Source: Verrucomicrobiota bacterium
GTDB lineage: Bacteria > Verrucomicrobiota > Verrucomicrobiia > Limisphaerales > JADLHS01
Length of the DNA: 64,000 nt
Assembly (NCBI GenBank): GCA_029573725.1
Contig: JAKQDQ010000090.1
Location: forward strand, 88,028-152,027
Direction: 5' to 3'
Under the pieces are notes generated by a model that was not told the DNA's origin, ran no database searches, and worked only from the letters and a program-made list of their open reading frames with translations. Position numbers and translations under genes: made by a program. Shown in pieces: positions 1 through 64,000 of the stretch (its first letter is position 1; the number at the start of each line of letters is the position of its first letter).

Positions 1-490
1 GCAACGCCGGTTTGAACGGCAACACTTCCCGCCCGTTCCAACTCGTGCCCTCCGGGAACAGCACCACCACCTCGCCGCCGGCCAGGGCCGCGGCAATCAA
101 GGAATTCACCCGGTACACGTCGCCGCGCCGGGCGCGATCCACAAACAACGTGCCGGCCAGTCGCGCACACCAGCCGAACACCGGCCAGTGGCGCACCCCG
201 GCCTGGGCAATGAACACCGCGGGCGTCAACGCGCTCAGCACCAGGACATCCACGTAACTCAAATGATTGCACACCAGCAAACCCGCGGACGGTGGCGTGC
301 CGATGCACGTGATCTGCACCGAAAAAACTCGCAGGGTGCGGCGGCAACACCACTGCAGCCACCGGGATCGCTCCGCCGCACTCAGCCGCCCCGCCGTCCG
401 CCATCCACGCCAGAAATATGCGAGAAAGAACAGTAACAATTCCGCCGCAAACCAAACGGCGCGAAACCCGAAGCGGAACTGCGGGCGCAT
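1..490 (-). CDS. PlsC-type 1-acyl-glycerol-3-phosphate acyltransferase, partial (C-terminus outside window)
   Basis: Translating the minus strand from the ATG at 490 gives an open frame running off the left edge (about 163 residues seen); it is absent from the ORF track because it has no stop in the window. A hydrophobic N-terminal segment (residues ~8-25) is followed by NHLSYVD, the acyltransferase NHx4D catalytic motif, and further on by FPEGTS, the substrate-binding motif of the PlsC/LPLAT family. The enzyme would acylate lysophosphatidate at the inner membrane in phospholipid synthesis. It starts 7 nt after the stop of the CoaB-like gene, so the two are probably co-transcribed. An ornithine-lipid or other LPLAT acyltransferase is a possible alternative. 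Confidence 0.85.
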   Translation of the reverse strand, partial: MRPQFRFGFRAVWFAAELLLFFLAYFWRGWRTAGRLSAAERSRWLQWCCRRTLRVFSVQITCIGTPPSAGLLVCNHLSYVDVLVLSALTPAVFIAQAGVRHWPVFGWCARLAGTLFVDRARRGDVYRVNSLIAAALAGGEVVVLFPEGTSWNGREVLPFKPAL

Positions 491-497
491 GCCGTTG

Positions 498-1148
498 TCA
501 GGAATCCAGCCCTTGCGCCAGGGCCGCGAACAGGGCCTCGCGCGTCGCCAGTTCCACCCAGTCCCCGGCCTGGCTGATCAACCCAAACCCTGCGCCAAAC
601 CCCGGGCCGTTCACGACACAGGCATCCGTGCGGCTCTCGCGACATTGCGCCTCCGCCACGCGCAACACCCGCGCGCGATCACCTTCCACCTCGAATTTCC
701 AGCCCACCAATTTCGCCGTGGGAAACCACGCCCGCAAATGGGGCAGGAGCTTTGGGGTGGGCACCAGCTCGGCCAGCAATGCGCCCTGGCGCGTGGAAAT
801 TTTGCCCGACCGAAGTTCCGTCAGCTCGCCTGCCGGCGTGCGCGCCCAGATCCTGCCAAATGCAAAATCGCTCACCGCGGCCGCATGGAAGACCCCTCCC
901 GGATTTTCGCCGCTGACCGCGGCCAATTGCCGTTCCAGATCGCGCGTCGTCGAAAACGTCACCACCTGCCGGGCCCGCCGCGCGCCGGGATACGTGGCCG
1001 ATTCGGAGCAGAACAGGGTGACGGCATGGCCGCGATCCGTCAGAAAATTCGCCAGCTCCACGCCCAGTCGCCCGGTGGAAAAGTTGGTCAGGCGGCGAAC
1101 CTGATCGAGCGGCTCGAAGGTGGGGCCGGCGGTGACGAGACAATTCAT
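498..1148 (-). CDS. Stand-alone phosphopantothenate-cysteine ligase (CoaB-like) domain protein
   Basis: The ORF is open from 1178, but MNCLVTAGPT at 1148 is the natural start because the family begins with this beta-strand and glycine loop. Visible features are TAGPTFEPLDQVR, the NFSTGRLG turn, AAAVSDF and GWKFEVE, all typical of the CoaB half of the bifunctional Dfp/CoaBC protein, which joins 4'-phosphopantothenate and cysteine in CoA synthesis. At about 216 residues it lacks the N-terminal flavin-binding CoaC decarboxylase half, so that step must be encoded elsewhere. The lysine-rich segment usual in CoaB is replaced by GKISTRQG, so substrate use could differ. It lies immediately upstream of the PlsC gene. 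Confidence 0.8.
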   Translation of the reverse strand: MNCLVTAGPTFEPLDQVRRLTNFSTGRLGVELANFLTDRGHAVTLFCSESATYPGARRARQVVTFSTTRDLERQLAAVSGENPGGVFHAAAVSDFAFGRIWARTPAGELTELRSGKISTRQGALLAELVPTPKLLPHLRAWFPTAKLVGWKFEVEGDRARVLRVAEAQCRESRTDACVVNGPGFGAGFGLISQAGDWVELATREALFAALAQGLDS

Positions 1149-1304
1149 GGTGCGGCAGCATGCCAGCCAGGCCGCCAATCATCAATCTCCGGCTGCACGA
1201 ACGGCTCGCCGATGAGCAAAACGGTTTGACCTGCCCGGCGCGGGCCGGTAATTCATAGGCTGTCGGCCCGACCATGGCCCGGAATTCACACGCAACCTGA
1301 TCAC

Positions 1305-2156
1305 ATGCCCAAGCCCTCATCCCCCGTTCGCCCACGCAAGTCCTCACGATTTCCCTGGCGGCACGTCGCGACCCTCGGCTGCCTGGGCCTCGCGGCACTG
1401 GCGTGGCTGCCCGGCTGCGCGCAAACACCTCCCGCCGCCCCCATCACGTTTCGCGTGATGACCTACAACATCCATCATGCCGAAGGACTGGACGGCAAAG
1501 TGGATACGGCGCGCATTGCGGAATTGATCAAACAACAGGGGGCCGATCTGGTGGCGTTGCAGGAGGTGGACAAAGGCGTGCGCCGCACCGCGGGGCGGGA
1601 TTTGACCGCGGAACTCGCCGCGCAAACGGGGTTGACCGGCGTGTTTAGCAACAATTTTTACTTTCAAGACGGCGAATATGGCAACGCGGTGTTGAGCCGC
1701 TTCCCCATCAAGCGCTGGACCAATCATCACTACCAGATGCTCCGCCCCGGCGAACAGCGCGGGCTGCTGGAACTTGAGCTCGATGTACAGGGACGCCCGT
1801 TGGTGTTCATGAACACACACATTGATTACCGCGCGGACGACAGCGAACGCTGGCGGAACGTGGCGGAAATCGAGGCGCAGGTGCGGCGCCACGCGGCCAC
1901 CCCCATCATTTTATGCGGCGATTTCAACAATCTTCCCGCCGGCCGGGTGTACGAGCGGTTGCGCACGATTCTCCAGGACACCTGGGCCGCCATCGGGGCC
2001 GGCCATGGATTCAGCTTCCCGGCCCACAAGCCCGACCGCCGCATTGATTACATCTGGTACACGCCACCACCGACGCTCAAGCCGCTCAAGATCTGGCTGC
2101 CACGCTCCGAAGCATCCGACCATCTGCCCCTCGTCGCCGAATTCGAGTTGCGCTGA
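1305..2156 (+). CDS. Endonuclease/exonuclease/phosphatase (EEP) family lipoprotein
   Basis: A 283-residue protein with an N-terminal hydrophobic segment ending in the lipobox LPGC (Cys about residue 38), so it is probably a lipid-anchored envelope protein. The mature part has the EEP fold signatures: MTYNIHHAEG, LVALQEVD (metal-binding Glu), NTHIDYR, CGDFNNLP and a C-terminal SDHLPLVAEF (catalytic Asp-His). Members cleave phosphodiester bonds in nucleic acids, sphingomyelin or phosphoinositides; the substrate cannot be read from sequence. The ATG at 1305 precedes the signal peptide directly. It is divergent from the CoaB-like gene. Confidence 0.9.
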   Translation: MPKPSSPVRPRKSSRFPWRHVATLGCLGLAALAWLPGCAQTPPAAPITFRVMTYNIHHAEGLDGKVDTARIAELIKQQGADLVALQEVDKGVRRTAGRDLTAELAAQTGLTGVFSNNFYFQDGEYGNAVLSRFPIKRWTNHHYQMLRPGEQRGLLELELDVQGRPLVFMNTHIDYRADDSERWRNVAEIEAQVRRHAATPIILCGDFNNLPAGRVYERLRTILQDTWAAIGAGHGFSFPAHKPDRRIDYIWYTPPPTLKPLKIWLPRSEASDHLPLVAEFELR

Positions 2157-2492
2157 CCCGCCGCCGCGCCCGGCCGGCAGCTCCACCGGAATTGTCCGGC
2201 GGCAGGAGACGAGAAAAGTCATTCCTCCGGCCGGACTGGTCATTACGTCTGCGAACGGGGCTGCACCATCGCCCGGATGCCCGTTCCAGGCCGTTCCCAC
2301 CCTGACCGTGCGTTGGGTGGAAGGCAACCGCACCCCATCCAGATCCTGATGCAAAAAGCGTGAAATGGTGGCCACGATGACTGCAACAATCATCTTCTGG
2401 AAAACCGAAAATTGACGCTGCAAATTTTTCCCCGCACACTCGTCCGGTCCGAAAAATACAAAACGACCAGAAACTTTTTACCAAACCATTTG
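2157..2492. other. Intergenic stretch without a recognised gene
   Basis: Only short, compositionally unremarkable ORFs are present. A weak imperfect hairpin (ccggaatt/gtccgg) follows the EEP stop but has no T-run, so I do not call a terminator. The last ~60 bases become AT-rich just before the hairpin cluster that begins at 2493. Confidence 0.5.
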
Positions 2493-2699
2493 CGTAGCTT
2501 CGGCTACGGGCTGCCTCGAAAACCGCTAATTTTCCAAGCCCGTCACAAGAACCGACCGAGCACGCGCCCAATCGGGCGCGGCTTGGCGCGCTTCTTGTGA
2601 CAGGCGCTTAGCGGTGCCTCGAGGCAGGGCGCGTTGAGTTCGCGCCCCTGCTGTATTCAGATTTCCCGTCGCCTTTGTTGCGCGAGCAACCACGGCGAC
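2493..2699 (+). ncRNA. Hairpin-dense region upstream of mod; candidate structured RNA or leader
   Basis: Six perfect stems lie within about 207 bases. (1) CGTAGC-TTCG-GCTACG at 2493-2508. (2) A long interrupted stem: 2511-2519 with 2619-2627 (9 bp), 2522-2529 with 2608-2615 (8 bp), 2542-2551 with 2592-2601 (10 bp). (3) CGCGCCC-AATC-GGGCGCG at 2563-2580, inside it. (4) GGGCGCG-TTGAGTT-CGCGCCC at 2627-2647. (5) GTTGC-GCGA-GCAAC at 2677-2690, capped by (6) GTCGCC/GGCGAC at 2668-2673/2694-2699. Stem 6 ends two bases before the mod ATG. There is no good ORF or ribosome-binding site. I match it to no known RNA family, so the strand and the RNA call are inferences; a small non-autonomous mobile element is an alternative. 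Confidence 0.4.
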
Positions 2700-2701
2700 C
2701 A

Positions 2702-4315
2702 ATGGCCACACTCGATTTCAAAGGGAAAGCGCTCGTCCAGAATTACCATCTCTCGGTCAAGTATCACGAACTCGTGCCGAAGAAGGACAAGAGCCTCACG
2801 GACAAGGTGCGGCTGGACGACAACCTCATCATTCACGGCGACAACTTGAAGGCGTTGAAGGCGCTGCTGCCCACCTACGCGGGCAAGGTGAAGTGCATCT
2901 ACATTGACCCACCCTACAACACCGGCAACGAAGGCTGGGCTTACAACGACAACGTCAATTCGCCGATGATGCAGGAATGGCTCGGCAAAACCGTGGATCG
3001 CGAAGACCTCACGCGCCATGACAAATGGCTGTGCATGATGATGCCGCGATTGAAGCTGCTGAAAGAACTCTTGCGGGAAGACGGGGTGATGTTCGTCTCA
3101 CTTGATGACAACGAATTGCACCGATTTCGGGCGTTGAGCGATGAGGTGTTTGGTGAAGACAATTTCGTCGAAACAATAATCTGGAAAAAGCGAAGCGGGC
3201 CACCAAACGATAAACCGCTCGGCGCTGTTCACGAATACATTGTCGCCTATGCACGTTCAATTTCTCACATGAATCTGTATTTGCGGCCACGAACGGACGA
3301 ACAACTCGCTCGGTATAAAAATCCAGACAACCATCCGAAGGGTCCGTGGACGCCTGGTGATTTGATGGCGAACGTAAAAGGCGGTCGTTACGTAGAGTCG
3401 CTCCGGTATGCGGTCACAAATCCCAAGACAGGCGAAAAACATTGGCCGGGGCAGGACGGCAACTGGAGGTTCAGCCAAGAAAAGATGCTCGCCCTCTTGG
3501 AAGCTGATGAGGTCTTCTTTGGAACGAGTGGAGACGGGCGTCCAAAACTGAAGCGATTTCTATGTGACGTGAAAGAAGGCACAGCGGTTTCAACGCTTTG
3601 GGATTCAGCCCCATTCACTAACACGGCCACCGATGAAATCGTTTCAATCCTCGGGAGCCAACAAGCGTTCGACACCCCAAAGCCGACTGAGCTAATAAAG
3701 GAGATTCTCAGATTGGGTAGTTCCAAAAATGATCTCGTTCTCGACTCCTTCGGCGGCTCAGGCACGACGGCCCACGCCGTTCTCGCGTTGAACAAAGAAG
3801 ACGGCGGCAATCGCAAGTTCATCCTCGTCGAGTGCGAAGATTACGCGGACAGCATCACGGCGGAGCGCGTGCGCCGCGTCATCAAAGGCGTGAAGGGCGC
3901 GAGTGACGAGACTTTGAAGCAGGGGCTGGGCGGCACGTTCAGTTATTTCGAGCTGGGCAAGGCGATTGAACTGGACAGCATTCTGGACGGCAAAAATCTG
4001 CCGAGTTATCTCGAACTGGCGCGCTACGTTTTCTACACCGCCACCGGCGAGGAGTTCGACGAGCGCAAGCTGAACGAGAAGCGGAGTTTCGTCGGCGAAT
4101 CCAAGTCGCACGAGGTTTATCTCCTTTACCAGCCGGATTTGGATTACCTGAAAAAGACCGCGCTCACGCTGGAGCGCGCCGAGGCGCTCGGCAAAATCAA
4201 AACCAAGCGGCGGCTCGTCTTCGCGCCGACAAAGTATCTGGATCAGGAGCAACTGGACGAACTGCGGATAGACTTCGCGCAGTTGCCGTTTGAAATCTAC
4301 AAGCTCGCGCAGTGA
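2702..4315 (+). CDS. Type III restriction-modification system DNA methyltransferase (Mod)
   Basis: A 537-residue beta-class adenine N6 methyltransferase: the catalytic DPPYNTGNE (motif IV, residues ~69-76) precedes the AdoMet-binding DSFGGSGTT (motif I, ~348), with the target-recognition region between. ORF prediction extends to a TTG at 2675, but ATG 2702 (MATLDFKGKA) is the better start because it follows the hairpin and matches the family N-terminus. It would methylate one strand of an asymmetric site and form the Mod2Res(1-2) complex with the Res encoded from 5210. The middle (roughly 3140-3760) is clearly poorer in GC than both flanks. The cognate res gene is separated from it by a RAYT/REP insertion. 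Confidence 0.93.
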   Translation: MATLDFKGKALVQNYHLSVKYHELVPKKDKSLTDKVRLDDNLIIHGDNLKALKALLPTYAGKVKCIYIDPPYNTGNEGWAYNDNVNSPMMQEWLGKTVDREDLTRHDKWLCMMMPRLKLLKELLREDGVMFVSLDDNELHRFRALSDEVFGEDNFVETIIWKKRSGPPNDKPLGAVHEYIVAYARSISHMNLYLRPRTDEQLARYKNPDNHPKGPWTPGDLMANVKGGRYVESLRYAVTNPKTGEKHWPGQDGNWRFSQEKMLALLEADEVFFGTSGDGRPKLKRFLCDVKEGTAVSTLWDSAPFTNTATDEIVSILGSQQAFDTPKPTELIKEILRLGSSKNDLVLDSFGGSGTTAHAVLALNKEDGGNRKFILVECEDYADSITAERVRRVIKGVKGASDETLKQGLGGTFSYFELGKAIELDSILDGKNLPSYLELARYVFYTATGEEFDERKLNEKRSFVGESKSHEVYLLYQPDLDYLKKTALTLERAEALGKIKTKRRLVFAPTKYLDQEQLDELRIDFAQLPFEIYKLAQ

Positions 4316-4329
4316 ATACCACAATCATT

Positions 4330-4460
4330 GGTAGGGACGGCGCGCTGCGCCGTCAGCGCCGCGTCCAGCGGCGCAACGATTCGCACGGGACGCGGGGGAT
4401 GACGGATGTGTTCCGCCCGCTGCTGCGCGGGCGGGGACAGCGCAGCGCGCTGTCCCTACC
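4330..4460. repeat. REP/BIME-like palindromic unit, left of RAYT
   Basis: The unit begins GGTAGGGAC (4330-4338) and ends with its inverse GTCCCTACC (4452-4460). It contains four perfect hairpins: GACGGCGC-gct-GCGCCGTC, GCGCCGC-gtcca-GCGGCGC, CCGCCCGC-tgctgc-GCGGGCGG and GGGACAGCGC-agc-GCGCTGTCCC. Two more copies of the same end sequence occur at 4842-4893 and 5055-5169. This is the architecture of REP sequences paired head-to-head (BIME) that RAYT proteins recognise. Its right end overlaps the 3' end of the RAYT gene. Confidence 0.85.
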
Positions 4461-5001
4461 ACGAAAATTGCGACCGCTCGCCATCCGCGAAATAAACGAA
4501 CGGCCACTCTTCGGGGCGAGCGACAAATTGTTTCCGAACCGGATTTTCCAAAATGTAATCGGCCTTTTGCCGCCGGCTCTCGTCGTGCCGCAAGCGATGT
4601 TCAAAAAAATCGCGTTGCCAGCCGATGCCGATTTCTTTTGCCGTCCATTCCTTCCATTTGCTGATGACGCCTTGGATGGTTTTGTTGGAAGGCGGAAAGG
4701 AAATCAGCGCGTGCAAATGATCCGGCATCAGCAGAAACAGATGCGGCCACCACAAGAATCTTTCCTGCCGATGGCGGACAGTCTCGAACAAACGAACGGA
4801 AATTTCCGGCGCGGCGAGTTGATTGCCATTTCCCAGTTCCGGGTAGGGACGCTGCGCTGCGGCGTCCGGACAGCGCAGCGCGCTGTCCCTACCATAGTCA
4901 AATCGTTCCCGGCAGTTGATGGTGATGAAATAGATTTCGCGCTGCGGGTCAACCCACAATGGAACGTCGTGTGGCAATGTCTTTCTTTCGGGAACGTCCA
5001 T
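4456..5001 (-). CDS. REP-associated tyrosine transposase (RAYT, IS200/Y1-type)
   Basis: A 181-residue HUH single-strand transposase. Visible are YFITINC near the N-terminus, LMPDHLHALI carrying the HxH metal-binding pair, WQRDFFEHRLR, and KADYILENPVR with the likely catalytic tyrosine. RAYTs bind and cut REP hairpins, and here REP-like units lie on both sides and one is inside the gene. Residues ~36-52 (YGRDSALRCPDAAAQRPY) are encoded by a 52-bp REP palindrome yet the frame stays open. The stop codon TAG is supplied by the GGTAGGGAC end of the left REP. It lies antisense between mod and res. Whether the copy with the internal REP is active is unknown. Confidence 0.88.
   Translation of the reverse strand: MDVPERKTLPHDVPLWVDPQREIYFITINCRERFDYGRDSALRCPDAAAQRPYPELGNGNQLAAPEISVRLFETVRHRQERFLWWPHLFLLMPDHLHALISFPPSNKTIQGVISKWKEWTAKEIGIGWQRDFFEHRLRHDESRRQKADYILENPVRKQFVARPEEWPFVYFADGERSQFSW
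4842..4893. repeat. REP palindrome inside the RAYT coding sequence
   Basis: A compact 52-bp unit with the same ends as the flanking REPs (GGTAGGGAC and GTCCCTACC) and an internal perfect hairpin GGACAGCGC-agc-GCGCTGTCC. It sits in the RAYT gene, where it is translated in frame. Confidence 0.85.
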
Positions 5002-5054
5002 GACGGGAAGCTATGCGATGCGTCACATGACGACAAAGCAAATTGGGCGAATTG

Positions 5055-5169
5055 GGTAGGGACGCCGCGCGGCGCTGTCCGCGCCCGTAAAGCGGGCGCT
5101 AGATTCATCCTTCGACACAAAATTCCGGCGGCTTTACCGCCGGGGACATCGCAGCGCGATGTCCCTACC
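5055..5169. repeat. REP/BIME-like palindromic unit, right of RAYT
   Basis: Begins GGTAGGGAC (5055-5063) and ends GTCCCTACC (5161-5169). Inner hairpins are GCGCCCG-taaag-CGGGCGC, CCGGCGG-cttta-CCGCCGG and GGACATCGC-agc-GCGATGTCC. It begins 53 bases 5' of the RAYT start and ends 40 bases before the res ATG, so transcription into res must pass through or start after it. Confidence 0.85.
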
Positions 5170-5209
5170 AAAGAAAATGCGAAGCTAATTTGGTAATGGA
5201 TCACACGTC

Positions 5210-7723
5210 ATGGAACTGAAAGAATACCAGCAGAACACGCTCAAGCGGGTGAAGGCGTATCTCGAAGCGTTAAATTCGTGGCGCGACAAAAACGAAAAGG
5301 TCGTGGCGGCGGCAGGCAGGGAGGCGGCGCTGGACGTGCCGCTGAAAGCATGGGAGGAAATCGGCGGCACACATTATCGCTCGCGCAAGAACGGTCTCGG
5401 TGAATCGCTGCCGAATTTCTGCCTGAAAATCCCGACGGGCGGCGGCAAGACGCTGCTGGCGGCGCACACGGTTGATCTCGTGAACCGGATTTACCGGAAG
5501 AAGCAGACCGGGCTGATTCTCTGGGTCGTGCCGACCACGCAGATTTACCGCCAGACCATCGAGCATTTGCGCAACCGCGATCATTCGTATCGGCAGGTGC
5601 TGGACATTGCCAGCGGCGGGCGCACGATGATTTGCGAAAAGACCGACCGCTTCACGCCGGGCGACGCGGCGGAAAATCTCGTGGTGCTGATGCTGATGCT
5701 GCCGTCGGCCTCGCGGCAGAACAAGGAGACGTTGAAAGTGTTCAAGGACAGCGGCGGTTTCGGGGCGTTCTTTCCGAAGGATGACGACGCGCGCGGTCAC
5801 GCGAAGTTGCTGGAACGATTTCCGAACCTCGACGCGTTTGGCGATGGCAAGGGATTGTTCCAACGGCAGGTAAAAACTTCGCTTGGCAATACGCTGCGGA
5901 TTTTGTCGCCGATCATCATTCTGGATGAAGGGCACAAGGCTTACAGCGAGACGGCGCAGGACACGTTGCGCGGATTGAATCCCTCCGTAATCGTGGAACT
6001 TTCCGCCACGCCCACGGAAGCGAGCAACGTGCTGGTGGAGATCAAGGGGCTGGACTTGAAGCGCGAGGACATGATCAAGCTGGATTTGCACATCAACAAC
6101 AAGGAGAGCACGCGCTGGAAAGACACGATGCTGGCGAGCATCAAGAAACGCGAGGCGTTGGAAGCGGCGGCGCGCAAATACGAGGCGAACAGCGGGAATC
6201 ACATCCGCCCGATTTGTCTGGTGCAGGTGGAGCGCACGGGCAAAGACCAGCGCGGCGGGAACTTCATTCACGCCGAGGACGTGCGGGAATTTCTCGTGAA
6301 GGAATACGGCGTGCCAGCGGATGAAGTCGCGGTGAAGTCGAGCGAGAAGGACGACATCGAGGGCATCAATCTGTTCGCGCGGAACTGTCCGATCCGTTAC
6401 ATCATCACGAAACAGGCGTTGCAGGAGGGCTGGGATTGCGCGTTTGCCTATGTGCTGACGATCCTCACCAATCCGTCGTCGAAGAACAATCTCACGCAAC
6501 TGGTCGGGCGGATTCTGCGCCAGCCGTTTGCGCGGAAAACGAAAATCCGAGTACTGGATGAGAGTTATGTCTTCTGCTTCCGACAAAAGGCCAAGCTGCT
6601 GGTGGATGCGGTGCGCGAAGGTTTCGGTCGCGAGGGTCTGGGCGATCTGGCCGGTCAGGTCGTGATGGATTCGCCGGATGACGATGACCAAGGCGAGGAA
6701 TTGATTGAGTTGCGCGACAAATTCAAGAAGTTCGCCGGGAAGATTTATCTGCCCAAGTTTGTGATTCAGCAGGGTGCGCAATGGCGCGAGGTGAGTTACG
6801 AGACGGACATCGTGAGCCGGATAGATTGGTCGCAGGCGGATTTTTCGGCGGAGAAGAACTTGCAACTGGCGGACGCGCCGTCGCAGGACGCGGAAATCAT
6901 CGTGACGTTGAGCGGCGACACCAAATCCGGGCTGATCAAGGAAAGCGGGCGGCAGTATCTCACGGCCAAAGACTCTGGTGTTGACCCGGTGTTTGCCACG
7001 CGGCAATTGCTGGAAATTATCCCGAACCCGTGGATCGCGCACGACGTTGTGAAAGAAGTCATCGGCACATTGACGCGGAAGAACGGATTGGATTTGGTGG
7101 CGAAGAATTTTGTGTTCATCGTTCAAGAGCTGGTGAAGCGCGCCGATGCGGAGCGCAACCGGCTCGCGGAGGAGGTTTTCAGTGAATTGGTGGGCACGAA
7201 GAAACTTCGCTTCCTGCTCTTGAAAGACGACGCGGGCTATCGCCTGCCCAGCAAGATTTCCATGCGCAAAGGCACGCGCAAACTCGTGCGGGAGGACAAC
7301 TCGCCTTTGCAGTTGAGTTTGTTCGAGCAAGTGCCCGAAGACGGGCTGAACAGCGAAGAGCGCAGCGTGGCGTGGTATTTTGAGAAGCAGGCGCAGTTGC
7401 TTTGGTGGTATCGGAATCTGTCGCGGCAGGACTATCGCCTGCAAGGCTGGCGCAAGCACGGGATTTATCCCGACTTCATTGTCTCCCGCATCAGCACCGA
7501 CGACAAAACGGACTTTGACAAGGTTTTCGTCGTTGAATCCAAGGGCATCCATCTGAAAAACGACGATACAGATTACAAAAAGCAGTTCTTCAAAGTTTGC
7601 AACAAACTTGCCGAGGAAAAGAGCTGGACGGAGTTGGGTTTGGAATTCCCAGAACGGAAAATTGTTTTCGAGTTAGTCCATGGCGACGAGTGGCAAAAGG
7701 TGATGAACGCCCTGTTAAAGTGA
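5210..7723 (+). CDS. Type III restriction enzyme Res subunit (SF2 helicase + endonuclease)
   Basis: An 837-residue protein. Superfamily 2 helicase motifs are in order: PTGGGKT (Walker A, residues 75-81), ILDEGHKAY (DExH box, ~239-242), VELSATPTE (motif III), ALQEGWD and LVGRILRQP (motif VI). Near the C-terminus, YPDFIV and, about 23 residues later, VVESKG form a PD-(D/E)xK nuclease core (~residues 753-777). It uses ATP to move or switch along DNA and cuts when two unmethylated sites interact, in complex with Mod. The ATG at 5210 gives the usual N-terminus MELKEYQQ. Mod and res are normally adjacent; here 894 bases of RAYT/REP DNA lie between. Confidence 0.93.
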   Translation: MELKEYQQNTLKRVKAYLEALNSWRDKNEKVVAAAGREAALDVPLKAWEEIGGTHYRSRKNGLGESLPNFCLKIPTGGGKTLLAAHTVDLVNRIYRKKQTGLILWVVPTTQIYRQTIEHLRNRDHSYRQVLDIASGGRTMICEKTDRFTPGDAAENLVVLMLMLPSASRQNKETLKVFKDSGGFGAFFPKDDDARGHAKLLERFPNLDAFGDGKGLFQRQVKTSLGNTLRILSPIIILDEGHKAYSETAQDTLRGLNPSVIVELSATPTEASNVLVEIKGLDLKREDMIKLDLHINNKESTRWKDTMLASIKKREALEAAARKYEANSGNHIRPICLVQVERTGKDQRGGNFIHAEDVREFLVKEYGVPADEVAVKSSEKDDIEGINLFARNCPIRYIITKQALQEGWDCAFAYVLTILTNPSSKNNLTQLVGRILRQPFARKTKIRVLDESYVFCFRQKAKLLVDAVREGFGREGLGDLAGQVVMDSPDDDDQGEELIELRDKFKKFAGKIYLPKFVIQQGAQWREVSYETDIVSRIDWSQADFSAEKNLQLADAPSQDAEIIVTLSGDTKSGLIKESGRQYLTAKDSGVDPVFATRQLLEIIPNPWIAHDVVKEVIGTLTRKNGLDLVAKNFVFIVQELVKRADAERNRLAEEVFSELVGTKKLRFLLLKDDAGYRLPSKISMRKGTRKLVREDNSPLQLSLFEQVPEDGLNSEERSVAWYFEKQAQLLWWYRNLSRQDYRLQGWRKHGIYPDFIVSRISTDDKTDFDKVFVVESKGIHLKNDDTDYKKQFFKVCNKLAEEKSWTELGLEFPERKIVFELVHGDEWQKVMNALLK

Positions 7724-7740
7724 GTCCGATGGAGTACGCC

Positions 7741-7797
7741 GCGTCGGAGACCGGCGCTCCGGGGTTCGCGTTGATTCGTGTCCATTCGTGGTTGTGA
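7741..7797. repeat. Intergenic segment resembling dispersed repeats
   Basis: Contains GCGTCGGAGACCGGCGCTCC followed by ATTCGTGTCCATTCGTGG, the second with an internal repeat of ATTCGTG. From memory, similar strings recur between genes in PVC genomes. No second copy was noticed in this window, so repeat status is an inference. Confidence 0.3.
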
Positions 7798-7846
7798 ATA
7801 CTTCCGGCTTTCCTGACGGGCGTTTTTGCCTATCGTCTTGTCCGGG

Positions 7847-8404
7847 ATGTCTGGTTCGACAAACACACTGACTCGCGAGATGATTCTGAAAGCTTTGCAA
7901 GCGCTCTCGGATGAATTGGCGCGGCGCCAGACCACCGGGGAACTCTGCTTGTTCGGCGGCACGGTCATGGTGCTGGCCTTTTCCGCCCGCCCGTCCACCA
8001 AGGATGTGGATGCGATCTTTCAACCGACCCAGGTGATTCGAGAAGCGGCGCGAGAGATTGCCGCCGGCAACAATCTGCCCGAGACCTGGTTGAATGACGC
8101 GGCCAAGGGATTTGTTTCCACCCGCCACGAAACCATTCAGGGCAGTCTGCCACAATTTCCCCACTTGCGTCTCACGATGCCCACGCCGGAATATCTGCTG
8201 GCGATGAAATGCATGGCCTCCCGCATTGGCGCGATCGAAGGCGAGGCCGATGACGTGGCCGACATCCGCTTTCTCATCCGGCATTTGAAACTGACTTCAG
8301 CCGCCGCAGTCATGGACATTGTGGCCGGCTATTATCCAAAGAGCCAAATCCCGGTGAAGGCGCAATTTCTGGTCGAAGGCTTGTTTGCGGAGGGCTTGGT
8401 ATGA
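7847..8404 (+). CDS. Nucleotidyltransferase-fold protein (DUF6036/AbiEii-like), possible toxin-type gene
   Basis: About 185 residues from the ATG at 7847 (MSGSTNTLTREM); an upstream start at 7826 is possible. The segment CLFGGTVMVLAF...STKDVDAIF (residues ~34-58) resembles the glycine-containing strand and DxD metal site of minimal nucleotidyltransferases, and PTPEYLLAMKCMASR fits DUF6036/AbiEii-like proteins. Such proteins often pair with a small partner in toxin-antitoxin-like or abortive-infection loci. Here the partner follows with a 4-nt ATGA overlap, and both sit directly after a type III R-M system. A toxin role is inferred from context only. Confidence 0.7.
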   Translation: MSGSTNTLTREMILKALQALSDELARRQTTGELCLFGGTVMVLAFSARPSTKDVDAIFQPTQVIREAAREIAAGNNLPETWLNDAAKGFVSTRHETIQGSLPQFPHLRLTMPTPEYLLAMKCMASRIGAIEGEADDVADIRFLIRHLKLTSAAAVMDIVAGYYPKSQIPVKAQFLVEGLFAEGLV

Positions 8405-8781
8405 TCCCCAAAACTCTGGCCGCCGTCGCGCAATTTGCGGCGCGCGACGAGTCGTTTGATCTGGCCCTGCGAAATTTTCTGGACGGGTTTTATGCCCGCC
8501 CGACAGCGGACGCCATTTCTGACGAGCCGGAATGCCTGGCGGACAAGGTGCCGCGACTCGGCGCGGTGAAAGACGCTTATCTGGCGGCGACCGCCGAATG
8601 GCTGGCGTGGAAGTACGATCTGCCGTTGCCCGCCTGGACACGCGCGGAGCGACGTTCGCTGCGCCGACCCTGGTTCGCCTCCCCCCTCGATTCCCTGCGT
8701 GCGGTGTTGCTTTTGGAAAGTCCCGCCGCGTTCCGGTCGCGAAATCTTTTCGTCAGCGAAAATGCGCTGACCCGGGCCTGA
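8401..8781 (+). CDS. Small protein coupled to the nucleotidyltransferase (putative antitoxin-like partner)
   Basis: A 126-residue soluble protein with no domain I can name. Its ATG overlaps the stop of the preceding gene (ATGA), so translation is coupled. It is rich in Ala/Arg/Leu with likely helices and ends in a distinctive RNLFVSENALTRA, which I recall from small partners of nucleotidyltransferase-like genes, though I cannot verify this here. Together the two genes form a two-gene module placed between res and mpl. Nothing in the sequence shows DNA binding or enzymatic residues. Confidence 0.65.
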   Translation: MIPKTLAAVAQFAARDESFDLALRNFLDGFYARPTADAISDEPECLADKVPRLGAVKDAYLAATAEWLAWKYDLPLPAWTRAERRSLRRPWFASPLDSLRAVLLLESPAAFRSRNLFVSENALTRA

Positions 8782-8798
8782 GGGTTGCAATTTCAATT

Positions 8799-10193
8799 AT
8801 GTTTTCGGAAATCAAATCAGTTCACTTTGTCGGGATTTGCGGCACGGCGATGGCCTCAGCGGCGGCGGCGTTGCTGGAGAAAGACTACACCGTCACCGGC
8901 TCGGATCAGGCGGTGTACCCGCCGATGTCCACGTTCCTCGCAGAGCGGAAGATCGCCGTGATGGATGGTTATTCCGAACGCAACCTCGCGCACCAGCCGG
9001 ACCTGGTCGTCATCGGCAACGCCATTTCGCGCGGCAATCCCGAGGCGGAATACTGTCTCGACCACAAACTGCGCTTCTGTTCGCTGCCGGATTTGCTCCG
9101 GGAATTTTTCCTCCGCGGCAAACGCTGCGTCGTCGTCAGCGGCACGCATGGCAAGACGACGACCACGTCGCTGCTGGCCTGGGTGTTTGAACACAATGGC
9201 CGGAATCCGAGCTTCCTCATTGGCGGCATCCCGACCAATCTCGGCCAGGGCGCGCGGTTCACGGACAGCGAATGGTTCATCATCGAGGGTGACGAATACG
9301 ACACGGCGTTCTTCGACAAGCGCAGCAAGTTCATCCATTACCTCCCCGAGGTCGCCATCGTGAACAATCTCGAGTTTGATCACGCAGACATTTTCGAGAA
9401 CCTCGCGGCGGTGCAGAAAACCTTTTCGCATTTCATCCGGCTCGTGCCGCGCAACGGCCTGTTGCTCGGCAACGGCGATGACCCCAACCTCGCGCCGTTG
9501 CTGAACGTGAATTTCTGCCCAGTGAAGCGCTTCGGCCTTGGCGAGCACAATGCCATCCGCGCCACGAATCTCCGGCTCGGTCCGACCGCCAGCGAGTTTG
9601 AGATTCCCAGCGCGAAGTTTCATCTGAACCTGGTCGGCGAACTCAACGTGCGCAATGCGCTCGCGGTGGTGGCGGCGGCAAAACACTGCGGGTTGACGAA
9701 CAAGGAAATCCAGAGCGCGTTCGACACGTTCAAGGGCATCAAGCGCCGCATGGAGGTGCGCGGCATTTCCGGCGGCGTGACGGTGATTGACGACTTCGGC
9801 CATCATCCGACGGCAATCCGCGAGACGTTGCGGGCGTTACGGGTGAAATACGCGAAGGAAAAAATCTGGGCCATCTTCGAGCCCCGCAGCAACACGACGC
9901 GCCGCAATGTGTTCCAGCAGGAACTGGCGGAGGCGTTCGCGGATGCCGATGGGGTGATCGTTTCGCAGATCGCGCGATTGGAGTTGCTCCGGCCCGAGGA
10001 GCGGTTGAACCCCGGGCAGTTGATGGCGACGCTCCAGGCGGCCGGCAAGAACGCCGCGTATCTGGCCGACGCCGATGCGATTGTGGCGCACTGCGGCACG
10101 CAGGTGCAGCCGGGCGACGTCGTGTGCGTTTTCAGCAACGGCGGCTTCGGGGACATTCACCAGAAGCTGCTCGCGCGGTTTGAGCGACGCTAG
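8799..10193 (+). CDS. mpl: UDP-N-acetylmuramate:L-alanyl-gamma-D-glutamyl-meso-diaminopimelate ligase (Mpl)
   Basis: 464 residues; the ORF extends upstream to 8532, but MFSEIKSVHFVGICGTAM at 8799 is the family start. The Mur ligase features are the N-terminal nucleotide-binding HFVGICGTAMAS, the ATP P-loop SGTHGKTTTTS (~residue 114), EGDEYDTAFFDKRSKF and DDFGHHPTAI. The last two patterns point to Mpl rather than MurC. Mpl reattaches the recycled tripeptide to UDP-MurNAc in peptidoglycan recycling in the cytoplasm. It converges with the cupin gene with only 3 nt between the stops. Confidence 0.93.
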   Translation: MFSEIKSVHFVGICGTAMASAAAALLEKDYTVTGSDQAVYPPMSTFLAERKIAVMDGYSERNLAHQPDLVVIGNAISRGNPEAEYCLDHKLRFCSLPDLLREFFLRGKRCVVVSGTHGKTTTTSLLAWVFEHNGRNPSFLIGGIPTNLGQGARFTDSEWFIIEGDEYDTAFFDKRSKFIHYLPEVAIVNNLEFDHADIFENLAAVQKTFSHFIRLVPRNGLLLGNGDDPNLAPLLNVNFCPVKRFGLGEHNAIRATNLRLGPTASEFEIPSAKFHLNLVGELNVRNALAVVAAAKHCGLTNKEIQSAFDTFKGIKRRMEVRGISGGVTVIDDFGHHPTAIRETLRALRVKYAKEKIWAIFEPRSNTTRRNVFQQELAEAFADADGVIVSQIARLELLRPEERLNPGQLMATLQAAGKNAAYLADADAIVAHCGTQVQPGDVVCVFSNGGFGDIHQKLLARFERR

Positions 10194-10196
10194 AGG

Positions 10197-10589
10197 CTAA
10201 TTTTCGATCAAGATATCCCGGCAGGTGTCGGGGTTGCTCGGATCGTGCGGCACGGTGCTGAAAGCCATCAACAGCATCGGACCGGGGCCGGTGTTTTGCA
10301 CGGCGTGGGACACCAACGGCGGCACGGTGAAGCGCATCGCCTGCCCCTCCGGCACGGTCACCTCACGAACCACTCCATTCTCGCGTAAGCGGACCAGGGC
10401 CGGTCCGATCACCACGAATATTTCCGTGCGGTGCCGGTGAAAATGATTGCCGCGGATGGCGCCGGGGACGGTGAGCGCCACGTGGCAATTGCGTTGCGCG
10501 TGGATTTCCGGCTCGCCAATCGGTTCGATCACCTGGCCGCGTGCGTCGGTGAAGAACGGAATGGTTGCGATGCTTACCCCCGGGTTCAT
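10197..10589 (-). CDS. Cupin-domain protein (WxcM/FdtA- or CapF-C-terminal-like)
   Basis: About 130 residues starting at MNPGVSIA (10589), chosen because the ATG overlaps the HAD stop as ATGA; the long upstream extension in the track is a shadow. It has the cupin metal-site pattern GNHFHRHRTEIFVV (His-x-His ... Glu) and a second barrel motif PPLVSHAVQNTG. It resembles sugar-nucleotide epimerase/isomerase-type cupins such as the C-terminal domain of CapF and WxcM-like proteins of surface-polysaccharide synthesis. The substrate is unknown. It is the last gene of the prfA-IVP-HAD-cupin operon. Confidence 0.75.
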   Translation of the reverse strand: MNPGVSIATIPFFTDARGQVIEPIGEPEIHAQRNCHVALTVPGAIRGNHFHRHRTEIFVVIGPALVRLRENGVVREVTVPEGQAMRFTVPPLVSHAVQNTGPGPMLLMAFSTVPHDPSNPDTCRDILIEN

Positions 10590-11161
10590 GGAGACGTCTG
10601 ATGCCATTGCCGGACGTCCACCGCTTCCATGCCCGCGGAGCGGATGGCCTGCAACCCCAGTTCCGTGTCCTCGTACGCGCGGCAGAACTGCGGTGCCACC
10701 CCAATGCGCCGCGCCGCTTCCAGGAAAATGTCGGGCGCCGGTTTTTGCTTCGCCACCATCTCGCTGGTCACGATGGCCGCAAACCAACCGCGAATGTTCA
10801 AATGATCGAGCACCCGGCACACGATGGCCTGCGTCCCGCCGGACGCAACCGCCAGCGGGATTTTGCCCTGATGCTCCCGGGCGATCGCCACGACCGCGGC
10901 AATGGGTTTGATCTGCGTCATCAACGGCAAATAGGCCTCCTCTTTCTCGTGCGCCACGGCAATGTGATCCAGGGAACGCCCCTGTTCCGCCGCCAGCATT
11001 TTAAGAATGTCGCGTGACGGCACTCCACCCAGCGCGTAAAACCGGTCCTCCGGGAACACCAACCCGTGCCGGCGGATCACCATCTGCCACGCGCGCCAAT
11101 GGAGCGGCATGGTGTCCGCCAACGTGCCATCACAATCAAAAATCAAGCCCTGGGGGGTCAT
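10586..11161 (-). CDS. HAD-superfamily hydrolase, beta-phosphoglucomutase-like
   Basis: 191 residues. It opens with LIFDCDGTLADTMPLH (motif I, the DxD nucleophile), has a helical cap (~15-80), then LAVASGGTQ (motif II Ser/Gly), a motif III Lys in AKQKPAPDIFLEAA, and AYEDTELGLQAIRSAGM (motif IV). The pattern fits the beta-PGM/YqaB group that dephosphorylates small sugar phosphates such as fructose 1-phosphate. It starts in an ATGA overlap with the IVP gene and ends in an ATGA overlap with the cupin gene, so these are translated as a coupled string. Confidence 0.88.
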   Translation of the reverse strand: MTPQGLIFDCDGTLADTMPLHWRAWQMVIRRHGLVFPEDRFYALGGVPSRDILKMLAAEQGRSLDHIAVAHEKEEAYLPLMTQIKPIAAVVAIAREHQGKIPLAVASGGTQAIVCRVLDHLNIRGWFAAIVTSEMVAKQKPAPDIFLEAARRIGVAPQFCRAYEDTELGLQAIRSAGMEAVDVRQWHQTSP

Positions 11162-11580
11162 AAGCAGGAGTCAGAAGTCAGAATTTTTGCCGCGCGGACT
11201 TCAAGCAATTTGCCGACTTCAGCAAATCGGGCAACCAGTCCGGTGGTATCATCGCAATTTAAATCCCGCGCGAGAATGAGAGAGCAACGACCTTCTTCAA
11301 GCGAACCCTGGGCGAGGTTCAAAAATCGGGCGTTGTCAGCGCGACTCCGCTTCTTGACGCCTGCCGCGATATTCGCGGGAATGGCAACCACTGCCCGGCG
11401 CAGTTGCGAGGTTGGTCCGCAGGTTCCCTTGCGCGGGAAATTCCCGGTGAACCGGCGAGCAGCAAGCACCAGTTGATGCGCCTTCTGCCAGACGATGAGT
11501 TGCTCAAAACTTCGCGCCGGCGCGCGCTGATCCGCGGGCGTCCCGGCTTCTGGCTTCGGTCTCCTGAATTCTGAATTCAT
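11158..11580 (-). CDS. Four-helix bundle protein of the 23S rRNA intervening-sequence (IVP) family
   Basis: 140 residues. The hallmarks are FEQLIVWQKAHQLVLA (helix 1), GPTSQLRRAVVAIPANIAAG (helix 2), NARFLNLAQGSLEE (helix 3) and a fourth C-terminal helix. The family was named after ORFs in 23S rRNA intervening sequences but is mostly free-standing, with unknown function. The gene overlaps the prfA stop and the HAD start by ATGA. Both ends are built from tandem heptamers in inverted orientation (CTGAATT x2 at 11561-11580; TCAGAAG-type at 11165-11185), giving the termini MNSEFRRP and LTSDSCL. It takes the place where prmC often follows prfA. Confidence 0.9.
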   Translation of the reverse strand: MNSEFRRPKPEAGTPADQRAPARSFEQLIVWQKAHQLVLAARRFTGNFPRKGTCGPTSQLRRAVVAIPANIAAGVKKRSRADNARFLNLAQGSLEEGRCSLILARDLNCDDTTGLVARFAEVGKLLEVRAAKILTSDSCL

Positions 11581-12656
11581 GCGTTTAACGCCTTGAGTTT
11601 TTCCTCCATCTCCTGCGCCATGAGCGGGCCGACCAGCCCGTCGAGATCGCCGTCCATCACGCTGGATAAGTTGTACAAGGTGACTTCTATGCGGTGGTCC
11701 GTGACGCGGTTTTGCGGAAAATTGTAGGTGCGGATTTTCTCGTTGCGCTCCCCGGTGCCCACCTGGCTCCTGCGATGCGCGGCGTAGCGGGCGTTTTCCT
11801 CGGCCAGCTTCGCCTCCAACAAACGCGAGCGCAGCACCGTCATGGCTTTGGCGCGATTCTTCAACTGGGAACGCTCGTCCGCGCAGCGGACAATCATTCC
11901 CGTCGGTTTGTGGATGATCTGCACGGCGGAATCGGTGGTGTTGACGCCCTGGCCGCCCTTGCCCGAAGCACGGCAGACGTTCACTTCAATTTCGTCGGGT
12001 TTGATCTCGACGTCCACCTCCTCGGCTTCCGGCAGGACGGCCACCGTCGCGGTGCTGGTGTGGATGCGGCCTTGCGCCTCCGTGGCCGGCACCCGCTGGA
12101 CGCGATGCACCCCGCTCTCGTGCTTGAGCACCTTGTAAACGTCCGGACCGTTGATCTGGAAGACAATTTCCTTGAAGCCGCCCAGATCGGAGGGGTTGGA
12201 ATCCAGCGTCTCCACCTGCCAACCCCGCGTCTCGGCATAGCGCGTGTACATCCGATACAGATCGGCGGCGAACAGGGCGGATTCCGACCCGCCCGCGCCG
12301 GCGCGGATTTCGACAATGGTGTTGCGCGAGTCGGCCGGGTCGGGCGGCACGAGGCCGAAGTGCAGGGTTTGCCCGAGACGTTGCTCTTCGGCCTCCAACC
12401 GGGCCACTTCCTCCCTGGCCAGGAGCGCCAGCTCGGATTCCGCCGGTTCTTCTGCCAGCAACGCCCGGTTGTCCCGCAAATCGTTCCGGGCCTTCAAGTA
12501 GGCCGCGCCCGCCGCGACGAGTTCCTTGAGCCGCGCATATTCCTTCGCCAGCTCCTGCGCCTGTTGCGGATGGTCAAAAACCCCCGGATCGCTGAGCGAG
12601 GCTTCGACCTCGGCAAAGCGCCGGCGGAATTTTTCAATCAACGGTTTGAAATCCAT
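11577..12656 (-). CDS. prfA: Peptide chain release factor 1 (RF1)
   Basis: 359 residues from MDFKPLIEKF (12656); the track's start at 12758 is an extension. The catalytic GGQ lies in ASGKGGQGVNTTDSAVQI, and RVPATEAQGR carries the PxT anticodon-like motif that reads UAA/UAG. The N-terminal coiled coil is KFRRRFAEVEASL. RF1 hydrolyses peptidyl-tRNA at stop codons on the ribosome. The gene lies downstream of rpmE, separated by a terminator-like hairpin, and is followed with a 4-nt overlap by the IVP gene rather than prmC, the methyltransferase of the GGQ glutamine. Confidence 0.97.
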   Translation of the reverse strand: MDFKPLIEKFRRRFAEVEASLSDPGVFDHPQQAQELAKEYARLKELVAAGAAYLKARNDLRDNRALLAEEPAESELALLAREEVARLEAEEQRLGQTLHFGLVPPDPADSRNTIVEIRAGAGGSESALFAADLYRMYTRYAETRGWQVETLDSNPSDLGGFKEIVFQINGPDVYKVLKHESGVHRVQRVPATEAQGRIHTSTATVAVLPEAEEVDVEIKPDEIEVNVCRASGKGGQGVNTTDSAVQIIHKPTGMIVRCADERSQLKNRAKAMTVLRSRLLEAKLAEENARYAAHRRSQVGTGERNEKIRTYNFPQNRVTDHRIEVTLYNLSSVMDGDLDGLVGPLMAQEMEEKLKALNA

Positions 12657-12735
12657 GACCCCAGGGCTGTTTGCGAACCCGCCCGGCGACCGGCAGCCTG
12701 CCGGGTCGGCACAGCGGGCCGACGGGAGAAAACGA

Positions 12736-12774
12736 AACCGCCCGCGTCCGTTGCACACGGCCTCGCGGGCGGTT
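12736..12774 (-). terminator. Terminator-like hairpin between rpmE and prfA
   Basis: A perfect 11-bp stem AACCGCCCGCG/CGCGGGCGGTT encloses a short inner hairpin (CCGT/ACGG). On the minus strand it is followed by a T-rich tract (TTTCGTTTT). It probably ends or attenuates rpmE transcription before prfA. Confidence 0.65.
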
Positions 12775-12787
12775 TGGAGAAAGCGCG

Positions 12788-13033
12788 CTATTTCTTTTTC
12801 TTCTTGCCGGCTTCAAAGGCGGCCTGGGCGGCGGCGGTCTTGGCGGCCCGTTGCTGAAACTTGTCCACGCGCCCGGCGGTATCCACAAACTTTTGCTGCC
12901 CCGTGTAAAACGGATGACACACGTTGCAAATTCCGACGATGATGGTGGACTTGGTGGAACGCGTCTTGATCACGTTGCCACAGGCACATCGAATTTCGGC
13001 ATCCACATACTTCGGATGAATGTCAACTTTCAT
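12788..13033 (-). CDS. rpmE: 50S ribosomal protein L31
   Basis: 81 residues from [10 protein letters not shown] (13033); the longer track ORF starts too early. It has [10 protein letters not shown] and [25 protein letters not shown], the L31 signature with a zinc ribbon (CxC plus CxxC), so this is the zinc-binding C+ form. The C-terminus is extended by an Ala-rich stretch and a run of five lysines. It is a component of the large ribosomal subunit. It is divergent from waaA and upstream of prfA. Confidence 0.95.
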
Positions 13034-13324
13034 AAAAGAGCAGACAAAATAGCAGGCGCGCACCCGCTGACAAGCGGGAATTTGCGGCAACCGAGGTCCG
13101 GCGGCGTTGGGCGCATGCGGAACGCCCGGCGGCTGCCCGGGGGGGCGGCCAGGGACCATGTCAATCGGGCGACGCAACACCAGCGAAACGCCCGCGGCAC
13201 CCGGCGCGCCGCGGTCGGCCCCGGCCCCCGCGCGTGGCTTGGAGTCCTCCGCCGGGGTAAAACATTTTCTTTACGCCTGACGGGTTTTTCCGAAACTACC
13301 TGCCCGACAACTCGTTGGCAGCCC

Positions 13325-14683
13325 GTGCGGACTCTGTATAACATCCTGTTCCTGTTTGGCTTCATCGTCAGCGCGCCGTATTACTTTTGGCGGCTTTGGC
13401 GGCGCGGCAACTGGGTCCAGGGCTTTGGCGAGCGATTTGCCCAATACGACACCAAATTGAAACAGGCGCTGACCAACCGGCAAACGATCTGGTTGCACGC
13501 CGTCAGCGTCGGGGAAGTCGGCCTGTGCATCCATCTCATCAAAGCGCTCGAACCGCGTTTGCCCAACGCCAAATTTGTCGTCTCGACCACCACGACCACC
13601 GGCATGGGCGAATTGAAAAAACGCCTGCCCACCAGCATCAGCAAAATCTACTACCCGATTGATCGGCGCAGTTACGTGGCGCGCGCCCAGGCCGTCGTGC
13701 ATCCCCTGGCCATCGTGCTGGTGGAGGCCGAAATCTGGCCCAATTTCATCTGGCGCGCCCAATCCCAGCGCACGCCGCTCTTCCTCGTCAACGCCCGCAT
13801 GTCGGACCGGTCGTTCCGGCGCTACAAGCGTTACGGTTTTCTCTTTCGTTCCTTGTTCGCCACCTTCACCGGAGTCGGGGCGCAATCCGCGGCGGATGCG
13901 CAACGTCTGCAGGCGATTGGCTGCCGGCCCGAAGCCGTCCGGATCACCGGCAGCTTGAAATTTGATGCCGCGCAGGCCGGCCCGGCCCATCCCCCCGATG
14001 TCCCGGTGCTGCTGGCCCGGGCGGGCGCGCAGGCCGGAGCGCCGATTCTCGTTTGCGGCAGCACGCATGACGGCGAGGAAGCCTTGCTGGGCAAAATTTT
14101 CCTCCGTCTGCGCCAGCAGATTCCCAACCTCTTCCTGGTGCTCGTGCCGCGACATTTCGAGCGCACCTCCGAGGTGGCGCGTGACCTGCAAGCGCTCAAG
14201 CTCCGTTACGTCCTGCGAACGGATTTGTCCACCGCTGGAACCGACGCCCCGCGTCCGGCGGATTGCTTGATCGTGAACACCACGGGCGAACTCCGCGCGT
14301 TTTACGCGCACGCCACCGTCGTGTTTGTCGGAAAAAGCCTGACCGCGCAAGGAGGACAAAACCCGCTTGAACCCTGCGCGCTCGGCAAAGCGACGGTGTT
14401 CGGCCCAAACATGCAAAACTTCCGGGACGTGGTCAGCATGCTGCTGGCCGGACAGGCCGCCCTGCAAGTGGCGGACGCGCAGACGTTGGAATCCACGCTG
14501 GTCCAATTACTGACCCAGCCCCATGCACGGGAACAGCTCGGACAAAAGGGTGCGGCGATCATCCAGAACAACCGCGGCGCCATTGAGCGCACGGTGGAGA
14601 TGATCGTTGCGGGTTTGCACGGCAGCGGCCTGTACATCGCGCCGAGGGAATCCGCTCCGACCGCCGCCTCCCTCTCACATTAG
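13325..14683 (+). CDS. waaA: 3-deoxy-D-manno-octulosonic-acid (Kdo) transferase
   Basis: About 452 residues using a GTG start at 13325 (read RTLYNILFLFGF...); no in-frame ATG lies near, and the upstream extension to 12671 is antisense to rpmE. An N-terminal membrane anchor is followed by FGERFAQY, WLHAVSVGEVGLC, STTTTTGM, VEAEIWPNFIW, VNARMSDRS and the C-terminal GGQNPLEPCALGKATVFGPNM of the GT-B glycosyltransferase 30 family. It transfers Kdo from CMP-Kdo to lipid A at the inner membrane, so this organism should make LPS. It converges with pgl, their 3' ends overlapping by 4 nt. Confidence 0.93.
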   Translation: MRTLYNILFLFGFIVSAPYYFWRLWRRGNWVQGFGERFAQYDTKLKQALTNRQTIWLHAVSVGEVGLCIHLIKALEPRLPNAKFVVSTTTTTGMGELKKRLPTSISKIYYPIDRRSYVARAQAVVHPLAIVLVEAEIWPNFIWRAQSQRTPLFLVNARMSDRSFRRYKRYGFLFRSLFATFTGVGAQSAADAQRLQAIGCRPEAVRITGSLKFDAAQAGPAHPPDVPVLLARAGAQAGAPILVCGSTHDGEEALLGKIFLRLRQQIPNLFLVLVPRHFERTSEVARDLQALKLRYVLRTDLSTAGTDAPRPADCLIVNTTGELRAFYAHATVVFVGKSLTAQGGQNPLEPCALGKATVFGPNMQNFRDVVSMLLAGQAALQVADAQTLESTLVQLLTQPHAREQLGQKGAAIIQNNRGAIERTVEMIVAGLHGSGLYIAPRESAPTAASLSH

Positions 14684-15405
14684 ACCGTCGGAATATCCGT
14701 GAAAACCCGGGTATGCGCGCGCTGTTGCAATACGTGCGCCAGCGGCGTCCGGCCGGTGGGAGCCAAGGACTCCTGCAACGCGGCCTCTTTGCCGGTCCCG
14801 GAAGCAAGCACCCACACCTGCTTGGCCGCCCCGATGACCGGATAGCCCAGCGTGACCCGGATGGGCGGCGGCTTGGGCGAATTTTCCACCACCCGATAGA
14901 TCGCGGGATTGGCACGTTCCGCCTCGGTTTCCCGGGGAAACAACGAGGCCACATGTCCATCCTCGCCCATGCCGAGGAAAACCCAGTCGAACACCGGCTG
15001 CCCCGCGGCATCCCGGGGGGCAAACCGTGTGATCTCGGTTTCGGCCTGAACCGCTGCCTGCTGTGGAGGCCATTCCCCGCGGATGCGATGGATCTGCTCC
15101 GCGGCCAGACCCAGCGGCTGAAAAAAATGCGCGTGCGCCGCGCCATAACTGCTTTCCGGATCGGAAGGCGGCACACAACGTTCGTCGGCCCAGAAAAAAT
15201 GCACGTCCCGCCACGAGAACTGAAACGCGAAAGATTGACGGATGACTTCGGCAAAGAACCTCAGCGTAATGCGACCGCCCGAAAGTGCAACGAAGTGCGG
15301 CCGCTTTGCCGACGCGCTCTGGGCCAGTTCCTGCAGCCAAAGTTTTGCCACTTCATGCGCCAGTTCATCCGGCGTGGAAAATTTAATGACCTCAAATCGG
15401 TTCAT
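14680..15405 (-). CDS. pgl: 6-phosphogluconolactonase
   Basis: 241 residues. The family patterns are VALSGGRITLRFF (phosphate-binding loop), FFWADERCVPPSDPESSYG and FLGMGEDGHVASLFP. The enzyme hydrolyses 6-phosphogluconolactone in the oxidative pentose-phosphate pathway in the cytoplasm. Length is normal for the DevB/SOL type. There is no zwf or gnd beside it. The 3' end overlaps that of waaA in convergent orientation. Confidence 0.93.
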   Translation of the reverse strand: MNRFEVIKFSTPDELAHEVAKLWLQELAQSASAKRPHFVALSGGRITLRFFAEVIRQSFAFQFSWRDVHFFWADERCVPPSDPESSYGAAHAHFFQPLGLAAEQIHRIRGEWPPQQAAVQAETEITRFAPRDAAGQPVFDWVFLGMGEDGHVASLFPRETEAERANPAIYRVVENSPKPPPIRVTLGYPVIGAAKQVWVLASGTGKEAALQESLAPTGRTPLAHVLQQRAHTRVFTDIPTV

Positions 15406-15514
15406 CCGGAACGCAAGTTAGGTTTCACGCGCACTCGCAGCAAGCGCGAAGGGCCTCAAACTTGGCGAACGGGACGAAGCGCCGATTGTGGAAGTGATGG
15501 ACTTCGCTCCGCCG

Positions 15515-16519
15515 CTAACGCAGCGGCCACTTTACTTTCGCGAGGTAAATACTGGATTTGCCTTCATGCGATGAGTAGTAGCTGACCCAGAGCAACCCAT
15601 CGTGCCATACCAGTCCGGGATAACTGCAATCACCCCCGCTCGGCAATGCCAGAACCGGCTTCAAACTCTCAGGAGTCATCTCGAACAGGGCACAAGTAAC
15701 TTTACCGGCGGCATAATCACGTCCGCCGGCCACCAAGGTTCCGTCCGGCAGCTCGATGAAATTCGGTCCGCCGATCCGCACCGGTGTGGGTGCAAACTTC
15801 CAATCCGCATAGGGCGGGCGGCTCGAACCAATCCACCCACCCTGATCGCCCGCATCGCGGCGCACCAACATCAGCGCCGTACCGTCGCGCTGAAAGCGCA
15901 GCGTGGCCTCATTGGGAAAGCCAGTCAGGGTGAACGCCGCGATGGATTGCCAATCCGTTCCGTTCGCGCTGCGGAACAACTGGAGACGCGGTCGGGAGCC
16001 TGACGGCTGCAGCGCAACGTGGTAGGAAACACCATACGCCCGGCCTTCATGCCACGTCACCCGCCACAGCCATTCACCGTCCTCCAGCACTTGCCGTGGG
16101 GGCGACCAATCCCGTCCATTGTTCGAGAAGGCCACTCGCGGTTGTGCGCCCTGCAATTGCTTCGTGCCGCGATAAACCGAGCCGCCCGCCACGAGCATCA
16201 ATTGTCCCTCGGGCGTGATGGAGAGTTTGGGATCGCGCAGATCAATCCCGGTTTCCGCCAGTCGCGCGGCGGATTTCCATTGTTCGCCGTCCGGTGATTC
16301 CAGGATCCGCAGCCGGCCGTCCCCGCCCACGTGCGCCTCCGCCTCGCGAAAACAACAATACCAGCGCCCTTGAAAGCGGATCAGATCGGTGAAGGCGTTG
16401 TGTGCCCCCTGATCCCAGATTTTTTGCACGGACATCAACTGCGGCGCCGCGCCCCAGGCGGTGAGCGCGCCCCAGATCAGCCATGGAAGCAGGACCATTC
16501 GCACGCGCCCAGTATTCAT
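15515..16519 (-). CDS. Secreted sialidase-fold (beta-propeller) protein
   Basis: 334 residues with an N-terminal hydrophobic signal (VLLPWLIWGALTAWG). Asp-box-like repeats such as ILESPDGEQWKS, AFSNNGRDWS and LFRSANGTDWQS, together with WYCCFREAEAH, fit the six-bladed sialidase/neuraminidase superfamily common in PVC genomes. True exo-sialidases need an Arg triad and a Tyr/Glu pair that I cannot confirm here, so hydrolase activity is uncertain. It is transcribed away from gatB, with 160 bases between the starts. Confidence 0.8.
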   Translation of the reverse strand: MNTGRVRMVLLPWLIWGALTAWGAAPQLMSVQKIWDQGAHNAFTDLIRFQGRWYCCFREAEAHVGGDGRLRILESPDGEQWKSAARLAETGIDLRDPKLSITPEGQLMLVAGGSVYRGTKQLQGAQPRVAFSNNGRDWSPPRQVLEDGEWLWRVTWHEGRAYGVSYHVALQPSGSRPRLQLFRSANGTDWQSIAAFTLTGFPNEATLRFQRDGTALMLVRRDAGDQGGWIGSSRPPYADWKFAPTPVRIGGPNFIELPDGTLVAGGRDYAAGKVTCALFEMTPESLKPVLALPSGGDCSYPGLVWHDGLLWVSYYSSHEGKSSIYLAKVKWPLR

Positions 16520-16679
16520 CGCGCCGCGGGGTTCGTCCAGCGCCTAGCGCGCGCCGCCATCGGTCGGCCCGGAAGAGCGACACGCAGCCGGAACTTTCCC
16601 GGAGTCCACCGGGGGCGGGTTTCCGCCAAATGTTTGTTCCATTGCGCGGCCGTCTCTGGCTAAGCTGGGGGAGTTGCTT

Positions 16680-18164
16680 ATGGAATACGAAGCGGTGATC
16701 GGACTGGAAACCCACGTCCAACTCAAAACGAAATCCAAGATGTGGTGCGGTTGCGCCAACACGTTCGGCGCGGAACCGAACACCAATGTTTGCCCGGTCT
16801 GTCTCGGGATGCCCGGCGTGCTGCCGGTGCCAAACGAGGAGGCGATCCGCCTGACGGTGCTGACGGGGCTGCTGCTGAACTGCGAGATTCCCCGCTTCGC
16901 CAAGTTTGACCGCAAGAGCTATTTCTACCCGGATGTGGCGAAAAACTATCAAATCACCCAGTACGACCAACCGAGCACGCGCAACGGCTGGGTCGAATTT
17001 GAGTGGAACGGGCGCACGCAAAAGGTCCGCATCACGCGCGCGCACCTGGAGGAGGACGTGGGCAAGAACACCCACTTCGAACGGCACAGCGGCGTGGATT
17101 TCAACCGCGCCGGCGTGCCGCTGCTCGAAATTGTGTCCGAACCGGATCTCACCAGCGCCGAGATGGCGTACACGTATCTCAACACGCTGACGGAAATTTT
17201 GCACCAGGGGGGCGTGAGCGATTGCGACATGGAGAAGGGCATGGTGCGCTGCGACGTGAACGTGAGCGTGCGTCCGAAAGGGGCGACCCGGCTCGGCGCG
17301 AAGATTGAAATTAAAAACATGAACAGTTTTTCGGGGGTGCGCCGCGCGTTGGAACATGAGATTCCGCGCCAGATCGAAGCGCTCTCCCGTGGGGAAAAGC
17401 TCCGCCAATCCACCCGGCGCTGGGACGATGTCGCCGGCGTCACCGAAGAAATGCGCACGAAGGAGGATGCGCATGACTACCGATATTTCCCCGATCCGGA
17501 CCTCATGCCGCTGGTGCCCGGTGAGACCTGGCTGGCGGAAGTAAGGGCGCGGGCGATTGAGTTGCCGCTGGCGCGCAAGCAACGGTTGATGCGCGATTAC
17601 CAGCTTCCCGCCGGCGACGCCGAGGTGTTCAGGGGCGACCCGGCCCTGAGCCGGTACTTTGAGGCCCTTGCGCCGCAGGCCAAAAACCCGAAAGCTGTGG
17701 CCAACTGGATCATCAACAACCTGCTGGCCAAACTCGCCGAATTGCATCATGCCGAAAAAGCGGAACAGGCCGGCATCGGCCTGGACATCGAGGCCATGTC
17801 GTTGTCGGGGCTGGCCGATCTGAAATTCCCCCCCTCCGCGTTGCTGGAGCTCGTCCAGCTTGTCGAAGCCAAAACCATCAGCAACTCCGCCGCGCAGCAG
17901 GTCTTCGCGGAAATGTTCGCCACCGGCAAAACCCCGGAACGGATTGTCCGGGAAAAAGGCCTGGCGCAAGTCAGTGACGCCGCCGTCATCGAGGAATTTT
18001 GCGACCAGGTTATTGCGGCGAGCCCCAAAATCGTGGCGGACTACCAATCGGGCAAAACCGCGGCGTTGAATTCCCTCAAGGGCCAGGTGATGAAACTTTC
18101 CAAGGGCAAGGCCAACCCGGTGCTGGCCGGCGAAATTTTGGAGCGGAAGCTGAAATCTCCCTGA
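16680..18164 (+). CDS. gatB: Aspartyl/glutamyl-tRNA(Asn/Gln) amidotransferase subunit B
   Basis: 494 residues starting at ATG 16680 (MEYEAVIGLETHVQL) with a purine-rich GGGGGAG about 6 nt upstream. Diagnostic parts are IGLETHVQLKT, YPDVAKNYQITQYDQP, DFNRAGVPLLEIV, CDVNVSVRP and DYRYFPDPDLMPL, with the YqeY-like helical tail at the C-terminus. With GatA and GatC it converts Glu-tRNA(Gln) or Asp-tRNA(Asn) to the amide form. gatA and gatC are not adjacent in this window. Confidence 0.97.
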   Translation: MEYEAVIGLETHVQLKTKSKMWCGCANTFGAEPNTNVCPVCLGMPGVLPVPNEEAIRLTVLTGLLLNCEIPRFAKFDRKSYFYPDVAKNYQITQYDQPSTRNGWVEFEWNGRTQKVRITRAHLEEDVGKNTHFERHSGVDFNRAGVPLLEIVSEPDLTSAEMAYTYLNTLTEILHQGGVSDCDMEKGMVRCDVNVSVRPKGATRLGAKIEIKNMNSFSGVRRALEHEIPRQIEALSRGEKLRQSTRRWDDVAGVTEEMRTKEDAHDYRYFPDPDLMPLVPGETWLAEVRARAIELPLARKQRLMRDYQLPAGDAEVFRGDPALSRYFEALAPQAKNPKAVANWIINNLLAKLAELHHAEKAEQAGIGLDIEAMSLSGLADLKFPPSALLELVQLVEAKTISNSAAQQVFAEMFATGKTPERIVREKGLAQVSDAAVIEEFCDQVIAASPKIVADYQSGKTAALNSLKGQVMKLSKGKANPVLAGEILERKLKSP

Positions 18165-18287
18165 GGAGAGGCGTCTCTCCCCGCGTCCGCGGCTGTCGCA
18201 CATCCCGGCGCAAGCCGTCCTTGCCGGCCGCAAAATAACCAGTCAGCAAACTTGTCATCGCGGCCGTTTTCGATCATGTTGGTAGCG

Positions 18288-19148
18288 ATGAATTTCATAT
18301 CCCATCAACCCGTAACCACGGGAAGCTGGGGCATGCCGGGTTCCGGCAACAATTTCCCGGCCTGGCCGCGCGACGGTGACTGTCGGCGGCGCGGTTTTAC
18401 CTTGATCGAATTGCTGGTGGTGATCGCCATCATTGCGATTCTTGCGGCCATGCTTCTGCCCGCCTTGAGCCGGGCCAAACAAAAAGCGCACGGCATTTCC
18501 TGCCTCAACAACCACCGGCAATTGACCCTGGCGTGGCGTCTGTACAGCGAAGATGCCAACGACGCGCTGTTGTTTGCCTACGGGGGGCAGGTGCAGAATG
18601 CGCTGACCCCGTACACCTGGGTGCAGGGAAACATGGTGAACGACCCGACGAATACGATCTACTTTGACATCAGCCCGCTCGCCAAGTACGGCGGCAACAA
18701 TCACAAACTCTGGAAGTGCCCGGAGGACCGCACCAAACACGTGCGCAGCATGTCCATGAACTACATGGTGGGAGGAAACGGGGAAACCGCCCCGGATTAT
18801 TACGGCATGTGGACCGATGCCAAACGCTTCCGTCTCTTCCGCAAATTCACCGCAATCACGCTGCCCTCCACCACGTGGGTGCTGTTGGATGAACGTCCCA
18901 ACTTGATCAATGACGCGTTCTTTGTGGTGGACCTGGGCAATTATGACAACCCCCGGGCCATGTCCATCATTGACCATCCGGGCATTCAACACGGCAATTC
19001 GTGCAGTTTCTCCTTCGCCGATGGCCATTCAGAAATCAAACGCTGGCGGGACGGCCCGTTCCTGACCCGCAACCCCACGGGGCGCGTGCCGGCGCCGAAC
19101 AGCGCCGACTTGCGGTGGTTGCTCGACCGGACCTCGCAAAAACTTTGA
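18288..19148 (+). CDS. Type II secretion-like pseudopilin (prepilin-type N-terminal domain)
   Basis: About 286 residues from ATG 18288 (18276 or 18252 also possible). A long leader ends in the prepilin peptidase site [28 protein letters not shown], giving a mature N-terminal methylated Phe and a transmembrane/assembly helix. The C-terminal region has [13 protein letters not shown], the signature of the many-paralog pseudopilin family of Planctomycetes/Verrucomicrobia. It probably acts in a secretion pseudopilus or on the surface. It lies 40 nt upstream of the LamG gene and may share its transcript. No secretion ATPase or secretin gene is nearby. Confidence 0.9.
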
Positions 19149-19188
19149 ACCCCATGCCGTTTAACCCCACAAACACCAAATCACCATT

Positions 19189-21714
19189 ATGAAACACACC
19201 TGCTGGCCTTATCAGGGCCTCGCCGCCGCCGCGCTGGTGGCGGGCCTGCTCCTGCCCCAAACGAGTCACGCGGACCAACTGGCCCGCTTCGATTTCAATG
19301 AAGGCTCGGGCGTCACCACCACGGATCCCCTCACCGGCCTGGTCGGCACGCTCGGGCAGCCGTTCGACGTGAATGTGGATTTCTCCCAGCTTCAGGACAG
19401 CTCGCCTTCCGGTTTGCCCGGCGACCGGTGCCTCACCAACTCGGGCGCGGGATTTTTGATCGCAGATGACTCCTCCGCTGCCGTCCTCGATATTCGCGAG
19501 GGACCGATTACCCTGGAAACCTGGCTTTATATTGATGGCACCACACCGGCGCTGAACGCGCAGGGCATGATCGGCTACGGCGGTTCCTACAAGATGGGCC
19601 TGCGCGGTGGCTGGCAGGTGTTCACGCTCTTCGGTCTCGTGGACATCACGAATACCGTCACGGGATTGCTGCCCTCCGATCAATGGGTGCATGCGGCGGC
19701 GGCGTGGGAGCCGGGTGTAGGCGTGCATTTCTTCGTAAATGGCGTCGAAACGTTTGTTGAATACACCAACGCTCTGAGTGCCCGCGCGCCCGTCCACCAT
19801 TTCCTGGGGCTGGGCTCCGAAGGCACCAGCATGAGTCTGGTGGCCGCGTTCGACCGGATGCGCATTCACCATGCGCTGCTGACGGCGGCCGACCTGGACA
19901 ATGTGGCGGCCAGCCCGAAAGCCCCGCTGCCCACCACGCTGGTCAGCTACAATTTTGACGAAGCCAGTTTCCCCTGCACCAATGCCATCGCACCCGAATT
20001 GCCTGCCGTACCGGGACCGGCGTTCGTGGCCGCCCAAACCAGCCCGGAATGGGCAAGCGATTCACCCACCGGACAAGCCGGAGATTACTCGCTAAACTTC
20101 CTCAATCAAACCTATCCGGTGCGCCAGTTCATCTCCTTTCCGGGAGCAGCGCCGTTTGACCTCGCCGTGAATGACAGCAGCTACACCTTGCAGGCCTGGG
20201 TAAAACTGCCCACGACCGGCATTGACGCGCGGCGGGTCATCTACCGCACCGCGGGCCCGCGGCCGCAAGTCTCGCTTTCCATCAATGTGAACCGCGGCCT
20301 GCACACCACGTTTTACGGCAATGCCGACTTCGCTTCCTCCGTGATTGTCCCCAACGACAATCGCTGGCACCACGTGGCGGCCGTCATGGATTACCCCACC
20401 GCCAATGTTCATTTCTATCTTGACGGCGTTCTGCGTCAAACCATGACACGCACAAAAACCACCGGCACTTCCACCGCCAACCCGCCCAACCCGCTGACCA
20501 TCGGGAAGGAAAGTGACACAGCGTTCTTCCACGGTTCGTTGGATCGGGTGGTGATTGACAACACCGCTTTGACGGCCGCGCAACTCGATTTCCCGGCCGC
20601 CCCGGGACTGGCCACCTTCCCCACGCTGGCTGCGCACCCGGCCGATGTGACCACCAACCTGGGCGCGACCGTGGTCTTCACGGCAACCCCCAGCTCGGAC
20701 ACCCCGGTGGCCGTGCGCTGGTATTATCGCGCCCACCTGGCGGACCCCGTGGGCATCCCGCTCAACGAGCAAACCACGACTTTGACGTTGAACAACATCA
20801 CCGATCAGGATCTGGGCTTTTATAGCCTCGTGGTCACCAATGCGGCGGGAGTTGCCGAGTCCTACGCGGCACAATTGCAGAGGACTCCGGTCGCCGGCTT
20901 GATTGACTTCGAAGCCCCGCACTATCTCTCCGGCGCGGTGGACCGGCAGGACAGCTGGACGACCGATGCCAACACCGACGCGGCGCGCGTCCTGACTGCG
21001 ACGGAAATCGGCGCCGCCCTCAGCGTGGCCGGCCAGCCGGAAGGAGACAATGTTCATGGCGGCGACCAGGCGCTTGTAGTGGGACTGGCCGGCGCGTCCA
21101 GCGCCTCGATCCGTCCCGTGGCGGGAGTGGAAAATGCCACCCATGTGACCTTTGAATTCTGGGCCCGCCCGTTCGCCGGCCCGGTTAACGGCAACATTTT
21201 CATCACGGTGGAAAATGCAGCCGGCACCCGGGCCGCGGGGGTCCGGTTCGGACCCGCAACCAGCATTGATTACGGTTTGGTTTCCGGCGCCTGGGTGCCG
21301 ACCGGGCTGACGTGGGATTCCACCAATTGGTATCACTTGAAATTCGAGCTGGATTACGACGCGCACACGTACAACTTTTACGTCAATGGGGCGCGACAAA
21401 ACCTCAATCCGGTGCCGTTTTACGCCGCCGGGTCTGACAGTTTCCGCCAAATTCGCGTTTTCCGCGGATCGAACCAGAGCGGGGTGATCATTGACGATGT
21501 CAACATCATTCCGGGGCTGCGCATCACCAGCATCACCACCAGCAACAACAACGTCACGATCAAGTGGGAGGGGGGCCAACCTCCCTATCAACTCCAACGG
21601 CGCAGTGCCTTGGATGGTGGAACGTGGGAGGACGTGGGCGGTACGACCAATGGCACGGAGGCCAGCGACACGATGGGCACCGGCTCCATGTTTTACCGCA
21701 TACGCGGCAATTGA
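19189..21714 (+). CDS. Secreted protein with three LamG/concanavalin-like domains and an Ig-like domain
   Basis: 841 residues with a signal peptide (LAAAALVAGLLLPQTSHA). LamG-like domains span about residues 30-240 (LARFDFNEGSGV), 245-465 (LVSYNFDEASF, YTLQAWVKLP, NRWHHVAAVMDY) and 560-775. An Ig-like domain (~480-555) contains WYYRA...LGFYSLVVTNAAG. The last ~60 residues, ending SMFYRIRGN, resemble the C-terminal module in two other secreted proteins of this window. A carbohydrate- or surface-binding role is likely; no catalytic residues are seen. Confidence 0.85.
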   Translation: MKHTCWPYQGLAAAALVAGLLLPQTSHADQLARFDFNEGSGVTTTDPLTGLVGTLGQPFDVNVDFSQLQDSSPSGLPGDRCLTNSGAGFLIADDSSAAVLDIREGPITLETWLYIDGTTPALNAQGMIGYGGSYKMGLRGGWQVFTLFGLVDITNTVTGLLPSDQWVHAAAAWEPGVGVHFFVNGVETFVEYTNALSARAPVHHFLGLGSEGTSMSLVAAFDRMRIHHALLTAADLDNVAASPKAPLPTTLVSYNFDEASFPCTNAIAPELPAVPGPAFVAAQTSPEWASDSPTGQAGDYSLNFLNQTYPVRQFISFPGAAPFDLAVNDSSYTLQAWVKLPTTGIDARRVIYRTAGPRPQVSLSINVNRGLHTTFYGNADFASSVIVPNDNRWHHVAAVMDYPTANVHFYLDGVLRQTMTRTKTTGTSTANPPNPLTIGKESDTAFFHGSLDRVVIDNTALTAAQLDFPAAPGLATFPTLAAHPADVTTNLGATVVFTATPSSDTPVAVRWYYRAHLADPVGIPLNEQTTTLTLNNITDQDLGFYSLVVTNAAGVAESYAAQLQRTPVAGLIDFEAPHYLSGAVDRQDSWTTDANTDAARVLTATEIGAALSVAGQPEGDNVHGGDQALVVGLAGASSASIRPVAGVENATHVTFEFWARPFAGPVNGNIFITVENAAGTRAAGVRFGPATSIDYGLVSGAWVPTGLTWDSTNWYHLKFELDYDAHTYNFYVNGARQNLNPVPFYAAGSDSFRQIRVFRGSNQSGVIIDDVNIIPGLRITSITTSNNNVTIKWEGGQPPYQLQRRSALDGGTWEDVGGTTNGTEASDTMGTGSMFYRIRGN

Positions 21715-21739
21715 TCGCCGGCAGGCAGTAATTCCGTTG

Positions 21740-21769
21740 CGCCGGTGCGGCCAGGGAGCCGCACCGGCG
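21740..21769 (+). terminator. Strong hairpin after the LamG gene
   Basis: A perfect 12-bp GC-rich stem CGCCGGTGCGGC-caggga-GCCGCACCGGCG begins about 25 nt after the stop. No proper T-run follows (TTCGATTG), so it is either a weak intrinsic terminator or an mRNA 3' stabiliser. Confidence 0.5.
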
Positions 21770-22121
21770 TTCGATTGACCGGATGTAAGGGTGTCCTCGG
21801 CAGGCCGGACGACGCGGCCCCATTGCCACCGGTCACTCGATGGCATGTCGGCAACACGGCACTCACGGCGGATTCCGCTCCGGCAATCAAACGTGGTCGG
21901 AATTCACGCGGCAAAACCCCGACATTCTTGCGCAGGACGGTGACAAAATCCCGACTCGACTGGAATCCACAGGCCTGGACGGGATCGGTGGTGTTCATTT
22001 CGGACCGACTCGCCCGCCTGCGCCTGGCGGCCCTTCCTCAAGTCCATCGGATTTACCTCCGCCGGAGGGGCTGGGTGACCTGCTGATGTTGCCGGGGTGG
22101 GAGGCCGGGAGAGGATGGGAA
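21770..22121. other. Intergenic stretch between convergent units
   Basis: About 350 bases between the LamG hairpin and the rplI terminator. Short ORFs occur on both strands but none has a recognisable product. I see no repeat, RNA or gene here. Confidence 0.5.
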
Positions 22122-22146
22122 TAAAAAAGCCCGGCGTCAGCCGGGC
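22122..22146 (-). terminator. Rho-independent terminator of the prs-rplI operon
   Basis: On the minus strand, GCCCGGC-TGAC-GCCGGGC is followed by TTTTTTAT, a textbook intrinsic terminator starting 20 nt after the rplI stop. Confidence 0.92.
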
Positions 22147-22165
22147 CTGGAAAGGGCAACGTGTT

Positions 22166-22786
22166 TCACCCCTTTTTAATTTTCTTTTCGCTCCGGGACG
22201 CCTTCTCGACACGGCCAGTCCTGGTTTTTTCCTCAACCGCAGCTTCGTCTTTTCCACCGCGTTTGCCACGTTTCTCGGTTTTTGGCGTTTCCGCGGCAGG
22301 AGCGTTCTCGACCGCGGGGATGGCCAGAGGGGTGGTGCTTTCGACGCGCACCTTGAGCACGCCCTTCACTTCAGTATGCAGGTGCAAATTCACTTCATGT
22401 TCGCCCAGGACCTTGATCGGATGTTCGAGATGAATCTTGCGACGATCCAGCGCGACATCGAACTGCTGCTTCAATTCATCGGCGATCATGCCTGCGGTCA
22501 CCGCGCCGAACAATTTGCCGTCTTCTCCGGTCTTGACCTTGATGAGGCAAACCAGCTTGGTCAGGCTCTTGGCGAGTTCCGTCATGGTGTTGAACTCATG
22601 GGCTTCCCGCTGGGCCCGACGCTGCCGCAAGGCCTCGAGCCGGCGTTTGTTTCCGGCGCTCAACGGAATGGCCAGACGCTGCGGAAAGAGATAGTTGCGG
22701 GCGTAACCGGCGGCAACCTTGACCTGATCCGATTCGCCGCCCAACCCGACGATGTTGTGTGTAAGAATGACTTCTGTCTTTGCCAT
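22166..22786 (-). CDS. rplI: 50S ribosomal protein L9 with extended C-terminal tail
   Basis: 206 residues versus the usual ~150. The N-terminal domain has the L9 signature EVILTHNIVGLGGESDQVKVAAGYARNYL (quoted in part), then the long connecting helix and the C-terminal rRNA-binding domain (FGAVTAGMIADEL, LHLHTEVKGVLKV). Residues ~155-206 form a Lys/Glu/Ala-rich low-complexity tail not found in typical L9. It is last in the prs-rplY-pth-rpsF-ssb-rplI operon and is followed by a strong terminator. No ribosome-binding site is evident. Confidence 0.95.
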   Translation of the reverse strand: MAKTEVILTHNIVGLGGESDQVKVAAGYARNYLFPQRLAIPLSAGNKRRLEALRQRRAQREAHEFNTMTELAKSLTKLVCLIKVKTGEDGKLFGAVTAGMIADELKQQFDVALDRRKIHLEHPIKVLGEHEVNLHLHTEVKGVLKVRVESTTPLAIPAVENAPAAETPKTEKRGKRGGKDEAAVEEKTRTGRVEKASRSEKKIKKG

Positions 22787-22816
22787 AAGAATGTTCGTTG
22801 CAACTGCTTGAAAATA

Positions 22817-23275
22817 TCAGAAGGGGACGTCATCGCCCTCCAACGACGCATCCGCCTCCGGGCTTTCACCCGACGGAGGAGTGGATGTTGAAGCCGACCG
22901 GCGGCTGCCACCTTCCTCCCCTTCTCCCGCGCCACCGCCTCCGGGACTGCCCAGGAACTGAACGGTCTCCGCCACCACTCCGAGCCGGCTCTTTTTTTGG
23001 CCGGTTTGTTTGTCGTCCCACTGATCCAGCCGCAACCGTCCCTCAATCAAAATGGGGCGTCCCTTGCGCATATACTTGCCCACGTTTTCCGCGGTGCGGC
23101 CAAAGATATCCACATCCACGAAAGTGACCTCCTCTTTGCGTTCGCCGGCTTCGTTGGTCCAGACGCGGTTCACCGCCAGCCCGATCTTCGCGATGGCCGT
23201 GCCCTTGGGGGTGTAACGCAGGTCCGGATCACGCGTCAGATTTCCCACCAGAATGACTTTGTTAAAGCTGGCCAT
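22817..23275 (-). CDS. ssb: Single-stranded DNA-binding protein
   Basis: 152 residues from MASFNKVILVGN (23275). The OB-fold signature is VGNLTRDPDLRYTPKGTAIAKIGLAVNR (quoted in part), followed by GKYMRKGRPILIEGRLRLDQW. A Gly/Ser-rich linker leads to the acidic tip DDVPF, which recruits repair and replication partners. It covers single-stranded DNA in replication, repair and recombination. It sits between rpsF and rplI, 30 nt before rplI, with no room for the rpsR often found there. Confidence 0.96.
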   Translation of the reverse strand: MASFNKVILVGNLTRDPDLRYTPKGTAIAKIGLAVNRVWTNEAGERKEEVTFVDVDIFGRTAENVGKYMRKGRPILIEGRLRLDQWDDKQTGQKKSRLGVVAETVQFLGSPGGGGAGEGEEGGSRRSASTSTPPSGESPEADASLEGDDVPF

Positions 23276-23288
23276 GGCTTGCGAGGAG

Positions 23289-23594
23289 TTATTTGGTGTC
23301 CTTGGGCGCCGGTGAATGGGTGAAAAGCACACGAAACACGTCGTCATTGCGCGCGAATTTGTGGCGCAACGCCACGACGGTTGCGGCGGGGCTGTTGAAA
23401 ATGACGTTCGCGTAAAACCCGCCGGCATGCTTTTTGTCCGCCACCCGGGCGAAGGTTTTACGCTCCATTCGCTGCACGGTTTCAATTTGTCCGCCGGCCT
23501 CGCCGATTTCGGCGGAAATTTTGTCGAGCACGTCCTTCACTCCGTCTTCCTTGCCCGCCGTATTCAAGATGAACAAACCTTCGTATCGTTTCAC
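23289..23594 (-). CDS. rpsF: 30S ribosomal protein S6
   Basis: 101 residues, YEGLFILNTAGKEDGV at the start, then RMERKTFARVADKKHAGGFYANVIF and FRVLFTHSPAP, matching S6 in length and pattern. It binds the small-subunit platform with S18. Its start overlaps the pth stop (ATGA), and ssb follows after 13 nt. The S18 gene is not in the cluster. Confidence 0.95.
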   Translation of the reverse strand: MKRYEGLFILNTAGKEDGVKDVLDKISAEIGEAGGQIETVQRMERKTFARVADKKHAGGFYANVIFNSPAATVVALRHKFARNDDVFRVLFTHSPAPKDTK

Positions 23595-24199
23595 TGCTTT
23601 ATTCCTTCATTATTGGGGGCGGTGACCGCCCCGTTAAATTGATTCATCGCCGGCTGCAACCCGCGCTCCAGCCAGCATTCCACCTGCCTCTGGGCCCGGG
23701 CGAGCACCCGCTCCATCACCGCCAATTCCGCGCCGGTCAGCCGGCCCAGAACGTATCCGGCAATTTCGCGGCGCTCATCCTGTCGTCCAATGCCGATCCG
23801 CAGCCGGGGATACTGACGCGACCCCAGGTGCCGTTCAATGGAATCCAGTCCATGATGTCCGCCGCTGCTGCCGGCCGGTCGCAAACGGAGGTGTCCCAGC
23901 GGCAAATCCGCATCGTCCACCACCACCAGCAGCCGGCCCAATGGCAGCCGGTAATACTTAACCAGCGCCGCCACCGCGACGCCACTCAAATTCATGAACG
24001 TCTGGGACTGGCACAACAACAACTGTCGTCCGTTCCGTTCCGTCCGCCCCAACCGCGACTGAAACCGCTTTTCGTGTTGCCAGGCCACCTGCCAGTGGTC
24101 GGCCAGCCGGTCGAGCAGCATAAAGCCCGCGTTATGCCGCGTCCGGGCATATTCCGGCCCCGGGTTGCCCAGCCCCACGATGAGATGCCAGTCGTCCAT
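23591..24199 (-). CDS. pth: Peptidyl-tRNA hydrolase
   Basis: 202 residues. Visible are LIVGLGNPGPEYARTRHNAGFMLLD (quoted in part, containing the catalytic His), FMNLSGVAV and VVVDDADLPLGHLRLRPAGSSGGHHGLDSI (in part) with the catalytic Asp. It releases tRNA from stalled peptidyl-tRNA. It is in the conserved order after rplY and is coupled to rpsF by a 4-nt overlap. Confidence 0.96.
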   Translation of the reverse strand: MDDWHLIVGLGNPGPEYARTRHNAGFMLLDRLADHWQVAWQHEKRFQSRLGRTERNGRQLLLCQSQTFMNLSGVAVAALVKYYRLPLGRLLVVVDDADLPLGHLRLRPAGSSGGHHGLDSIERHLGSRQYPRLRIGIGRQDERREIAGYVLGRLTGAELAVMERVLARAQRQVECWLERGLQPAMNQFNGAVTAPNNEGIKQ

Positions 24200-24245
24200 A
24201 CGCAGGGTGCGTCCGCGCTGCTACCCCGTCGCGGGCGGCAACCAA

Positions 24246-24944
24246 CTACTTCTTGGCGGGGGCGGATTTGGCCTCGGCCTTCGCCGCAGCCGCCTTGCCG
24301 GTGTCACTCGCGCCCTCTTCCTTCTTTTCCTTCGTCATTTCCACCTCGCCTGCGGCCGCGGCCTCGGCGGCCACCGGTTCGGCCTCCGCCTTGGGCTTCA
24401 CAACTGAAACCACCGGCGCCAGCCGGTTGCCGATGACCTCCACTCCCTCGGGCAATTTGAGGTCGCTGACATGGATGGTCTTGCCCACTTCAAGATCGCT
24501 CACGTCCACCACGATTTGCTCTGGCAACTGTTTGGGCAGGGCGCGGACCCGTAATTTGAAAATGACGTGTTCCAGCAAACCGCCGCCGGATTTCACTCCG
24601 ACCGCTTCGCCCGTGGTTTCGACGGGCACATTGATCACGACCTTCTCATTTTCATCCACCTCACGGAAATCCACGTGCAGGATGCTGCCGCTCAGGGGGT
24701 GGTGCTGAACCTCCTGCACCAGCGCCAGGCGTTTCTTCTTATCCACCTCGAGATCCACCAGGATGTTTTCCGAGTGGGAGCGATGCAACAGATCGCTGAG
24801 TTCCCGCCCCACGACCTCCAGGTTTTCGGGTTTGCTTTTCCCGCCGTAAATGGTGGCGGGGACGCGGCCCGCGGCGCGCAATTTCTTTAGACCGGTGCGC
24901 CGCACCTGCGAGCGCACAAAAGCATTGAATGGCACTGATTTCAT
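24246..24944 (-). CDS. rplY: 50S ribosomal protein L25 / general stress protein Ctc
   Basis: 232 residues of the long Ctc form. The L25 domain covers residues ~1-95 (RSQVRRTGLKKLRAAGRVPA, VQHHPLSGSILHVDF), and the beta-rich TL5 C-terminal domain ~95-185 (VPVETTGEAVGVKSGGGLLEH). The last ~45 residues are Ala/Glu/Lys low complexity ending APAKK. It binds 5S rRNA. It lies 24 nt after prs and upstream of pth, as in many bacteria. Confidence 0.95.
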   Translation of the reverse strand: MKSVPFNAFVRSQVRRTGLKKLRAAGRVPATIYGGKSKPENLEVVGRELSDLLHRSHSENILVDLEVDKKKRLALVQEVQHHPLSGSILHVDFREVDENEKVVINVPVETTGEAVGVKSGGGLLEHVIFKLRVRALPKQLPEQIVVDVSDLEVGKTIHVSDLKLPEGVEVIGNRLAPVVSVVKPKAEAEPVAAEAAAAGEVEMTKEKKEEGASDTGKAAAAKAEAKSAPAKK

Positions 24945-24968
24945 GACAAAAAATGGTTGGCCGGCGCC

Positions 24969-25913
24969 CTAGCTGGTGCGCCCGCCGTTTGCATCAAACA
25001 ATGAAGTCACCGACGAATTGTTATGGATTCGTTTGATGGCTTCGCCCAACAAACCCGCCACCGACAGGGTGGTGATTTTCACTCCCCGAATTGTCGGGCG
25101 CACGACTGTATCAGTTGTAATCAACTCGTCAATTGCCGATTTTCGTAATCTTTCAATGCCCGTATCCCCCAGAATGGCGTGGGAAACACAGGCAATGATG
25201 CTTTTTGCCCCCTTCTTTTTAAGCAATTCTGCGCCCTTGGTCAGCGTGCCGGCGGTTTCCGTCAGGTCATCCACCAACAACACATTTTTGCCCCGCACCT
25301 CGCCAATGAGCGTGGTGGAGTCCACCTCCGTCGCGCTTTTCCGGCGCTTGGCAATGATGGCCAGGGCCGCCGAGAAATGCTGGGAATAGGCATAGGCCAT
25401 TTTTAATCCTCCCACATCCGGGCTCACCACAACCAGATCCTTGAGCCTCTTTTTGCGCAGATATTCGTAAATCACCGGCGCGGCGTAGAGATGATCCACC
25501 GGAATGTCGAAAAAACCCTGGATTTGCTGCGCGTGCAAATCCACCGTGAGCACCCGATTGGCTCCCGCCGCCACCAACAAGTTCGCAACCAGCTTGGCAG
25601 TGATCGGTACCCGCGGCTGGTCCTTGCGATCCTGGCGCGCATATCCATAAAACGGCAGCACCGCGGTAATCCGATTCGCACTCGAACGCCGCAAGGCATC
25701 CATCATGATGAACAGTTCCATCAAATGATGGTTCGTCGGCGGGGAGGTCGGCTGGACGACGAACACGTCCTCGCCGCGCACGTTTTCCTTGATTTTAACG
25801 AAGGTTTCTCCGTCCGGAAACGGACGGACGTCGCATCTGCCGAGCTGGATGCCGATGTAATCGCAGATCGCCCGCGCCAGAGGCTCATTGGCCGTCCCAC
25901 TGAAAACTTTCAC
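24969..25913 (-). CDS. prs: Ribose-phosphate pyrophosphokinase (PRPP synthase)
   Basis: 314 residues. Motifs are KVFSGTANEPLARAI, RPFPDGETFVKI, FVVQPTSPPTNHHLMEL, YGYARQDRKDQPRVPITAKLVA (in part), TVDLHAQQIQGFF and VDDLTETAGTLTKGAELL (the PRPP loop). It makes PRPP from ribose 5-phosphate and ATP for nucleotide, His and Trp synthesis. It is the first gene of the prs-rplY-pth-rpsF-ssb-rplI operon, just downstream of the mnmA terminator. Confidence 0.97.
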   Translation of the reverse strand: MKVFSGTANEPLARAICDYIGIQLGRCDVRPFPDGETFVKIKENVRGEDVFVVQPTSPPTNHHLMELFIMMDALRRSSANRITAVLPFYGYARQDRKDQPRVPITAKLVANLLVAAGANRVLTVDLHAQQIQGFFDIPVDHLYAAPVIYEYLRKKRLKDLVVVSPDVGGLKMAYAYSQHFSAALAIIAKRRKSATEVDSTTLIGEVRGKNVLLVDDLTETAGTLTKGAELLKKKGAKSIIACVSHAILGDTGIERLRKSAIDELITTDTVVRPTIRGVKITTLSVAGLLGEAIKRIHNNSSVTSLFDANGGRTS

Positions 25914-25940
25914 AATTTCACCGATTCAGGCTGATGGTTT

Positions 25941-25967
25941 AAATGAAAACCGCCCGGAGTCCGGGCG
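25941..25967 (-). terminator. Rho-independent terminator after mnmA
   Basis: Minus strand: CGCCCGG-ACT-CCGGGCG followed by GTTTTCATTT. It lies about 100 nt after the mnmA stop and just upstream of prs, so it separates the lux-like/mnmA operon from the prs operon. Confidence 0.85.
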
Positions 25968-26070
25968 CAAAGCGGAGGCACTCTAACAGCCACACCTGCT
26001 CACGCAAGGTGAATGTACCGCACCCGCAAAAAAAACATCCCGGGCGTCAGGGCGCGGCCGCCGTTCCGGC

Positions 26071-27153
26071 TCACCGGCAAATCCACCCGCCGCCGACCAC
26101 CAGGTCCTCCTGATAAAAAACGGCGGCCTGCCCGGGAGTGACCGCACGCTGCGGCACCGCCAGTTTCACGCGGGCCCGCCCCGCTTCCAGCGGCGTCACC
26201 GTGGCCGCCGCCCCCGGATGATTGTGGCGAATTTTGACCATGACGGCGCAGTCCGCGGCCGGGCGCTCCCACGGAATCCAGTTGCAATCGCGCACGGTAA
26301 ATTCATCCCGCGCCAGGAGTGAGTCATCCCCGACCACCACCCGGTTGCGCGTGGCATCCAGTTCCACCACGTACAATGGCTTGGGTGATGAAATGCCCAG
26401 CCCCTTGCGCTGGCCAATGGTGTAAAACGCCACTCCCTCATGCTGGCCAAGCACCCGGCCCTGAATATCCACAATGTCGCCACGGGTTTTCGTCACCAGG
26501 TTGGCCTGTTGCAGAAATGCGCCGTAGTTGTTGTCCGGCACAAAGCAGATTTCCATGCTCTCCACCTTGTCCGCAGTTTTGAGATGGCAATGGCGCGCCA
26601 CTTCGCGCGTGGCGGTCTTGGTCTTCTCCCCCAACGGAAACATCGCCCGTGCCAGCTGGTCCTGCCGCAACGAAAAGAGAAAGTAACTCTGGTCCTTGCC
26701 CAGGTCCCGCCCGCGCCGGAGCAGCATCCGCCCGCCCGCCGCACGTTCCACCCGGGCGAAATGGCCGGTGGCAACATAGTCCGCGCCCAACTGGTTGGCG
26801 CGATCAATCAACCGCCCGAACTTGAGGTTCTGATTGCACATGACGCAGGGATTCGGGGTGCGGCCCGCCTTGTATTCATCGGCGAAATACTGGATGACAT
26901 GCTTTTGAAACTCTGCGGATTCATCAATCAGGTAGTAGGGAATGCCCAGCTGGTGGCAGACGGAGCGGGCATCGGTCACCGCCTGGGGACCGCAACACTT
27001 GTCCTCCGCCCGGTTCACACAATCCTGCGGCCAAAGCTTCAACGTGACGCCGATCACGTCATATCCCTGCTCCAACAAAAGCGCGGCCGTGGCCGAGGAA
27101 TCCACGCCTCCGCTCATCCCGCAAATTACCCGCTGTTTCTTCGGTGCCACCAC
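26071..27153 (-). CDS. mnmA: tRNA-specific 2-thiouridylase MnmA
   Basis: About 360 residues with a GTG start at 27153 (VAPKKQRVICGMSGG); the track's TTG at 27174 is less likely. It has the PP-loop GMSGGVDSSATAALL, the first catalytic Cys in NPCVMCNQNLKFG, the second Cys in SMEICFVPDN, and FYTIGQRKGLGIS. It thiolates U34 of Lys, Glu and Gln tRNAs. It follows apbE by about 60 nt on the same strand and could be the last gene of that operon; a terminator follows. Confidence 0.95.
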   Translation of the reverse strand: MVAPKKQRVICGMSGGVDSSATAALLLEQGYDVIGVTLKLWPQDCVNRAEDKCCGPQAVTDARSVCHQLGIPYYLIDESAEFQKHVIQYFADEYKAGRTPNPCVMCNQNLKFGRLIDRANQLGADYVATGHFARVERAAGGRMLLRRGRDLGKDQSYFLFSLRQDQLARAMFPLGEKTKTATREVARHCHLKTADKVESMEICFVPDNNYGAFLQQANLVTKTRGDIVDIQGRVLGQHEGVAFYTIGQRKGLGISSPKPLYVVELDATRNRVVVGDDSLLARDEFTVRDCNWIPWERPAADCAVMVKIRHNHPGAAATVTPLEAGRARVKLAVPQRAVTPGQAAVFYQEDLVVGGGWICR

Positions 27154-27211
27154 AGTGCGCCAGTATAGAAGCAATCACCCCCGTCGCAAGCACTCGCGCA
27201 GAGACGCGGTT

Positions 27212-28213
27212 TCAGCGGTTCACTTCGAGCATTTCCACACCGCTGGCGGTTTCCTGATAAATGATCGCCGCCAGACCGGGTTGTGACGCTATCAGTCTGC
27301 GGCCCGCGGCCATCCCCAAAATGCTCGCGGCCGTGTCAAAGGCGTCGCTCTGCGTCGCATGCGCGGCAATGACAGAAACCTGGCAACGATTGGTCAGCCC
27401 CATCCCCGTGCGTGGATCCACAATGTGGGAATAACGAATGCCTCCGATGACGACAAACTGCTCCGTATCCCCGGCCGTGGAAACTGCGGCATTGGTCAGC
27501 ACCAGGGTCCGGGCGGCGCCGGCACTTCGAAACGGCGTGCCTATGGAAACGCGCCAGCCCGCCTGCCCGGGCGGGGCGTCCCCCACCGCAATGTCGCCAC
27601 TGGCGGCAATCAACGCCCGCGGAAGGCCGTGCTGTCGCAACACCGCCAGCGCGGCATCCGCCGCATAACCCTTGGCAATGCTGCCCAAATCCAACTGCAT
27701 GTTGGTCGCCAGCAAGGTGACCGTCTGCTGCGCGGCGTCCAACCCGAGCTTCCGCCAGCCCACTGCCGCGTGCGCGCGCGCGAGCTGCTCGGCGGTGGGC
27801 AGGGTCTGGGTGCGCCGCGCCCGCCGCCAAAGGCGCACGAGGGGGCCCACCGTGGGGTCCAAGGCGCCATCGCTGAGTTCCGCCACGCGCCGCGCCTCCG
27901 CCAGCACGGCAAACAACTCCGGACTGACCGGCACCGGGCGCCCCGCCGGCTGCTGGCACAGCCGCATCAGTTCGCTCTCAGCATCGTAATCCGTCATCAT
28001 TTCCTCGAGGGCTCCGACCCGGGCGAACGCGGCATCTGCCGCCTCCCGGGCGCGAAGCGCGTTCGTCGCATAAAGCGTGATGCTGAACAGCGTGCCCATC
28101 GCCGGATGCTGGAACTGGAAGCGTTCCAACCGGGGCGGGTTGCCGGCCGGACTCCCCGACAACCCGCCGGCTAACAGCAGAACGGCCATGGTGGCGAGAC
28201 AAAGCGTCTTCAT
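27212..28213 (-). CDS. apbE: FAD:protein FMN transferase (ApbE family)
   Basis: 333 residues from MKTLCLATMAVLLLAGG (28213), whose ATG overlaps the queD stop. A signal peptide precedes the ApbE domain: AMGTLFSITLYA, ALDPTVGPLVRLW, DLGSIAKGYAADAAL, SGDIAVG and SHIVDPRTG (metal-binding region). These periplasmic Mg-dependent enzymes attach FMN to Thr/Ser of target flavoproteins such as Nqr/Rnf subunits, none of which are encoded nearby. It is in a coupled row luxE-luxC-queD-apbE. Confidence 0.93.
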   Translation of the reverse strand: MKTLCLATMAVLLLAGGLSGSPAGNPPRLERFQFQHPAMGTLFSITLYATNALRAREAADAAFARVGALEEMMTDYDAESELMRLCQQPAGRPVPVSPELFAVLAEARRVAELSDGALDPTVGPLVRLWRRARRTQTLPTAEQLARAHAAVGWRKLGLDAAQQTVTLLATNMQLDLGSIAKGYAADAALAVLRQHGLPRALIAASGDIAVGDAPPGQAGWRVSIGTPFRSAGAARTLVLTNAAVSTAGDTEQFVVIGGIRYSHIVDPRTGMGLTNRCQVSVIAAHATQSDAFDTAASILGMAAGRRLIASQPGLAAIIYQETASGVEMLEVNR

Positions 28214-28575
28214 GCCCCACCTCGGTAAACGGCGCGGGCCGTACACGTCTCCGCCACCACCACTTCGGTAAGCAACGGCAACCGGCGCTTTAACCGCCGC
28301 CAGATCCAGGCCGCCAGTACTTCGCTGGTGGGATTTTCCAATCCGGGAATTTCATTCAGATAGTAATGGTCCAGTTTTTTCCAGATCGGTTTGAACGCCG
28401 CCGAAATATCCGCATAATCCATCAGCCAGCCGAGGCGTGGATCACACTCGCCCGCCACCACGATTTCGACGCGGAAACTGTGGCCGTGTAAACGCCGGCA
28501 CTTGTGCGCCTTCGGCAACCACGGCAGTTGATGCGCGGCTTCAAACTGAAAAGTTTTTCGCAACTCGATTTTCAT
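28210..28575 (-). CDS. queD: 6-carboxy-5,6,7,8-tetrahydropterin synthase (QueD/PTPS family)
   Basis: 121 residues from MKIELRKTFQFEAAHQLPW (28575). The zinc ligands appear as FEAAHQL and CRRLHGHSFRVE, with the catalytic Cys in HKCRRLHGH; LGWLMDYADI and LDHYYLNEI complete the T-fold signature. QueD makes the queuosine precursor from dihydroneopterin triphosphate. Other queuosine genes are not adjacent. It overlaps luxC upstream and apbE downstream by ATGA. A different pterin role within the lux-like operon is possible. Confidence 0.9.
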   Translation of the reverse strand: MKIELRKTFQFEAAHQLPWLPKAHKCRRLHGHSFRVEIVVAGECDPRLGWLMDYADISAAFKPIWKKLDHYYLNEIPGLENPTSEVLAAWIWRRLKRRLPLLTEVVVAETCTARAVYRGGA

Positions 28576-29933
28576 GATTCGCAATCCGTCCACGTGACCA
28601 GGTCGGCCAATGCCGGGCGACCATCCTGCCGCCAGGTCAGCGGTGGCCGTTGCATTTGCCCCAGCGGACAAATCCGGCTCGCTCCCCAGCGCCCCAGTTG
28701 TCTGGCCACTCCGGCCCATTGGGACCGGGGCACCGCCAGGCCGACGGTGGAAACCTGACGCCGGTGCGCGTCGGCCACCTGCAAGACTTCCGTCACCCCG
28801 CTGACCGGCCGGATGTGGATGAACCGGTGCAGACAGGAAACCGGGAACGGCGACTCCGCTTCACACACCACCGTCCAGGCGGTGGAGTCCGGGCTCTGCC
28901 ACACGTGCGTCGCCTCCCCCTGCGCCGACCGCATTTGATAAATCTGCCGGCGCGTGGCGATGATCGCCGCCGTCGCGGTCGGCACCCCGCCGCGGGGTGC
29001 CGTCCGCTCACAACGCTCCAATTCCCCGGCAAGTTTTGCGGCAAACTGCTCCGGTGCAAGAGCCCCGCCGTTTTGCACAAAAAAAACATGTGGTGACAAG
29101 CATCCCAGTTGATCCCACGCCGTCACATCGTCGGCCGCCGCGCGCACCAGGTGGTCCACCTCCGCCAGGTTGAGCAAATCCCTGGCAACGTAACCGAAAC
29201 TCAAACGATGGCCATGCCCCAAAAAACGGATGGGGTGCGGCAGTTCGCGCTGGATCTTCACCAACGTCTCGTCGCGGCCCGTCGCCGTGACGCAGTCGGC
29301 CACCGCCCACAATACCTGTTCCAATTCGGTCGCTCCGCCGGGCCATTCGACCACTTCGAGGCACGCCGCAAGCTTCGGGTCCACCCGGTACAGGGAATGG
29401 GCAAACAACCGTGGCAGCAACGTCGTGCCCCGGCCGCATTTCACCACCTGCGCCGAGCGCACGAGCAATCCAAAAATCATGCTGGTCAGGGTCGGATTCG
29501 GGATGTTCCCGGCGGCAATGTGAACCAGCAGTCCCGGCCCCGTCGCCAACGCCGTTTTCCCGCTGGCGCGTTCCACCCGGCTGGCCACCAGTTCATCCAG
29601 GCGTTGCACCTCGCTGAATTCCTGTTCCAGCAACCGCTCAAAATTTTCCCGCGTCAGCTGCCGGAAAAATTCATCCAGCCCGCGCGCCAGAGTGGGCCGG
29701 CTGAATCCCAGTTCCACCGGCCCCACGTCCAGGGCGAGCTGCCGCAGTTCCCCCTCCGGTTGCAGCCAGCCTGCCGCCACCTCCACCAGCGCGCCGATGA
29801 TGTCATCGGTCGTCCGCGTGACCAGGTAATGGCGGCGATTGTGTTTGAGCGCCGCACACGTTTCCGCCAGCAACTTGGGTGTCAGCGTCGCTTCGGCGGG
29901 CAAATCGGCCAGAAAGTAATGCGGCAGGCTCAT
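28572..29933 (-). CDS. LuxC-like acyl-CoA reductase
   Basis: 453 residues from MSLPHYFLADLP (29933), with the ATG overlapping the upstream stop (ATGA). Family features are HIAAGNIPNPTLTSMIFGLLVRSAQVVKCGRG (in part) and a catalytic Cys in WDQLGCLSPHVFF. LuxC-type enzymes reduce an activated fatty acid to the aldehyde with NADPH. No luxAB luciferase is present. The enzyme pairs with the LuxE-like gene directly upstream, so the two should form a fatty-acid-to-aldehyde module whose purpose is unknown. Confidence 0.87.
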   Translation of the reverse strand: MSLPHYFLADLPAEATLTPKLLAETCAALKHNRRHYLVTRTTDDIIGALVEVAAGWLQPEGELRQLALDVGPVELGFSRPTLARGLDEFFRQLTRENFERLLEQEFSEVQRLDELVASRVERASGKTALATGPGLLVHIAAGNIPNPTLTSMIFGLLVRSAQVVKCGRGTTLLPRLFAHSLYRVDPKLAACLEVVEWPGGATELEQVLWAVADCVTATGRDETLVKIQRELPHPIRFLGHGHRLSFGYVARDLLNLAEVDHLVRAAADDVTAWDQLGCLSPHVFFVQNGGALAPEQFAAKLAGELERCERTAPRGGVPTATAAIIATRRQIYQMRSAQGEATHVWQSPDSTAWTVVCEAESPFPVSCLHRFIHIRPVSGVTEVLQVADAHRRQVSTVGLAVPRSQWAGVARQLGRWGASRICPLGQMQRPPLTWRQDGRPALADLVTWTDCES

Positions 29934-31084
29934 GCGGGCATCAAGGAACAACCACGCGGTTCCGCCGCGCCGGCCCGTCCCAGCAAGGCAAATCCCGTCG
30001 ATCTGCGCACCGCCAGATCTTCCGTTTGAATGGCCAGGACGGAAAACACATTGGCCAGATCATAAATCCGCAACAACCCGGTTCCGCCCACTTCCACTTC
30101 CCGCCCGGTTTCGGGGGAAATCACCCGCGCCCGGGCCCAGTTCGGAAATTGGAAGTGGCGGAATTCCGCCGCGTTGCCTTCGCGCCGGCGGCCGGTCAAA
30201 TCATACGCCTGTGAACTTAATTCGCTCATCCCATATTCACACACGATATTGGCGACGGGCACGCCCAACCAGGCGGTGATGAGCTGATACAACCCGGCTT
30301 TCGGCAGGGCGCGCGAACGTCCTTTGTAACCGCCTGTCTCCAGCACGAACGAGCCCACGGGCAGGCGGAGCCGGCAATCCCGGCGCGCCAGCTCGTCCAG
30401 CAATTGAACAAACGAAAACGCCGTCCCCAGCACCAGCCACGGCTGCGACTGCCGGTCCGGGGCGGATGCGGTTGACGGCGGCCCGTCACCCGTCACCCGG
30501 AGCAGGAGGCGCTCGAAGTCCAGTTCCCACGCGCCGGCCGCATTAACGCGCCCCACGAAGGCGCCGTCCCCCGCCCCCAGCTGTTGCCGCACAAAATCGA
30601 ACATGTGCACCAAGGAGGAGTGCGGCGCCTGCCCGGCTGGTGGCGTCAGAATCAGACAGCGGTCGGCGACAAAGCCGTCGGGCACATGGTGCCGCCACCA
30701 CGCCCATAAGGAGGTCTCGTAAAGTGCCAGCGAGTCCGCGCCGTGAAAATGGCGGCTCGGACGTTGACCGGTCGTGCCGCTGGACTCAAACACCCGCGTC
30801 CGCTCGGCCGGGGCGAGACAGGTCAAATCCCATTCCTTGAACGCGGCGGCGGGGACCGCCGGAATCTGCGTCCAATGCGTGACTGATTCCGGACGCGTCC
30901 CTTGCGCGTCGCACCAGCGCCGGTACGGGACGTTGCATCGGAACTGCAACTGAAACAATGCCACCGCAAGGGCGTTGAAATCCGAGTCCCGCGATCCCGG
31001 CCCGGAATCAGCACAACAGCCAGCCGGACAATGCTGGATGAAACCATGCACGCGCCGGGCAAAACTGGAAAGCTCCGTGGTCAT
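29930..31084 (-). CDS. LuxE-like acyl-protein synthetase
   Basis: 384 residues from MTTELSSFARRVHGF (31084). It has FESSGTTGQRPSRHF (the phosphate loop of the adenylate-forming fold), FVLETGGYKGRSR and CEYGMSELSSQAYD, characteristic of LuxE and related ligases. It would activate a carboxylic acid with ATP and load it on a Cys for reduction by LuxC. It is the first gene of a coupled row and is divergent from the DUF4832 gene. A phenylacetate-CoA-ligase-like role on another acid is an alternative. Confidence 0.87.
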   Translation of the reverse strand: MTTELSSFARRVHGFIQHCPAGCCADSGPGSRDSDFNALAVALFQLQFRCNVPYRRWCDAQGTRPESVTHWTQIPAVPAAAFKEWDLTCLAPAERTRVFESSGTTGQRPSRHFHGADSLALYETSLWAWWRHHVPDGFVADRCLILTPPAGQAPHSSLVHMFDFVRQQLGAGDGAFVGRVNAAGAWELDFERLLLRVTGDGPPSTASAPDRQSQPWLVLGTAFSFVQLLDELARRDCRLRLPVGSFVLETGGYKGRSRALPKAGLYQLITAWLGVPVANIVCEYGMSELSSQAYDLTGRRREGNAAEFRHFQFPNWARARVISPETGREVEVGGTGLLRIYDLANVFSVLAIQTEDLAVRRSTGFALLGRAGAAEPRGCSLMPA

Positions 31085-31236
31085 TGCGGTTTTTATTGGC
31101 CGGCTGGTTTTCCGCCACAGCCTGGACCGGCAATCTGGCAAAATAAACCGGCCGCGACAACTTCTTTGTCGTCCGCTGCCGTTCCGGGTGGCGACCGGAG
31201 GTTGCCAGCCGGATGGATTTCTCATAGACCTTGGTC

Positions 31237-32715
31237 ATGAGTTGCAGGCACACCGTCCGAAATCTGTGTTGGCTTCCCCTGTTGTGGCTCGGAGTCCGCC
31301 TTTGCGCCGGCCCGACCAATTGTGTCGTAGAACCCCGGGACACCGGCGCCGCGCTCGTCAATCCCGGCATGGGCTGGACCTTCCACTTTTTCTCGAATTT
31401 ACTGGAAAATTACGGATCAAAACTGGCTCCCAGCGACACGTTGGACGATTGGCCGGGCCTGTCGGTGGTGTACCTGCGTGTGCCGTGGGGATTCCTCGAA
31501 CCCGAGGAAGGCAAGTTCAACTGGTCGCTGCTCGACACTCCGGCGCAACGCTGGATCGCCAAAGGCAAACGCATCGCCCTCCGGATCACCACTTCCGAAA
31601 ACTGGATGCGTTACGCGACGCCCGCATGGGTGAAGGCCGCCGGCGCAAAGGGGGTTGCCTATCAGTTCGGTCAGGGACCGAAAGCGGACGGAGCGCAGTG
31701 GGACCCGGACTTTCTCGATCCCATCTACCTGCAAAAGCTGGAGCATTTCCTCGCCGCCCTGGCGCAACGCTATGATGGCAACCCCAACGTGGCCTTCATT
31801 GACATTGGCACGTTCGGACTTTGGGGCGAAGCGCACACGCTGATGAGCAGCCAGTTGTCGGACGCCCAAACGCTGGCGGCAGTGAAACGGCACATTGATC
31901 TGCACGTGAAATATTTCCGTCACACCCTGCTCTGCCTCAGCGACGATGCCGCCGGTCACGATCGGCCCGGCCGCGATTTCCCCATCATGGATTACGCCCG
32001 CGTCCGCGGCGTCACCCTGCGCGACGACAGCATCCTGGTGCAACCGCCGCCACGCTCGTGGTATCACGCGGAAATGGCCGCGGCCTTCTGGCCCACGCTC
32101 CCGGTCATTCTGGAGCACGAACATTATGGCAGCTCAAAACTGCGCAACGCGTGGGGTGATGGTTCACTGTTGCTGAAGGCGGTGGAGGATTATCATGCCA
32201 GTTACCTCTCGATCCACTGGTGGCCGCGCGAAGAACTGAACGAAAACCGCGAACTCATCCAGCGCATCAACCGCCGGCTCGGTTATCGTTTGCAACTGCG
32301 CGAAATTTCCTGGCCCGCTGAAGTCGCGCTCGGAACGCCTTTCACCGTCACCACCAAATGGGCCAACGCCGGAGTCGCCCCCTGCTACGGCGGCGGATTC
32401 TGGGCGCTCACCTTGAAGGATGACAACGGCGGGATGGTTTCCGTCCATGTGGCCGGAGATTTTGACGTAAGGCAGCTTGAACCGGGACCGCCAGGGAGGA
32501 TTCCCGTCACGGACCATGCCGCCGAATACGTCATCGGGCGCGAATACGTGGATCCGTTCGGCAAATTCGCCCCCGCAACGCAACCGGGCACTTACACGGT
32601 CTTCGTCTCCGTGGGGCAGCGCGACGGCACTCCCACCCTTGCCCTGCCGTTGCCGGCGGATGACGGACAGCATCGCTACCGGATGGGACGGATGACCGTG
32701 ACGGAACGCCGGTAA
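31237..32715 (+). CDS. Secreted glycosidase-like protein (DUF4832/TIM-barrel type)
   Basis: 492 residues from ATG 31237 (the TTG at 31231 is less likely). A signal peptide (CWLPLLWLGVRLCAG) is followed by a TIM-barrel region: LVNPGMGWTFHFF, WGFLEPEEGKFNW, RYDGNPNVAFIDIGTFGLWGEAH (in part) and ILEHEHYGS. The C-terminal ~150 residues (residues ~345-490) form a beta-sandwich like DUF4832. This set is common in Verrucomicrobiota proteins related to clan-A glycosidases, but the substrate is not readable. It is divergent from luxE. Confidence 0.8.
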   Translation: MSCRHTVRNLCWLPLLWLGVRLCAGPTNCVVEPRDTGAALVNPGMGWTFHFFSNLLENYGSKLAPSDTLDDWPGLSVVYLRVPWGFLEPEEGKFNWSLLDTPAQRWIAKGKRIALRITTSENWMRYATPAWVKAAGAKGVAYQFGQGPKADGAQWDPDFLDPIYLQKLEHFLAALAQRYDGNPNVAFIDIGTFGLWGEAHTLMSSQLSDAQTLAAVKRHIDLHVKYFRHTLLCLSDDAAGHDRPGRDFPIMDYARVRGVTLRDDSILVQPPPRSWYHAEMAAAFWPTLPVILEHEHYGSSKLRNAWGDGSLLLKAVEDYHASYLSIHWWPREELNENRELIQRINRRLGYRLQLREISWPAEVALGTPFTVTTKWANAGVAPCYGGGFWALTLKDDNGGMVSVHVAGDFDVRQLEPGPPGRIPVTDHAAEYVIGREYVDPFGKFAPATQPGTYTVFVSVGQRDGTPTLALPLPADDGQHRYRMGRMTVTERR

Positions 32716-32739
32716 TTTTACCGTCGTCGTCCGCGCTCC

Positions 32740-35700
32740 TCAGCGGCGCGGCAATTCGTTGAAGTGAACGAACACACCTTTTTTGTTGGCGACCACCACA
32801 TCCGGACGCCCATCCGCGTTCAGGTCGGCGACGGTGACCTGCGTGCCAACGCCGGAATCATCGTCAATCAGGTGCGGGATGAATTGAGCCGGGCCGTTGG
32901 CGGCGCGGCGCAGTTCAAACCAGCACACAATCGCGGGCGCATCCGGCTCCTTGTCTCCCGTTGGTCCGTGCGCCCAGAATCGTTTGCCGGTGACGAAATC
33001 CATCAGCCCATCGCCGTTCATGTCCGCCAACACCATCGAATGAGGTTGACTGAACCGGAATTGATTTGATGTCACGTCGGGCTGAGGCGAAAGAATTTCA
33101 TGCCGTTGCCAGGTGATGTTTCCGCCGGCGTCACGCTGTTGCTGCCACCAAAGCAAACCGTACAGGTGACAGTGCCAGGAACAAATCACATCGTTCAACC
33201 CATCCCCATCCACGTCAGTGACCAGCATGTGCGACGCCGCCTCGGCAAACTGGTGCGGATGAAAACGCCAGGGCGTCGCCGCGGCGGCGTCCGCCGGCTG
33301 CTCCCACCAGCCCGCAGCTTCGAGCAGATCCATGCGCCCATCGCCATTCAAGTCGCCCGCCCCAATCCCGTGAGTGAACCGCTGGTAGCGCTCGTGCTTC
33401 GGGGAAACAGCGTGAAATGTCCACGGCGCCTCCGGCTTCCCGAGCGGGTATGCCGCGTAACCGATGTAACCGTCGTTGTTGAAAATCAAATCCGGCCGCC
33501 CGTCGCCGTTCATGTCAACCAGGCTCGGGGACTCGTTGCCCACCATCGGATAATAAAGCCGTTGCGGCCAGAATCCCGCCGTCGGGCCCGGATTCTCGTA
33601 CCAATGCCCCGCCTTGCCGGGATAGGGAACGCAGAGGATGTCCGCCCGCCCATCACCATTGAAATCGCCGGTATAAGTCAAAAAATTGTCGGAGTAATCG
33701 TGGGGATCAAACACCTTCGCCGGCCGGTACTCATGGCGTTCGGTGAAATCCGGTCCCGCATACCAAAACGGTCCAGCCACAATATCCAACTGGCCATCCT
33801 GATTGAAATCGGCGCACGCCGCACCTTCCGCGTAAAACTGGTCGGATAATTGCAACCGCCGAAACGGGTCCCGCACCGGCAGCGCCGCCGGCCGCACCAC
33901 CGGGACGACTGCCGCCACCGCCGCCCCGCCCTGGGCCTGGACACTGAGCCCGGGAATCGGCTGGCCGTCCGTCCCCACAATCCGTGCGGACGCCATCCAT
34001 CCGCCTGCGCCTTGCGTAATTTTCAGCAACAGTTCGTTCACCCCTGTTTTGAGTGTAACCGGCACCACGTCCTGATCCACCACCCAGCCGCGATCCACGT
34101 TCTGGCTGTGAACCACCGTGCCATTAAGCCACGCCTTCACGCCATCATCGCTGCCCAGCAACAACACGGCCGCGTGATCGGCGGGAGACTGAAGCTCAGC
34201 CTTGAGATACGCCACGCAATCCGTTTGCTGTGGAAACACCAGCGCCAGATTGGCTTGATCGGCGCGCGGCAGGGCCTTCCAGTCCGCGGCCGCTTCCGGC
34301 GTTTCCGGCCCGAATGCAATGTCAAAAATTGCCGTGGCGCCGCTGACCCCGGCGACGCGGAACGGACCACACACCAGCCAGTCTTGAATGAAAGGCGCGT
34401 TGCCAGCGGGGGGCGCGCGCAGCGCCCAGGCGCGTTTGAGCACCGCCGCGGCGGGATGGTGCAACAACAATTGATCCGCCGCCGCCGCCGCCAGTTGCGG
34501 CCGGGTGACCGCGAGTTTCTCCGCGATGGCGATCGCCGCCAGACCGGCTTCATTGGCCAGGTCCGGATGCGACACAACCTGCAGCACAATTTTCAAGGCG
34601 GCCGGAGAAGGAATTTCTCCCAGTTGGGCAAGCACCTGCCGCTGCTCCTCCGGACGCTGGGCAAGCGCCAGCGCCTGGCACAACAAGTCAAAGCGCCGGT
34701 CCGGATCCCGTTCTTGTTCGGTCACGGCAATCCCGCCGCTTAACGCCACCAGCCGTTGCGTCGGGTCCACCCCCGTTTTCGCCAGATCAAATAATATCGG
34801 GGCGGCCGTCGCCTGCGGCCATTGGGATAACGCGCGGATGCCGGCGCGGGCCAGCACCGCGTCCGGAGAACGGCCGGCTGCCTCCACCGCCGCCAATGCC
34901 TCCGGCGTCGCCAATTCGACCAGCAACGGCAACAAGCCGGCACGCTGCGCAACGGACAGTTCTTCCAGACGGCCCGCCACCTGACGCGTAACCGACTCGC
35001 GATCCGGAGCGGTCTGACAGATTGCCAACAGCGCTGGCATCACCAAACGGTGCTCCGCGGCGGATTTGGCGCGAACGGCCAGCTCGAGCAGCGGGGCAAA
35101 AGTCTCCGGAACGGCCAGTTGCCGCAAAGCCTCCAGTGCCGCGCCGCGCACGGCGGGCTCCCCGTCTCCTCCGGCGTGGCGCAACAACAGCCGGGAGGCT
35201 GCCCGGTCGCCGCGTTCGCCCAACGCGCGCAGCAGCGCCGCTTTGACCGGTGGCGACCCCTCCTCGATCTGCCGCTGGATCGCCGCCTCCACTCCCGCCC
35301 CATGCAGCTGCGCCAGCGCCCCGCGCGCGGCGAGCTGCTCGGCGGGCTGCGGGGACTCTGTGGCCCGGGCCAATTCCGGCAACAATGAAATGTCACTGGT
35401 TTGCGCCAGCGCCTCCCAGGCCGCCAGACGCACATTGAGCTCCCGACTGTGCGCCGCAGCATGGATCAGCGCGGACGCCTCTGTGCCCGACTGCACCCCC
35501 GCCTCCACCAAGGCCGCCTGCGCTGCGGCCGGCAGCCGGTCCCATTGCCGCCAGACCGCATCAATCACCGCCGGGTCCGGCATCTCGCGCAAAAGTTGCA
35601 AGGCGACCGCATGGGTCAAGCCGTTCTTGTCCAACAAGGATTCGCTGACCAGCTCCACGCGCCGGCCGGGTTGGCTCAGGACCAGTCCGCGCCAGGCCGC

Positions 35701-36342
35701 AATCCGCACCTGGGGTGGATTTTCGTCACTGGACAAATCATGATAAATCCCCGCCGCGCGGCCCGGATCCCTCCCGGCCAAAAATTTCTCCGCACATTGC
35801 AGCAGCGCTTCATCCATCTGCAACCGGGCCGGTCCCGACGCGGCAGCGCGCGCCGCAGTCAAGGCTGCGGCTGCTTCGTTCCCACCCAGTTCCCCGAGGG
35901 CGGCGGCAGCGGCAGCGGCAATGGCGTGGTCCTGATCCGGCAATCGGAGCCGGAGCGCGGCCACGACTTGCGGATCGCCCCGTAGGCCCAGCGATTGCAT
36001 CACGCCAACTTCGAGCGCCCCGGTCGTCTGCTCCAGGGCGGCGCACAGCGCCGCCGTGGCTTCAGCGCCGGGAATCGCTTCCAACGCGTAGCGCGCAGCG
36101 TGAGCAACGTCTTTGTGGGTCAGAAGCGCCGCCAGTGCGGACACGGACCGGGCCGTGCCCACGGTTCGCAACTGCACACAGGCATTGCACTTTTCAGGCA
36201 CGCCAGTCGTTGGCGAACTCAAAATGCCGATCAGCGTGCCCTCGTCCGCAGCCGGAAGCTGGACCGCGACAGAACATAACCAACCGATCAAACAACAACG
36301 CGAAAGCAGGAAGATCATCGGAACAGGAAGTTTGACGGGCAT
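32740..36342 (-). CDS. Large exported HEAT-repeat + FG-GAP/VCBS propeller protein
   Basis: 1200 residues with a signal peptide (FLLSRCCLIGWLCSVAVQLPA). Residues ~50-640 are HEAT-like helical repeats rich in Ala/Leu (for example ALRQLAVPETFAPLLELAVRAK). A beta-sandwich follows (~650-810, LLGSDDGVKAWLNGTVVHS). From ~830 come FG-GAP/VCBS blades with calcium loops DxNxDGxxD (DFNQDGQLD, DFNGDGRAD, DMNGDGRPD, DLNGDGRMD, DVDGDGLND, DMNGDGLMD, DLNADGRPD). It is only 10 nt downstream of the Gfo/Idh gene, so the two are co-transcribed. Its function is unknown; extracellular ligand binding is likely. Confidence 0.85.
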   Translation of the reverse strand: MPVKLPVPMIFLLSRCCLIGWLCSVAVQLPAADEGTLIGILSSPTTGVPEKCNACVQLRTVGTARSVSALAALLTHKDVAHAARYALEAIPGAEATAALCAALEQTTGALEVGVMQSLGLRGDPQVVAALRLRLPDQDHAIAAAAAAALGELGGNEAAAALTAARAAASGPARLQMDEALLQCAEKFLAGRDPGRAAGIYHDLSSDENPPQVRIAAWRGLVLSQPGRRVELVSESLLDKNGLTHAVALQLLREMPDPAVIDAVWRQWDRLPAAAQAALVEAGVQSGTEASALIHAAAHSRELNVRLAAWEALAQTSDISLLPELARATESPQPAEQLAARGALAQLHGAGVEAAIQRQIEEGSPPVKAALLRALGERGDRAASRLLLRHAGGDGEPAVRGAALEALRQLAVPETFAPLLELAVRAKSAAEHRLVMPALLAICQTAPDRESVTRQVAGRLEELSVAQRAGLLPLLVELATPEALAAVEAAGRSPDAVLARAGIRALSQWPQATAAPILFDLAKTGVDPTQRLVALSGGIAVTEQERDPDRRFDLLCQALALAQRPEEQRQVLAQLGEIPSPAALKIVLQVVSHPDLANEAGLAAIAIAEKLAVTRPQLAAAAADQLLLHHPAAAVLKRAWALRAPPAGNAPFIQDWLVCGPFRVAGVSGATAIFDIAFGPETPEAAADWKALPRADQANLALVFPQQTDCVAYLKAELQSPADHAAVLLLGSDDGVKAWLNGTVVHSQNVDRGWVVDQDVVPVTLKTGVNELLLKITQGAGGWMASARIVGTDGQPIPGLSVQAQGGAAVAAVVPVVRPAALPVRDPFRRLQLSDQFYAEGAACADFNQDGQLDIVAGPFWYAGPDFTERHEYRPAKVFDPHDYSDNFLTYTGDFNGDGRADILCVPYPGKAGHWYENPGPTAGFWPQRLYYPMVGNESPSLVDMNGDGRPDLIFNNDGYIGYAAYPLGKPEAPWTFHAVSPKHERYQRFTHGIGAGDLNGDGRMDLLEAAGWWEQPADAAAATPWRFHPHQFAEAASHMLVTDVDGDGLNDVICSWHCHLYGLLWWQQQRDAGGNITWQRHEILSPQPDVTSNQFRFSQPHSMVLADMNGDGLMDFVTGKRFWAHGPTGDKEPDAPAIVCWFELRRAANGPAQFIPHLIDDDSGVGTQVTVADLNADGRPDVVVANKKGVFVHFNELPRR

Positions 36343-36352
36343 AACGCGAGGA

Positions 36353-37741
36353 TTAAAACCGCCACGGCGGACGCGGGGAATAGGCCAGCAAACGATTGGC
36401 GACCGCGTCGCCGGAAAACTCCCCGCGGCGGGGATCCCACTTCACCGTCCGTTGCAGGGCCAGGGCCATACCGCCGGTAAGAATTGCCGTCATGCTTTGT
36501 GCCGCCACTGTGGGATTGCAAACTGGCGCGCGCCGGGAACGAACGCACTCGAGGAAATTATCGGAATGACCTTGATTTTGCTCCACCCGCGCCTCCGCCG
36601 GCCGCAACGGCTCTTTGAGAATCCGCTCCGGATACGCCACCAAACGAACCCGGTCCACCGCCAGCCGTCCTTCGGTCCCCACGAAGCAGGCGCCGCCGAC
36701 ACTCCCCACGGGCTCACCGGGATACTCCGTGGAATGAACCACCACGCCGTTGGCGTAGTGGTAGCGCACTTGCCCCTCTTCCGGCCGGCCGGCGGCCCCG
36801 GCCGGAGGGGCCGCCACCACCGGGGATGCCGCACCGCCCGGCACAAATTCCACGGTTACCGGCGCCAGCGGGTCCGGATTCACCACCCACTGCACCAGGT
36901 CATAATGGTGTGGACTCCAGTTCAGATCTCCAACATACCAGCCCGGCAGGGCGTGTCCGGCCTCGCCGCCAAAAGGGCGCCAGGGCAATGGGCCAAGCCA
37001 GCGATCCCAATCAAAACCGGCAGGCACCGGCACGCGCTGCGCGGTCGTCCATTGGGTGGGAAAAAACGCGCCCGGCTGGCGATACGCATAAACTTCCCGG
37101 AGCCGCCCAATCCGGCCGTTGCGCACGAGTTCGCAGGCGAGGCGGAACCGGCCTTCGTATTCCGAGCGTTGCTGGGTGCCGGCCTGGTAGATGACGCCGA
37201 ACCGCCGGCAATTCGCGACCAGCCGTTGCGCCAGATCAATCGTGATGGCGACGGGTTTCTCGCAATAGACGTCCTTCCCGGCCTGCGCCGCCAGCAGGGC
37301 CATGGGCGCCGCCCAGTGATATGGCAGTGCCAGCAATACCGCGTCAATGTCGGGCCGCGCCAGCACCTCGAGAAAATCCGCGTAGGCGCGTACTCCGTCA
37401 TAATCGGGCCGATTGAATTTTCCGGCGTAAAATGCGTTGCAGCGGTGCTGCGCTGCCTCGCGGCGTTCCGCCCGCACGTCGCACACCGCCAGCACTTGCA
37501 CGTCCCCGCGGGAAACGTACCCGCCGGCAACGTACGTCCATGCGCCGCCGAGCAGATGCCCCGTCCCCTGCCCGCCCAACCCAATGAAGCCCATGCCGAT
37601 TCGTTCACTCGGCGCCCGCGCGCCGCCGCGCCCCCGGGCCGTGGCGGGAATGATCGCCGGCACACTCGCCGCCGCCAGGGCCAGGGCGCCGCGCCGTAAA
37701 AATTTTCGCCGGCAAAAGGCCCTGGCGGGTTGGTCGTTCAT
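36353..37741 (-). CDS. Tat-exported Gfo/Idh/MocA-family oxidoreductase
   Basis: 462 residues. The N-terminus has the twin-arginine signal RRKFLRRGALALAAASVPA. The Rossmann loop is GFIGLGGQGTGHLL, followed by DVRAERREAA, EKPVAITIDLAQRLV with the conserved EKP, and the alpha/beta C-terminal domain (HHYDLVQWVV, LECVRSRRAPVCNP). Such PVC proteins oxidise or epimerise sugars with a bound NAD(P) in the periplasm; the substrate is unknown. It lies 65 nt after the peroxiredoxin gene and 10 nt before the HEAT/FG-GAP gene. Confidence 0.9.
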   Translation of the reverse strand: MNDQPARAFCRRKFLRRGALALAAASVPAIIPATARGRGGARAPSERIGMGFIGLGGQGTGHLLGGAWTYVAGGYVSRGDVQVLAVCDVRAERREAAQHRCNAFYAGKFNRPDYDGVRAYADFLEVLARPDIDAVLLALPYHWAAPMALLAAQAGKDVYCEKPVAITIDLAQRLVANCRRFGVIYQAGTQQRSEYEGRFRLACELVRNGRIGRLREVYAYRQPGAFFPTQWTTAQRVPVPAGFDWDRWLGPLPWRPFGGEAGHALPGWYVGDLNWSPHHYDLVQWVVNPDPLAPVTVEFVPGGAASPVVAAPPAGAAGRPEEGQVRYHYANGVVVHSTEYPGEPVGSVGGACFVGTEGRLAVDRVRLVAYPERILKEPLRPAEARVEQNQGHSDNFLECVRSRRAPVCNPTVAAQSMTAILTGGMALALQRTVKWDPRRGEFSGDAVANRLLAYSPRPPWRF

Positions 37742-37806
37742 GATCCTCCAGATTCTCGTCGTGGCGGGGGTGGGCAGTCAACCGGCCCGGGCCCGGAAGC
37801 CTGCAT

Positions 37807-38355
37807 TCATTTCAACTTCGCCGTGGCCGCCCGCATTTCGCGCAGATGCACCTCCGCCGCAGACGAGTCGGTGATGTGCAGAATTTTGCCGTCCCGGCCA
37901 ATGAGGAAACTCACCCGACGCGCCATCGCTCGCCCGGGCATTCGCACGCCGTAGGCATCGGCAATTTTTCCATCCGTATCCGCCAGCAGCCGAAAGTTCA
38001 AACCATGCTTCGCAATAAACTGGCGATGGCTGGCGGCGTCGTCAAAACTCACCCCCACCACTTCCACGCCCTGTGCCTTTAGTTCGCTCATGCGGTCCCG
38101 CAAACCGCATGCCTCCTGCGTGCAACCGGGCGTGTCGTCTTTGGGATAAAAGTAAAGCAGGACCGCTCCACGGCCCGTTGCCGCGGCCAGTTTCCATTCC
38201 CGGCCATCCTGATCCAACCCCACGATTGGCGGCGCCAGCTCCCCAACCTTTAGTTTTACCCCGTCGCCCTGCGCGAGGCCGAAGCCCGAGGCGACCAAAC
38301 TGACCAACCCCACCAGTCCCAGTTTTCGGAGCCACGGCGACCATTGCGTTTGCAT
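37807..38355 (-). CDS. bcp: Exported Bcp-type peroxiredoxin
   Basis: 182 residues with a signal peptide (LGLVGLVSLVASGFGLAQG). The Prx core has YFYPKDDTPGCTQEACGLRD (in part): the peroxidatic Cys in PGCT and a resolving Cys five residues later mark the BCP/PrxQ type. It reduces hydroperoxides using thioredoxin-like donors. Bcp is usually cytoplasmic; here the leader predicts export. It lies upstream of the Gfo/Idh gene on the same strand and may be in its operon. Confidence 0.9.
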   Translation of the reverse strand: MQTQWSPWLRKLGLVGLVSLVASGFGLAQGDGVKLKVGELAPPIVGLDQDGREWKLAAATGRGAVLLYFYPKDDTPGCTQEACGLRDRMSELKAQGVEVVGVSFDDAASHRQFIAKHGLNFRLLADTDGKIADAYGVRMPGRAMARRVSFLIGRDGKILHITDSSAAEVHLREMRAATAKLK

Positions 38356-38582
38356 GCGTCAAAATTAAACGCGCAATCCAAACTGGCAACCGCCAAATTT
38401 GGGCGGACCGCCAATGCGGACTTCGGCTGCACCGGAGCGACCGGAACGAAACAGACGACGGTCCGCCTGTGTGATCCTGCTGCCGGCCCGGCAGACAACT
38501 GCGGGCCGAAATGACGGCTGGACGACGGGCCACAACCGGCTGGATGGCGGGGTGATGACCTGGTGGAGGTGCTGGCCCGGTT

Positions 38583-41500
38583 TCAGCCGATATCGGAGTG
38601 GTAAGCCTGCAGCGATTTCACCGCGGCCTTCCCGGCGCGATACTCAGCAATGCCCAGGACCGCCGCGTGGGCGGCGGCCGTCGTGGTCAGATAGGGCACC
38701 TTGTATTTGATCGCGGCTTTCCGGATATAGGCGTCGTCCTGCGCGCTCATTTTCCCCGAGGGCGTATTGATGATCAGATCAATCTCGCGGCTCTTGATCT
38801 CGTCGGCGACGTTGGGGCGCTGATGTTCGTGGATCTTGTAGCTGAGTTCCACCTTCACCCCGTGGGCGCCCAGGAATTTGTGCGTGCCGCCCGTGGCCTT
38901 GATGCGGAAGCCCAGTTTTTGAAATTCGCGCGCGGTCGGGAGCACGTCCGGCTTGTCCGCATCTGTCACGGAGATGAACACCGTGCCCTTCTGCGGCAAC
39001 GCGGAGAGCGCGGCCTCCTGCGATTTGAAATACGCCAGCCCGAAGCTCGGGGCCATGCCGAGGACTTCGCCGGTGGAACGCATCTCCGGCCCCAACACGG
39101 GGTCCACCTCCGGAAACATGTTGAAGGGCAGCACGACTTCCTTCACGCCGATGTGCGGCAGCTTCCGGCGCTGCAGCTTCAAGTCCTTGAGCTTGGCGCC
39201 CAGCATCAGTTGCGTGGCCAGGCGCGCCATCGGCACATTGCAGACCTTGCTGACCAGCGGCACGGTGCGCGAGGCGCGCGGGTTGGCCTCGATCACATAG
39301 ACCTGGTCCTGGCAGATGGCGTATTGGATGTTCATGACCCCGCAGACCTTCAATTCGCGGCTGATGCGCCGGGTGTATTCCTCGATGGTCTTGATGTGTT
39401 TTTCCGACAGCGTCACGGGCGGAATCGCGCAGGCCGAATCGCCGGAATGGATGCCGGCCTGCTCAATGTGCTCCATCACGGCCGGCACAAAGGCATCCGT
39501 GCCGTCGGCCAGCGCGTCGGCCTCGGCCTCAATGGCATTGACGAGAAAACGGTCAATGAGAATGGGGCGCTCCGGCGCAAGGTCCACGGCCTTGTTTACG
39601 TACTCCTGCAGCATTGCCTCGTCATGCACCACCTCCATGCCGCGGCCCCCCAGCACGAACGACGGCCGCACCATCACCGGATAGCCGATCTTCGCCGCAA
39701 TCTCCTTTGCGTCGGCAAAACTGCTGGCCATGCCGGCTTCCGGCATGGGAATCTGCATCCGCTCCATCATCCGCCGGAAACGATCGCGGTCCTCCGCCAG
39801 ATCAATTACGTCAGGGGTGGTGCCCAGCACCTTCACGCCCGCCGCCTCGAGTTCCTTCGCAATGTTGAGCGGCGTTTGCCCTCCGAACTGCACCACCACG
39901 CCTTCGGGCTTTTCCTTCTCGTAAATCGCAAGCACATCCTCGACGGTCAGGGGCTCGAAATAAAGTTTGTCAGACGTGTCGTAATCGGTGGAAACCGTTT
40001 CCGGATTGCAGTTGACCATGATGGTTTCGTAACCGGCTTCGCGCAGCGCGAACGCGGCGTGGACGCAGCAGTAATCAAACTCGATGCCCTGCCCGATGCG
40101 GTTTGGGCCGCCGCCCAGCACCATGACCTTTTTCCGCGCGCTGACCGGCGATTGATCCGGGCGATTGTAAGTCGAGTAGTAATAGCAGGTGCCCGGCGCC
40201 GCCCCACTCACCGGCAGTGCGTCCCATGCCGCCACCACGCCGAGTTTCTTGCGGTGTTCGCGAATCCGCACCTCGGGCACCTCGAGAAGCTTGCTCAAGT
40301 ATTTGTCCGCAAAACCATCCCGCTTGGCCTGAACCAACAAATCATCCGGCAAAGTCCGGCCTTTGCATTGCAGCAGCTTTTCCTCCAGCTCGACCAGTTC
40401 CTTCATCTGTTCGATGAACCACGCCTTGATCGCGGTTTTCGCGTGCAGTTCCTCCACGGTCGCGCCCTTGCGCAGCGCCTCATACATGATCCACTGCCGT
40501 TCGCTGGACGGCTCGCTGAGCATGGCCATCAGTTCCGGCAGGGAACGTTGGTGGAAATCCCTGGCAAAACCCAGGCCGTACCGGCCGTTTTCGAGCGAAC
40601 GGATCGCCTTTTGGAACGCCTCCTTGTAGGTTTTGCCGATGCTCATCACTTCGCCAACCGCGCGCATCTGCGTGCCGAGTTTATCCACCGACCCCTTGAA
40701 TTTCTCGAAGGCCCAACGCGCAAACTTGACGACCACGTAATCGCCGGAAGGTGTGTACTTCTCCAGCGTGCCATCGCGCCAATACGGAATTTCATCCAGC
40801 GTCATGCCCGTCGCGAGTTTGGCGGACACGAGCGCGATGGGAAATCCGGTCGCCTTCGAGGCCAAGGCCGAAGAGCGGGAGGTGCGGGGATTGATTTCGA
40901 TGATGACGACGCGCCCGGTCCTGGGATCGTGGGCGAACTGGGTGTTCGTACCGCCAATGACGCCGATGGATTCAACAATCCGGTAGGCATAATCCTGCAG
41001 TTTGGCCTGCAGCTTCGGGTCAATGGTAAGCATCGGCGCGACGCAATACGAATCGCCGGTGTGCACGCCCATCGCATCCACGTTCTCGATGAAACAAACC
41101 GTGATCATCTGGTTTTTGGCATCGCGAACGACCTCCAGCTCCAGTTCCTCCCAACCGAGCACCGATTCCTCAACGAGCACCTGCCCCACCATGCTGGCGG
41201 CCAGCCCGCGGCTGACCACGGTGCGTAATTCCTCGACGTTATAGACCAATCCGCCGCCCGTACCGCCCATCGTGTAGGCGGGGCGGATCACCACGGGGTA
41301 GCCCAGTTCCGTCGCCACCTTTTCCGCTTCCTCGACCGTGAATGCCGGGGCGCTCTTGGGCAGATCAATGCCCAGGCGCTTCATGGTTTCCTTGAAGACA
41401 ATCCGGTCCTCGCCCTTTTCGATCGCATCCAAATCCACCCCGATGATCTGGACGCCGTACCTGGCGAGCACCCCGGCCTTGGCCAGCTGCGACGACAAAT

Positions 41501-41789
41501 TCAACCCGGTCTGTCCGCCGAGGTTCGGCAGCAACGCATCCGGCCGCTCCTTCTCAATGATCTCCGTGAGCGACGGCACGGTGAGCGGCTCGATGTACGT
41601 GATGTCGGCGGTGCCCGGATCGGTCATGATGGTGGCCGGATTGGAGTTCACCAGCACGATTTGGTAGCCGAGGGCGCGCAGCGCCTTGCAGGCCTGCGTG
41701 CCGGAGTAGTCGAATTCGCAGGCCTGGCCAATGATGATCGGCCCCGACCCGATGATGAGGACTTTCTTGATGTCGTTGCGTCGAGACAT
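38583..41789 (-). CDS. carB: Carbamoyl-phosphate synthase large subunit
   Basis: 1068 residues from MSRRNDIKKVLIIGSGP (41789). Two homologous ATP-grasp halves are seen: IIGSGPIIIGQACEFDYSGTQA (in part), VIRPAYTMGGTGGG and EINPRTSRSSALASKATGFP (in part) in the first half; VLGGGPNRIGQGIEFDYCCVH (in part), VRPSFVLGGRGMEVV and EANPRASRTVPLVSKV in the second. The C-terminal MGS-like allosteric domain holds AREFQKLGFRIKATGGT. It makes carbamoyl phosphate for pyrimidine and arginine synthesis with CarA, which is not adjacent. Confidence 0.97.
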   Translation of the reverse strand: MSRRNDIKKVLIIGSGPIIIGQACEFDYSGTQACKALRALGYQIVLVNSNPATIMTDPGTADITYIEPLTVPSLTEIIEKERPDALLPNLGGQTGLNLSSQLAKAGVLARYGVQIIGVDLDAIEKGEDRIVFKETMKRLGIDLPKSAPAFTVEEAEKVATELGYPVVIRPAYTMGGTGGGLVYNVEELRTVVSRGLAASMVGQVLVEESVLGWEELELEVVRDAKNQMITVCFIENVDAMGVHTGDSYCVAPMLTIDPKLQAKLQDYAYRIVESIGVIGGTNTQFAHDPRTGRVVIIEINPRTSRSSALASKATGFPIALVSAKLATGMTLDEIPYWRDGTLEKYTPSGDYVVVKFARWAFEKFKGSVDKLGTQMRAVGEVMSIGKTYKEAFQKAIRSLENGRYGLGFARDFHQRSLPELMAMLSEPSSERQWIMYEALRKGATVEELHAKTAIKAWFIEQMKELVELEEKLLQCKGRTLPDDLLVQAKRDGFADKYLSKLLEVPEVRIREHRKKLGVVAAWDALPVSGAAPGTCYYYSTYNRPDQSPVSARKKVMVLGGGPNRIGQGIEFDYCCVHAAFALREAGYETIMVNCNPETVSTDYDTSDKLYFEPLTVEDVLAIYEKEKPEGVVVQFGGQTPLNIAKELEAAGVKVLGTTPDVIDLAEDRDRFRRMMERMQIPMPEAGMASSFADAKEIAAKIGYPVMVRPSFVLGGRGMEVVHDEAMLQEYVNKAVDLAPERPILIDRFLVNAIEAEADALADGTDAFVPAVMEHIEQAGIHSGDSACAIPPVTLSEKHIKTIEEYTRRISRELKVCGVMNIQYAICQDQVYVIEANPRASRTVPLVSKVCNVPMARLATQLMLGAKLKDLKLQRRKLPHIGVKEVVLPFNMFPEVDPVLGPEMRSTGEVLGMAPSFGLAYFKSQEAALSALPQKGTVFISVTDADKPDVLPTAREFQKLGFRIKATGGTHKFLGAHGVKVELSYKIHEHQRPNVADEIKSREIDLIINTPSGKMSAQDDAYIRKAAIKYKVPYLTTTAAAHAAVLGIAEYRAGKAAVKSLQAYHSDIG

Positions 41790-42050
41790 GGCGGGCATTT
41801 TGAGCGAGCGACGCGCGTTTGTGAAATTCATTTTTCCAGGCGACGGCCAGTTTACGACTTGACTCTGCCCGATGCCGGGCCGGGACGCCCTTTCCCGGCG
41901 ACCTGCACAACAACCAGATCAAACCAGCCCCTGCGCCCGCCGGGCATCAAGCATCGCCGCAGGCGTCAACCGCCCTTCTCGCCCTGCGGAGCCCGTGCAA
42001 CTGCAATGCGGCTCCCGCCACAGCCCGGCGCGCCGGATTCCACATCCGCC

Positions 42051-44120
42051 TCACCGGGCGAGCACACGAAAGAAGCGCCGCGGTTCCTGCCCCCCGAACT
42101 GATTCGTATAATCAAACGCGCCGAAGGCATCAAATTGATTGGTCCAAAGCGGGGTCCAGGCGTCCATGGGCCGCGTGATTTCCGTCGTGGTCAACAGGAC
42201 GAAATTGCCGCCCGCCGCGCCGCCAAAACCGGTGAGGTTGACGCTGTCGCCGGCAATCAACGGGGGACACAGGCTCAACGCGTCCGCATCGGCGATCCCA
42301 TAACCCGTCAGACGGTACGCGCCGCTGTCGTTCACGCCGGCACCATCAATCATCAGGGTGTAACTGCCGGTGTTGGTGCCGGGGTAGTTCAACGTGACGG
42401 TGCTGGCATGCTGCGCGGTGGCCAGCAACCCGCCGGTACGGGAATACAACCGGACCCGCGGAGTGAAGCTGCCGCTCAGTTTTTCACAGACGATTGTGAA
42501 CGGATACCCTTTGCACGCGGCGAAGCTCCACAAATCCAGGTCGCCCAGGGCAATGGCGCCATCATACGCCACGCCGTTGGTGAGCCGGCCGCCCTCGTCA
42601 CCGGGAGAAACCGTAAAGGCGCCCGGAAATTGTCCGAAATTGAGGGTGTACGGCCCTGTGCCGTCGTAGTAATAGCTTTGCTGCAGCACGGTGTACGTGC
42701 CGCTGTTGGTAACCTGCGTGAAGATTGAGACATCACGATGCGAACTACCACCGCCGGGGGCGTCGGCAATCAGGGCGCCATTGGGCCCATAGAGCTGGAG
42801 CCACGGACGGTAATCCGGGGCGCCAACGCGCAGCGCGATGTTGTCGCCGGCCTGGGCCGGGAACGTCCAGACATCCAAATCACCCAGCGAATTGGTCCCG
42901 GCCTGGGTCAGGCCATTCCCCAGCGCCCCCCCTTCATCACCGGGTGAGACGGCATAAGCGCCGGGCACCCTGGTCAGCGTCAGCGTGTAGGAACTGCTCC
43001 GGCTGTAATAATAGCTCTGGGCCACAAGCAGAAAGGTGCCGGTGTTGGTGACCGTGCCGTAAACCCGGGCATCCGTGCCGCTGCTGCTGCCGCCCGCGTT
43101 TTCAAGCAACAACGCTCCATTCGGCCCGTAAAGTTGCAACCGGGGCCGCAGCCCCGGTGAACCGATCCGGAGGGCAATGTTGTCGCCGGCATTGGCGTCG
43201 AACCGCCAGAGGTCCAGATCGCCCTTGGCGATCTGTCCGGTGATTGCGGCGCCGTTGATGAGATCGCCGCCCTCGTCACCGGGCGAGACGACAAATGCAC
43301 CGGTGGATTTGGCGAGATGGATCGTGTAAGGGCCGGTACCGTTGGCGTAGTAGGATTGCACGACGACGGTGAACGTCGCATTGCTGGTGGCCACGGCTTC
43401 AACCAGCGCGTCGGTGTCACTGGAACCAGCGCCGGCTCCGACGTCCACCTGGGCGCCATTCGGGCCATAGATCATCAGGTGGGGGCGGAAGCCCGTGGCA
43501 CCGATGCGGACAGTCATCCGGTCACCGGCACTGGCCGCAATGCTCCACAGGTCAATGTCGCCCAGTGAATTTGTGCCGGAGTGCGCCGCGCCATTGATCA
43601 TCGTCCCCCCTTCGTCAGTCGGCGCGACTGTAAACCCGGCAGGGATCCGGGCCAGCGAAAGCGAATAAGCACCGCTGCCGTTGCCGTAAAAGCTGCTGAC
43701 GCGCACGGTGAACAGACCGTTGGTTGCCGCGGCAAGAGGGGTGATGCTGGCATCAATGGAACTGCTGCCCGCTCCGGCGCCGGCGGCCAGCGGCGTTCCG
43801 TTCGGGGCGTACAAGGTGATCAGGGGTCGAAACGTGGGCGCTCCGGCCCGCAACAGAATGGCGTCGCCGTTGGTGGCGTAGAAGGTGTAACTGTTCGTCG
43901 TTCCCAGCGCCAGAGTGCCGGGTTGATCAAACCCATTCGTCAGTGTCTGACTTCGAGCGGCAGGAGAAAGGATGGCAAGAAGGAAGAGAAGCGGCCAGGC
44001 CGGGAGATGCCGGGGGGAGTGTCGCCCGCGAGGCGCGCGGGCGGAGCGCAGGATTGTACTCAGTGTGGAGCGCGGCGTGTAGGCGAATTTCTCAAAAATG
44101 CATGGATTCATGTGTTTCAT
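42051..44120 (-). CDS. Secreted tandem-repeat (PPC-like) beta protein
   Basis: About 689 residues (start taken at MKHMNPCIF, 44120; 44168 and 44111 possible). A signal segment (LLFLLAILSPAARSQT) is followed by tandem units of about 113 residues, each with a D.W.F/I..AGD....R(I/V)G core, a LYGPNGA element, YY..GTGPYT and the hinge SPGDEGG..(T/I)NG. The hinge appears four times at DNA spacings near 340 bp. This resembles pre-peptidase C-terminal domains. The final ~60 residues end RRFFRVLAR. Probably an extracellular structural or binding protein; no catalytic domain is seen. Confidence 0.8.
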   Translation of the reverse strand: MKHMNPCIFEKFAYTPRSTLSTILRSARAPRGRHSPRHLPAWPLLFLLAILSPAARSQTLTNGFDQPGTLALGTTNSYTFYATNGDAILLRAGAPTFRPLITLYAPNGTPLAAGAGAGSSSIDASITPLAAATNGLFTVRVSSFYGNGSGAYSLSLARIPAGFTVAPTDEGGTMINGAAHSGTNSLGDIDLWSIAASAGDRMTVRIGATGFRPHLMIYGPNGAQVDVGAGAGSSDTDALVEAVATSNATFTVVVQSYYANGTGPYTIHLAKSTGAFVVSPGDEGGDLINGAAITGQIAKGDLDLWRFDANAGDNIALRIGSPGLRPRLQLYGPNGALLLENAGGSSSGTDARVYGTVTNTGTFLLVAQSYYYSRSSSYTLTLTRVPGAYAVSPGDEGGALGNGLTQAGTNSLGDLDVWTFPAQAGDNIALRVGAPDYRPWLQLYGPNGALIADAPGGGSSHRDVSIFTQVTNSGTYTVLQQSYYYDGTGPYTLNFGQFPGAFTVSPGDEGGRLTNGVAYDGAIALGDLDLWSFAACKGYPFTIVCEKLSGSFTPRVRLYSRTGGLLATAQHASTVTLNYPGTNTGSYTLMIDGAGVNDSGAYRLTGYGIADADALSLCPPLIAGDSVNLTGFGGAAGGNFVLLTTTEITRPMDAWTPLWTNQFDAFGAFDYTNQFGGQEPRRFFRVLAR

Positions 44121-44455
44121 ATTGCTGGTGAGTAGTTGTGACTGATCAGTACACCCATCGTTCGTCACTCAACGGCTATTGGGTGCGTTGGGGATTACAA
44201 CACCCTCCTCACCGCCTGTCAAGGGAATCGGAACCGACCGAAATCCCCGATGCACGGCCGGTCCTGGCAGTACCGATGCCCCGCGCGGAGATTTTCCCGA
44301 CTTGCCGCTCCGGAGTCCACTGGTGTACGGCCGAGGCGACCCGGATGCGCACGTCCCCCATCGGACGACGCGTTCGGCGATGGTTTTGCCCCGCCGTTCA
44401 AGCCGGGAACACCATCGTGCTTTGCGGTTTTCCGAACCTTTGACCATATTGGCGT
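44121..44455. other. Divergent intergenic region upstream of uvrA
   Basis: About 335 bases between the divergent starts of the repeat protein and uvrA. Promoters for both should lie here, but I see no clear -35/-10 pair, LexA-like palindrome or hairpin. Confidence 0.4.
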
Positions 44456-47167
44456 GTGCTTGATCTTGCGGAACCCGACGGCGGCAGCGACCACGAATGG
44501 ATCTCGATTCGCGGCGCGCGCCAACACAACCTCAAAAATATCTCGCTCGCCCTTCCCCGCGATCAATTCGTGGTCATCACCGGGGTCAGTGGGTCGGGCA
44601 AAAGCACGCTGGCCTTTGACCTGTTGTTCAACGAGGGGCAGCGCCGGTTTCTCGATTCGATGAATGCCTATGCGCGGCAGTTCATCGAACAGATGGCGCG
44701 TCCGGACGTGGACCGGATCACCGGCCTGCCGCCCACGGTCAGCATTGAGCAGCGCACCACCCGCGGCGGCGGCAAAAGCACCGTGGCCACCGTCACGGAG
44801 ATTTATCACTTCATCCGGCTGCTGTTTGCACGACTCGGCACGCAGTATTGCCCGGATTGTCAGGTGGCCGTGACCGCGCAAACGCATGACGAACTCACCC
44901 GGCATCTGCAATCCGAGCGGCAGCGACGCGGGGAGCTGATACTGCTTGCGCCCGTGGTGCGGAATCGCAAGGGCTTTCACAGCGATATCGCGCATTGGGC
45001 GGCGACACACGGTTATCGTCAAATCCGTGCCGATGGCGAATTCTACCGTTCGGATCAACCCTTCCGACTGGACCGATTCCGGGAGCACGACGTGGAAATT
45101 GTCGTCGGGACGTTGACCACAAAATCTTCCTCCAATGGGCGTGCGCCGGAGCAATTGGTGGACGAAACACTCAAAATCGGCACCGGGACATTGTTCGCAC
45201 TTGATCGCCGCCGGCAACTCACCGTTCATTCCACGGAACGCGCCTGTCCGCGCTGCAGCCGCTCGTTTGCGCCCTTGGACCCCAAGAATTTTTCCTACAA
45301 TTCGGCGCAGGGCTGGTGCCCGCGGTGTCGCGGTTTCGGCGAACTGTTTTACCTGCCCGACGTCGAGCGCGGCGCCGACGCGGACGCCATCGAGGAAAGC
45401 TGGTGGAGCTGGGCCCAGGAGCGCGAGGTGTGTCCCGAATGTCACGGCTCACGCCTGAATCCGGTGGCCCGCGCGGTGCGCTTGCATCCAACGCCCCCGC
45501 CCGCCGGACAACCCGCCACGGCCGCAATCAGAAAGCAGGCGCCGACCATTGACACCTTCTCCGCGTTTGATGTCGCCGCCGCGCAGGAATATGTGCGCCG
45601 ATTGAAATTCACCGGCCCCGCGTCCGGAATTGCGCGCAGCCTCCTGCCGGAGATCCGCGAACGGCTGCGCTTCCTCAGTGCGGTCGGACTGGGTTACTTG
45701 CAATTGGGCCGGGCGATGCCGACGCTATCCGGTGGGGAAGCCCAGCGCATCCGCCTGGCCGCGCAACTGGGTTCAAATCTCAGCGGCGTGTTATACGTAT
45801 TGGACGAGCCGACCATCGGTCTGCACGCCCGGGACAACGAACAGCTTCTGGACGTGCTCCAAAAACTGCGCGCGCGCGGCAACTCCGTCGTCGTCGTGGA
45901 ACACGACGAAGCGACCATGCGGCGCGCCGATTGCGTGGTGGATCTGGGACCGGGCGCCGGCACGCGCGGCGGACAAGTGGTCGCCGTCGGCAGCCTCCCG
46001 GAACTGTTGCGTCATCCCGGGTCCGTCACCGGTCAGTATTTGCGGGCGAAACGCAAGTTTCCCGCCCGCGGGTCGCGCCGTCCAGTGTCCGGTCCGGGCA
46101 ACCGGCGGTTGACCGCCCGGCTCACCCTGCGCCACGCCGCCAGCAACAATTTGCAACGGCTCACCGTGAGTTTCCCGCTGGGGCGGTTCGTGGTCGTCAC
46201 CGGAGTCAGTGGCTCGGGCAAAAGCACGTTGATCCGCGAGTGTCTGTTGCCGGCCCTCAAGTCTGCATTGCCGCGCGCCGGCGCCCGCACCCGGCCGCCC
46301 TCCGCCGCCCGCGCCACCGGCCGGGTGAGCGGCCACGAACATTTGCAGGCGGTTTACGAAGTGGACCAGTCACCAATTGGGCGCACCCCGCGTTCAACCC
46401 CGGCAACCTATGTGGGTTTCTTCGACGATATCCGGCAACTGTTCGCGCAAGTGCCCGAGGCCCGGATGCGGGGCTACACCGCCAGCCGGTTTTCCTTCAA
46501 CAGCGCCTCGGGTCGCTGCCCGGAGTGCCAGGGCGCGGGACAGATCAAACTGGAGATGAACTTTCTCCCCACCGCCCACGTGCGTTGCGAGACCTGCAAT
46601 GGTTCGCGGTTCAATCTGGAAACATTGGACATCCGCTACGGGGGAAAAAACATCGCCGAGGTGCTGGACCTCCCGGTCGAAGCCGGCCTCGCGCACTTTG
46701 CCGGCGTGCCGAAGATCAAACGGGCCCTCGAAGCGTTGCGGGACACCGGACTGGATTATCTCAAGCTCGGGCAGCAAAGCCCGACCCTGAGCGGAGGCGA
46801 AGCGCAGCGCGTGAAGCTGGTGACGCACCTCCTGCACGGGTTGAAGCCCCAACCCGATCGGCCCCGGCACGAACCGGTCAAACGGAAACACAATCTGTTC
46901 ATCCTGGAAGAGCCGACCATCGGTCTGCACATGGCGGACGTGAAACGCCTCGTTGAAGTGTTGCAACGCCTGGTGGATGCCGGGCACACGGTCATCGTCA
47001 TCGAACACAATCTGGATCTCATTGCCGAGGCAGATTGGGTGATTGACCTCGGTCCGGAAGGCGGCGCAGCCGGCGGCCGTCTCGTCGGCGAAGGAACACC
47101 GGAAGCGATCGCCCGGAACAAATCTTCGCACACCGGCCGTTTCCTGCGTCAACGGCTCGCGTCATGA
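44456..47167 (+). CDS. uvrA: Excinuclease ABC subunit A (UvrA)
   Basis: 903 residues with a GTG start at 44456. There are two ABC modules, each with Walker A (GVSGSGKSTLAFD; GVSGSGKSTLIRE), signature (LSGGEAQRIRLA; LSGGEAQRVKLV) and Walker B (LDEPTIGLH; LEEPTIGLH). Zinc CxxC pairs appear at YCPDC, ACPRC, WCPRC, VCPEC, RCPECQ and RCETC. The UvrB-binding domain contains RKGFHSDIAHW and GEFYRSDQPFRLD. UvrA detects bulky DNA damage and loads UvrB. Slightly short of the usual ~940 residues; a second paralog elsewhere in the genome cannot be excluded. Confidence 0.93.
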   Translation: MLDLAEPDGGSDHEWISIRGARQHNLKNISLALPRDQFVVITGVSGSGKSTLAFDLLFNEGQRRFLDSMNAYARQFIEQMARPDVDRITGLPPTVSIEQRTTRGGGKSTVATVTEIYHFIRLLFARLGTQYCPDCQVAVTAQTHDELTRHLQSERQRRGELILLAPVVRNRKGFHSDIAHWAATHGYRQIRADGEFYRSDQPFRLDRFREHDVEIVVGTLTTKSSSNGRAPEQLVDETLKIGTGTLFALDRRRQLTVHSTERACPRCSRSFAPLDPKNFSYNSAQGWCPRCRGFGELFYLPDVERGADADAIEESWWSWAQEREVCPECHGSRLNPVARAVRLHPTPPPAGQPATAAIRKQAPTIDTFSAFDVAAAQEYVRRLKFTGPASGIARSLLPEIRERLRFLSAVGLGYLQLGRAMPTLSGGEAQRIRLAAQLGSNLSGVLYVLDEPTIGLHARDNEQLLDVLQKLRARGNSVVVVEHDEATMRRADCVVDLGPGAGTRGGQVVAVGSLPELLRHPGSVTGQYLRAKRKFPARGSRRPVSGPGNRRLTARLTLRHAASNNLQRLTVSFPLGRFVVVTGVSGSGKSTLIRECLLPALKSALPRAGARTRPPSAARATGRVSGHEHLQAVYEVDQSPIGRTPRSTPATYVGFFDDIRQLFAQVPEARMRGYTASRFSFNSASGRCPECQGAGQIKLEMNFLPTAHVRCETCNGSRFNLETLDIRYGGKNIAEVLDLPVEAGLAHFAGVPKIKRALEALRDTGLDYLKLGQQSPTLSGGEAQRVKLVTHLLHGLKPQPDRPRHEPVKRKHNLFILEEPTIGLHMADVKRLVEVLQRLVDAGHTVIVIEHNLDLIAEADWVIDLGPEGGAAGGRLVGEGTPEAIARNKSSHTGRFLRQRLAS

Positions 47168-47222
47168 TCCTCCACTTCCTCCGGGAAACTCCGTCCGAAG
47201 TGACACCGCCAAGGTCCACCTG

Positions 47223-48365
47223 ATGCCGTCCACCGCTTCCCGCCCCGCCCATGCGCCGGCGCCCCCGCCGGGGCGGCGGAGTTTGTTCTCCCGGATCGGG
47301 CTGGGGTGCATGCTGTTTCTCCTGGGCGCGTGCCGCACGGCTCTCCCCCCGGCTGCACCACTGGAGCACATCCGGGTGCCGGAAGGACGTCGTGAATTCA
47401 CGCGGGCCACCAGCGGCCGGACATTCATTCCCTGGGGATTCAACTACGATCACGACCACCAGATGCGCTTGCTGGAAGATTACTGGGAAACCGAGTGGGA
47501 AACGGTGGTCGCGGATTTTCACGAAATGAAACAACTCGGCGCCAACGTGGTGCGCATCCACCTCCAATTGGCCCGGTTCATGGACAGCCCTGAGAAAGCG
47601 AACCAGGCATCATTGCAACAACTCACCCGCCTGCTCCAGCTCGCGGAGCGCACTGGGTTATACCTGGACCTCACGGGCCTGGCCAGCTACCGCAAAGCGG
47701 ACACGCCCAAGTGGTACGACGCCATGGACGAATCCGAACGCTGGCGGACGCAGGCGAAATTCTGGGAACTCATCGCCGCCACTGGCGCCGACAGTCCGTC
47801 CGTCTTTTGCTACGACCTCATGAACGAACCGTTCGTGCCCACGCAACCACGGGCTCCCGGCGACTGGCTTGCAGGACACCTGGGCGGATTTTATTATGTG
47901 CAGGCCCTCACGCTCACTCCCGCCGGACGAACTCCACCACAAGTTGCCCGGGCGTGGGTGGAGCAAATGGTGCGCGCCATTCGCCAGCATGATCAACGAC
48001 ATCTGATCACGCTCGGCATGTTGCCGAACAGCGGCCGCGCCCTGGTGGAAGCGGTGTCCCCGCATCTCGATTTCATTTCTGTTCACGAATACCCCCGAAG
48101 CGGCCGGGTGGAGGAAAGCCTGGGCCGGCTGAAACAGTTCGATGCGGGCAAGCCACTGCTGATCGAGGAGCTGTTTCCCCTGACCTGCACCGCACCGGAA
48201 CTCCATGAATTTATCAAGCGTTCCTCCCCGCCCGCATCCGGATGGATTGGTTTTTATTGGGGCCAAACCCCGGAGGAGTTGCAGCAGATCGAAGGCCTCC
48301 CCGCTGCCATTACGCGGGCCTGGTTGCAGTTGTTCCAGGCAGCCAATCCAAATCGAAATCGCTGA
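47223..48365 (+). CDS. GH5-like (cellulase family) lipoprotein
   Basis: 380 residues from ATG 47223 (MPSTASRPAH); the track start lies inside uvrA. A basic N-terminus and a hydrophobic stretch end in the lipobox LLGAC. The TIM barrel has IPWGFNYDHDH, LGANVVRIHLQL, CYDLMNEPFVP (acid/base Glu in NEP), FISVHEYPRSG and LLIEELFPL (likely nucleophile Glu), the arrangement of clan-A glycosidases such as GH5. The target polysaccharide is unknown. It starts 55 nt after uvrA. Confidence 0.83.
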   Translation: MPSTASRPAHAPAPPPGRRSLFSRIGLGCMLFLLGACRTALPPAAPLEHIRVPEGRREFTRATSGRTFIPWGFNYDHDHQMRLLEDYWETEWETVVADFHEMKQLGANVVRIHLQLARFMDSPEKANQASLQQLTRLLQLAERTGLYLDLTGLASYRKADTPKWYDAMDESERWRTQAKFWELIAATGADSPSVFCYDLMNEPFVPTQPRAPGDWLAGHLGGFYYVQALTLTPAGRTPPQVARAWVEQMVRAIRQHDQRHLITLGMLPNSGRALVEAVSPHLDFISVHEYPRSGRVEESLGRLKQFDAGKPLLIEELFPLTCTAPELHEFIKRSSPPASGWIGFYWGQTPEELQQIEGLPAAITRAWLQLFQAANPNRNR

Positions 48366-48471
48366 GGCACGGTCGGTTCGGGCAGGGCAATAATGTACCG
48401 ATCAACTCCCCGGATTTTCCAGGCGAGATGAACGACAACAAATGCCAGCACCAGCACATAACCTCAGCGGA

Positions 48472-48717
48472 TCAACTCCAATTCAGCCTGCCGGGATGAC
48501 GCGGATGCCGACAAATCAACACGAAGACTCCGCTCCAGAAAGCCAGCAACGCCACCCCACAGATTCGCGCTGAATCGCCCCCATCCAAAATCAGCAAGCT
48601 TAAGCCACCGAACACGGCTTGCAGCGCCACCGCGGCGAAGATCGGTCTCCGATACTGACCGGAGATGGGATAGGACAACGCAAAATCATTCTCTCGCTGC
48701 TTTACTTTGCCTGCCAC
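48472..48717 (-). CDS. Small membrane protein, unknown
   Basis: 81 residues with two probable transmembrane helices (IFAAVALQAVFGGLSLLIL and ICGVALLAFWSGVFVLIC) after a charged N-terminus. No family is recognised. It lies on the same strand and 37 nt downstream of another small membrane protein, which supports it as a real gene, but length and lack of homology evidence keep confidence moderate. Confidence 0.5.
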   Translation of the reverse strand: MAGKVKQRENDFALSYPISGQYRRPIFAAVALQAVFGGLSLLILDGGDSARICGVALLAFWSGVFVLICRHPRHPGRLNWS

Positions 48718-48754
48718 GCACCACTGCCGTCCAGCCTGCGAACGCTGGCTGAAA

Positions 48755-49033
48755 TTAAGAGCGCCCGTCCAACCGGCGTTTCCACAGTCGAGCCACCTGC
48801 AACACGGTGACCAAAAACAGGGAAAAAGCCGTGACGGCCGTGCCCAGAAAAATCCCCCAAATCATTCCCCCGGCCATCGCGTAGCGGGTCAGGTTGGCCG
48901 TCTCCGTGGGTGAGAACAGTTCGCGCACGAAGTCAGGAGAAATGAACGCCACCATCGCGGCAAACAATCCACCCAGCACTGCGGAAAACAGCGCTCCCAA
49001 CACCACATAGAAGAAATAGCGTAAAAACATCAT
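48755..49033 (-). CDS. Small two-helix membrane protein, unknown
   Basis: 92 residues: a first hydrophobic helix (FYVVLGALFSAVLGGLFAAMVAFI), a loop with DFVRELFSPTETANLTRYA, a second helix (GMIWGIFLGTAVTAFSLFLVTVL) and a basic tail WKRRLDGRS inside. It is probably an inner-membrane protein. It is transcribed after the kinase-like gene with about 90 nt between. I recognise no family. Confidence 0.65.
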   Translation of the reverse strand: MMFLRYFFYVVLGALFSAVLGGLFAAMVAFISPDFVRELFSPTETANLTRYAMAGGMIWGIFLGTAVTAFSLFLVTVLQVARLWKRRLDGRS

Positions 49034-49122
49034 AAGCCGACTGTACCTCGCCGGTTGAATAGAGCCAGTCCCGTGCCGGGCTCAAATCAAACCGGGACCA
49101 CGGAGGCGCGCCGTTCCAAATT

Positions 49123-50013
49123 TTACAAGTAAAGCGACTGCTTCAGGTCGCGCACCAGGACACTGAGGAACGGATAGCGTTTGTTGGGCTCGAGCTCCAG
49201 GCATTTCAAAACGATCTTTTCCAGGCCAATCGGCAGCTCCGGATTGAGCATCCGCGGAGACATGAAATTGGTCCGATCGGTTTGGGCGTGCAAAATCTCG
49301 GTCGAAGTTTCGCCGGCAAACGGCTTTTGATAGGTCAACAACTCGTAAGCCGTGACGCCGAAGGCGAAAACATCCACCCGCCGGTCAATCGGCTGCCCCG
49401 ACAACTGCTCCGGGGCCATGTAGGTCGGCGTGCCGGGATTCTTCCCGATTTTCAACGGCTTCTCACTGATTGGTTGTGCGAGATCAAAATCCACCAGCCG
49501 CACGGCGGCATTCGGGGAAACGAGGACGTTCTCCGGCTTGAAATCCAGGTGCAGATATCCGCTCTCGTGGACGTGCTCCAGCGCTTCCGCCATGTCAATG
49601 AGGATCTGCGCCACGTTGTCGAGCAGAACCTGGTCCTGCCGGGCGTAAAGCACTTTTAGACTCGCACCCTCGACGTATTCCAGGAGGCAGTAGAGCAGCC
49701 CGTCAATTTTTCCATGCTCATAGTAGCCGATGATTCCCGGATGCCCCTGACATTGTTTTAGCGCATCGCATCCGTGCAGAAACCGTTTTCTGGCCGTGGC
49801 GTCGCCGCGCAGATCGGGCAGCAGCCGCCGAATGGCGAACTGCTTCCCGCCCGCATCACTGGCCAGCCAGATTTCTGCCATGCCGCCCGTGGCGATCAGT
49901 TCATGCAGGGTGAACTTCCCGAAGGCGCCGGGACCGGCAGAAGAGGCGTGGTTGGATCTGCTAAACAAGCCGAACACGCAGGTGATGTAGCAGGAAACTT
50001 CCGCCCCCGCCAC
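49123..50013 (-). CDS. Serine/threonine-kinase-fold protein with altered catalytic residues (possible pseudokinase)
   Basis: 296 residues. The kinase fold is clear: IATGGMAEIWLA (Gly-rich loop), HLDFKPENVLV (HRD-like loop with Asp and Asn kept), LVDFDLAQ (DFG replaced by DFD), GTPTYMAPEQLSG (activation segment end) and VDVFAFGVTAYELLTYQKPFAG (in part). The beta3 Lys of the AxK motif is Arg (FAIRR), and the alphaC position usually Glu appears as Gly (FLHGCDAL). The Lys-Glu bridge is therefore missing, so it may be a pseudokinase or an atypical kinase. No transmembrane or sensor domain is present. It is divergent from comF. Confidence 0.85.
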   Translation of the reverse strand: MAGAEVSCYITCVFGLFSRSNHASSAGPGAFGKFTLHELIATGGMAEIWLASDAGGKQFAIRRLLPDLRGDATARKRFLHGCDALKQCQGHPGIIGYYEHGKIDGLLYCLLEYVEGASLKVLYARQDQVLLDNVAQILIDMAEALEHVHESGYLHLDFKPENVLVSPNAAVRLVDFDLAQPISEKPLKIGKNPGTPTYMAPEQLSGQPIDRRVDVFAFGVTAYELLTYQKPFAGETSTEILHAQTDRTNFMSPRMLNPELPIGLEKIVLKCLELEPNKRYPFLSVLVRDLKQSLYL

Positions 50014-50103
50014 TTTGTTTTACGCGAAAATGGGCGCGCCCCACGGGAGCGGGCCGTCGCGATTTTCACTTGGTCTTGCGCGCGCCGGTTTTTATGGTGC
50101 CTC

Positions 50104-50844
50104 ATGGCCCGGAAATTTGCCTGGCAAACCGTTTCCGAAGCGGGCCTGGCGTGGCTCTATCCGCATGTCTGTCAGCTCTGCGAGCGCGAGCCGGCCACCC
50201 CGACCGGGGGTTTTGTCGGCGCCCGTTGCCGCAAGGAAGTGCATTTCATTGAACCGCCCATTTGCCAGCGTTGCGGCCTGCCCTTCCCGGGCAACATCTC
50301 GAACACATTCGAGTGCTCCAACTGCCACGGAATGGAGCTGCATTTCACCACCGCGCGTTCGGCGGTGGCGGCCCGGGGGACGGCCCTGGAGATCATCCAC
50401 CGCTTCAAATATCACCGCGCCCTGTGGTTCGGTCCGTACCTGGCGGAATTGCTCGTCGGCGTGGCGGCGCCGGCGCTGCAAATGCAGCCTTGGGATTGCC
50501 TCGTGCCCGTGCCCCTGCATCCCCTCAAACAACGTGAACGGGAGTTCAACCAGGCCGAACACCTGGCCCGGCCGCTGGCGCAGGCGTTGAAACTCCCCCT
50601 GCGGACTGATTTGCTGCAGCGCCGCATCGCGACCCGCACCCAGACCCTGCTCACCAAAACACAACGCGCCGACAATGTGCGCCGGGCATTTGCGGCGCGG
50701 CCGAACGCCCGCCTGCACGGCGAACGCATCATCCTGGTGGATGACGTGCTGACCACGGGCGCGACGACGAGCGCGTGCGCCCGGGTCTTGCGAGACCTCG
50801 GCGCCGGCGAAGTTTGTGTCTGGACAGTCGCGCGGGGACTTTGA
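50104..50844 (+). CDS. comF: ComF-family phosphoribosyltransferase-like protein
   Basis: 246 residues from ATG 50104 (MARKFAWQTV); the track ORF begins too early. The N-terminal zinc-finger region has CQLCE, ICQRCGLPF and ECSNC. The PRTase part has LVPVPLHPLKQREREFNQAEHLARPLA (in part), TRTQTLLTKTQRADNVRRAF (in part) and the PRPP-binding ILVDDVLTTGATTSACARVL. ComF proteins are linked to DNA uptake and competence; GntX-type homologs occur outside competence. No other com genes are seen here. Confidence 0.9.
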   Translation: MARKFAWQTVSEAGLAWLYPHVCQLCEREPATPTGGFVGARCRKEVHFIEPPICQRCGLPFPGNISNTFECSNCHGMELHFTTARSAVAARGTALEIIHRFKYHRALWFGPYLAELLVGVAAPALQMQPWDCLVPVPLHPLKQREREFNQAEHLARPLAQALKLPLRTDLLQRRIATRTQTLLTKTQRADNVRRAFAARPNARLHGERIILVDDVLTTGATTSACARVLRDLGAGEVCVWTVARGL

Positions 50845-50887
50845 ATAATCAGGTGGCTGATAAGATGAGTTGTAGTTTTGCAACCGG

Positions 50888-50910
50888 GCCTGCCCTGCCA
50901 GGCGGCAGGC
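50888..50910. other. Hairpin between comF and accD
   Basis: GCCTGCC-ctgccaggc-GGCAGGC is a perfect 7-bp stem with no T-run. It may be a weak terminator, a leader element for accD or a dispersed repeat; the sequence does not decide. Confidence 0.3.
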
Positions 50911-50953
50911 CGAGCGCTCCACGCCCCTCCGGGGCCATGACGACCTTTTGACC

Positions 50954-51919
50954 ATGTCCACCACCACTTTCACCAAGGCCGCGCCGGATGTCCCGCCGGT
51001 CGAACCCGCGCTCACGCCGCCGCCCGAACCGAAGGCGGGCACGGCAACCTTTGTTAAAAACAAGCTCAAGATCGCGGCCGGCAAGACCAAGAAGAAGGAG
51101 TTCCCCGTCGGCCTGTGGACCAAGTGCCCGAAGTGTGAGGAGATGCTTTTCGACAAGGAGCTCGATGAGAATCTGAAAGTCTGCATGAAGTGCCGGCACC
51201 ACTTCCCCATCGGCGCACGGGAACGCATCCACTCCCTGGTCGAAACCTGTTCATTCGAGGAGGCGGACGCGGCCATGACCAGCGTGGACATGCTGGGTTT
51301 CACCGGCACGACCTCCTACAAGGACAAGCTGGCGGCCAGTTGGAAGAAAACCAATCTGAAGGATGCGGTCATCACGGGGATCGGCCAGATCGGCCGGCAG
51401 CGGGTGGCGCTGGGCGTGATGGATTTCAGCTTCATCGGCGGCAGCATGGGCTCGGTGGTGGGCGAAAAACTGACGCGGTTGATCGAAACCGGCACGGAAA
51501 AGGAGATTCCCGTGATCATCGTTTCCACCAGCGGGGGCGCGCGGATGTATGAGGGCATGTTCAGCCTGATGCAAATGGCCAAAACCTGTGCCGCCCTGGC
51601 CTATCACGCCCGCGCGAAACTGCCCTTCATCAGTGTGCTGACGCATCCCACCATGGCGGGGGTCATGGCCAGCTTTGCCACGGTGGGCGATTTGATTCTC
51701 GCGGAGCCGGACGCCATGATCGGCTTCGCCGGCGCGCGCGTCATCAAGGACACCACGCAGGCGGAATTGCCCCCGGATTTTCAAACTTCGGAATTTCTTC
51801 TCAAGCACGGCCTGATTGACGCCATCGTCGCCCGCAACGAGATGAAGGAGCGGCTGATGGACTACATGGATTTTCTGATGGCGGGGCGGAGAGCGGCGGC
51901 CGCCGGCCGGACGGTGTGA
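50954..51919 (+). CDS. accD: Acetyl-CoA carboxylase carboxyltransferase subunit beta
   Basis: 321 residues from ATG 50954 (MSTTTFTKAAPDV). After a Pro/Ala-rich N-terminal leader of ~45 residues comes the four-Cys zinc ribbon (TKCPKCEEM...KVCMKCRHHF), then the crotonase-fold core: MDFSFIGGSMGSVVGEK, VSTSGGARMYEGMFSLMQM (in part), HPTMAGVMASFA and IGFAGARVIKDTT. With AccA it transfers the carboxyl from biotin to acetyl-CoA, the first step of fatty-acid synthesis. It converges with clpB with 18 nt between. Confidence 0.97.
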   Translation: MSTTTFTKAAPDVPPVEPALTPPPEPKAGTATFVKNKLKIAAGKTKKKEFPVGLWTKCPKCEEMLFDKELDENLKVCMKCRHHFPIGARERIHSLVETCSFEEADAAMTSVDMLGFTGTTSYKDKLAASWKKTNLKDAVITGIGQIGRQRVALGVMDFSFIGGSMGSVVGEKLTRLIETGTEKEIPVIIVSTSGGARMYEGMFSLMQMAKTCAALAYHARAKLPFISVLTHPTMAGVMASFATVGDLILAEPDAMIGFAGARVIKDTTQAELPPDFQTSEFLLKHGLIDAIVARNEMKERLMDYMDFLMAGRRAAAAGRTV

Positions 51920-51937
51920 CGCACCGGCCTCCCGGCT

Positions 51938-54541
51938 TCACGGCGCCCGAAACGTCAGGTGGTCCCCCTGCGCGCCGACCTCGATTTTTTCACCGGGCTT
52001 GAATTCTCCCGCCAACAACTTGCCCGCCAACGGATCCAGGAGATGCGTTTGAATCGCCCGCTTGAGCGGCCGCGCACCGAACTGAGGATCGTAGCCTTCG
52101 CGGGCCAGCCATTGCTTGGCCGCCTCGTCCACCTTGAGGGTGAGGTTCTGCTGGGCGAGCCGTTTTTCCAGGCGTCCCAGTTGGATGTCCACAATGCGGG
52201 CCAGCTCCCGCTCGTCGAGACTCTGGAAAATGATCACGTCGTCCACCCGGTTCAGAAACTCCGGGCGGAAGTGCCGTTTCAGCTCGGCCATGACCTTGTC
52301 CTCCATCGCCGCGCGCGCCCCCACGGTCGTGCGGCCATCCAGGAAATATTCCTGAATGATCGGCGAGCCGAGATTGCTGGTCATGATGACGATGGTGTTT
52401 TTGAAATCCACGGTGCGGCCCTGACCATCGGTGAGCCGTCCGTCGTCGAGCACCTGCAGCAACACGTTGAACACGTCGTGGTGCGCCTTCTCAATCTCGT
52501 CGAAAAGGATCACCGAATACGGTTTCCGTCGCACCGCCTCGCTGAGCTGGCCTCCCTCCTCATATCCCACGTAGCCGGGTGGCGCGCCGATGAGCCGCGC
52601 GACCGTGTGCTTCTCCATGTACTCGCTCATGTCAATCCGCACCATCGCCTGCTCGTCATCGAACAGAAACTCCGCCAGCGCCCGGGCGGTCTCCGTCTTG
52701 CCCACCCCGGTCGGCCCGAGAAAAATGAACGAACCAATGGGCCGGTTCGGATCCTGCAGCCCGCTGCGGGAACGGCGCACCGCGTTCGCCACGGCCACCA
52801 CCGCTTGCCGCTGGCCGATGACCCGCTGTTGCAGGCGCTCCTCCATCTTGAGCAGCTTCTCGCGCTCGCCCTCCAGCATCCGTGACACCGGGATGTGTGT
52901 CCAGGAGGCGACCACGCGGGCGATGTCCTCATCCGTGACCTCCTGGCGCAGCAACGAATGCCGCGCGGCATCGCCGGACTGTTTTTCGATGGTCGCCAGT
53001 TTTTTTTCCAGCTCGGGAATCCTGCCGTATTGAATTTCGGCGGAGCGGCTGAGGTCGCCGGCGCGTTGGGCCTTTTCGAGCTCAAGCTTCGCCTGCTCCA
53101 ATTGCTGCTGCACGATGCTGACGGCGTTGACGGCCGTCTTTTCATTCTGCCATTGCGCGGTCAGCGCCTTGGATTGCTCCTTCAGGTTCGCCAGCTCCCG
53201 GTCGAGCAACTTGAGCCGCTCCCGGCTGGCCGCATCCTTCTCCTTGGCCAGCGAGGTGCGCTCGATTTCCAGCTGCAGGATCTGCCGGTCCAGTTGATCG
53301 AGCTCGGTGGGCTTGGAGTCCAGTTCCATCTTGATGCGCGACGCGGCCTCGTCCACCAGGTCAATCGCCTTGTCCGGCAGAAAACGGTCGGTGATGTAGC
53401 GCTGGGACAACGTTGCCGCCGCCACGAGCGCGGCATCCTGGATCCGCACCCCGTGATGCACCTCGTAACGCTCCTTCAACCCGCGCAAGATCGCGATGGT
53501 GGCCTCAACGGTCGGCTCGGTCACCATGACCGGCTGGAACCGGCGTTCCAACGCCGGGTCCTTTTCAATGTGCTTGCGGTACTCGTCCAGCGTGGTGGCC
53601 CCCACGCAGCGGAGTTCACCCCGGGCGAGTTGCGGCTTCATAATGTTGGCGGCGTCCGTGGCGCCTTCCGCCGCGCCCGCGCCCACCAGCGTGTGCAGCT
53701 CGTCAATGAACAGAACGATCTGCCCCTCGCTGGCGACAATTTCTTTGAGAAACGCCTTGAGCCGGTCCTCGAACTCCCCGCGGTATTTCGCGCCGGCAAT
53801 CATCGCGCCCAGGTCCATCGCCACCAGCCGCTTGTGCTTCAACGATTCCGGCACATCCCCGCTGACGATGCGCCGGGCCAGCCCCTCGGCAATGGCCGTC
53901 TTGCCCACGCCGGGTTCGCCGATGAGCACCGGATTGTTCTTGGTGCGCCGCGTCAACACCTGCATCACGCGCCGGATTTCCTCATCACGCCCGATCACCG
54001 GATCAATCCTGCCCTGTCGCGCCAGCGCCGTGAGATCGCGCCCATATTTTTCGAGCGCCTGAAACTTGCCCTCGGGCGACGGGTCGGTTACGCGCTGGTT
54101 GCCGCGCAACTCGGCCAGGGCCTTCAACACCGCGTCGCGTTGGAGGCCGTGCGTTTTGCAAAGCTGCTGCAGTGCCGGGCCGCCGCCCTCAAGGACGCCG
54201 AGCAGCAGGTGTTCGGTGCTGATGTAATCGTCCTTGAGCCTGCCGGCTTCGGATTGCGCGGCATCCAGGGCTTTCTTCAGGTCATTGCTGAGGTATGCGT
54301 CCGCGCTGCTCGTGCCCTGGACCTTATGCCGGCGCGCCAGTTCCCGCTCGACTTCGGGCTGCAACCGTCCGGGCGGCACGCCGACTTTTTCCAGCAGCTC
54401 CGGCACCAGGCTTTCGGGCTGGCTCACCAATGCCAGCAGCAGATGCTCACAATCCACCGCCTGATGCGCGTAGCGATGCGCCACGCGTTGCGCCTCCGCC
54501 AACGCTTCCTGGGACTTGATGGTTAACTTGTCCAATTGCAT
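51938..54541 (-). CDS. clpB: ATP-dependent chaperone ClpB
   Basis: About 867 residues from [17 protein letters not shown] (54541); MAMQLD at 54547 is equally possible. Order of parts: Clp N-domain (~1-145), AAA+ D1 with [15 protein letters not shown], the coiled-coil middle domain (~410-520, Glu/Lys/Arg-rich) and AAA+ D2 with [19 protein letters not shown]. The middle domain marks ClpB rather than ClpA/C, and no ClpP loop is seen. It disaggregates proteins with DnaK. No heat-shock regulator site is evident upstream. Confidence 0.96.
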
Positions 54542-54762
54542 AGCCATCAATGTGCTGGACAACCCCGTCACGTCAAGTTTCCCTCCGGTTGCCGCGCCCG
54601 CCCGTTCCGCCCGGACAAAGCCCGCCCCGCAATTTCACCCGGCGCTCCGGGGCATTGCCGCCGACGCAAAGAAATTCTGTTGAGCCCGGAGATTCTGCGT
54701 TAGGCTGGCCGCAGGGTGGAAATGCCCGGGCGGGTGCCTGGTGCGATGGAGAACGTGTTGCT

Positions 54763-55500
54763 GTGAAACATATTGGTTTGATTGGCGGACTGAGCCCCGA
54801 ATCCACGGTCCACTATTACCAGATTATTTGCCGGGAATATAACTGTTGCCGGGGCGGCTTGAACTTCCCGCACCTCACGATTGAGAGTCTGAACCTCGCC
54901 GAACTGGTGGGCCGGTTTCAGGCCAACGATTGGGATGGCGTGGCGGCAATTCTCCTCGCCGCCCTGCGCCGTCTCCAGCAGGGCGGGGCAGCATTCGCCG
55001 CCATCCTGGCCAATACGCCGCACAACGCCTACGAACGCATCCAGGCCAAATCCCCGCTGCAAATCGTCACCATCATGGAGGCCACGGCGGCCGCGCTGCA
55101 GCGCGCCGCCCGACAGCGCGTGGGGCTGCTGGGCACCCGGGCCACGATGGAATACGGCTTCTTCCAAAACTACTTCGCGGAGGCGGGCATTCAAACCCTC
55201 GTGCCCGACGCCGCGCAACGTCAGGAACTGGACCGCATCGTCTGGGAGGAACTCGCGCAGGGACAGCTTCATCCCGCCTCCCGGCGGGCGGCGCGGGCCA
55301 TGATGGCGGACTTGCAGCAGCGGGGTGCGGAAGCGGTCGTGCTGGGCTGCACCGAACTTTCGCTCCTCATCCAACCGGAAGACACCCCGCTGCCCTGCTT
55401 CGACACCACGCAAATTCATGCCAGCGCCATTCTGGAATTTGCCCGGCGGGACGAACCACCTATCGCACCCCGCCTCCCACCCGCTCCCCTCACCCCATGA
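54763..55500 (+). CDS. Aspartate/glutamate racemase-family protein
   Basis: 245 residues with a GTG start at 54763 (KHIGLIGGLSPEST follows); the earlier ATG at 54550 lies over the clpB 5' end and adds unlike sequence. Family features are IGLIGGLSPESTVHYY, FAAILANTPHNAYERI, VGLLGTRATMEYGFF and VVLGCTELSLLI. The second catalytic Cys is present (LGCTE), but the first Cys position near ANTPH is not Cys. Cofactor-free racemases with one Cys replaced exist, so a stereospecific or different activity is possible. It is coupled by ATGA to the DUF488-like gene. Confidence 0.85.
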   Translation: MKHIGLIGGLSPESTVHYYQIICREYNCCRGGLNFPHLTIESLNLAELVGRFQANDWDGVAAILLAALRRLQQGGAAFAAILANTPHNAYERIQAKSPLQIVTIMEATAAALQRAARQRVGLLGTRATMEYGFFQNYFAEAGIQTLVPDAAQRQELDRIVWEELAQGQLHPASRRAARAMMADLQQRGAEAVVLGCTELSLLIQPEDTPLPCFDTTQIHASAILEFARRDEPPIAPRLPPAPLTP

Positions 55501-55997
55501 GTGCCCCGGAACATTCCCCGGATCCCGCTCCCATCCCACCCGCAACGAAGCCCGGACAGTTGGACGAGACGGCTGAAATTCTCGAGCCGGCGAGTCCCAC
55601 CTGCTACCTCGGTGAATTTGAAAACCTGCTGAAGCCGCCACCCGCCGTCCGGATCAAAAGCGTCCATGAAGCACCCGCCGCCTCCGATGGAACACGCATC
55701 CTGGTGGAACGGCCCGGGCCCGGAAGGCCGCCGCCGGCCGGGGCCGCGTTGGCAGATTGGCGGCCGGAAGCGGCCCCGAGCGCGGAGTTGCAGGAATGGT
55801 TCGCCGCCGCCCCTGCAGTGCGCTGGGCCGAATTCCGGGAGCGCTATTGGCACGAACTAAACGGCCGGCCGGAAGCGCTGCGACCTTTCTACGCCGCGCT
55901 TCAGAAAGCCGGGCTGACCCTGGTCCACGACAACCAGGATGCCAACCATAATCCCGCCTCGGTGCTGCGCGAATATTTACTGGCTCATTTGCCTTGA
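55497..55997 (+). CDS. DUF488-like protein with altered signature
   Basis: 166 residues from ATG 55497, overlapping the racemase stop (ATGA). A Pro-rich N-terminus (~1-50) precedes a region that matches DUF488 order: IKSVHEAPAASDGTRILVERP, SAELQEWFAAAP, WAEFRERYWHELNGRPEALRPF (in part) and a C-terminal LVHDNQDANHNPASVLREYLL (in part). The DRLWPRG motif of typical members is replaced by ERPGPGR. Function of the family is unknown. The match is from memory of the family pattern, so moderate confidence. Confidence 0.7.
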   Translation: MSAPEHSPDPAPIPPATKPGQLDETAEILEPASPTCYLGEFENLLKPPPAVRIKSVHEAPAASDGTRILVERPGPGRPPPAGAALADWRPEAAPSAELQEWFAAAPAVRWAEFRERYWHELNGRPEALRPFYAALQKAGLTLVHDNQDANHNPASVLREYLLAHLP

Positions 55998-56257
55998 CGC
56001 ACGGGCGGTTCCGGCCAGAACCAGCGCCGGGCGCCAATCCACTCCAAGTTCCTGCTGTGGGTGAATCCCCGACCGCGGTCTTCACCGCCTTTCCGCGCCG
56101 CTCCCGTGGCGCGGGAAGCCGCGTCGCCCGGACGCCTGCCGAGGTGATCAGCGGAATTGTGGCACTGCGGAATCCGCCGGTTGAACCGGTGCCAGCAGGT
56201 GGGTCGCCCGCCGGAACCAAAAACCGCGACCGCGCGGCGGATCGGCGCGGAAGCAGA

Positions 56258-57634
56258 TTATCCCTGCGCCCCGGAAACCTCATGTCCGAGCAAAATCCAT
56301 GCGCCCGGTCCCGGCGGCAGAACGATGCGCTCTCCGGCCTTCAGCTTGACCGAGCGGAAGATGTTTCCCGTGAGCGGATGAATCACGTCCATTGCCAACC
56401 CCGTCCGCGCTGCGAGCTGGAGACCCGCCGGACGAATGCCCATGGGCAGGCAAACGAAGCGATTTCCTTTCCGACTTCCGACATTACGCACACATCCATC
56501 GCGGCTGGCAGGAATTGCGGTCACGTAACGATCCGGCTGGCCGCCAGCAAACACGGTGAACGGAGCATCCGCTTCCTTTCCATCGTTGCGCTGCCAGGCG
56601 GGCAAATCCGCGGGGAGAATCTGTCGCAGCGCGTGAAAATCGGCAATGGCCGGAGTGCCCGCAAAACTCGTGGTGCCGAACACGCCGGCTTCGGAATGGA
56701 AAACATACATCGGCAACTTCGCCACGTAAGCAAACGCCGCCGCCATCACCAGCCGGATGCTCGAGGTCTCCCCGGCCACGGAAGCCCCCGGACCAATCGG
56801 CTCATTGCTGCTCACCGGCGGGAAACCCGGGCGCAACCCCAGCTCCCAGCAATCATAGACCGGCTTCCAGCCGTCGTCCGCCCGGTCGCGGCTGAAATGC
56901 CACGTCGCGATGTCCGCCGCGCTGCGGGCGTACAGTTTTGCAAAATCGTCCAGGTGGTTGGAGGTCGTGGCGATCAGGACGGGCGTCCGCGCGCCGAGGA
57001 ACCGGGTGAACTCCCGCAACTCCCGCACGCCGGCTTCCCCGGGAAACCCATTTTGCCACGCCTCGTTCGCCACTTCGATGAGGATGATCTTCGCCTCCCG
57101 GCCGCGCACGATTTCGTCCAGCAGGCGATGCAGGTGCGTCAGCCGGTCCGGCGGTTGCGGCATGAGTTGCGCATCGGCGAAGACCGTGATCTGCGCCCGC
57201 AAACCGTAGCGATCGTAGCCCAGATCAATCAGTTCACCCAGTTGTTTCCAGTAATCGGGCCATGCCGCCACCAGTTTGCCGGCGCGGTTCGTGAACGACA
57301 CCGGGGCAATCTCCCGACCGCTCCAGGCCGGATTCCATCCCACCATGGACAGGAGGCGATAGTAGTTGAACCCCTGGCGGGAGAGGAATGCCAGATCCTG
57401 TTCGAGACGCGGACGATCGTTGCGACAACGCCACAGGGCCGGGAAATAGGAAACCCCCAGCCCGAGAAACGGCCCCCCGTCATCTTGCAGCCCGTGTTCG
57501 ACAACCCGCACGAGTCCCGAACGTTTCAAAGGAACGTCGCCGACCCCGGCCTTCCCGGCGGCGTGCGTCACGGCCACGCCACCCAGAATCCAGAGCAGCA
57601 ACACCACCCGCAGATGAAAATGGACACGTTTCAT
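56258..57634 (-). CDS. Secreted glycosidase-like protein (clan-A TIM barrel)
   Basis: 458 residues from MKRVHFHLRVVLLLWILGG (57634), an evident signal peptide; the track start at 57691 lengthens it. The barrel shows FLGLGVSYFPALW, RQGFNYYRLLSMVGWNP, IILIEVANEAWQNG (NE acid/base region) and MYVFHSEAGVFG (candidate nucleophile Glu). The C-terminal ~100 residues form a beta-domain ending LPPGPGAWILLGHE. It resembles GH5-like enzymes, though the exact family and substrate cannot be assigned. Both neighbours are divergent or convergent, so it is monocistronic. Confidence 0.75.
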   Translation of the reverse strand: MKRVHFHLRVVLLLWILGGVAVTHAAGKAGVGDVPLKRSGLVRVVEHGLQDDGGPFLGLGVSYFPALWRCRNDRPRLEQDLAFLSRQGFNYYRLLSMVGWNPAWSGREIAPVSFTNRAGKLVAAWPDYWKQLGELIDLGYDRYGLRAQITVFADAQLMPQPPDRLTHLHRLLDEIVRGREAKIILIEVANEAWQNGFPGEAGVRELREFTRFLGARTPVLIATTSNHLDDFAKLYARSAADIATWHFSRDRADDGWKPVYDCWELGLRPGFPPVSSNEPIGPGASVAGETSSIRLVMAAAFAYVAKLPMYVFHSEAGVFGTTSFAGTPAIADFHALRQILPADLPAWQRNDGKEADAPFTVFAGGQPDRYVTAIPASRDGCVRNVGSRKGNRFVCLPMGIRPAGLQLAARTGLAMDVIHPLTGNIFRSVKLKAGERIVLPPGPGAWILLGHEVSGAQG

Positions 57635-57965
57635 CAAATCACACACGGCCGCCGCGCAAGCGCCGGCAGCAAGGCGACTGCATTCCAGCATTCCCGCCTC
57701 ACCGTCTGTTGAGGGTGATATGAAAGGGGCGGCGGTTGCGAGGATGTTTTCCCGGGATCAGACGGAGAGGGCAAAACGATTGCATCGTCGGCAACCCTTT
57801 CCCGCCCGGCCGTCGGTTGACCGCGGGCCGGCTCCGATCACCGCCCCCCGCCCGGAGGCCGCGCTCCGCCGATGCTCCTGCACCGGCCAGGCTCGCAAAG
57901 CCCAGCGCCACGCGCCCTGAACGGATGGACCGTGATGGTTGCTGACATGTCCGGTCCAATCTGTT
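57635..57965. other. Divergent intergenic region
   Basis: About 330 bases between the divergent starts of the glycosidase-like gene and the DUF2330-like gene. Short ORFs on both strands are composition artefacts. I see no hairpin or repeat; promoters for both genes should lie here. Confidence 0.4.
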
Positions 57966-59405
57966 ATGAGACAACCCATGCGAGCCTTGATCGGCGTGGC
58001 GGCGCTCTGCGTCTGGGGGCTTTCCATCGCAACTGGACTGGGGGATGGCAAGGTATTTGGCCGATCGGAAGTCCAGGCCCGGGTGACCATTCCCAACCAG
58101 CAGGCGCTCATCTCGCATCAGGCGGGAACGGAATGTCTGGTGATTGAAACGGCATTTCTTGGTCGGGGCACCAACTTCGGCTGGGTGGTGCCCCTGCCCG
58201 GCGAACCCAGGGTCACCGCCGTATCCGAGGATTTTTTTCCCGCGCTACGGACGGCCTTTCAACCGCGCTTGCTGCATTATGTTCATCATTATTACCTGGG
58301 CGTGTTGTTTGCCGGCGGGGTGGCCTTTCTCGCCTGGCGGTCGTTCAAAGGCGAGGCGGTCTGGTGGAAGGATTTGCCCCTCTGCCTGGTCCTGGCCCTG
58401 GCCCTGGGCATCCTGGGAAAGAATTTGCTGTTGAGCGGGCCGGGGCTGGTCTTCCTGCTGGCCACGCGACTGCTGGTCCGCTCAACCGTCAATTTCACGG
58501 TGGTCGTGTTGGTGGGGATGCTGCTGGCGGTTGGGATGACCGCCGCCCTGCACATGAAACAATCCGGTCTGCTCATCACCATGGAGGCCGGCGGCGATCC
58601 GTCTCTGGCCGCACCGTTGGGAGTGACGGTTCTCTCCGTGCAACGGGCCGGCGTCTTTGAGGTCACGACCCTTCGCGGGGCCAACCCACGCGCGGTCCTC
58701 GATTGGCTGGAGCACAATGGTTTCGCCGCGCCCGCAGCCATCGGGCCGGTGGTGGAGGACTACGTGGCGCGCGGCTGGGTGTTCGTCGCCAGCAAAATTC
58801 GACGGGAACACACCACGGATGGAGTGACGTCGGCACATCCACTGTCCTTCACGTTCAGCACGCCTCAACCCATCTACCCGCTGAGGTTGACGGGTGTGGA
58901 CAATGAGGCGTGTGCGATTGATCTTTACGTCTTCGGCGAGCGCCGCGCGACGGCCTCCCCTTTCCGCGTCCTGCGTTGTGATCGCGTCGCAAACAACTCG
59001 CCGGATGTGTCGGATCGGCCCCGTCAATCCCGGCTGCAAATTCGCAATTCCGAGGTGCTCCACTGCATCGGCCACGCCACGGTGGGCACCCAGCTGTCCG
59101 CCCTCCTCACGCCGGAGCAAATGCGGGCGGATGCGGAAATCCGCTGGCGCGCTTTCTCCTCCCGGGGGGGCACGGTGTTCAGCCGGTCAGGGGCGGCCAT
59201 TGTGGCGCTGAATGTCAGCGTGCCACTGGCGATGCTTGGCTGGTTGCTCGTCGGCGCGAGCCGTGATGGTTGGGGCGTGAATGAGAAATTCATCGCGCAA
59301 TGGAGGTTGGCTGTCATCATCGCCGCGCTGGTCACGGGGTGCGGAGTTTACTGGCTGCTGCCAAAAGTCGATGTGCTCAACCTCCCGGCCGTGACGGAGG
59401 TGTAA
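57966..59405 (+). CDS. DUF2330-like membrane protein
   Basis: About 479 residues from ATG 57966 (MRQPMRALIGVAALC). After a signal segment comes DGKVFGRSEVQARVTIPNQQALISH (in part), ECLVIETAFLGRGTNFGWVVPLPGEP (in part) and FFPALRTAF, the N-terminal DUF2330 pattern. It has hydrophobic helices (~110-210 and two near the C-terminus, e.g. LAVIIAALVTGCGVYWLLP), so the protein is membrane-embedded with a large exported loop (residues ~210-410). The function of the family is unknown. It stands alone between divergent and co-directional secreted-protein genes. Confidence 0.8.
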   Translation: MRQPMRALIGVAALCVWGLSIATGLGDGKVFGRSEVQARVTIPNQQALISHQAGTECLVIETAFLGRGTNFGWVVPLPGEPRVTAVSEDFFPALRTAFQPRLLHYVHHYYLGVLFAGGVAFLAWRSFKGEAVWWKDLPLCLVLALALGILGKNLLLSGPGLVFLLATRLLVRSTVNFTVVVLVGMLLAVGMTAALHMKQSGLLITMEAGGDPSLAAPLGVTVLSVQRAGVFEVTTLRGANPRAVLDWLEHNGFAAPAAIGPVVEDYVARGWVFVASKIRREHTTDGVTSAHPLSFTFSTPQPIYPLRLTGVDNEACAIDLYVFGERRATASPFRVLRCDRVANNSPDVSDRPRQSRLQIRNSEVLHCIGHATVGTQLSALLTPEQMRADAEIRWRAFSSRGGTVFSRSGAAIVALNVSVPLAMLGWLLVGASRDGWGVNEKFIAQWRLAVIIAALVTGCGVYWLLPKVDVLNLPAVTEV

Positions 59406-59687
59406 GCGGCCGCCCCTGCATCGGTGGACCGCGCCGCCCAACCAATCCCGGCCGGCCCCATCCGACTGGCCGCCCCTCCGATGCGCCCCGGCGGTGCCGC
59501 GGCAGCCGCAACCTGGAACCGCGCGTGGTCACGCGGCGACCACCGAAATTGTAGCGAACCGCATCCGTGAAATTTCGAGGCAAATTTCCTTGAACGTCGT
59601 GAATTTGAAGTCATACTCGGCTCCGCATCCAGTCGTCTGAATGACCGGCGGCGGAGCGAACCCTAACAACTCAGATCAGGTTTTCAC

Positions 59688-62459
59688 ATGCGTTGCCTAA
59701 TTCCGCCCCGGTTCCGTCCCTCAACTTTCCATGGTTTGCGTTGCTGGTGGCTCATCGCCGCCCTCATCGCCTTCGCCCCGGCCCGCGGTCGTGCGGACGT
59801 GTCCACAACGATCTCCATCTTGCATGGGTACGACTTTTACTATCCCAGCTTATCCCTCACTTCCGACACCCCCCCGCTGACGTTCCATTGGATCGAGTCG
59901 GCCAGCGGACGGTTATGGCAGCAACTGGGCGACACCAATGGGGCCGGCGATGCTTTCCTGACCAATGATCTCAATGCTGTGATCCATGAATGCACAAACG
60001 GGCTGTGGAAATTATATTTGAATCGGGGCCATCCATCGGAGCAACTCTACCAATTCGCGGTCTCCATCACCGGCGTGACTACGAATGTGCTGGGCGACGT
60101 GACGATCCATTTTCCGGTGGATGGCAGCACGGACGTGACTTCCCTGCCCACGTACCTCTGGAGCGGGCCAAGCAATCTGCCCTCCATTTTTCTAAGCAGC
60201 GCGCATCTAACCGGCGGCAACAATTACTTCGCCAACCTTCCCAGCACGGCAACACAATGGACGCCGGGTCTGTTGAGCCCCGGCTCCAACCGCTTGTTCG
60301 TTGAATACCTCACCAACCCCTTCCCGGGCATCACCCTGTCCACCCCAACCAACGCGCAGGGTGAACCCGTGCCCGATTGGAGCGGCGGGGGCGGCCTGTA
60401 CAGTTACAGATTTTCCAACTTCACCGTCACTGGCAACAATTCCGCAAGCCATTCCCTGAAAGCACACTACACATTCGATGACAGCAGCTTTCGGGGCCGG
60501 GACTTCTCGCCGAATGAAAACCACATCCTGACCAGTTCAAGCTGGGACACCCCGGTTCACATCTACGTCACGAATGCCGCCGCCGGTTCGGCCGCCGCCG
60601 AATTTTACGGGTATTCGAGCCTGTGGCTGCCCACCAATCTGTTCCCGGTTCTCGCCGACAGCTTTACGGTGTCCGCCTGGATCAAGACCACGCAAGTAGA
60701 TGGCGATGATGCCGATTCCGGCAATGCGGGCGCAGGCGTCGTTTGGGCGGATCTTCCCGGCACGGTTGCCGACGTCGTCCCGCTGGCGCTGACCGGTTCC
60801 AAAGCCGCCTTTTTCACCGGAGACCCGCTGAACTTGTCCGACCACACCTTGCATTCGAGCGGGGACGTGGTGGACACCGGCGAGTACGTCCATGTGGTCG
60901 TCACCCGCGACCACATCACGGGCCAAAAGACGATTTACGTGAACGGGGAGCTTGATGCCACCGGGACCGGCTCCGCCGGCTCCCTCGACGCCCTGACCGC
61001 CCTGGGCGATTTGCGCCTTGGCGGCACGTTTCTCCATGGCTATGCCGGTCTGCTGGATGATGTGCAATTCTATTCCGGCATTTTGAATTCCATCGAAGTC
61101 GCCTGGCTCCACGACCACCCCGGCTCCACCATCCCCGATGTGGGCGGCGACGGCGAACTGGCGGATGCCGTGGACATGCCCACGGGGATTTGGACCACCG
61201 GCGGCGATGCCCCCTGGTTTCGTCAGACCGACGAGACCTACGACGGCAACGATGCGGCGCAAAGCGGAGGCATTGATCACGACCAGCAATCCTGGATTCA
61301 AACCACCGTGGACGGCCCGGGACTCTTTTCCTTCTGGTGGAACGTATCCAGCGAGGACAGTGACGGCTACGACTATCTCGTATTGACCGTGGATGGCCAG
61401 AGCGAAACCGAGATTTCCGGCGACTGGGGCTGGGACTATTATGAAGTCAACCTGTCCCCCGGCCCGCACACCTTGCGTTGGACCTATTACAAGGACGGAG
61501 ATTTCACCGCCGGACAGGACGCTGCCTGGCTGGATGAAGCCCAGTTCATTCCGGAAATCGAAGTGGCCATGACCCTGCGCATCGAACGCAGCAACGATCC
61601 GGAAAATCCCGGCTTCTTTGCCCTCCCCCACTTTGATTCCGTGCAACCCGATCCGCTCACCTCACACGAAATCGTCTCCCCCGGGGGAACGTTCAGCATC
61701 TCCATGGACAGCGAAGGCGTCGAGTCCGGCGGATATTCCATGCAGCCCACCCTCGCGGCGCTCATCAGCGAGCTCGAAGCGGGAGACTGGACGATTTACA
61801 TCAATCGCGGACACCCCACCGAACGGCAGTACACTTTCACCGTCACCGTCAACTCCCTCGACCTCACCAATCTGCCGCTGGTGAACGTCTCCTCCCCCGC
61901 CGAATGGGCGACGGGCATCGCCACGAATCATCTCTTCACCTGGACCGGCCCAAGCAATTACGACTCACTTTTTCTCTACTCGTCCATGCAGGGCACCGGC
62001 GCCGCGAGCGGCGGGTTCACCAATCTCCCGTCGAATGCCCTGAGCAGCCGCATGCCCAATCCTTTGACCCCGGGCACCAACCGCCTCTACATCGATTTCA
62101 CCCGCTTCGGTTATCCCGACATTGAGTTCAGTGAACCATTGGACTCGTCGTCCATGCCGCTTTACTCCTGGTCTTCCCAGGTCGTCCTGACCTCCACGCA
62201 GACGCGTCGCTTCGTCGTCGGCGACGATGTGCCGCCAGCCACTCCGGCGCAAATCCTGAATCCCTGGCATACGGGCACCAACTTCAGCCTCTCCCTGCTC
62301 ACGCAATTGGGGCGCACTCATACCGTGCAATCGCGCACGAATCTCACCACCGCCCCCTGGGTGGATGTGACCAACTTCGTGGGCAATGGCGCAACCATGC
62401 AGCTCTTCCTGCCGCTTACCGACGCGCCGGAAACCTATTTCCGCGTCGGAACACAATAG
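59688..62459 (+). CDS. Large secreted LamG-containing protein with internal duplication
   Basis: 923 residues with a signal peptide (CWWLIAALIAFAPARGRA). Region A (~25-245) and region C (~635-845) share NRGHP(S/T)E.(L/Q)Y.F, WSGPSN/WTGPSN and (S/T)PG(S/T)NRL, so they are duplicated modules. Between them lie a LamG domain (~265-470, LKAHYTFDDSSF, ADSFTVSAWIKT, YVHVVVTRDHITGQKTIYVNGEL in part) and a jelly-roll-like domain (~480-620, PGLFSFWWNVSSEDSDGYDYL in part). The last ~60 residues (RTNLTTAPWVDV...ETYFRVGTQ) match the C-terminal type in other secreted proteins here. Likely surface binding or adhesion. Confidence 0.82.
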   Translation: MRCLIPPRFRPSTFHGLRCWWLIAALIAFAPARGRADVSTTISILHGYDFYYPSLSLTSDTPPLTFHWIESASGRLWQQLGDTNGAGDAFLTNDLNAVIHECTNGLWKLYLNRGHPSEQLYQFAVSITGVTTNVLGDVTIHFPVDGSTDVTSLPTYLWSGPSNLPSIFLSSAHLTGGNNYFANLPSTATQWTPGLLSPGSNRLFVEYLTNPFPGITLSTPTNAQGEPVPDWSGGGGLYSYRFSNFTVTGNNSASHSLKAHYTFDDSSFRGRDFSPNENHILTSSSWDTPVHIYVTNAAAGSAAAEFYGYSSLWLPTNLFPVLADSFTVSAWIKTTQVDGDDADSGNAGAGVVWADLPGTVADVVPLALTGSKAAFFTGDPLNLSDHTLHSSGDVVDTGEYVHVVVTRDHITGQKTIYVNGELDATGTGSAGSLDALTALGDLRLGGTFLHGYAGLLDDVQFYSGILNSIEVAWLHDHPGSTIPDVGGDGELADAVDMPTGIWTTGGDAPWFRQTDETYDGNDAAQSGGIDHDQQSWIQTTVDGPGLFSFWWNVSSEDSDGYDYLVLTVDGQSETEISGDWGWDYYEVNLSPGPHTLRWTYYKDGDFTAGQDAAWLDEAQFIPEIEVAMTLRIERSNDPENPGFFALPHFDSVQPDPLTSHEIVSPGGTFSISMDSEGVESGGYSMQPTLAALISELEAGDWTIYINRGHPTERQYTFTVTVNSLDLTNLPLVNVSSPAEWATGIATNHLFTWTGPSNYDSLFLYSSMQGTGAASGGFTNLPSNALSSRMPNPLTPGTNRLYIDFTRFGYPDIEFSEPLDSSSMPLYSWSSQVVLTSTQTRRFVVGDDVPPATPAQILNPWHTGTNFSLSLLTQLGRTHTVQSRTNLTTAPWVDVTNFVGNGATMQLFLPLTDAPETYFRVGTQ

Positions 62460-63124
62460 CGGCGCCAGCATCCCAGACCACCGACGCGGAGTGCCGGGAT
62501 CGCCGCCGCATCCCGCATCCCGCCCGTGGGCATCGCCGCCCCGCTCCAGCGATCGGGACCAGGCCGCCGGAGGCGGCACCTCCTTCCGCAGGAGGCCACC
62601 CCGGGCGGGTGGGTGCCCGAAATCAGAAATCCGCCGCTTAACGCAGGACCTTGGCGCCGGCGACGAAACGTCTTCCGCTACGAGACAATCTGGTCGGCAC
62701 TACAAGGAAACCTTCAACCAAGTCGGAGTTTCACGACCTTCCGGGCCCTCGCCCGCGCGGCTCCTGGCGCAACCAAACAAGGCGGGCCTTGCCTGAGGCT
62801 CGCCACTGCTCCGCAGACCAGCCGGGTGGAGGAAGCGCCACCCGAATGCCGCTCCGATTCCCCTGGTCGGCCCATCAGAGGGAGTTTTAAAACGCGGCTC
62901 CACGACCTGATTTCATAATTGTTACGACGCCAAAGCGGCCGGGTTCTGGCCGCAGTGTGGGTTTTCCTGACGACTCACCGGCCTTGCCCACTTCGCCGCC
63001 GGGACTGCGGAAGGCATGACATGAGATGACGGGCCGCCACCACCGCGCACAAAGTTTTGTGCTTGCCTCACCACTGGGAATTGTCGCGCCATGTCTGGGT
63101 GCAGACGCCAACCATCAAGGGACG
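62460..63124. other. Long intergenic region without a recognised gene
   Basis: About 665 bases. It contains small hairpins: GCCGCC-gga-GGCGGC, CCTCCT-tccgc-AGGAGG (both ~62.55-62.60 kb) and GCGGCC-gggttct-GGCCGC (~62.93 kb). None is followed by a T-run. Four overlapping track ORFs (for example 62386, 62526) have no recognisable product. I see no mobile element or RNA family. Confidence 0.4.
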
Positions 63125-64000
63125 ATGAAACCGATTCAACGATTTCTGGCCACAACCTGGGTCACGACAGCGGGCCTGATCCACGCCGCGTCGCCCGGGG
63201 ACGCCCCGCAATTGCCCGTCACCGGCACCCGGGTGGTGAACGTGTCCACGGAGGCGGAGTTGCAGTCCGCCATGAACAATTTGCAAAGCGGCGACACGAT
63301 TCTGCTCGCCAACGGCACCTACAACCTCACCCGCACGCTGTACATCAACGGGCGGCACAATGTCACCCTCCGCGGTCTCAGCGGCAGCACCAACGTGACG
63401 CTCGTCGGCCGGGGCATGAACAACGCCAATCACGGCGACGTCCCGTTCGGCATCTGGTCCAACAGCACGAACACGACCATCGCCCACCTGACCCTTCGTG
63501 AAACCTGGGACAATGAAATCATTTTCAACACGGGCGCACAGTCGCCGCGGGTGTATTGCGTGAGATTGATCAATGCCGGATCGCAGTTCATCAAGGCCAA
63601 TCCCACCGACGTGAACGCCGGCCTCGGCGTGAACAACGGCGTGGTCGAGTATTGCTGGTTCGAATACACCGGCAGTCCGCCTGACGACCACGGCGCGGGC
63701 GTCGGTTACTTCAACGGCATCAGCGCCCACGCGGCGAAGAACTGGATGGTGCGCGGCAACCTGTTCAAAAACCTGCACAATCCCGACGGCACCGCCTATC
63801 CGTGGAACCCGGCTGTGTTGTTCTGGCGAAACTCGTCAAACACGGTGACCGAACGGAATATTTTCATCAATGTGGACCGCGCCGTGGCGTACGGACTGGA
63901 CCAGGCAACGCCGTACCGTGAACACACCGGCGGAGTCATCCGCAACAACTTTGTCCATCTGACGCCCGGCCTGCTGAGCGCGAGCCGCCGGGCCAATTCC
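63125..64000 (+). CDS. Secreted right-handed beta-helix protein (polysaccharide-lyase-like), partial
   Basis: Translation from ATG 63125 (MKPIQRFLATTWV) stays open to the window edge (292 residues), so the 3' end is missing. A short signal peptide ends near LIHAAS. The body has the parallel beta-helix pattern: ELQSAMNNLQSGDTILLANGTYNL (in part), NVTLRGLSG, TTIAHLTLRETWDNEI, VVEYCWFEYTG and NWMVRGNLFKNLHN, with Asn ladders typical of pectate lyase/chondroitinase B-like folds. It probably degrades or binds an acidic polysaccharide; catalytic residues cannot be assigned from this part. Confidence 0.8.
   Translation, partial: MKPIQRFLATTWVTTAGLIHAASPGDAPQLPVTGTRVVNVSTEAELQSAMNNLQSGDTILLANGTYNLTRTLYINGRHNVTLRGLSGSTNVTLVGRGMNNANHGDVPFGIWSNSTNTTIAHLTLRETWDNEIIFNTGAQSPRVYCVRLINAGSQFIKANPTDVNAGLGVNNGVVEYCWFEYTGSPPDDHGAGVGYFNGISAHAAKNWMVRGNLFKNLHNPDGTAYPWNPAVLFWRNSSNTVTERNIFINVDRAVAYGLDQATPYREHTGGVIRNNFVHLTPGLLSASRRANS

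Follow-up and report, generated by a model that had tools for sequence, protein, structure and literature searches.

A conserved structured RNA family of Verrucomicrobiota upstream of DNA methyltransferase and other accessory genes, a candidate for control of transcriptional readthrough

The region directly in front of a type III mod-like methyltransferase gene in a Verrucomicrobiota bacterium carries one copy of a structured RNA that recurs throughout this phylum. As far as comparison can show, it is certain that this is a conserved, selected RNA; its placement makes a role as cis-acting leader well supported, and it probably controls whether the downstream gene is transcribed. We hold with moderate confidence that it is an orphan cis-acting leader of the mod transcript, one of a phylum-wide family, that sets or switches readthrough by attenuation or antitermination. 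The window (i.e. the whole 64,000-nt stretch that was analysed) contains this copy at 2489–2656 on the plus strand, followed on the same strand by the N6/N4 DNA methyltransferase gene (2702–4315; Pfam N6_N4_Mtase, E 2e-35; PADLOC MTase_III, E 3e-171) and the type III res subunit (5210–7723; Pfam ResIII, E 5e-15). Between mod and res, a REP-associated tyrosine transposase is encoded on the minus strand (4456–5001, with flanks 4320–5200; NCBIfam NF047646), accompanied by GGTAGGGAC...GTCCCTACC repeats, one of which seems to lie inside its reading frame.

Fold and covariation of the RNA

Folded as RNA, the 207-nt stretch upstream of mod (2493–2699) has a minimum free energy of -117.9 kcal/mol (z -8.24), and none of 200 dinucleotide shuffles was equally stable. 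The preliminary description, which had been made from the letters of this DNA, had remarked on the dense folding and named a series of hairpins, all of which were found in the sequence. The window copy belongs to subtype A, and its conserved unit is best placed at ~2489–2656, together with a conserved candidate promoter and leader on its 5′ side (~2412–2488). The fold starts with P1, a 6-bp hairpin with the UUCG loop noted earlier (2493–2508; fold and covariation), followed by the outer stem P2 (2511–2518 with 2620–2627; covariation in 91 copies). P2 encloses, in this order, the hairpin HP1 (GAAAA/UUUUC, loop CCGCUAA, 2518–2534; covariation), the long arm P3 and the hairpin HP2 (GGCGC/GUGCC, loop UUAGCGG, 2603–2618; covariation in 23 sequences). 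The arm has a base, P3a (2542–2551 with 2592–2601), a middle part, P3b (2556–2561 with 2581–2586), both placed by covariation, and a 7-bp tip hairpin, P3c (2563–2580; fold and covariation), in which CGCGCCC and GGGCGCG close an AAUC loop. Directly after P2 comes P4, a terminator-like 7-bp hairpin (GGGCGCG/CGCGCCC, 2627–2647; covariation); it and the arm tip are the two 7-bp hairpins listed before.

A three-part long-range stem had also been proposed, and its outer and inner parts correspond to P2 and P3a. Its 8-bp middle part, ACCGCUAA/UUAGCGGU (~2522–2529 with 2608–2615), does pair, but more probably as a kissing interaction of the HP1 loop with the HP2 loop; each of the two hairpins shows conservation and co-variation of its own, which favours this reading. 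The two loops are complementary over 6–7 nt and change together between copies (CCGCGAA with UUCGCGG, CCGAGAA with UUCUCGG, CGCCAG with CUGGCG); the pairs of the kissing helix are formed in 100% of 23 sequences, and four of the six change on both sides. A further hairpin with a GCGA loop (2677–2690), part of a gene-proximal stem (2668–2699) that ends two bases before the ATG at 2702, is present as described but lies outside the family core: it occurs in some copies only, and those that share it are mostly near methyltransferases.

Support for selection on the pairing comes from two alignments. In the first, 32 copies were aligned, the 23 of the main subtype A were separated, and a consensus structure was written by hand. 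No fitting to the structure went into this 23-sequence MAFFT alignment, in which 94.1% of cells are paired and 107 are double-changed, versus 32 in shuffles; sliding the partner by 1–3 columns lowers pairing to 37–57%. In an alignment of 91 copies, 672 double-changed cells stand against ~180 in shuffles, both partners change in 42 of 54 pairs, and slid controls are 39–50% paired; since this alignment was fitted to the covariance model, the 23-sequence test is the stricter one. Over the 91 copies, P2 is paired in 99% of cells, with changes on both sides at six of seven pairs and nearly all pair types represented, while P4 is paired in 96.7%; P3a has compensatory changes at all five modelled core pairs. 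The suspicion of a selected RNA structure, for which a covariance search and compensatory changes had been named as checks, is thus clearly borne out by both. One copy (L235) has lost the consensus from its 5′ half and keeps the arm, HP2 and P4, possibly as a decaying element.

Distribution and genomic setting

Across the whole window, no Rfam 15 family reaches its gathering score, and a permissive threshold gave only weak, spurious miRNA and snoRNA matches. Our literature search found no paper describing the family, and the motifs of the 2017 '224 candidate RNAs' paper are expected to be in Rfam. With neither a match in Rfam 15 nor a mention in the literature searched, the family appears to be previously undescribed.

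At the DNA level, the RNA is a single copy in its own genome, and of 57 related genomes about one in three contains homologs of 72–92% identity, with no more than six in any of them. Covariance models reach further and find up to 16 copies per genome; a first model with mixed subtypes (R1) gave a poor consensus, and R2 and R3 were used in its place. In a sample of 293 genomes from the same order, model R2 detects the family in 102, and covariance searches detect it in 49 of 335 genomes of a class sample and 84 of 338 of a phylum sample (Verrucomicrobiota in the broad sense), the weakest of these class and phylum matches (E near 1e-4 to 1e-6) being less certain. Ten of 24 named genomes also match; these are Verrucomicrobia, Opitutia, Opitutaceae, Luteolibacter and Lentisphaerae bins and one bin labelled Planctomycetota. 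The latter is the one match among 14 non-Verrucomicrobiota genomes searched; the named genomes of Bacteroidota, Gammaproteobacteria, Chloroflexota, Nitrospira and other Planctomycetes gave none. This single copy outside the phylum (L300, in G803) may reflect misbinning, contamination or transfer. Contig ends are near to four of the copies (L185, L187, L284 and L322), a hint of assembly breaks caused by repeats and of undercounting. Plasmids and cultured phages gave no match, and viral contigs contributed six members; another viral contig (L328) shares an exact 18-mer yet is not a member of the family.

The RNA does not travel with mod as such, since among 80 mod loci from many phyla it was found at only two, both in Verrucomicrobiota (L063 and L138). 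The genes that it precedes are diverse and include DNA methyltransferases, secreted proteins and a Mu-like phage transposition operon. For the 77 copies that were recruited through nothing but the RNA model, the gene downstream has a methylase-type PP(Y/F/W) motif in ~16 cases and a signal-peptide-like start in ~27; these are counts by crude regular expressions, and at least two of the motif matches are probably false. A set of 86 downstream proteins, some of them from copies recruited through mod, has N6_N4_Mtase as its most frequent Pfam domain (22), ahead of ResIII, laminin-G, Ig and MORN, and PADLOC agrees with Pfam. The earlier suggestion of a methyltransferase leader therefore holds for the leader placement, as detailed below, but not for specificity to methyltransferases. 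No pathway or metabolic theme common to the downstream genes was found, such as would mark a coherent riboswitch regulon. In two distinct Mu-like phages (L324 and L327, the latter with an element sequence identical to that of L325), the RNA heads the strand with the Mu-type transposase, MuB-like and Gam genes; other phage copies differ from this placement or show it less clearly.

Promoter-like sites, terminator-like hairpin and proposed control of readthrough

Most copies share one layout: a sigma70-like promoter, an A-rich leader of ~45 nt, the RNA, the terminator-like hairpin with its U-tract, and a start codon. In 91 copies, the best sigma70-like site mostly ends 45–60 nt before the start of the RNA model and scores 11.2, versus 9.6 ± 1.2 in shuffles, as a consensus match only. 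In the window, the candidate elements, likewise matched to the consensus only, are a -35-like TTGACG (2412–2417) and, after a 17-nt spacer, a -10-like CACACT (2435–2440), with a predicted transcript start at ~2447 and an unstructured A-rich 5′ leader (2447–2488) that is kept in close copies. A recurrent CGCGTTAG-like sequence upstream had resembled the end of an integron attC site, and is better explained by the 17-nt spacing between -35 and -10. On the 3′ side, a start codon on the same strand follows within 15–85 nt in 102 of 125 copies (median 43 nt), and it is because of this short distance in most copies that a cis-acting leader is well supported.

P4 resembles an intrinsic terminator, in that a G+C-rich hairpin and a U-tract stand before the gene. 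Over nine positions 3′ of P4, the T fraction in ~130 copies is 0.45–0.85, falling to 0.15–0.25 further downstream; the tract lies at 2648–2656 in the window copy, where, as in some others, it is interrupted (CUGCUGUAUU). A second pairing, P5, involves the same hairpin: the 3′ strand of P4 (CGCGCCC, 2641–2647) complements that of the arm tip P3c (GGGCGCG, 2574–2580), and the two co-vary (GGGTGCG with CGCACCC; GGGCGCA with TGCGTCC; in subtype B, GGGCGTG with CACGCCC throughout). In 130 copies, the duplex comes to -12.9 kcal/mol for a copy's own pair of strands versus -11.8 kcal/mol for mismatched pairs, with none of 1000 permutations as good, a statistic that related sequences inflate. P5 is at least as stable as the pairing of P4's own strands in 117 of the 130, and three divergent copies (L311, L312 and L315) combine weak pairing within P4 with a strong cross pairing. 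P5 would be exclusive with P4. Forcing it in a nested fold of the window copy costs ~27 kcal/mol, so it would not form unaided and would need something else in its favour. The co-variation of P3c and P4 could instead reflect one protein that binds both hairpins.

Two related observations concern other copies. In part of subtype B, the terminator is followed by a complement of the HP2 3′ strand (14 of 43 copies, p ≤ 0.05), which subtype A, including the window copy, does not have. Four phage copies (L324, L325, L327 and L329) are without the usual P1; GACTTGG, GGATTTGG and GCATGATG stand in its place, complementary to part of the arm and co-varying between phages, which suggests one more helix with the arm.

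Taken together, comparison supports the fold, the kissing loops, the second pairing, the U-tract and the constant placement, and we propose the following for the readthrough control that we favour. Transcription would start ~45 nt upstream of the first hairpin, and the nascent RNA would fold into P1, P2 around the two kissing hairpins and the long arm P3, and then P4 with its U-rich tract. The gene would be reached only by polymerases that read through P4, because the 25–45 nt before it leave no room for another promoter. Pairing of the 3′ strand of the arm tip with that of P4 would block P4 formation, and the RNA could in this manner set or switch readthrough, in response to a protein, a ribosome, a ligand or no trigger at all; transcription, the direction of control and the existence of a trigger are what we infer here. 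Tentatively, and with more doubt than conviction, we extend this to a new RNA class that switches or licenses readthrough by strand exchange between arm tip and terminator, which Verrucomicrobiota would place before horizontally acquired genes (restriction-modification, surface proteins) and Mu-like phages at the head of their transposition operon.

Among other explanations, the one that fares best, which we still think rather unlikely, is a processive antiterminator like the put RNAs of phage HK022, which would bind RNA polymerase and, needing no ligand, carry it past terminators in operons that are long, poorly translated or foreign. It would suit the unrelated and often long downstream genes, the position at the start of the transposition operon in two Mu-like phages and the terminator-like hairpin directly after the RNA; however, this RNA is larger and more elaborate than put RNAs, Rfam gave no sequence relation to them, and the complementarity of arm tip and P4 would require a separate explanation.

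Less probable again, and in our view a poor fit, is the free-standing small RNA suggested earlier, taken here as a trans-acting gene of ~200 nt that has a promoter and a terminator to itself and lies near other genes either incidentally or through selection for transfer. The promoter-like and terminator-like ends that it calls for are present and the fold is strong and autonomous, but the constant short distance to a same-strand start codon speaks against it, as do stems and loops that vary between copies of one genome with no hint of one shared target or partner.

Translational control, by a ribosome on a start-stop mini-ORF with the compact fold governing passage or reinitiation at the gene, is very improbable, and has its basis in the A-rich leader. 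There, 32 of 91 copies have a start-stop, versus ~4% expected, and among 51 ATGs located 14–36 nt before the RNA, 44 reach an in-frame stop after 0–1 codons, while the other two frames together account for 4. The start-stop is nevertheless absent from the window copy and many lineages, and a Shine-Dalgarno sequence of their own is frequent in copies before secreted-protein genes. At the level of the order, about half of the copies have the start-stop, strongly in frame; in leaders L185–L244 it appears 21–30 nt before the RNA as ATG-TAA/TAG/TGA or as ATG, one codon and a stop. That ATGTAA might be a -10 box was excluded, because each of the three stop codons is found and one-codon insertions keep the frame. 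Between attenuation, put-type antitermination and translational control, the evidence does not separate.

A non-autonomous mobile element of MITE or REP/REPIN type, also raised in the preliminary description, we consider the least probable of all: many dispersed copies do stand before unrelated genes, and promoter and RNA were apparently copied as a unit in one genome, but the window's own genome has the one copy and no near-identical ones, copies diverge compensatorily while keeping their base pairs, orientation and gene spacing are fixed, no shared ends or target duplications were noticed, and plasmids and cultured phages gave no match. The genome in question, G795, has paralogs (L284, L288, L290, L291 and L298) that are also alike over 50–90 nt upstream of the RNA, as if promoter, leader and RNA had been duplicated together.

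Relation to known systems

The family is large and strongly supported, recurs before DNA methyltransferase and secreted-protein genes and heads the transposition operon in Mu-like phages. Should it control readthrough, accessory genes of a little-studied phylum would have a general RNA switch, and the family would offer a concrete entry to the control of restriction-modification genes in Verrucomicrobiota, and the covariation model makes every helix open to mutational testing. A close likeness in layout is to the orphan riboswitches and attenuators collected in Rfam, which share the 5′ leader position, an upstream promoter, a fold with kissing loops and a terminator-like hairpin before the gene; this RNA differs from them by having no Rfam match, no shared metabolic theme and no known ligand, and by the second co-varying pairing of arm tip and terminator strand. 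Leader-peptide attenuators likewise resemble the many copies in which a tiny ORF precedes the folded leader and terminator. Here, however, the ORF is usually a start-stop or one codon, and therefore cannot read amino-acid supply in the usual way, and the window copy does not have it. EAR and LoaP-type leader RNAs of Firmicutes are also large structured leaders ahead of long operons, but belong to another phylum and differ in fold and genes, and no Rfam match to such families was obtained. The put RNAs of HK022 act in phage early operons, where two hairpins bind RNA polymerase and cause processive antitermination with no ligand. They are alike as structured RNAs near the operon start and ahead of terminators, whereas the family described here comprises ~165 nt with an outer stem, kissing loops and a long arm, and is mostly chromosomal.
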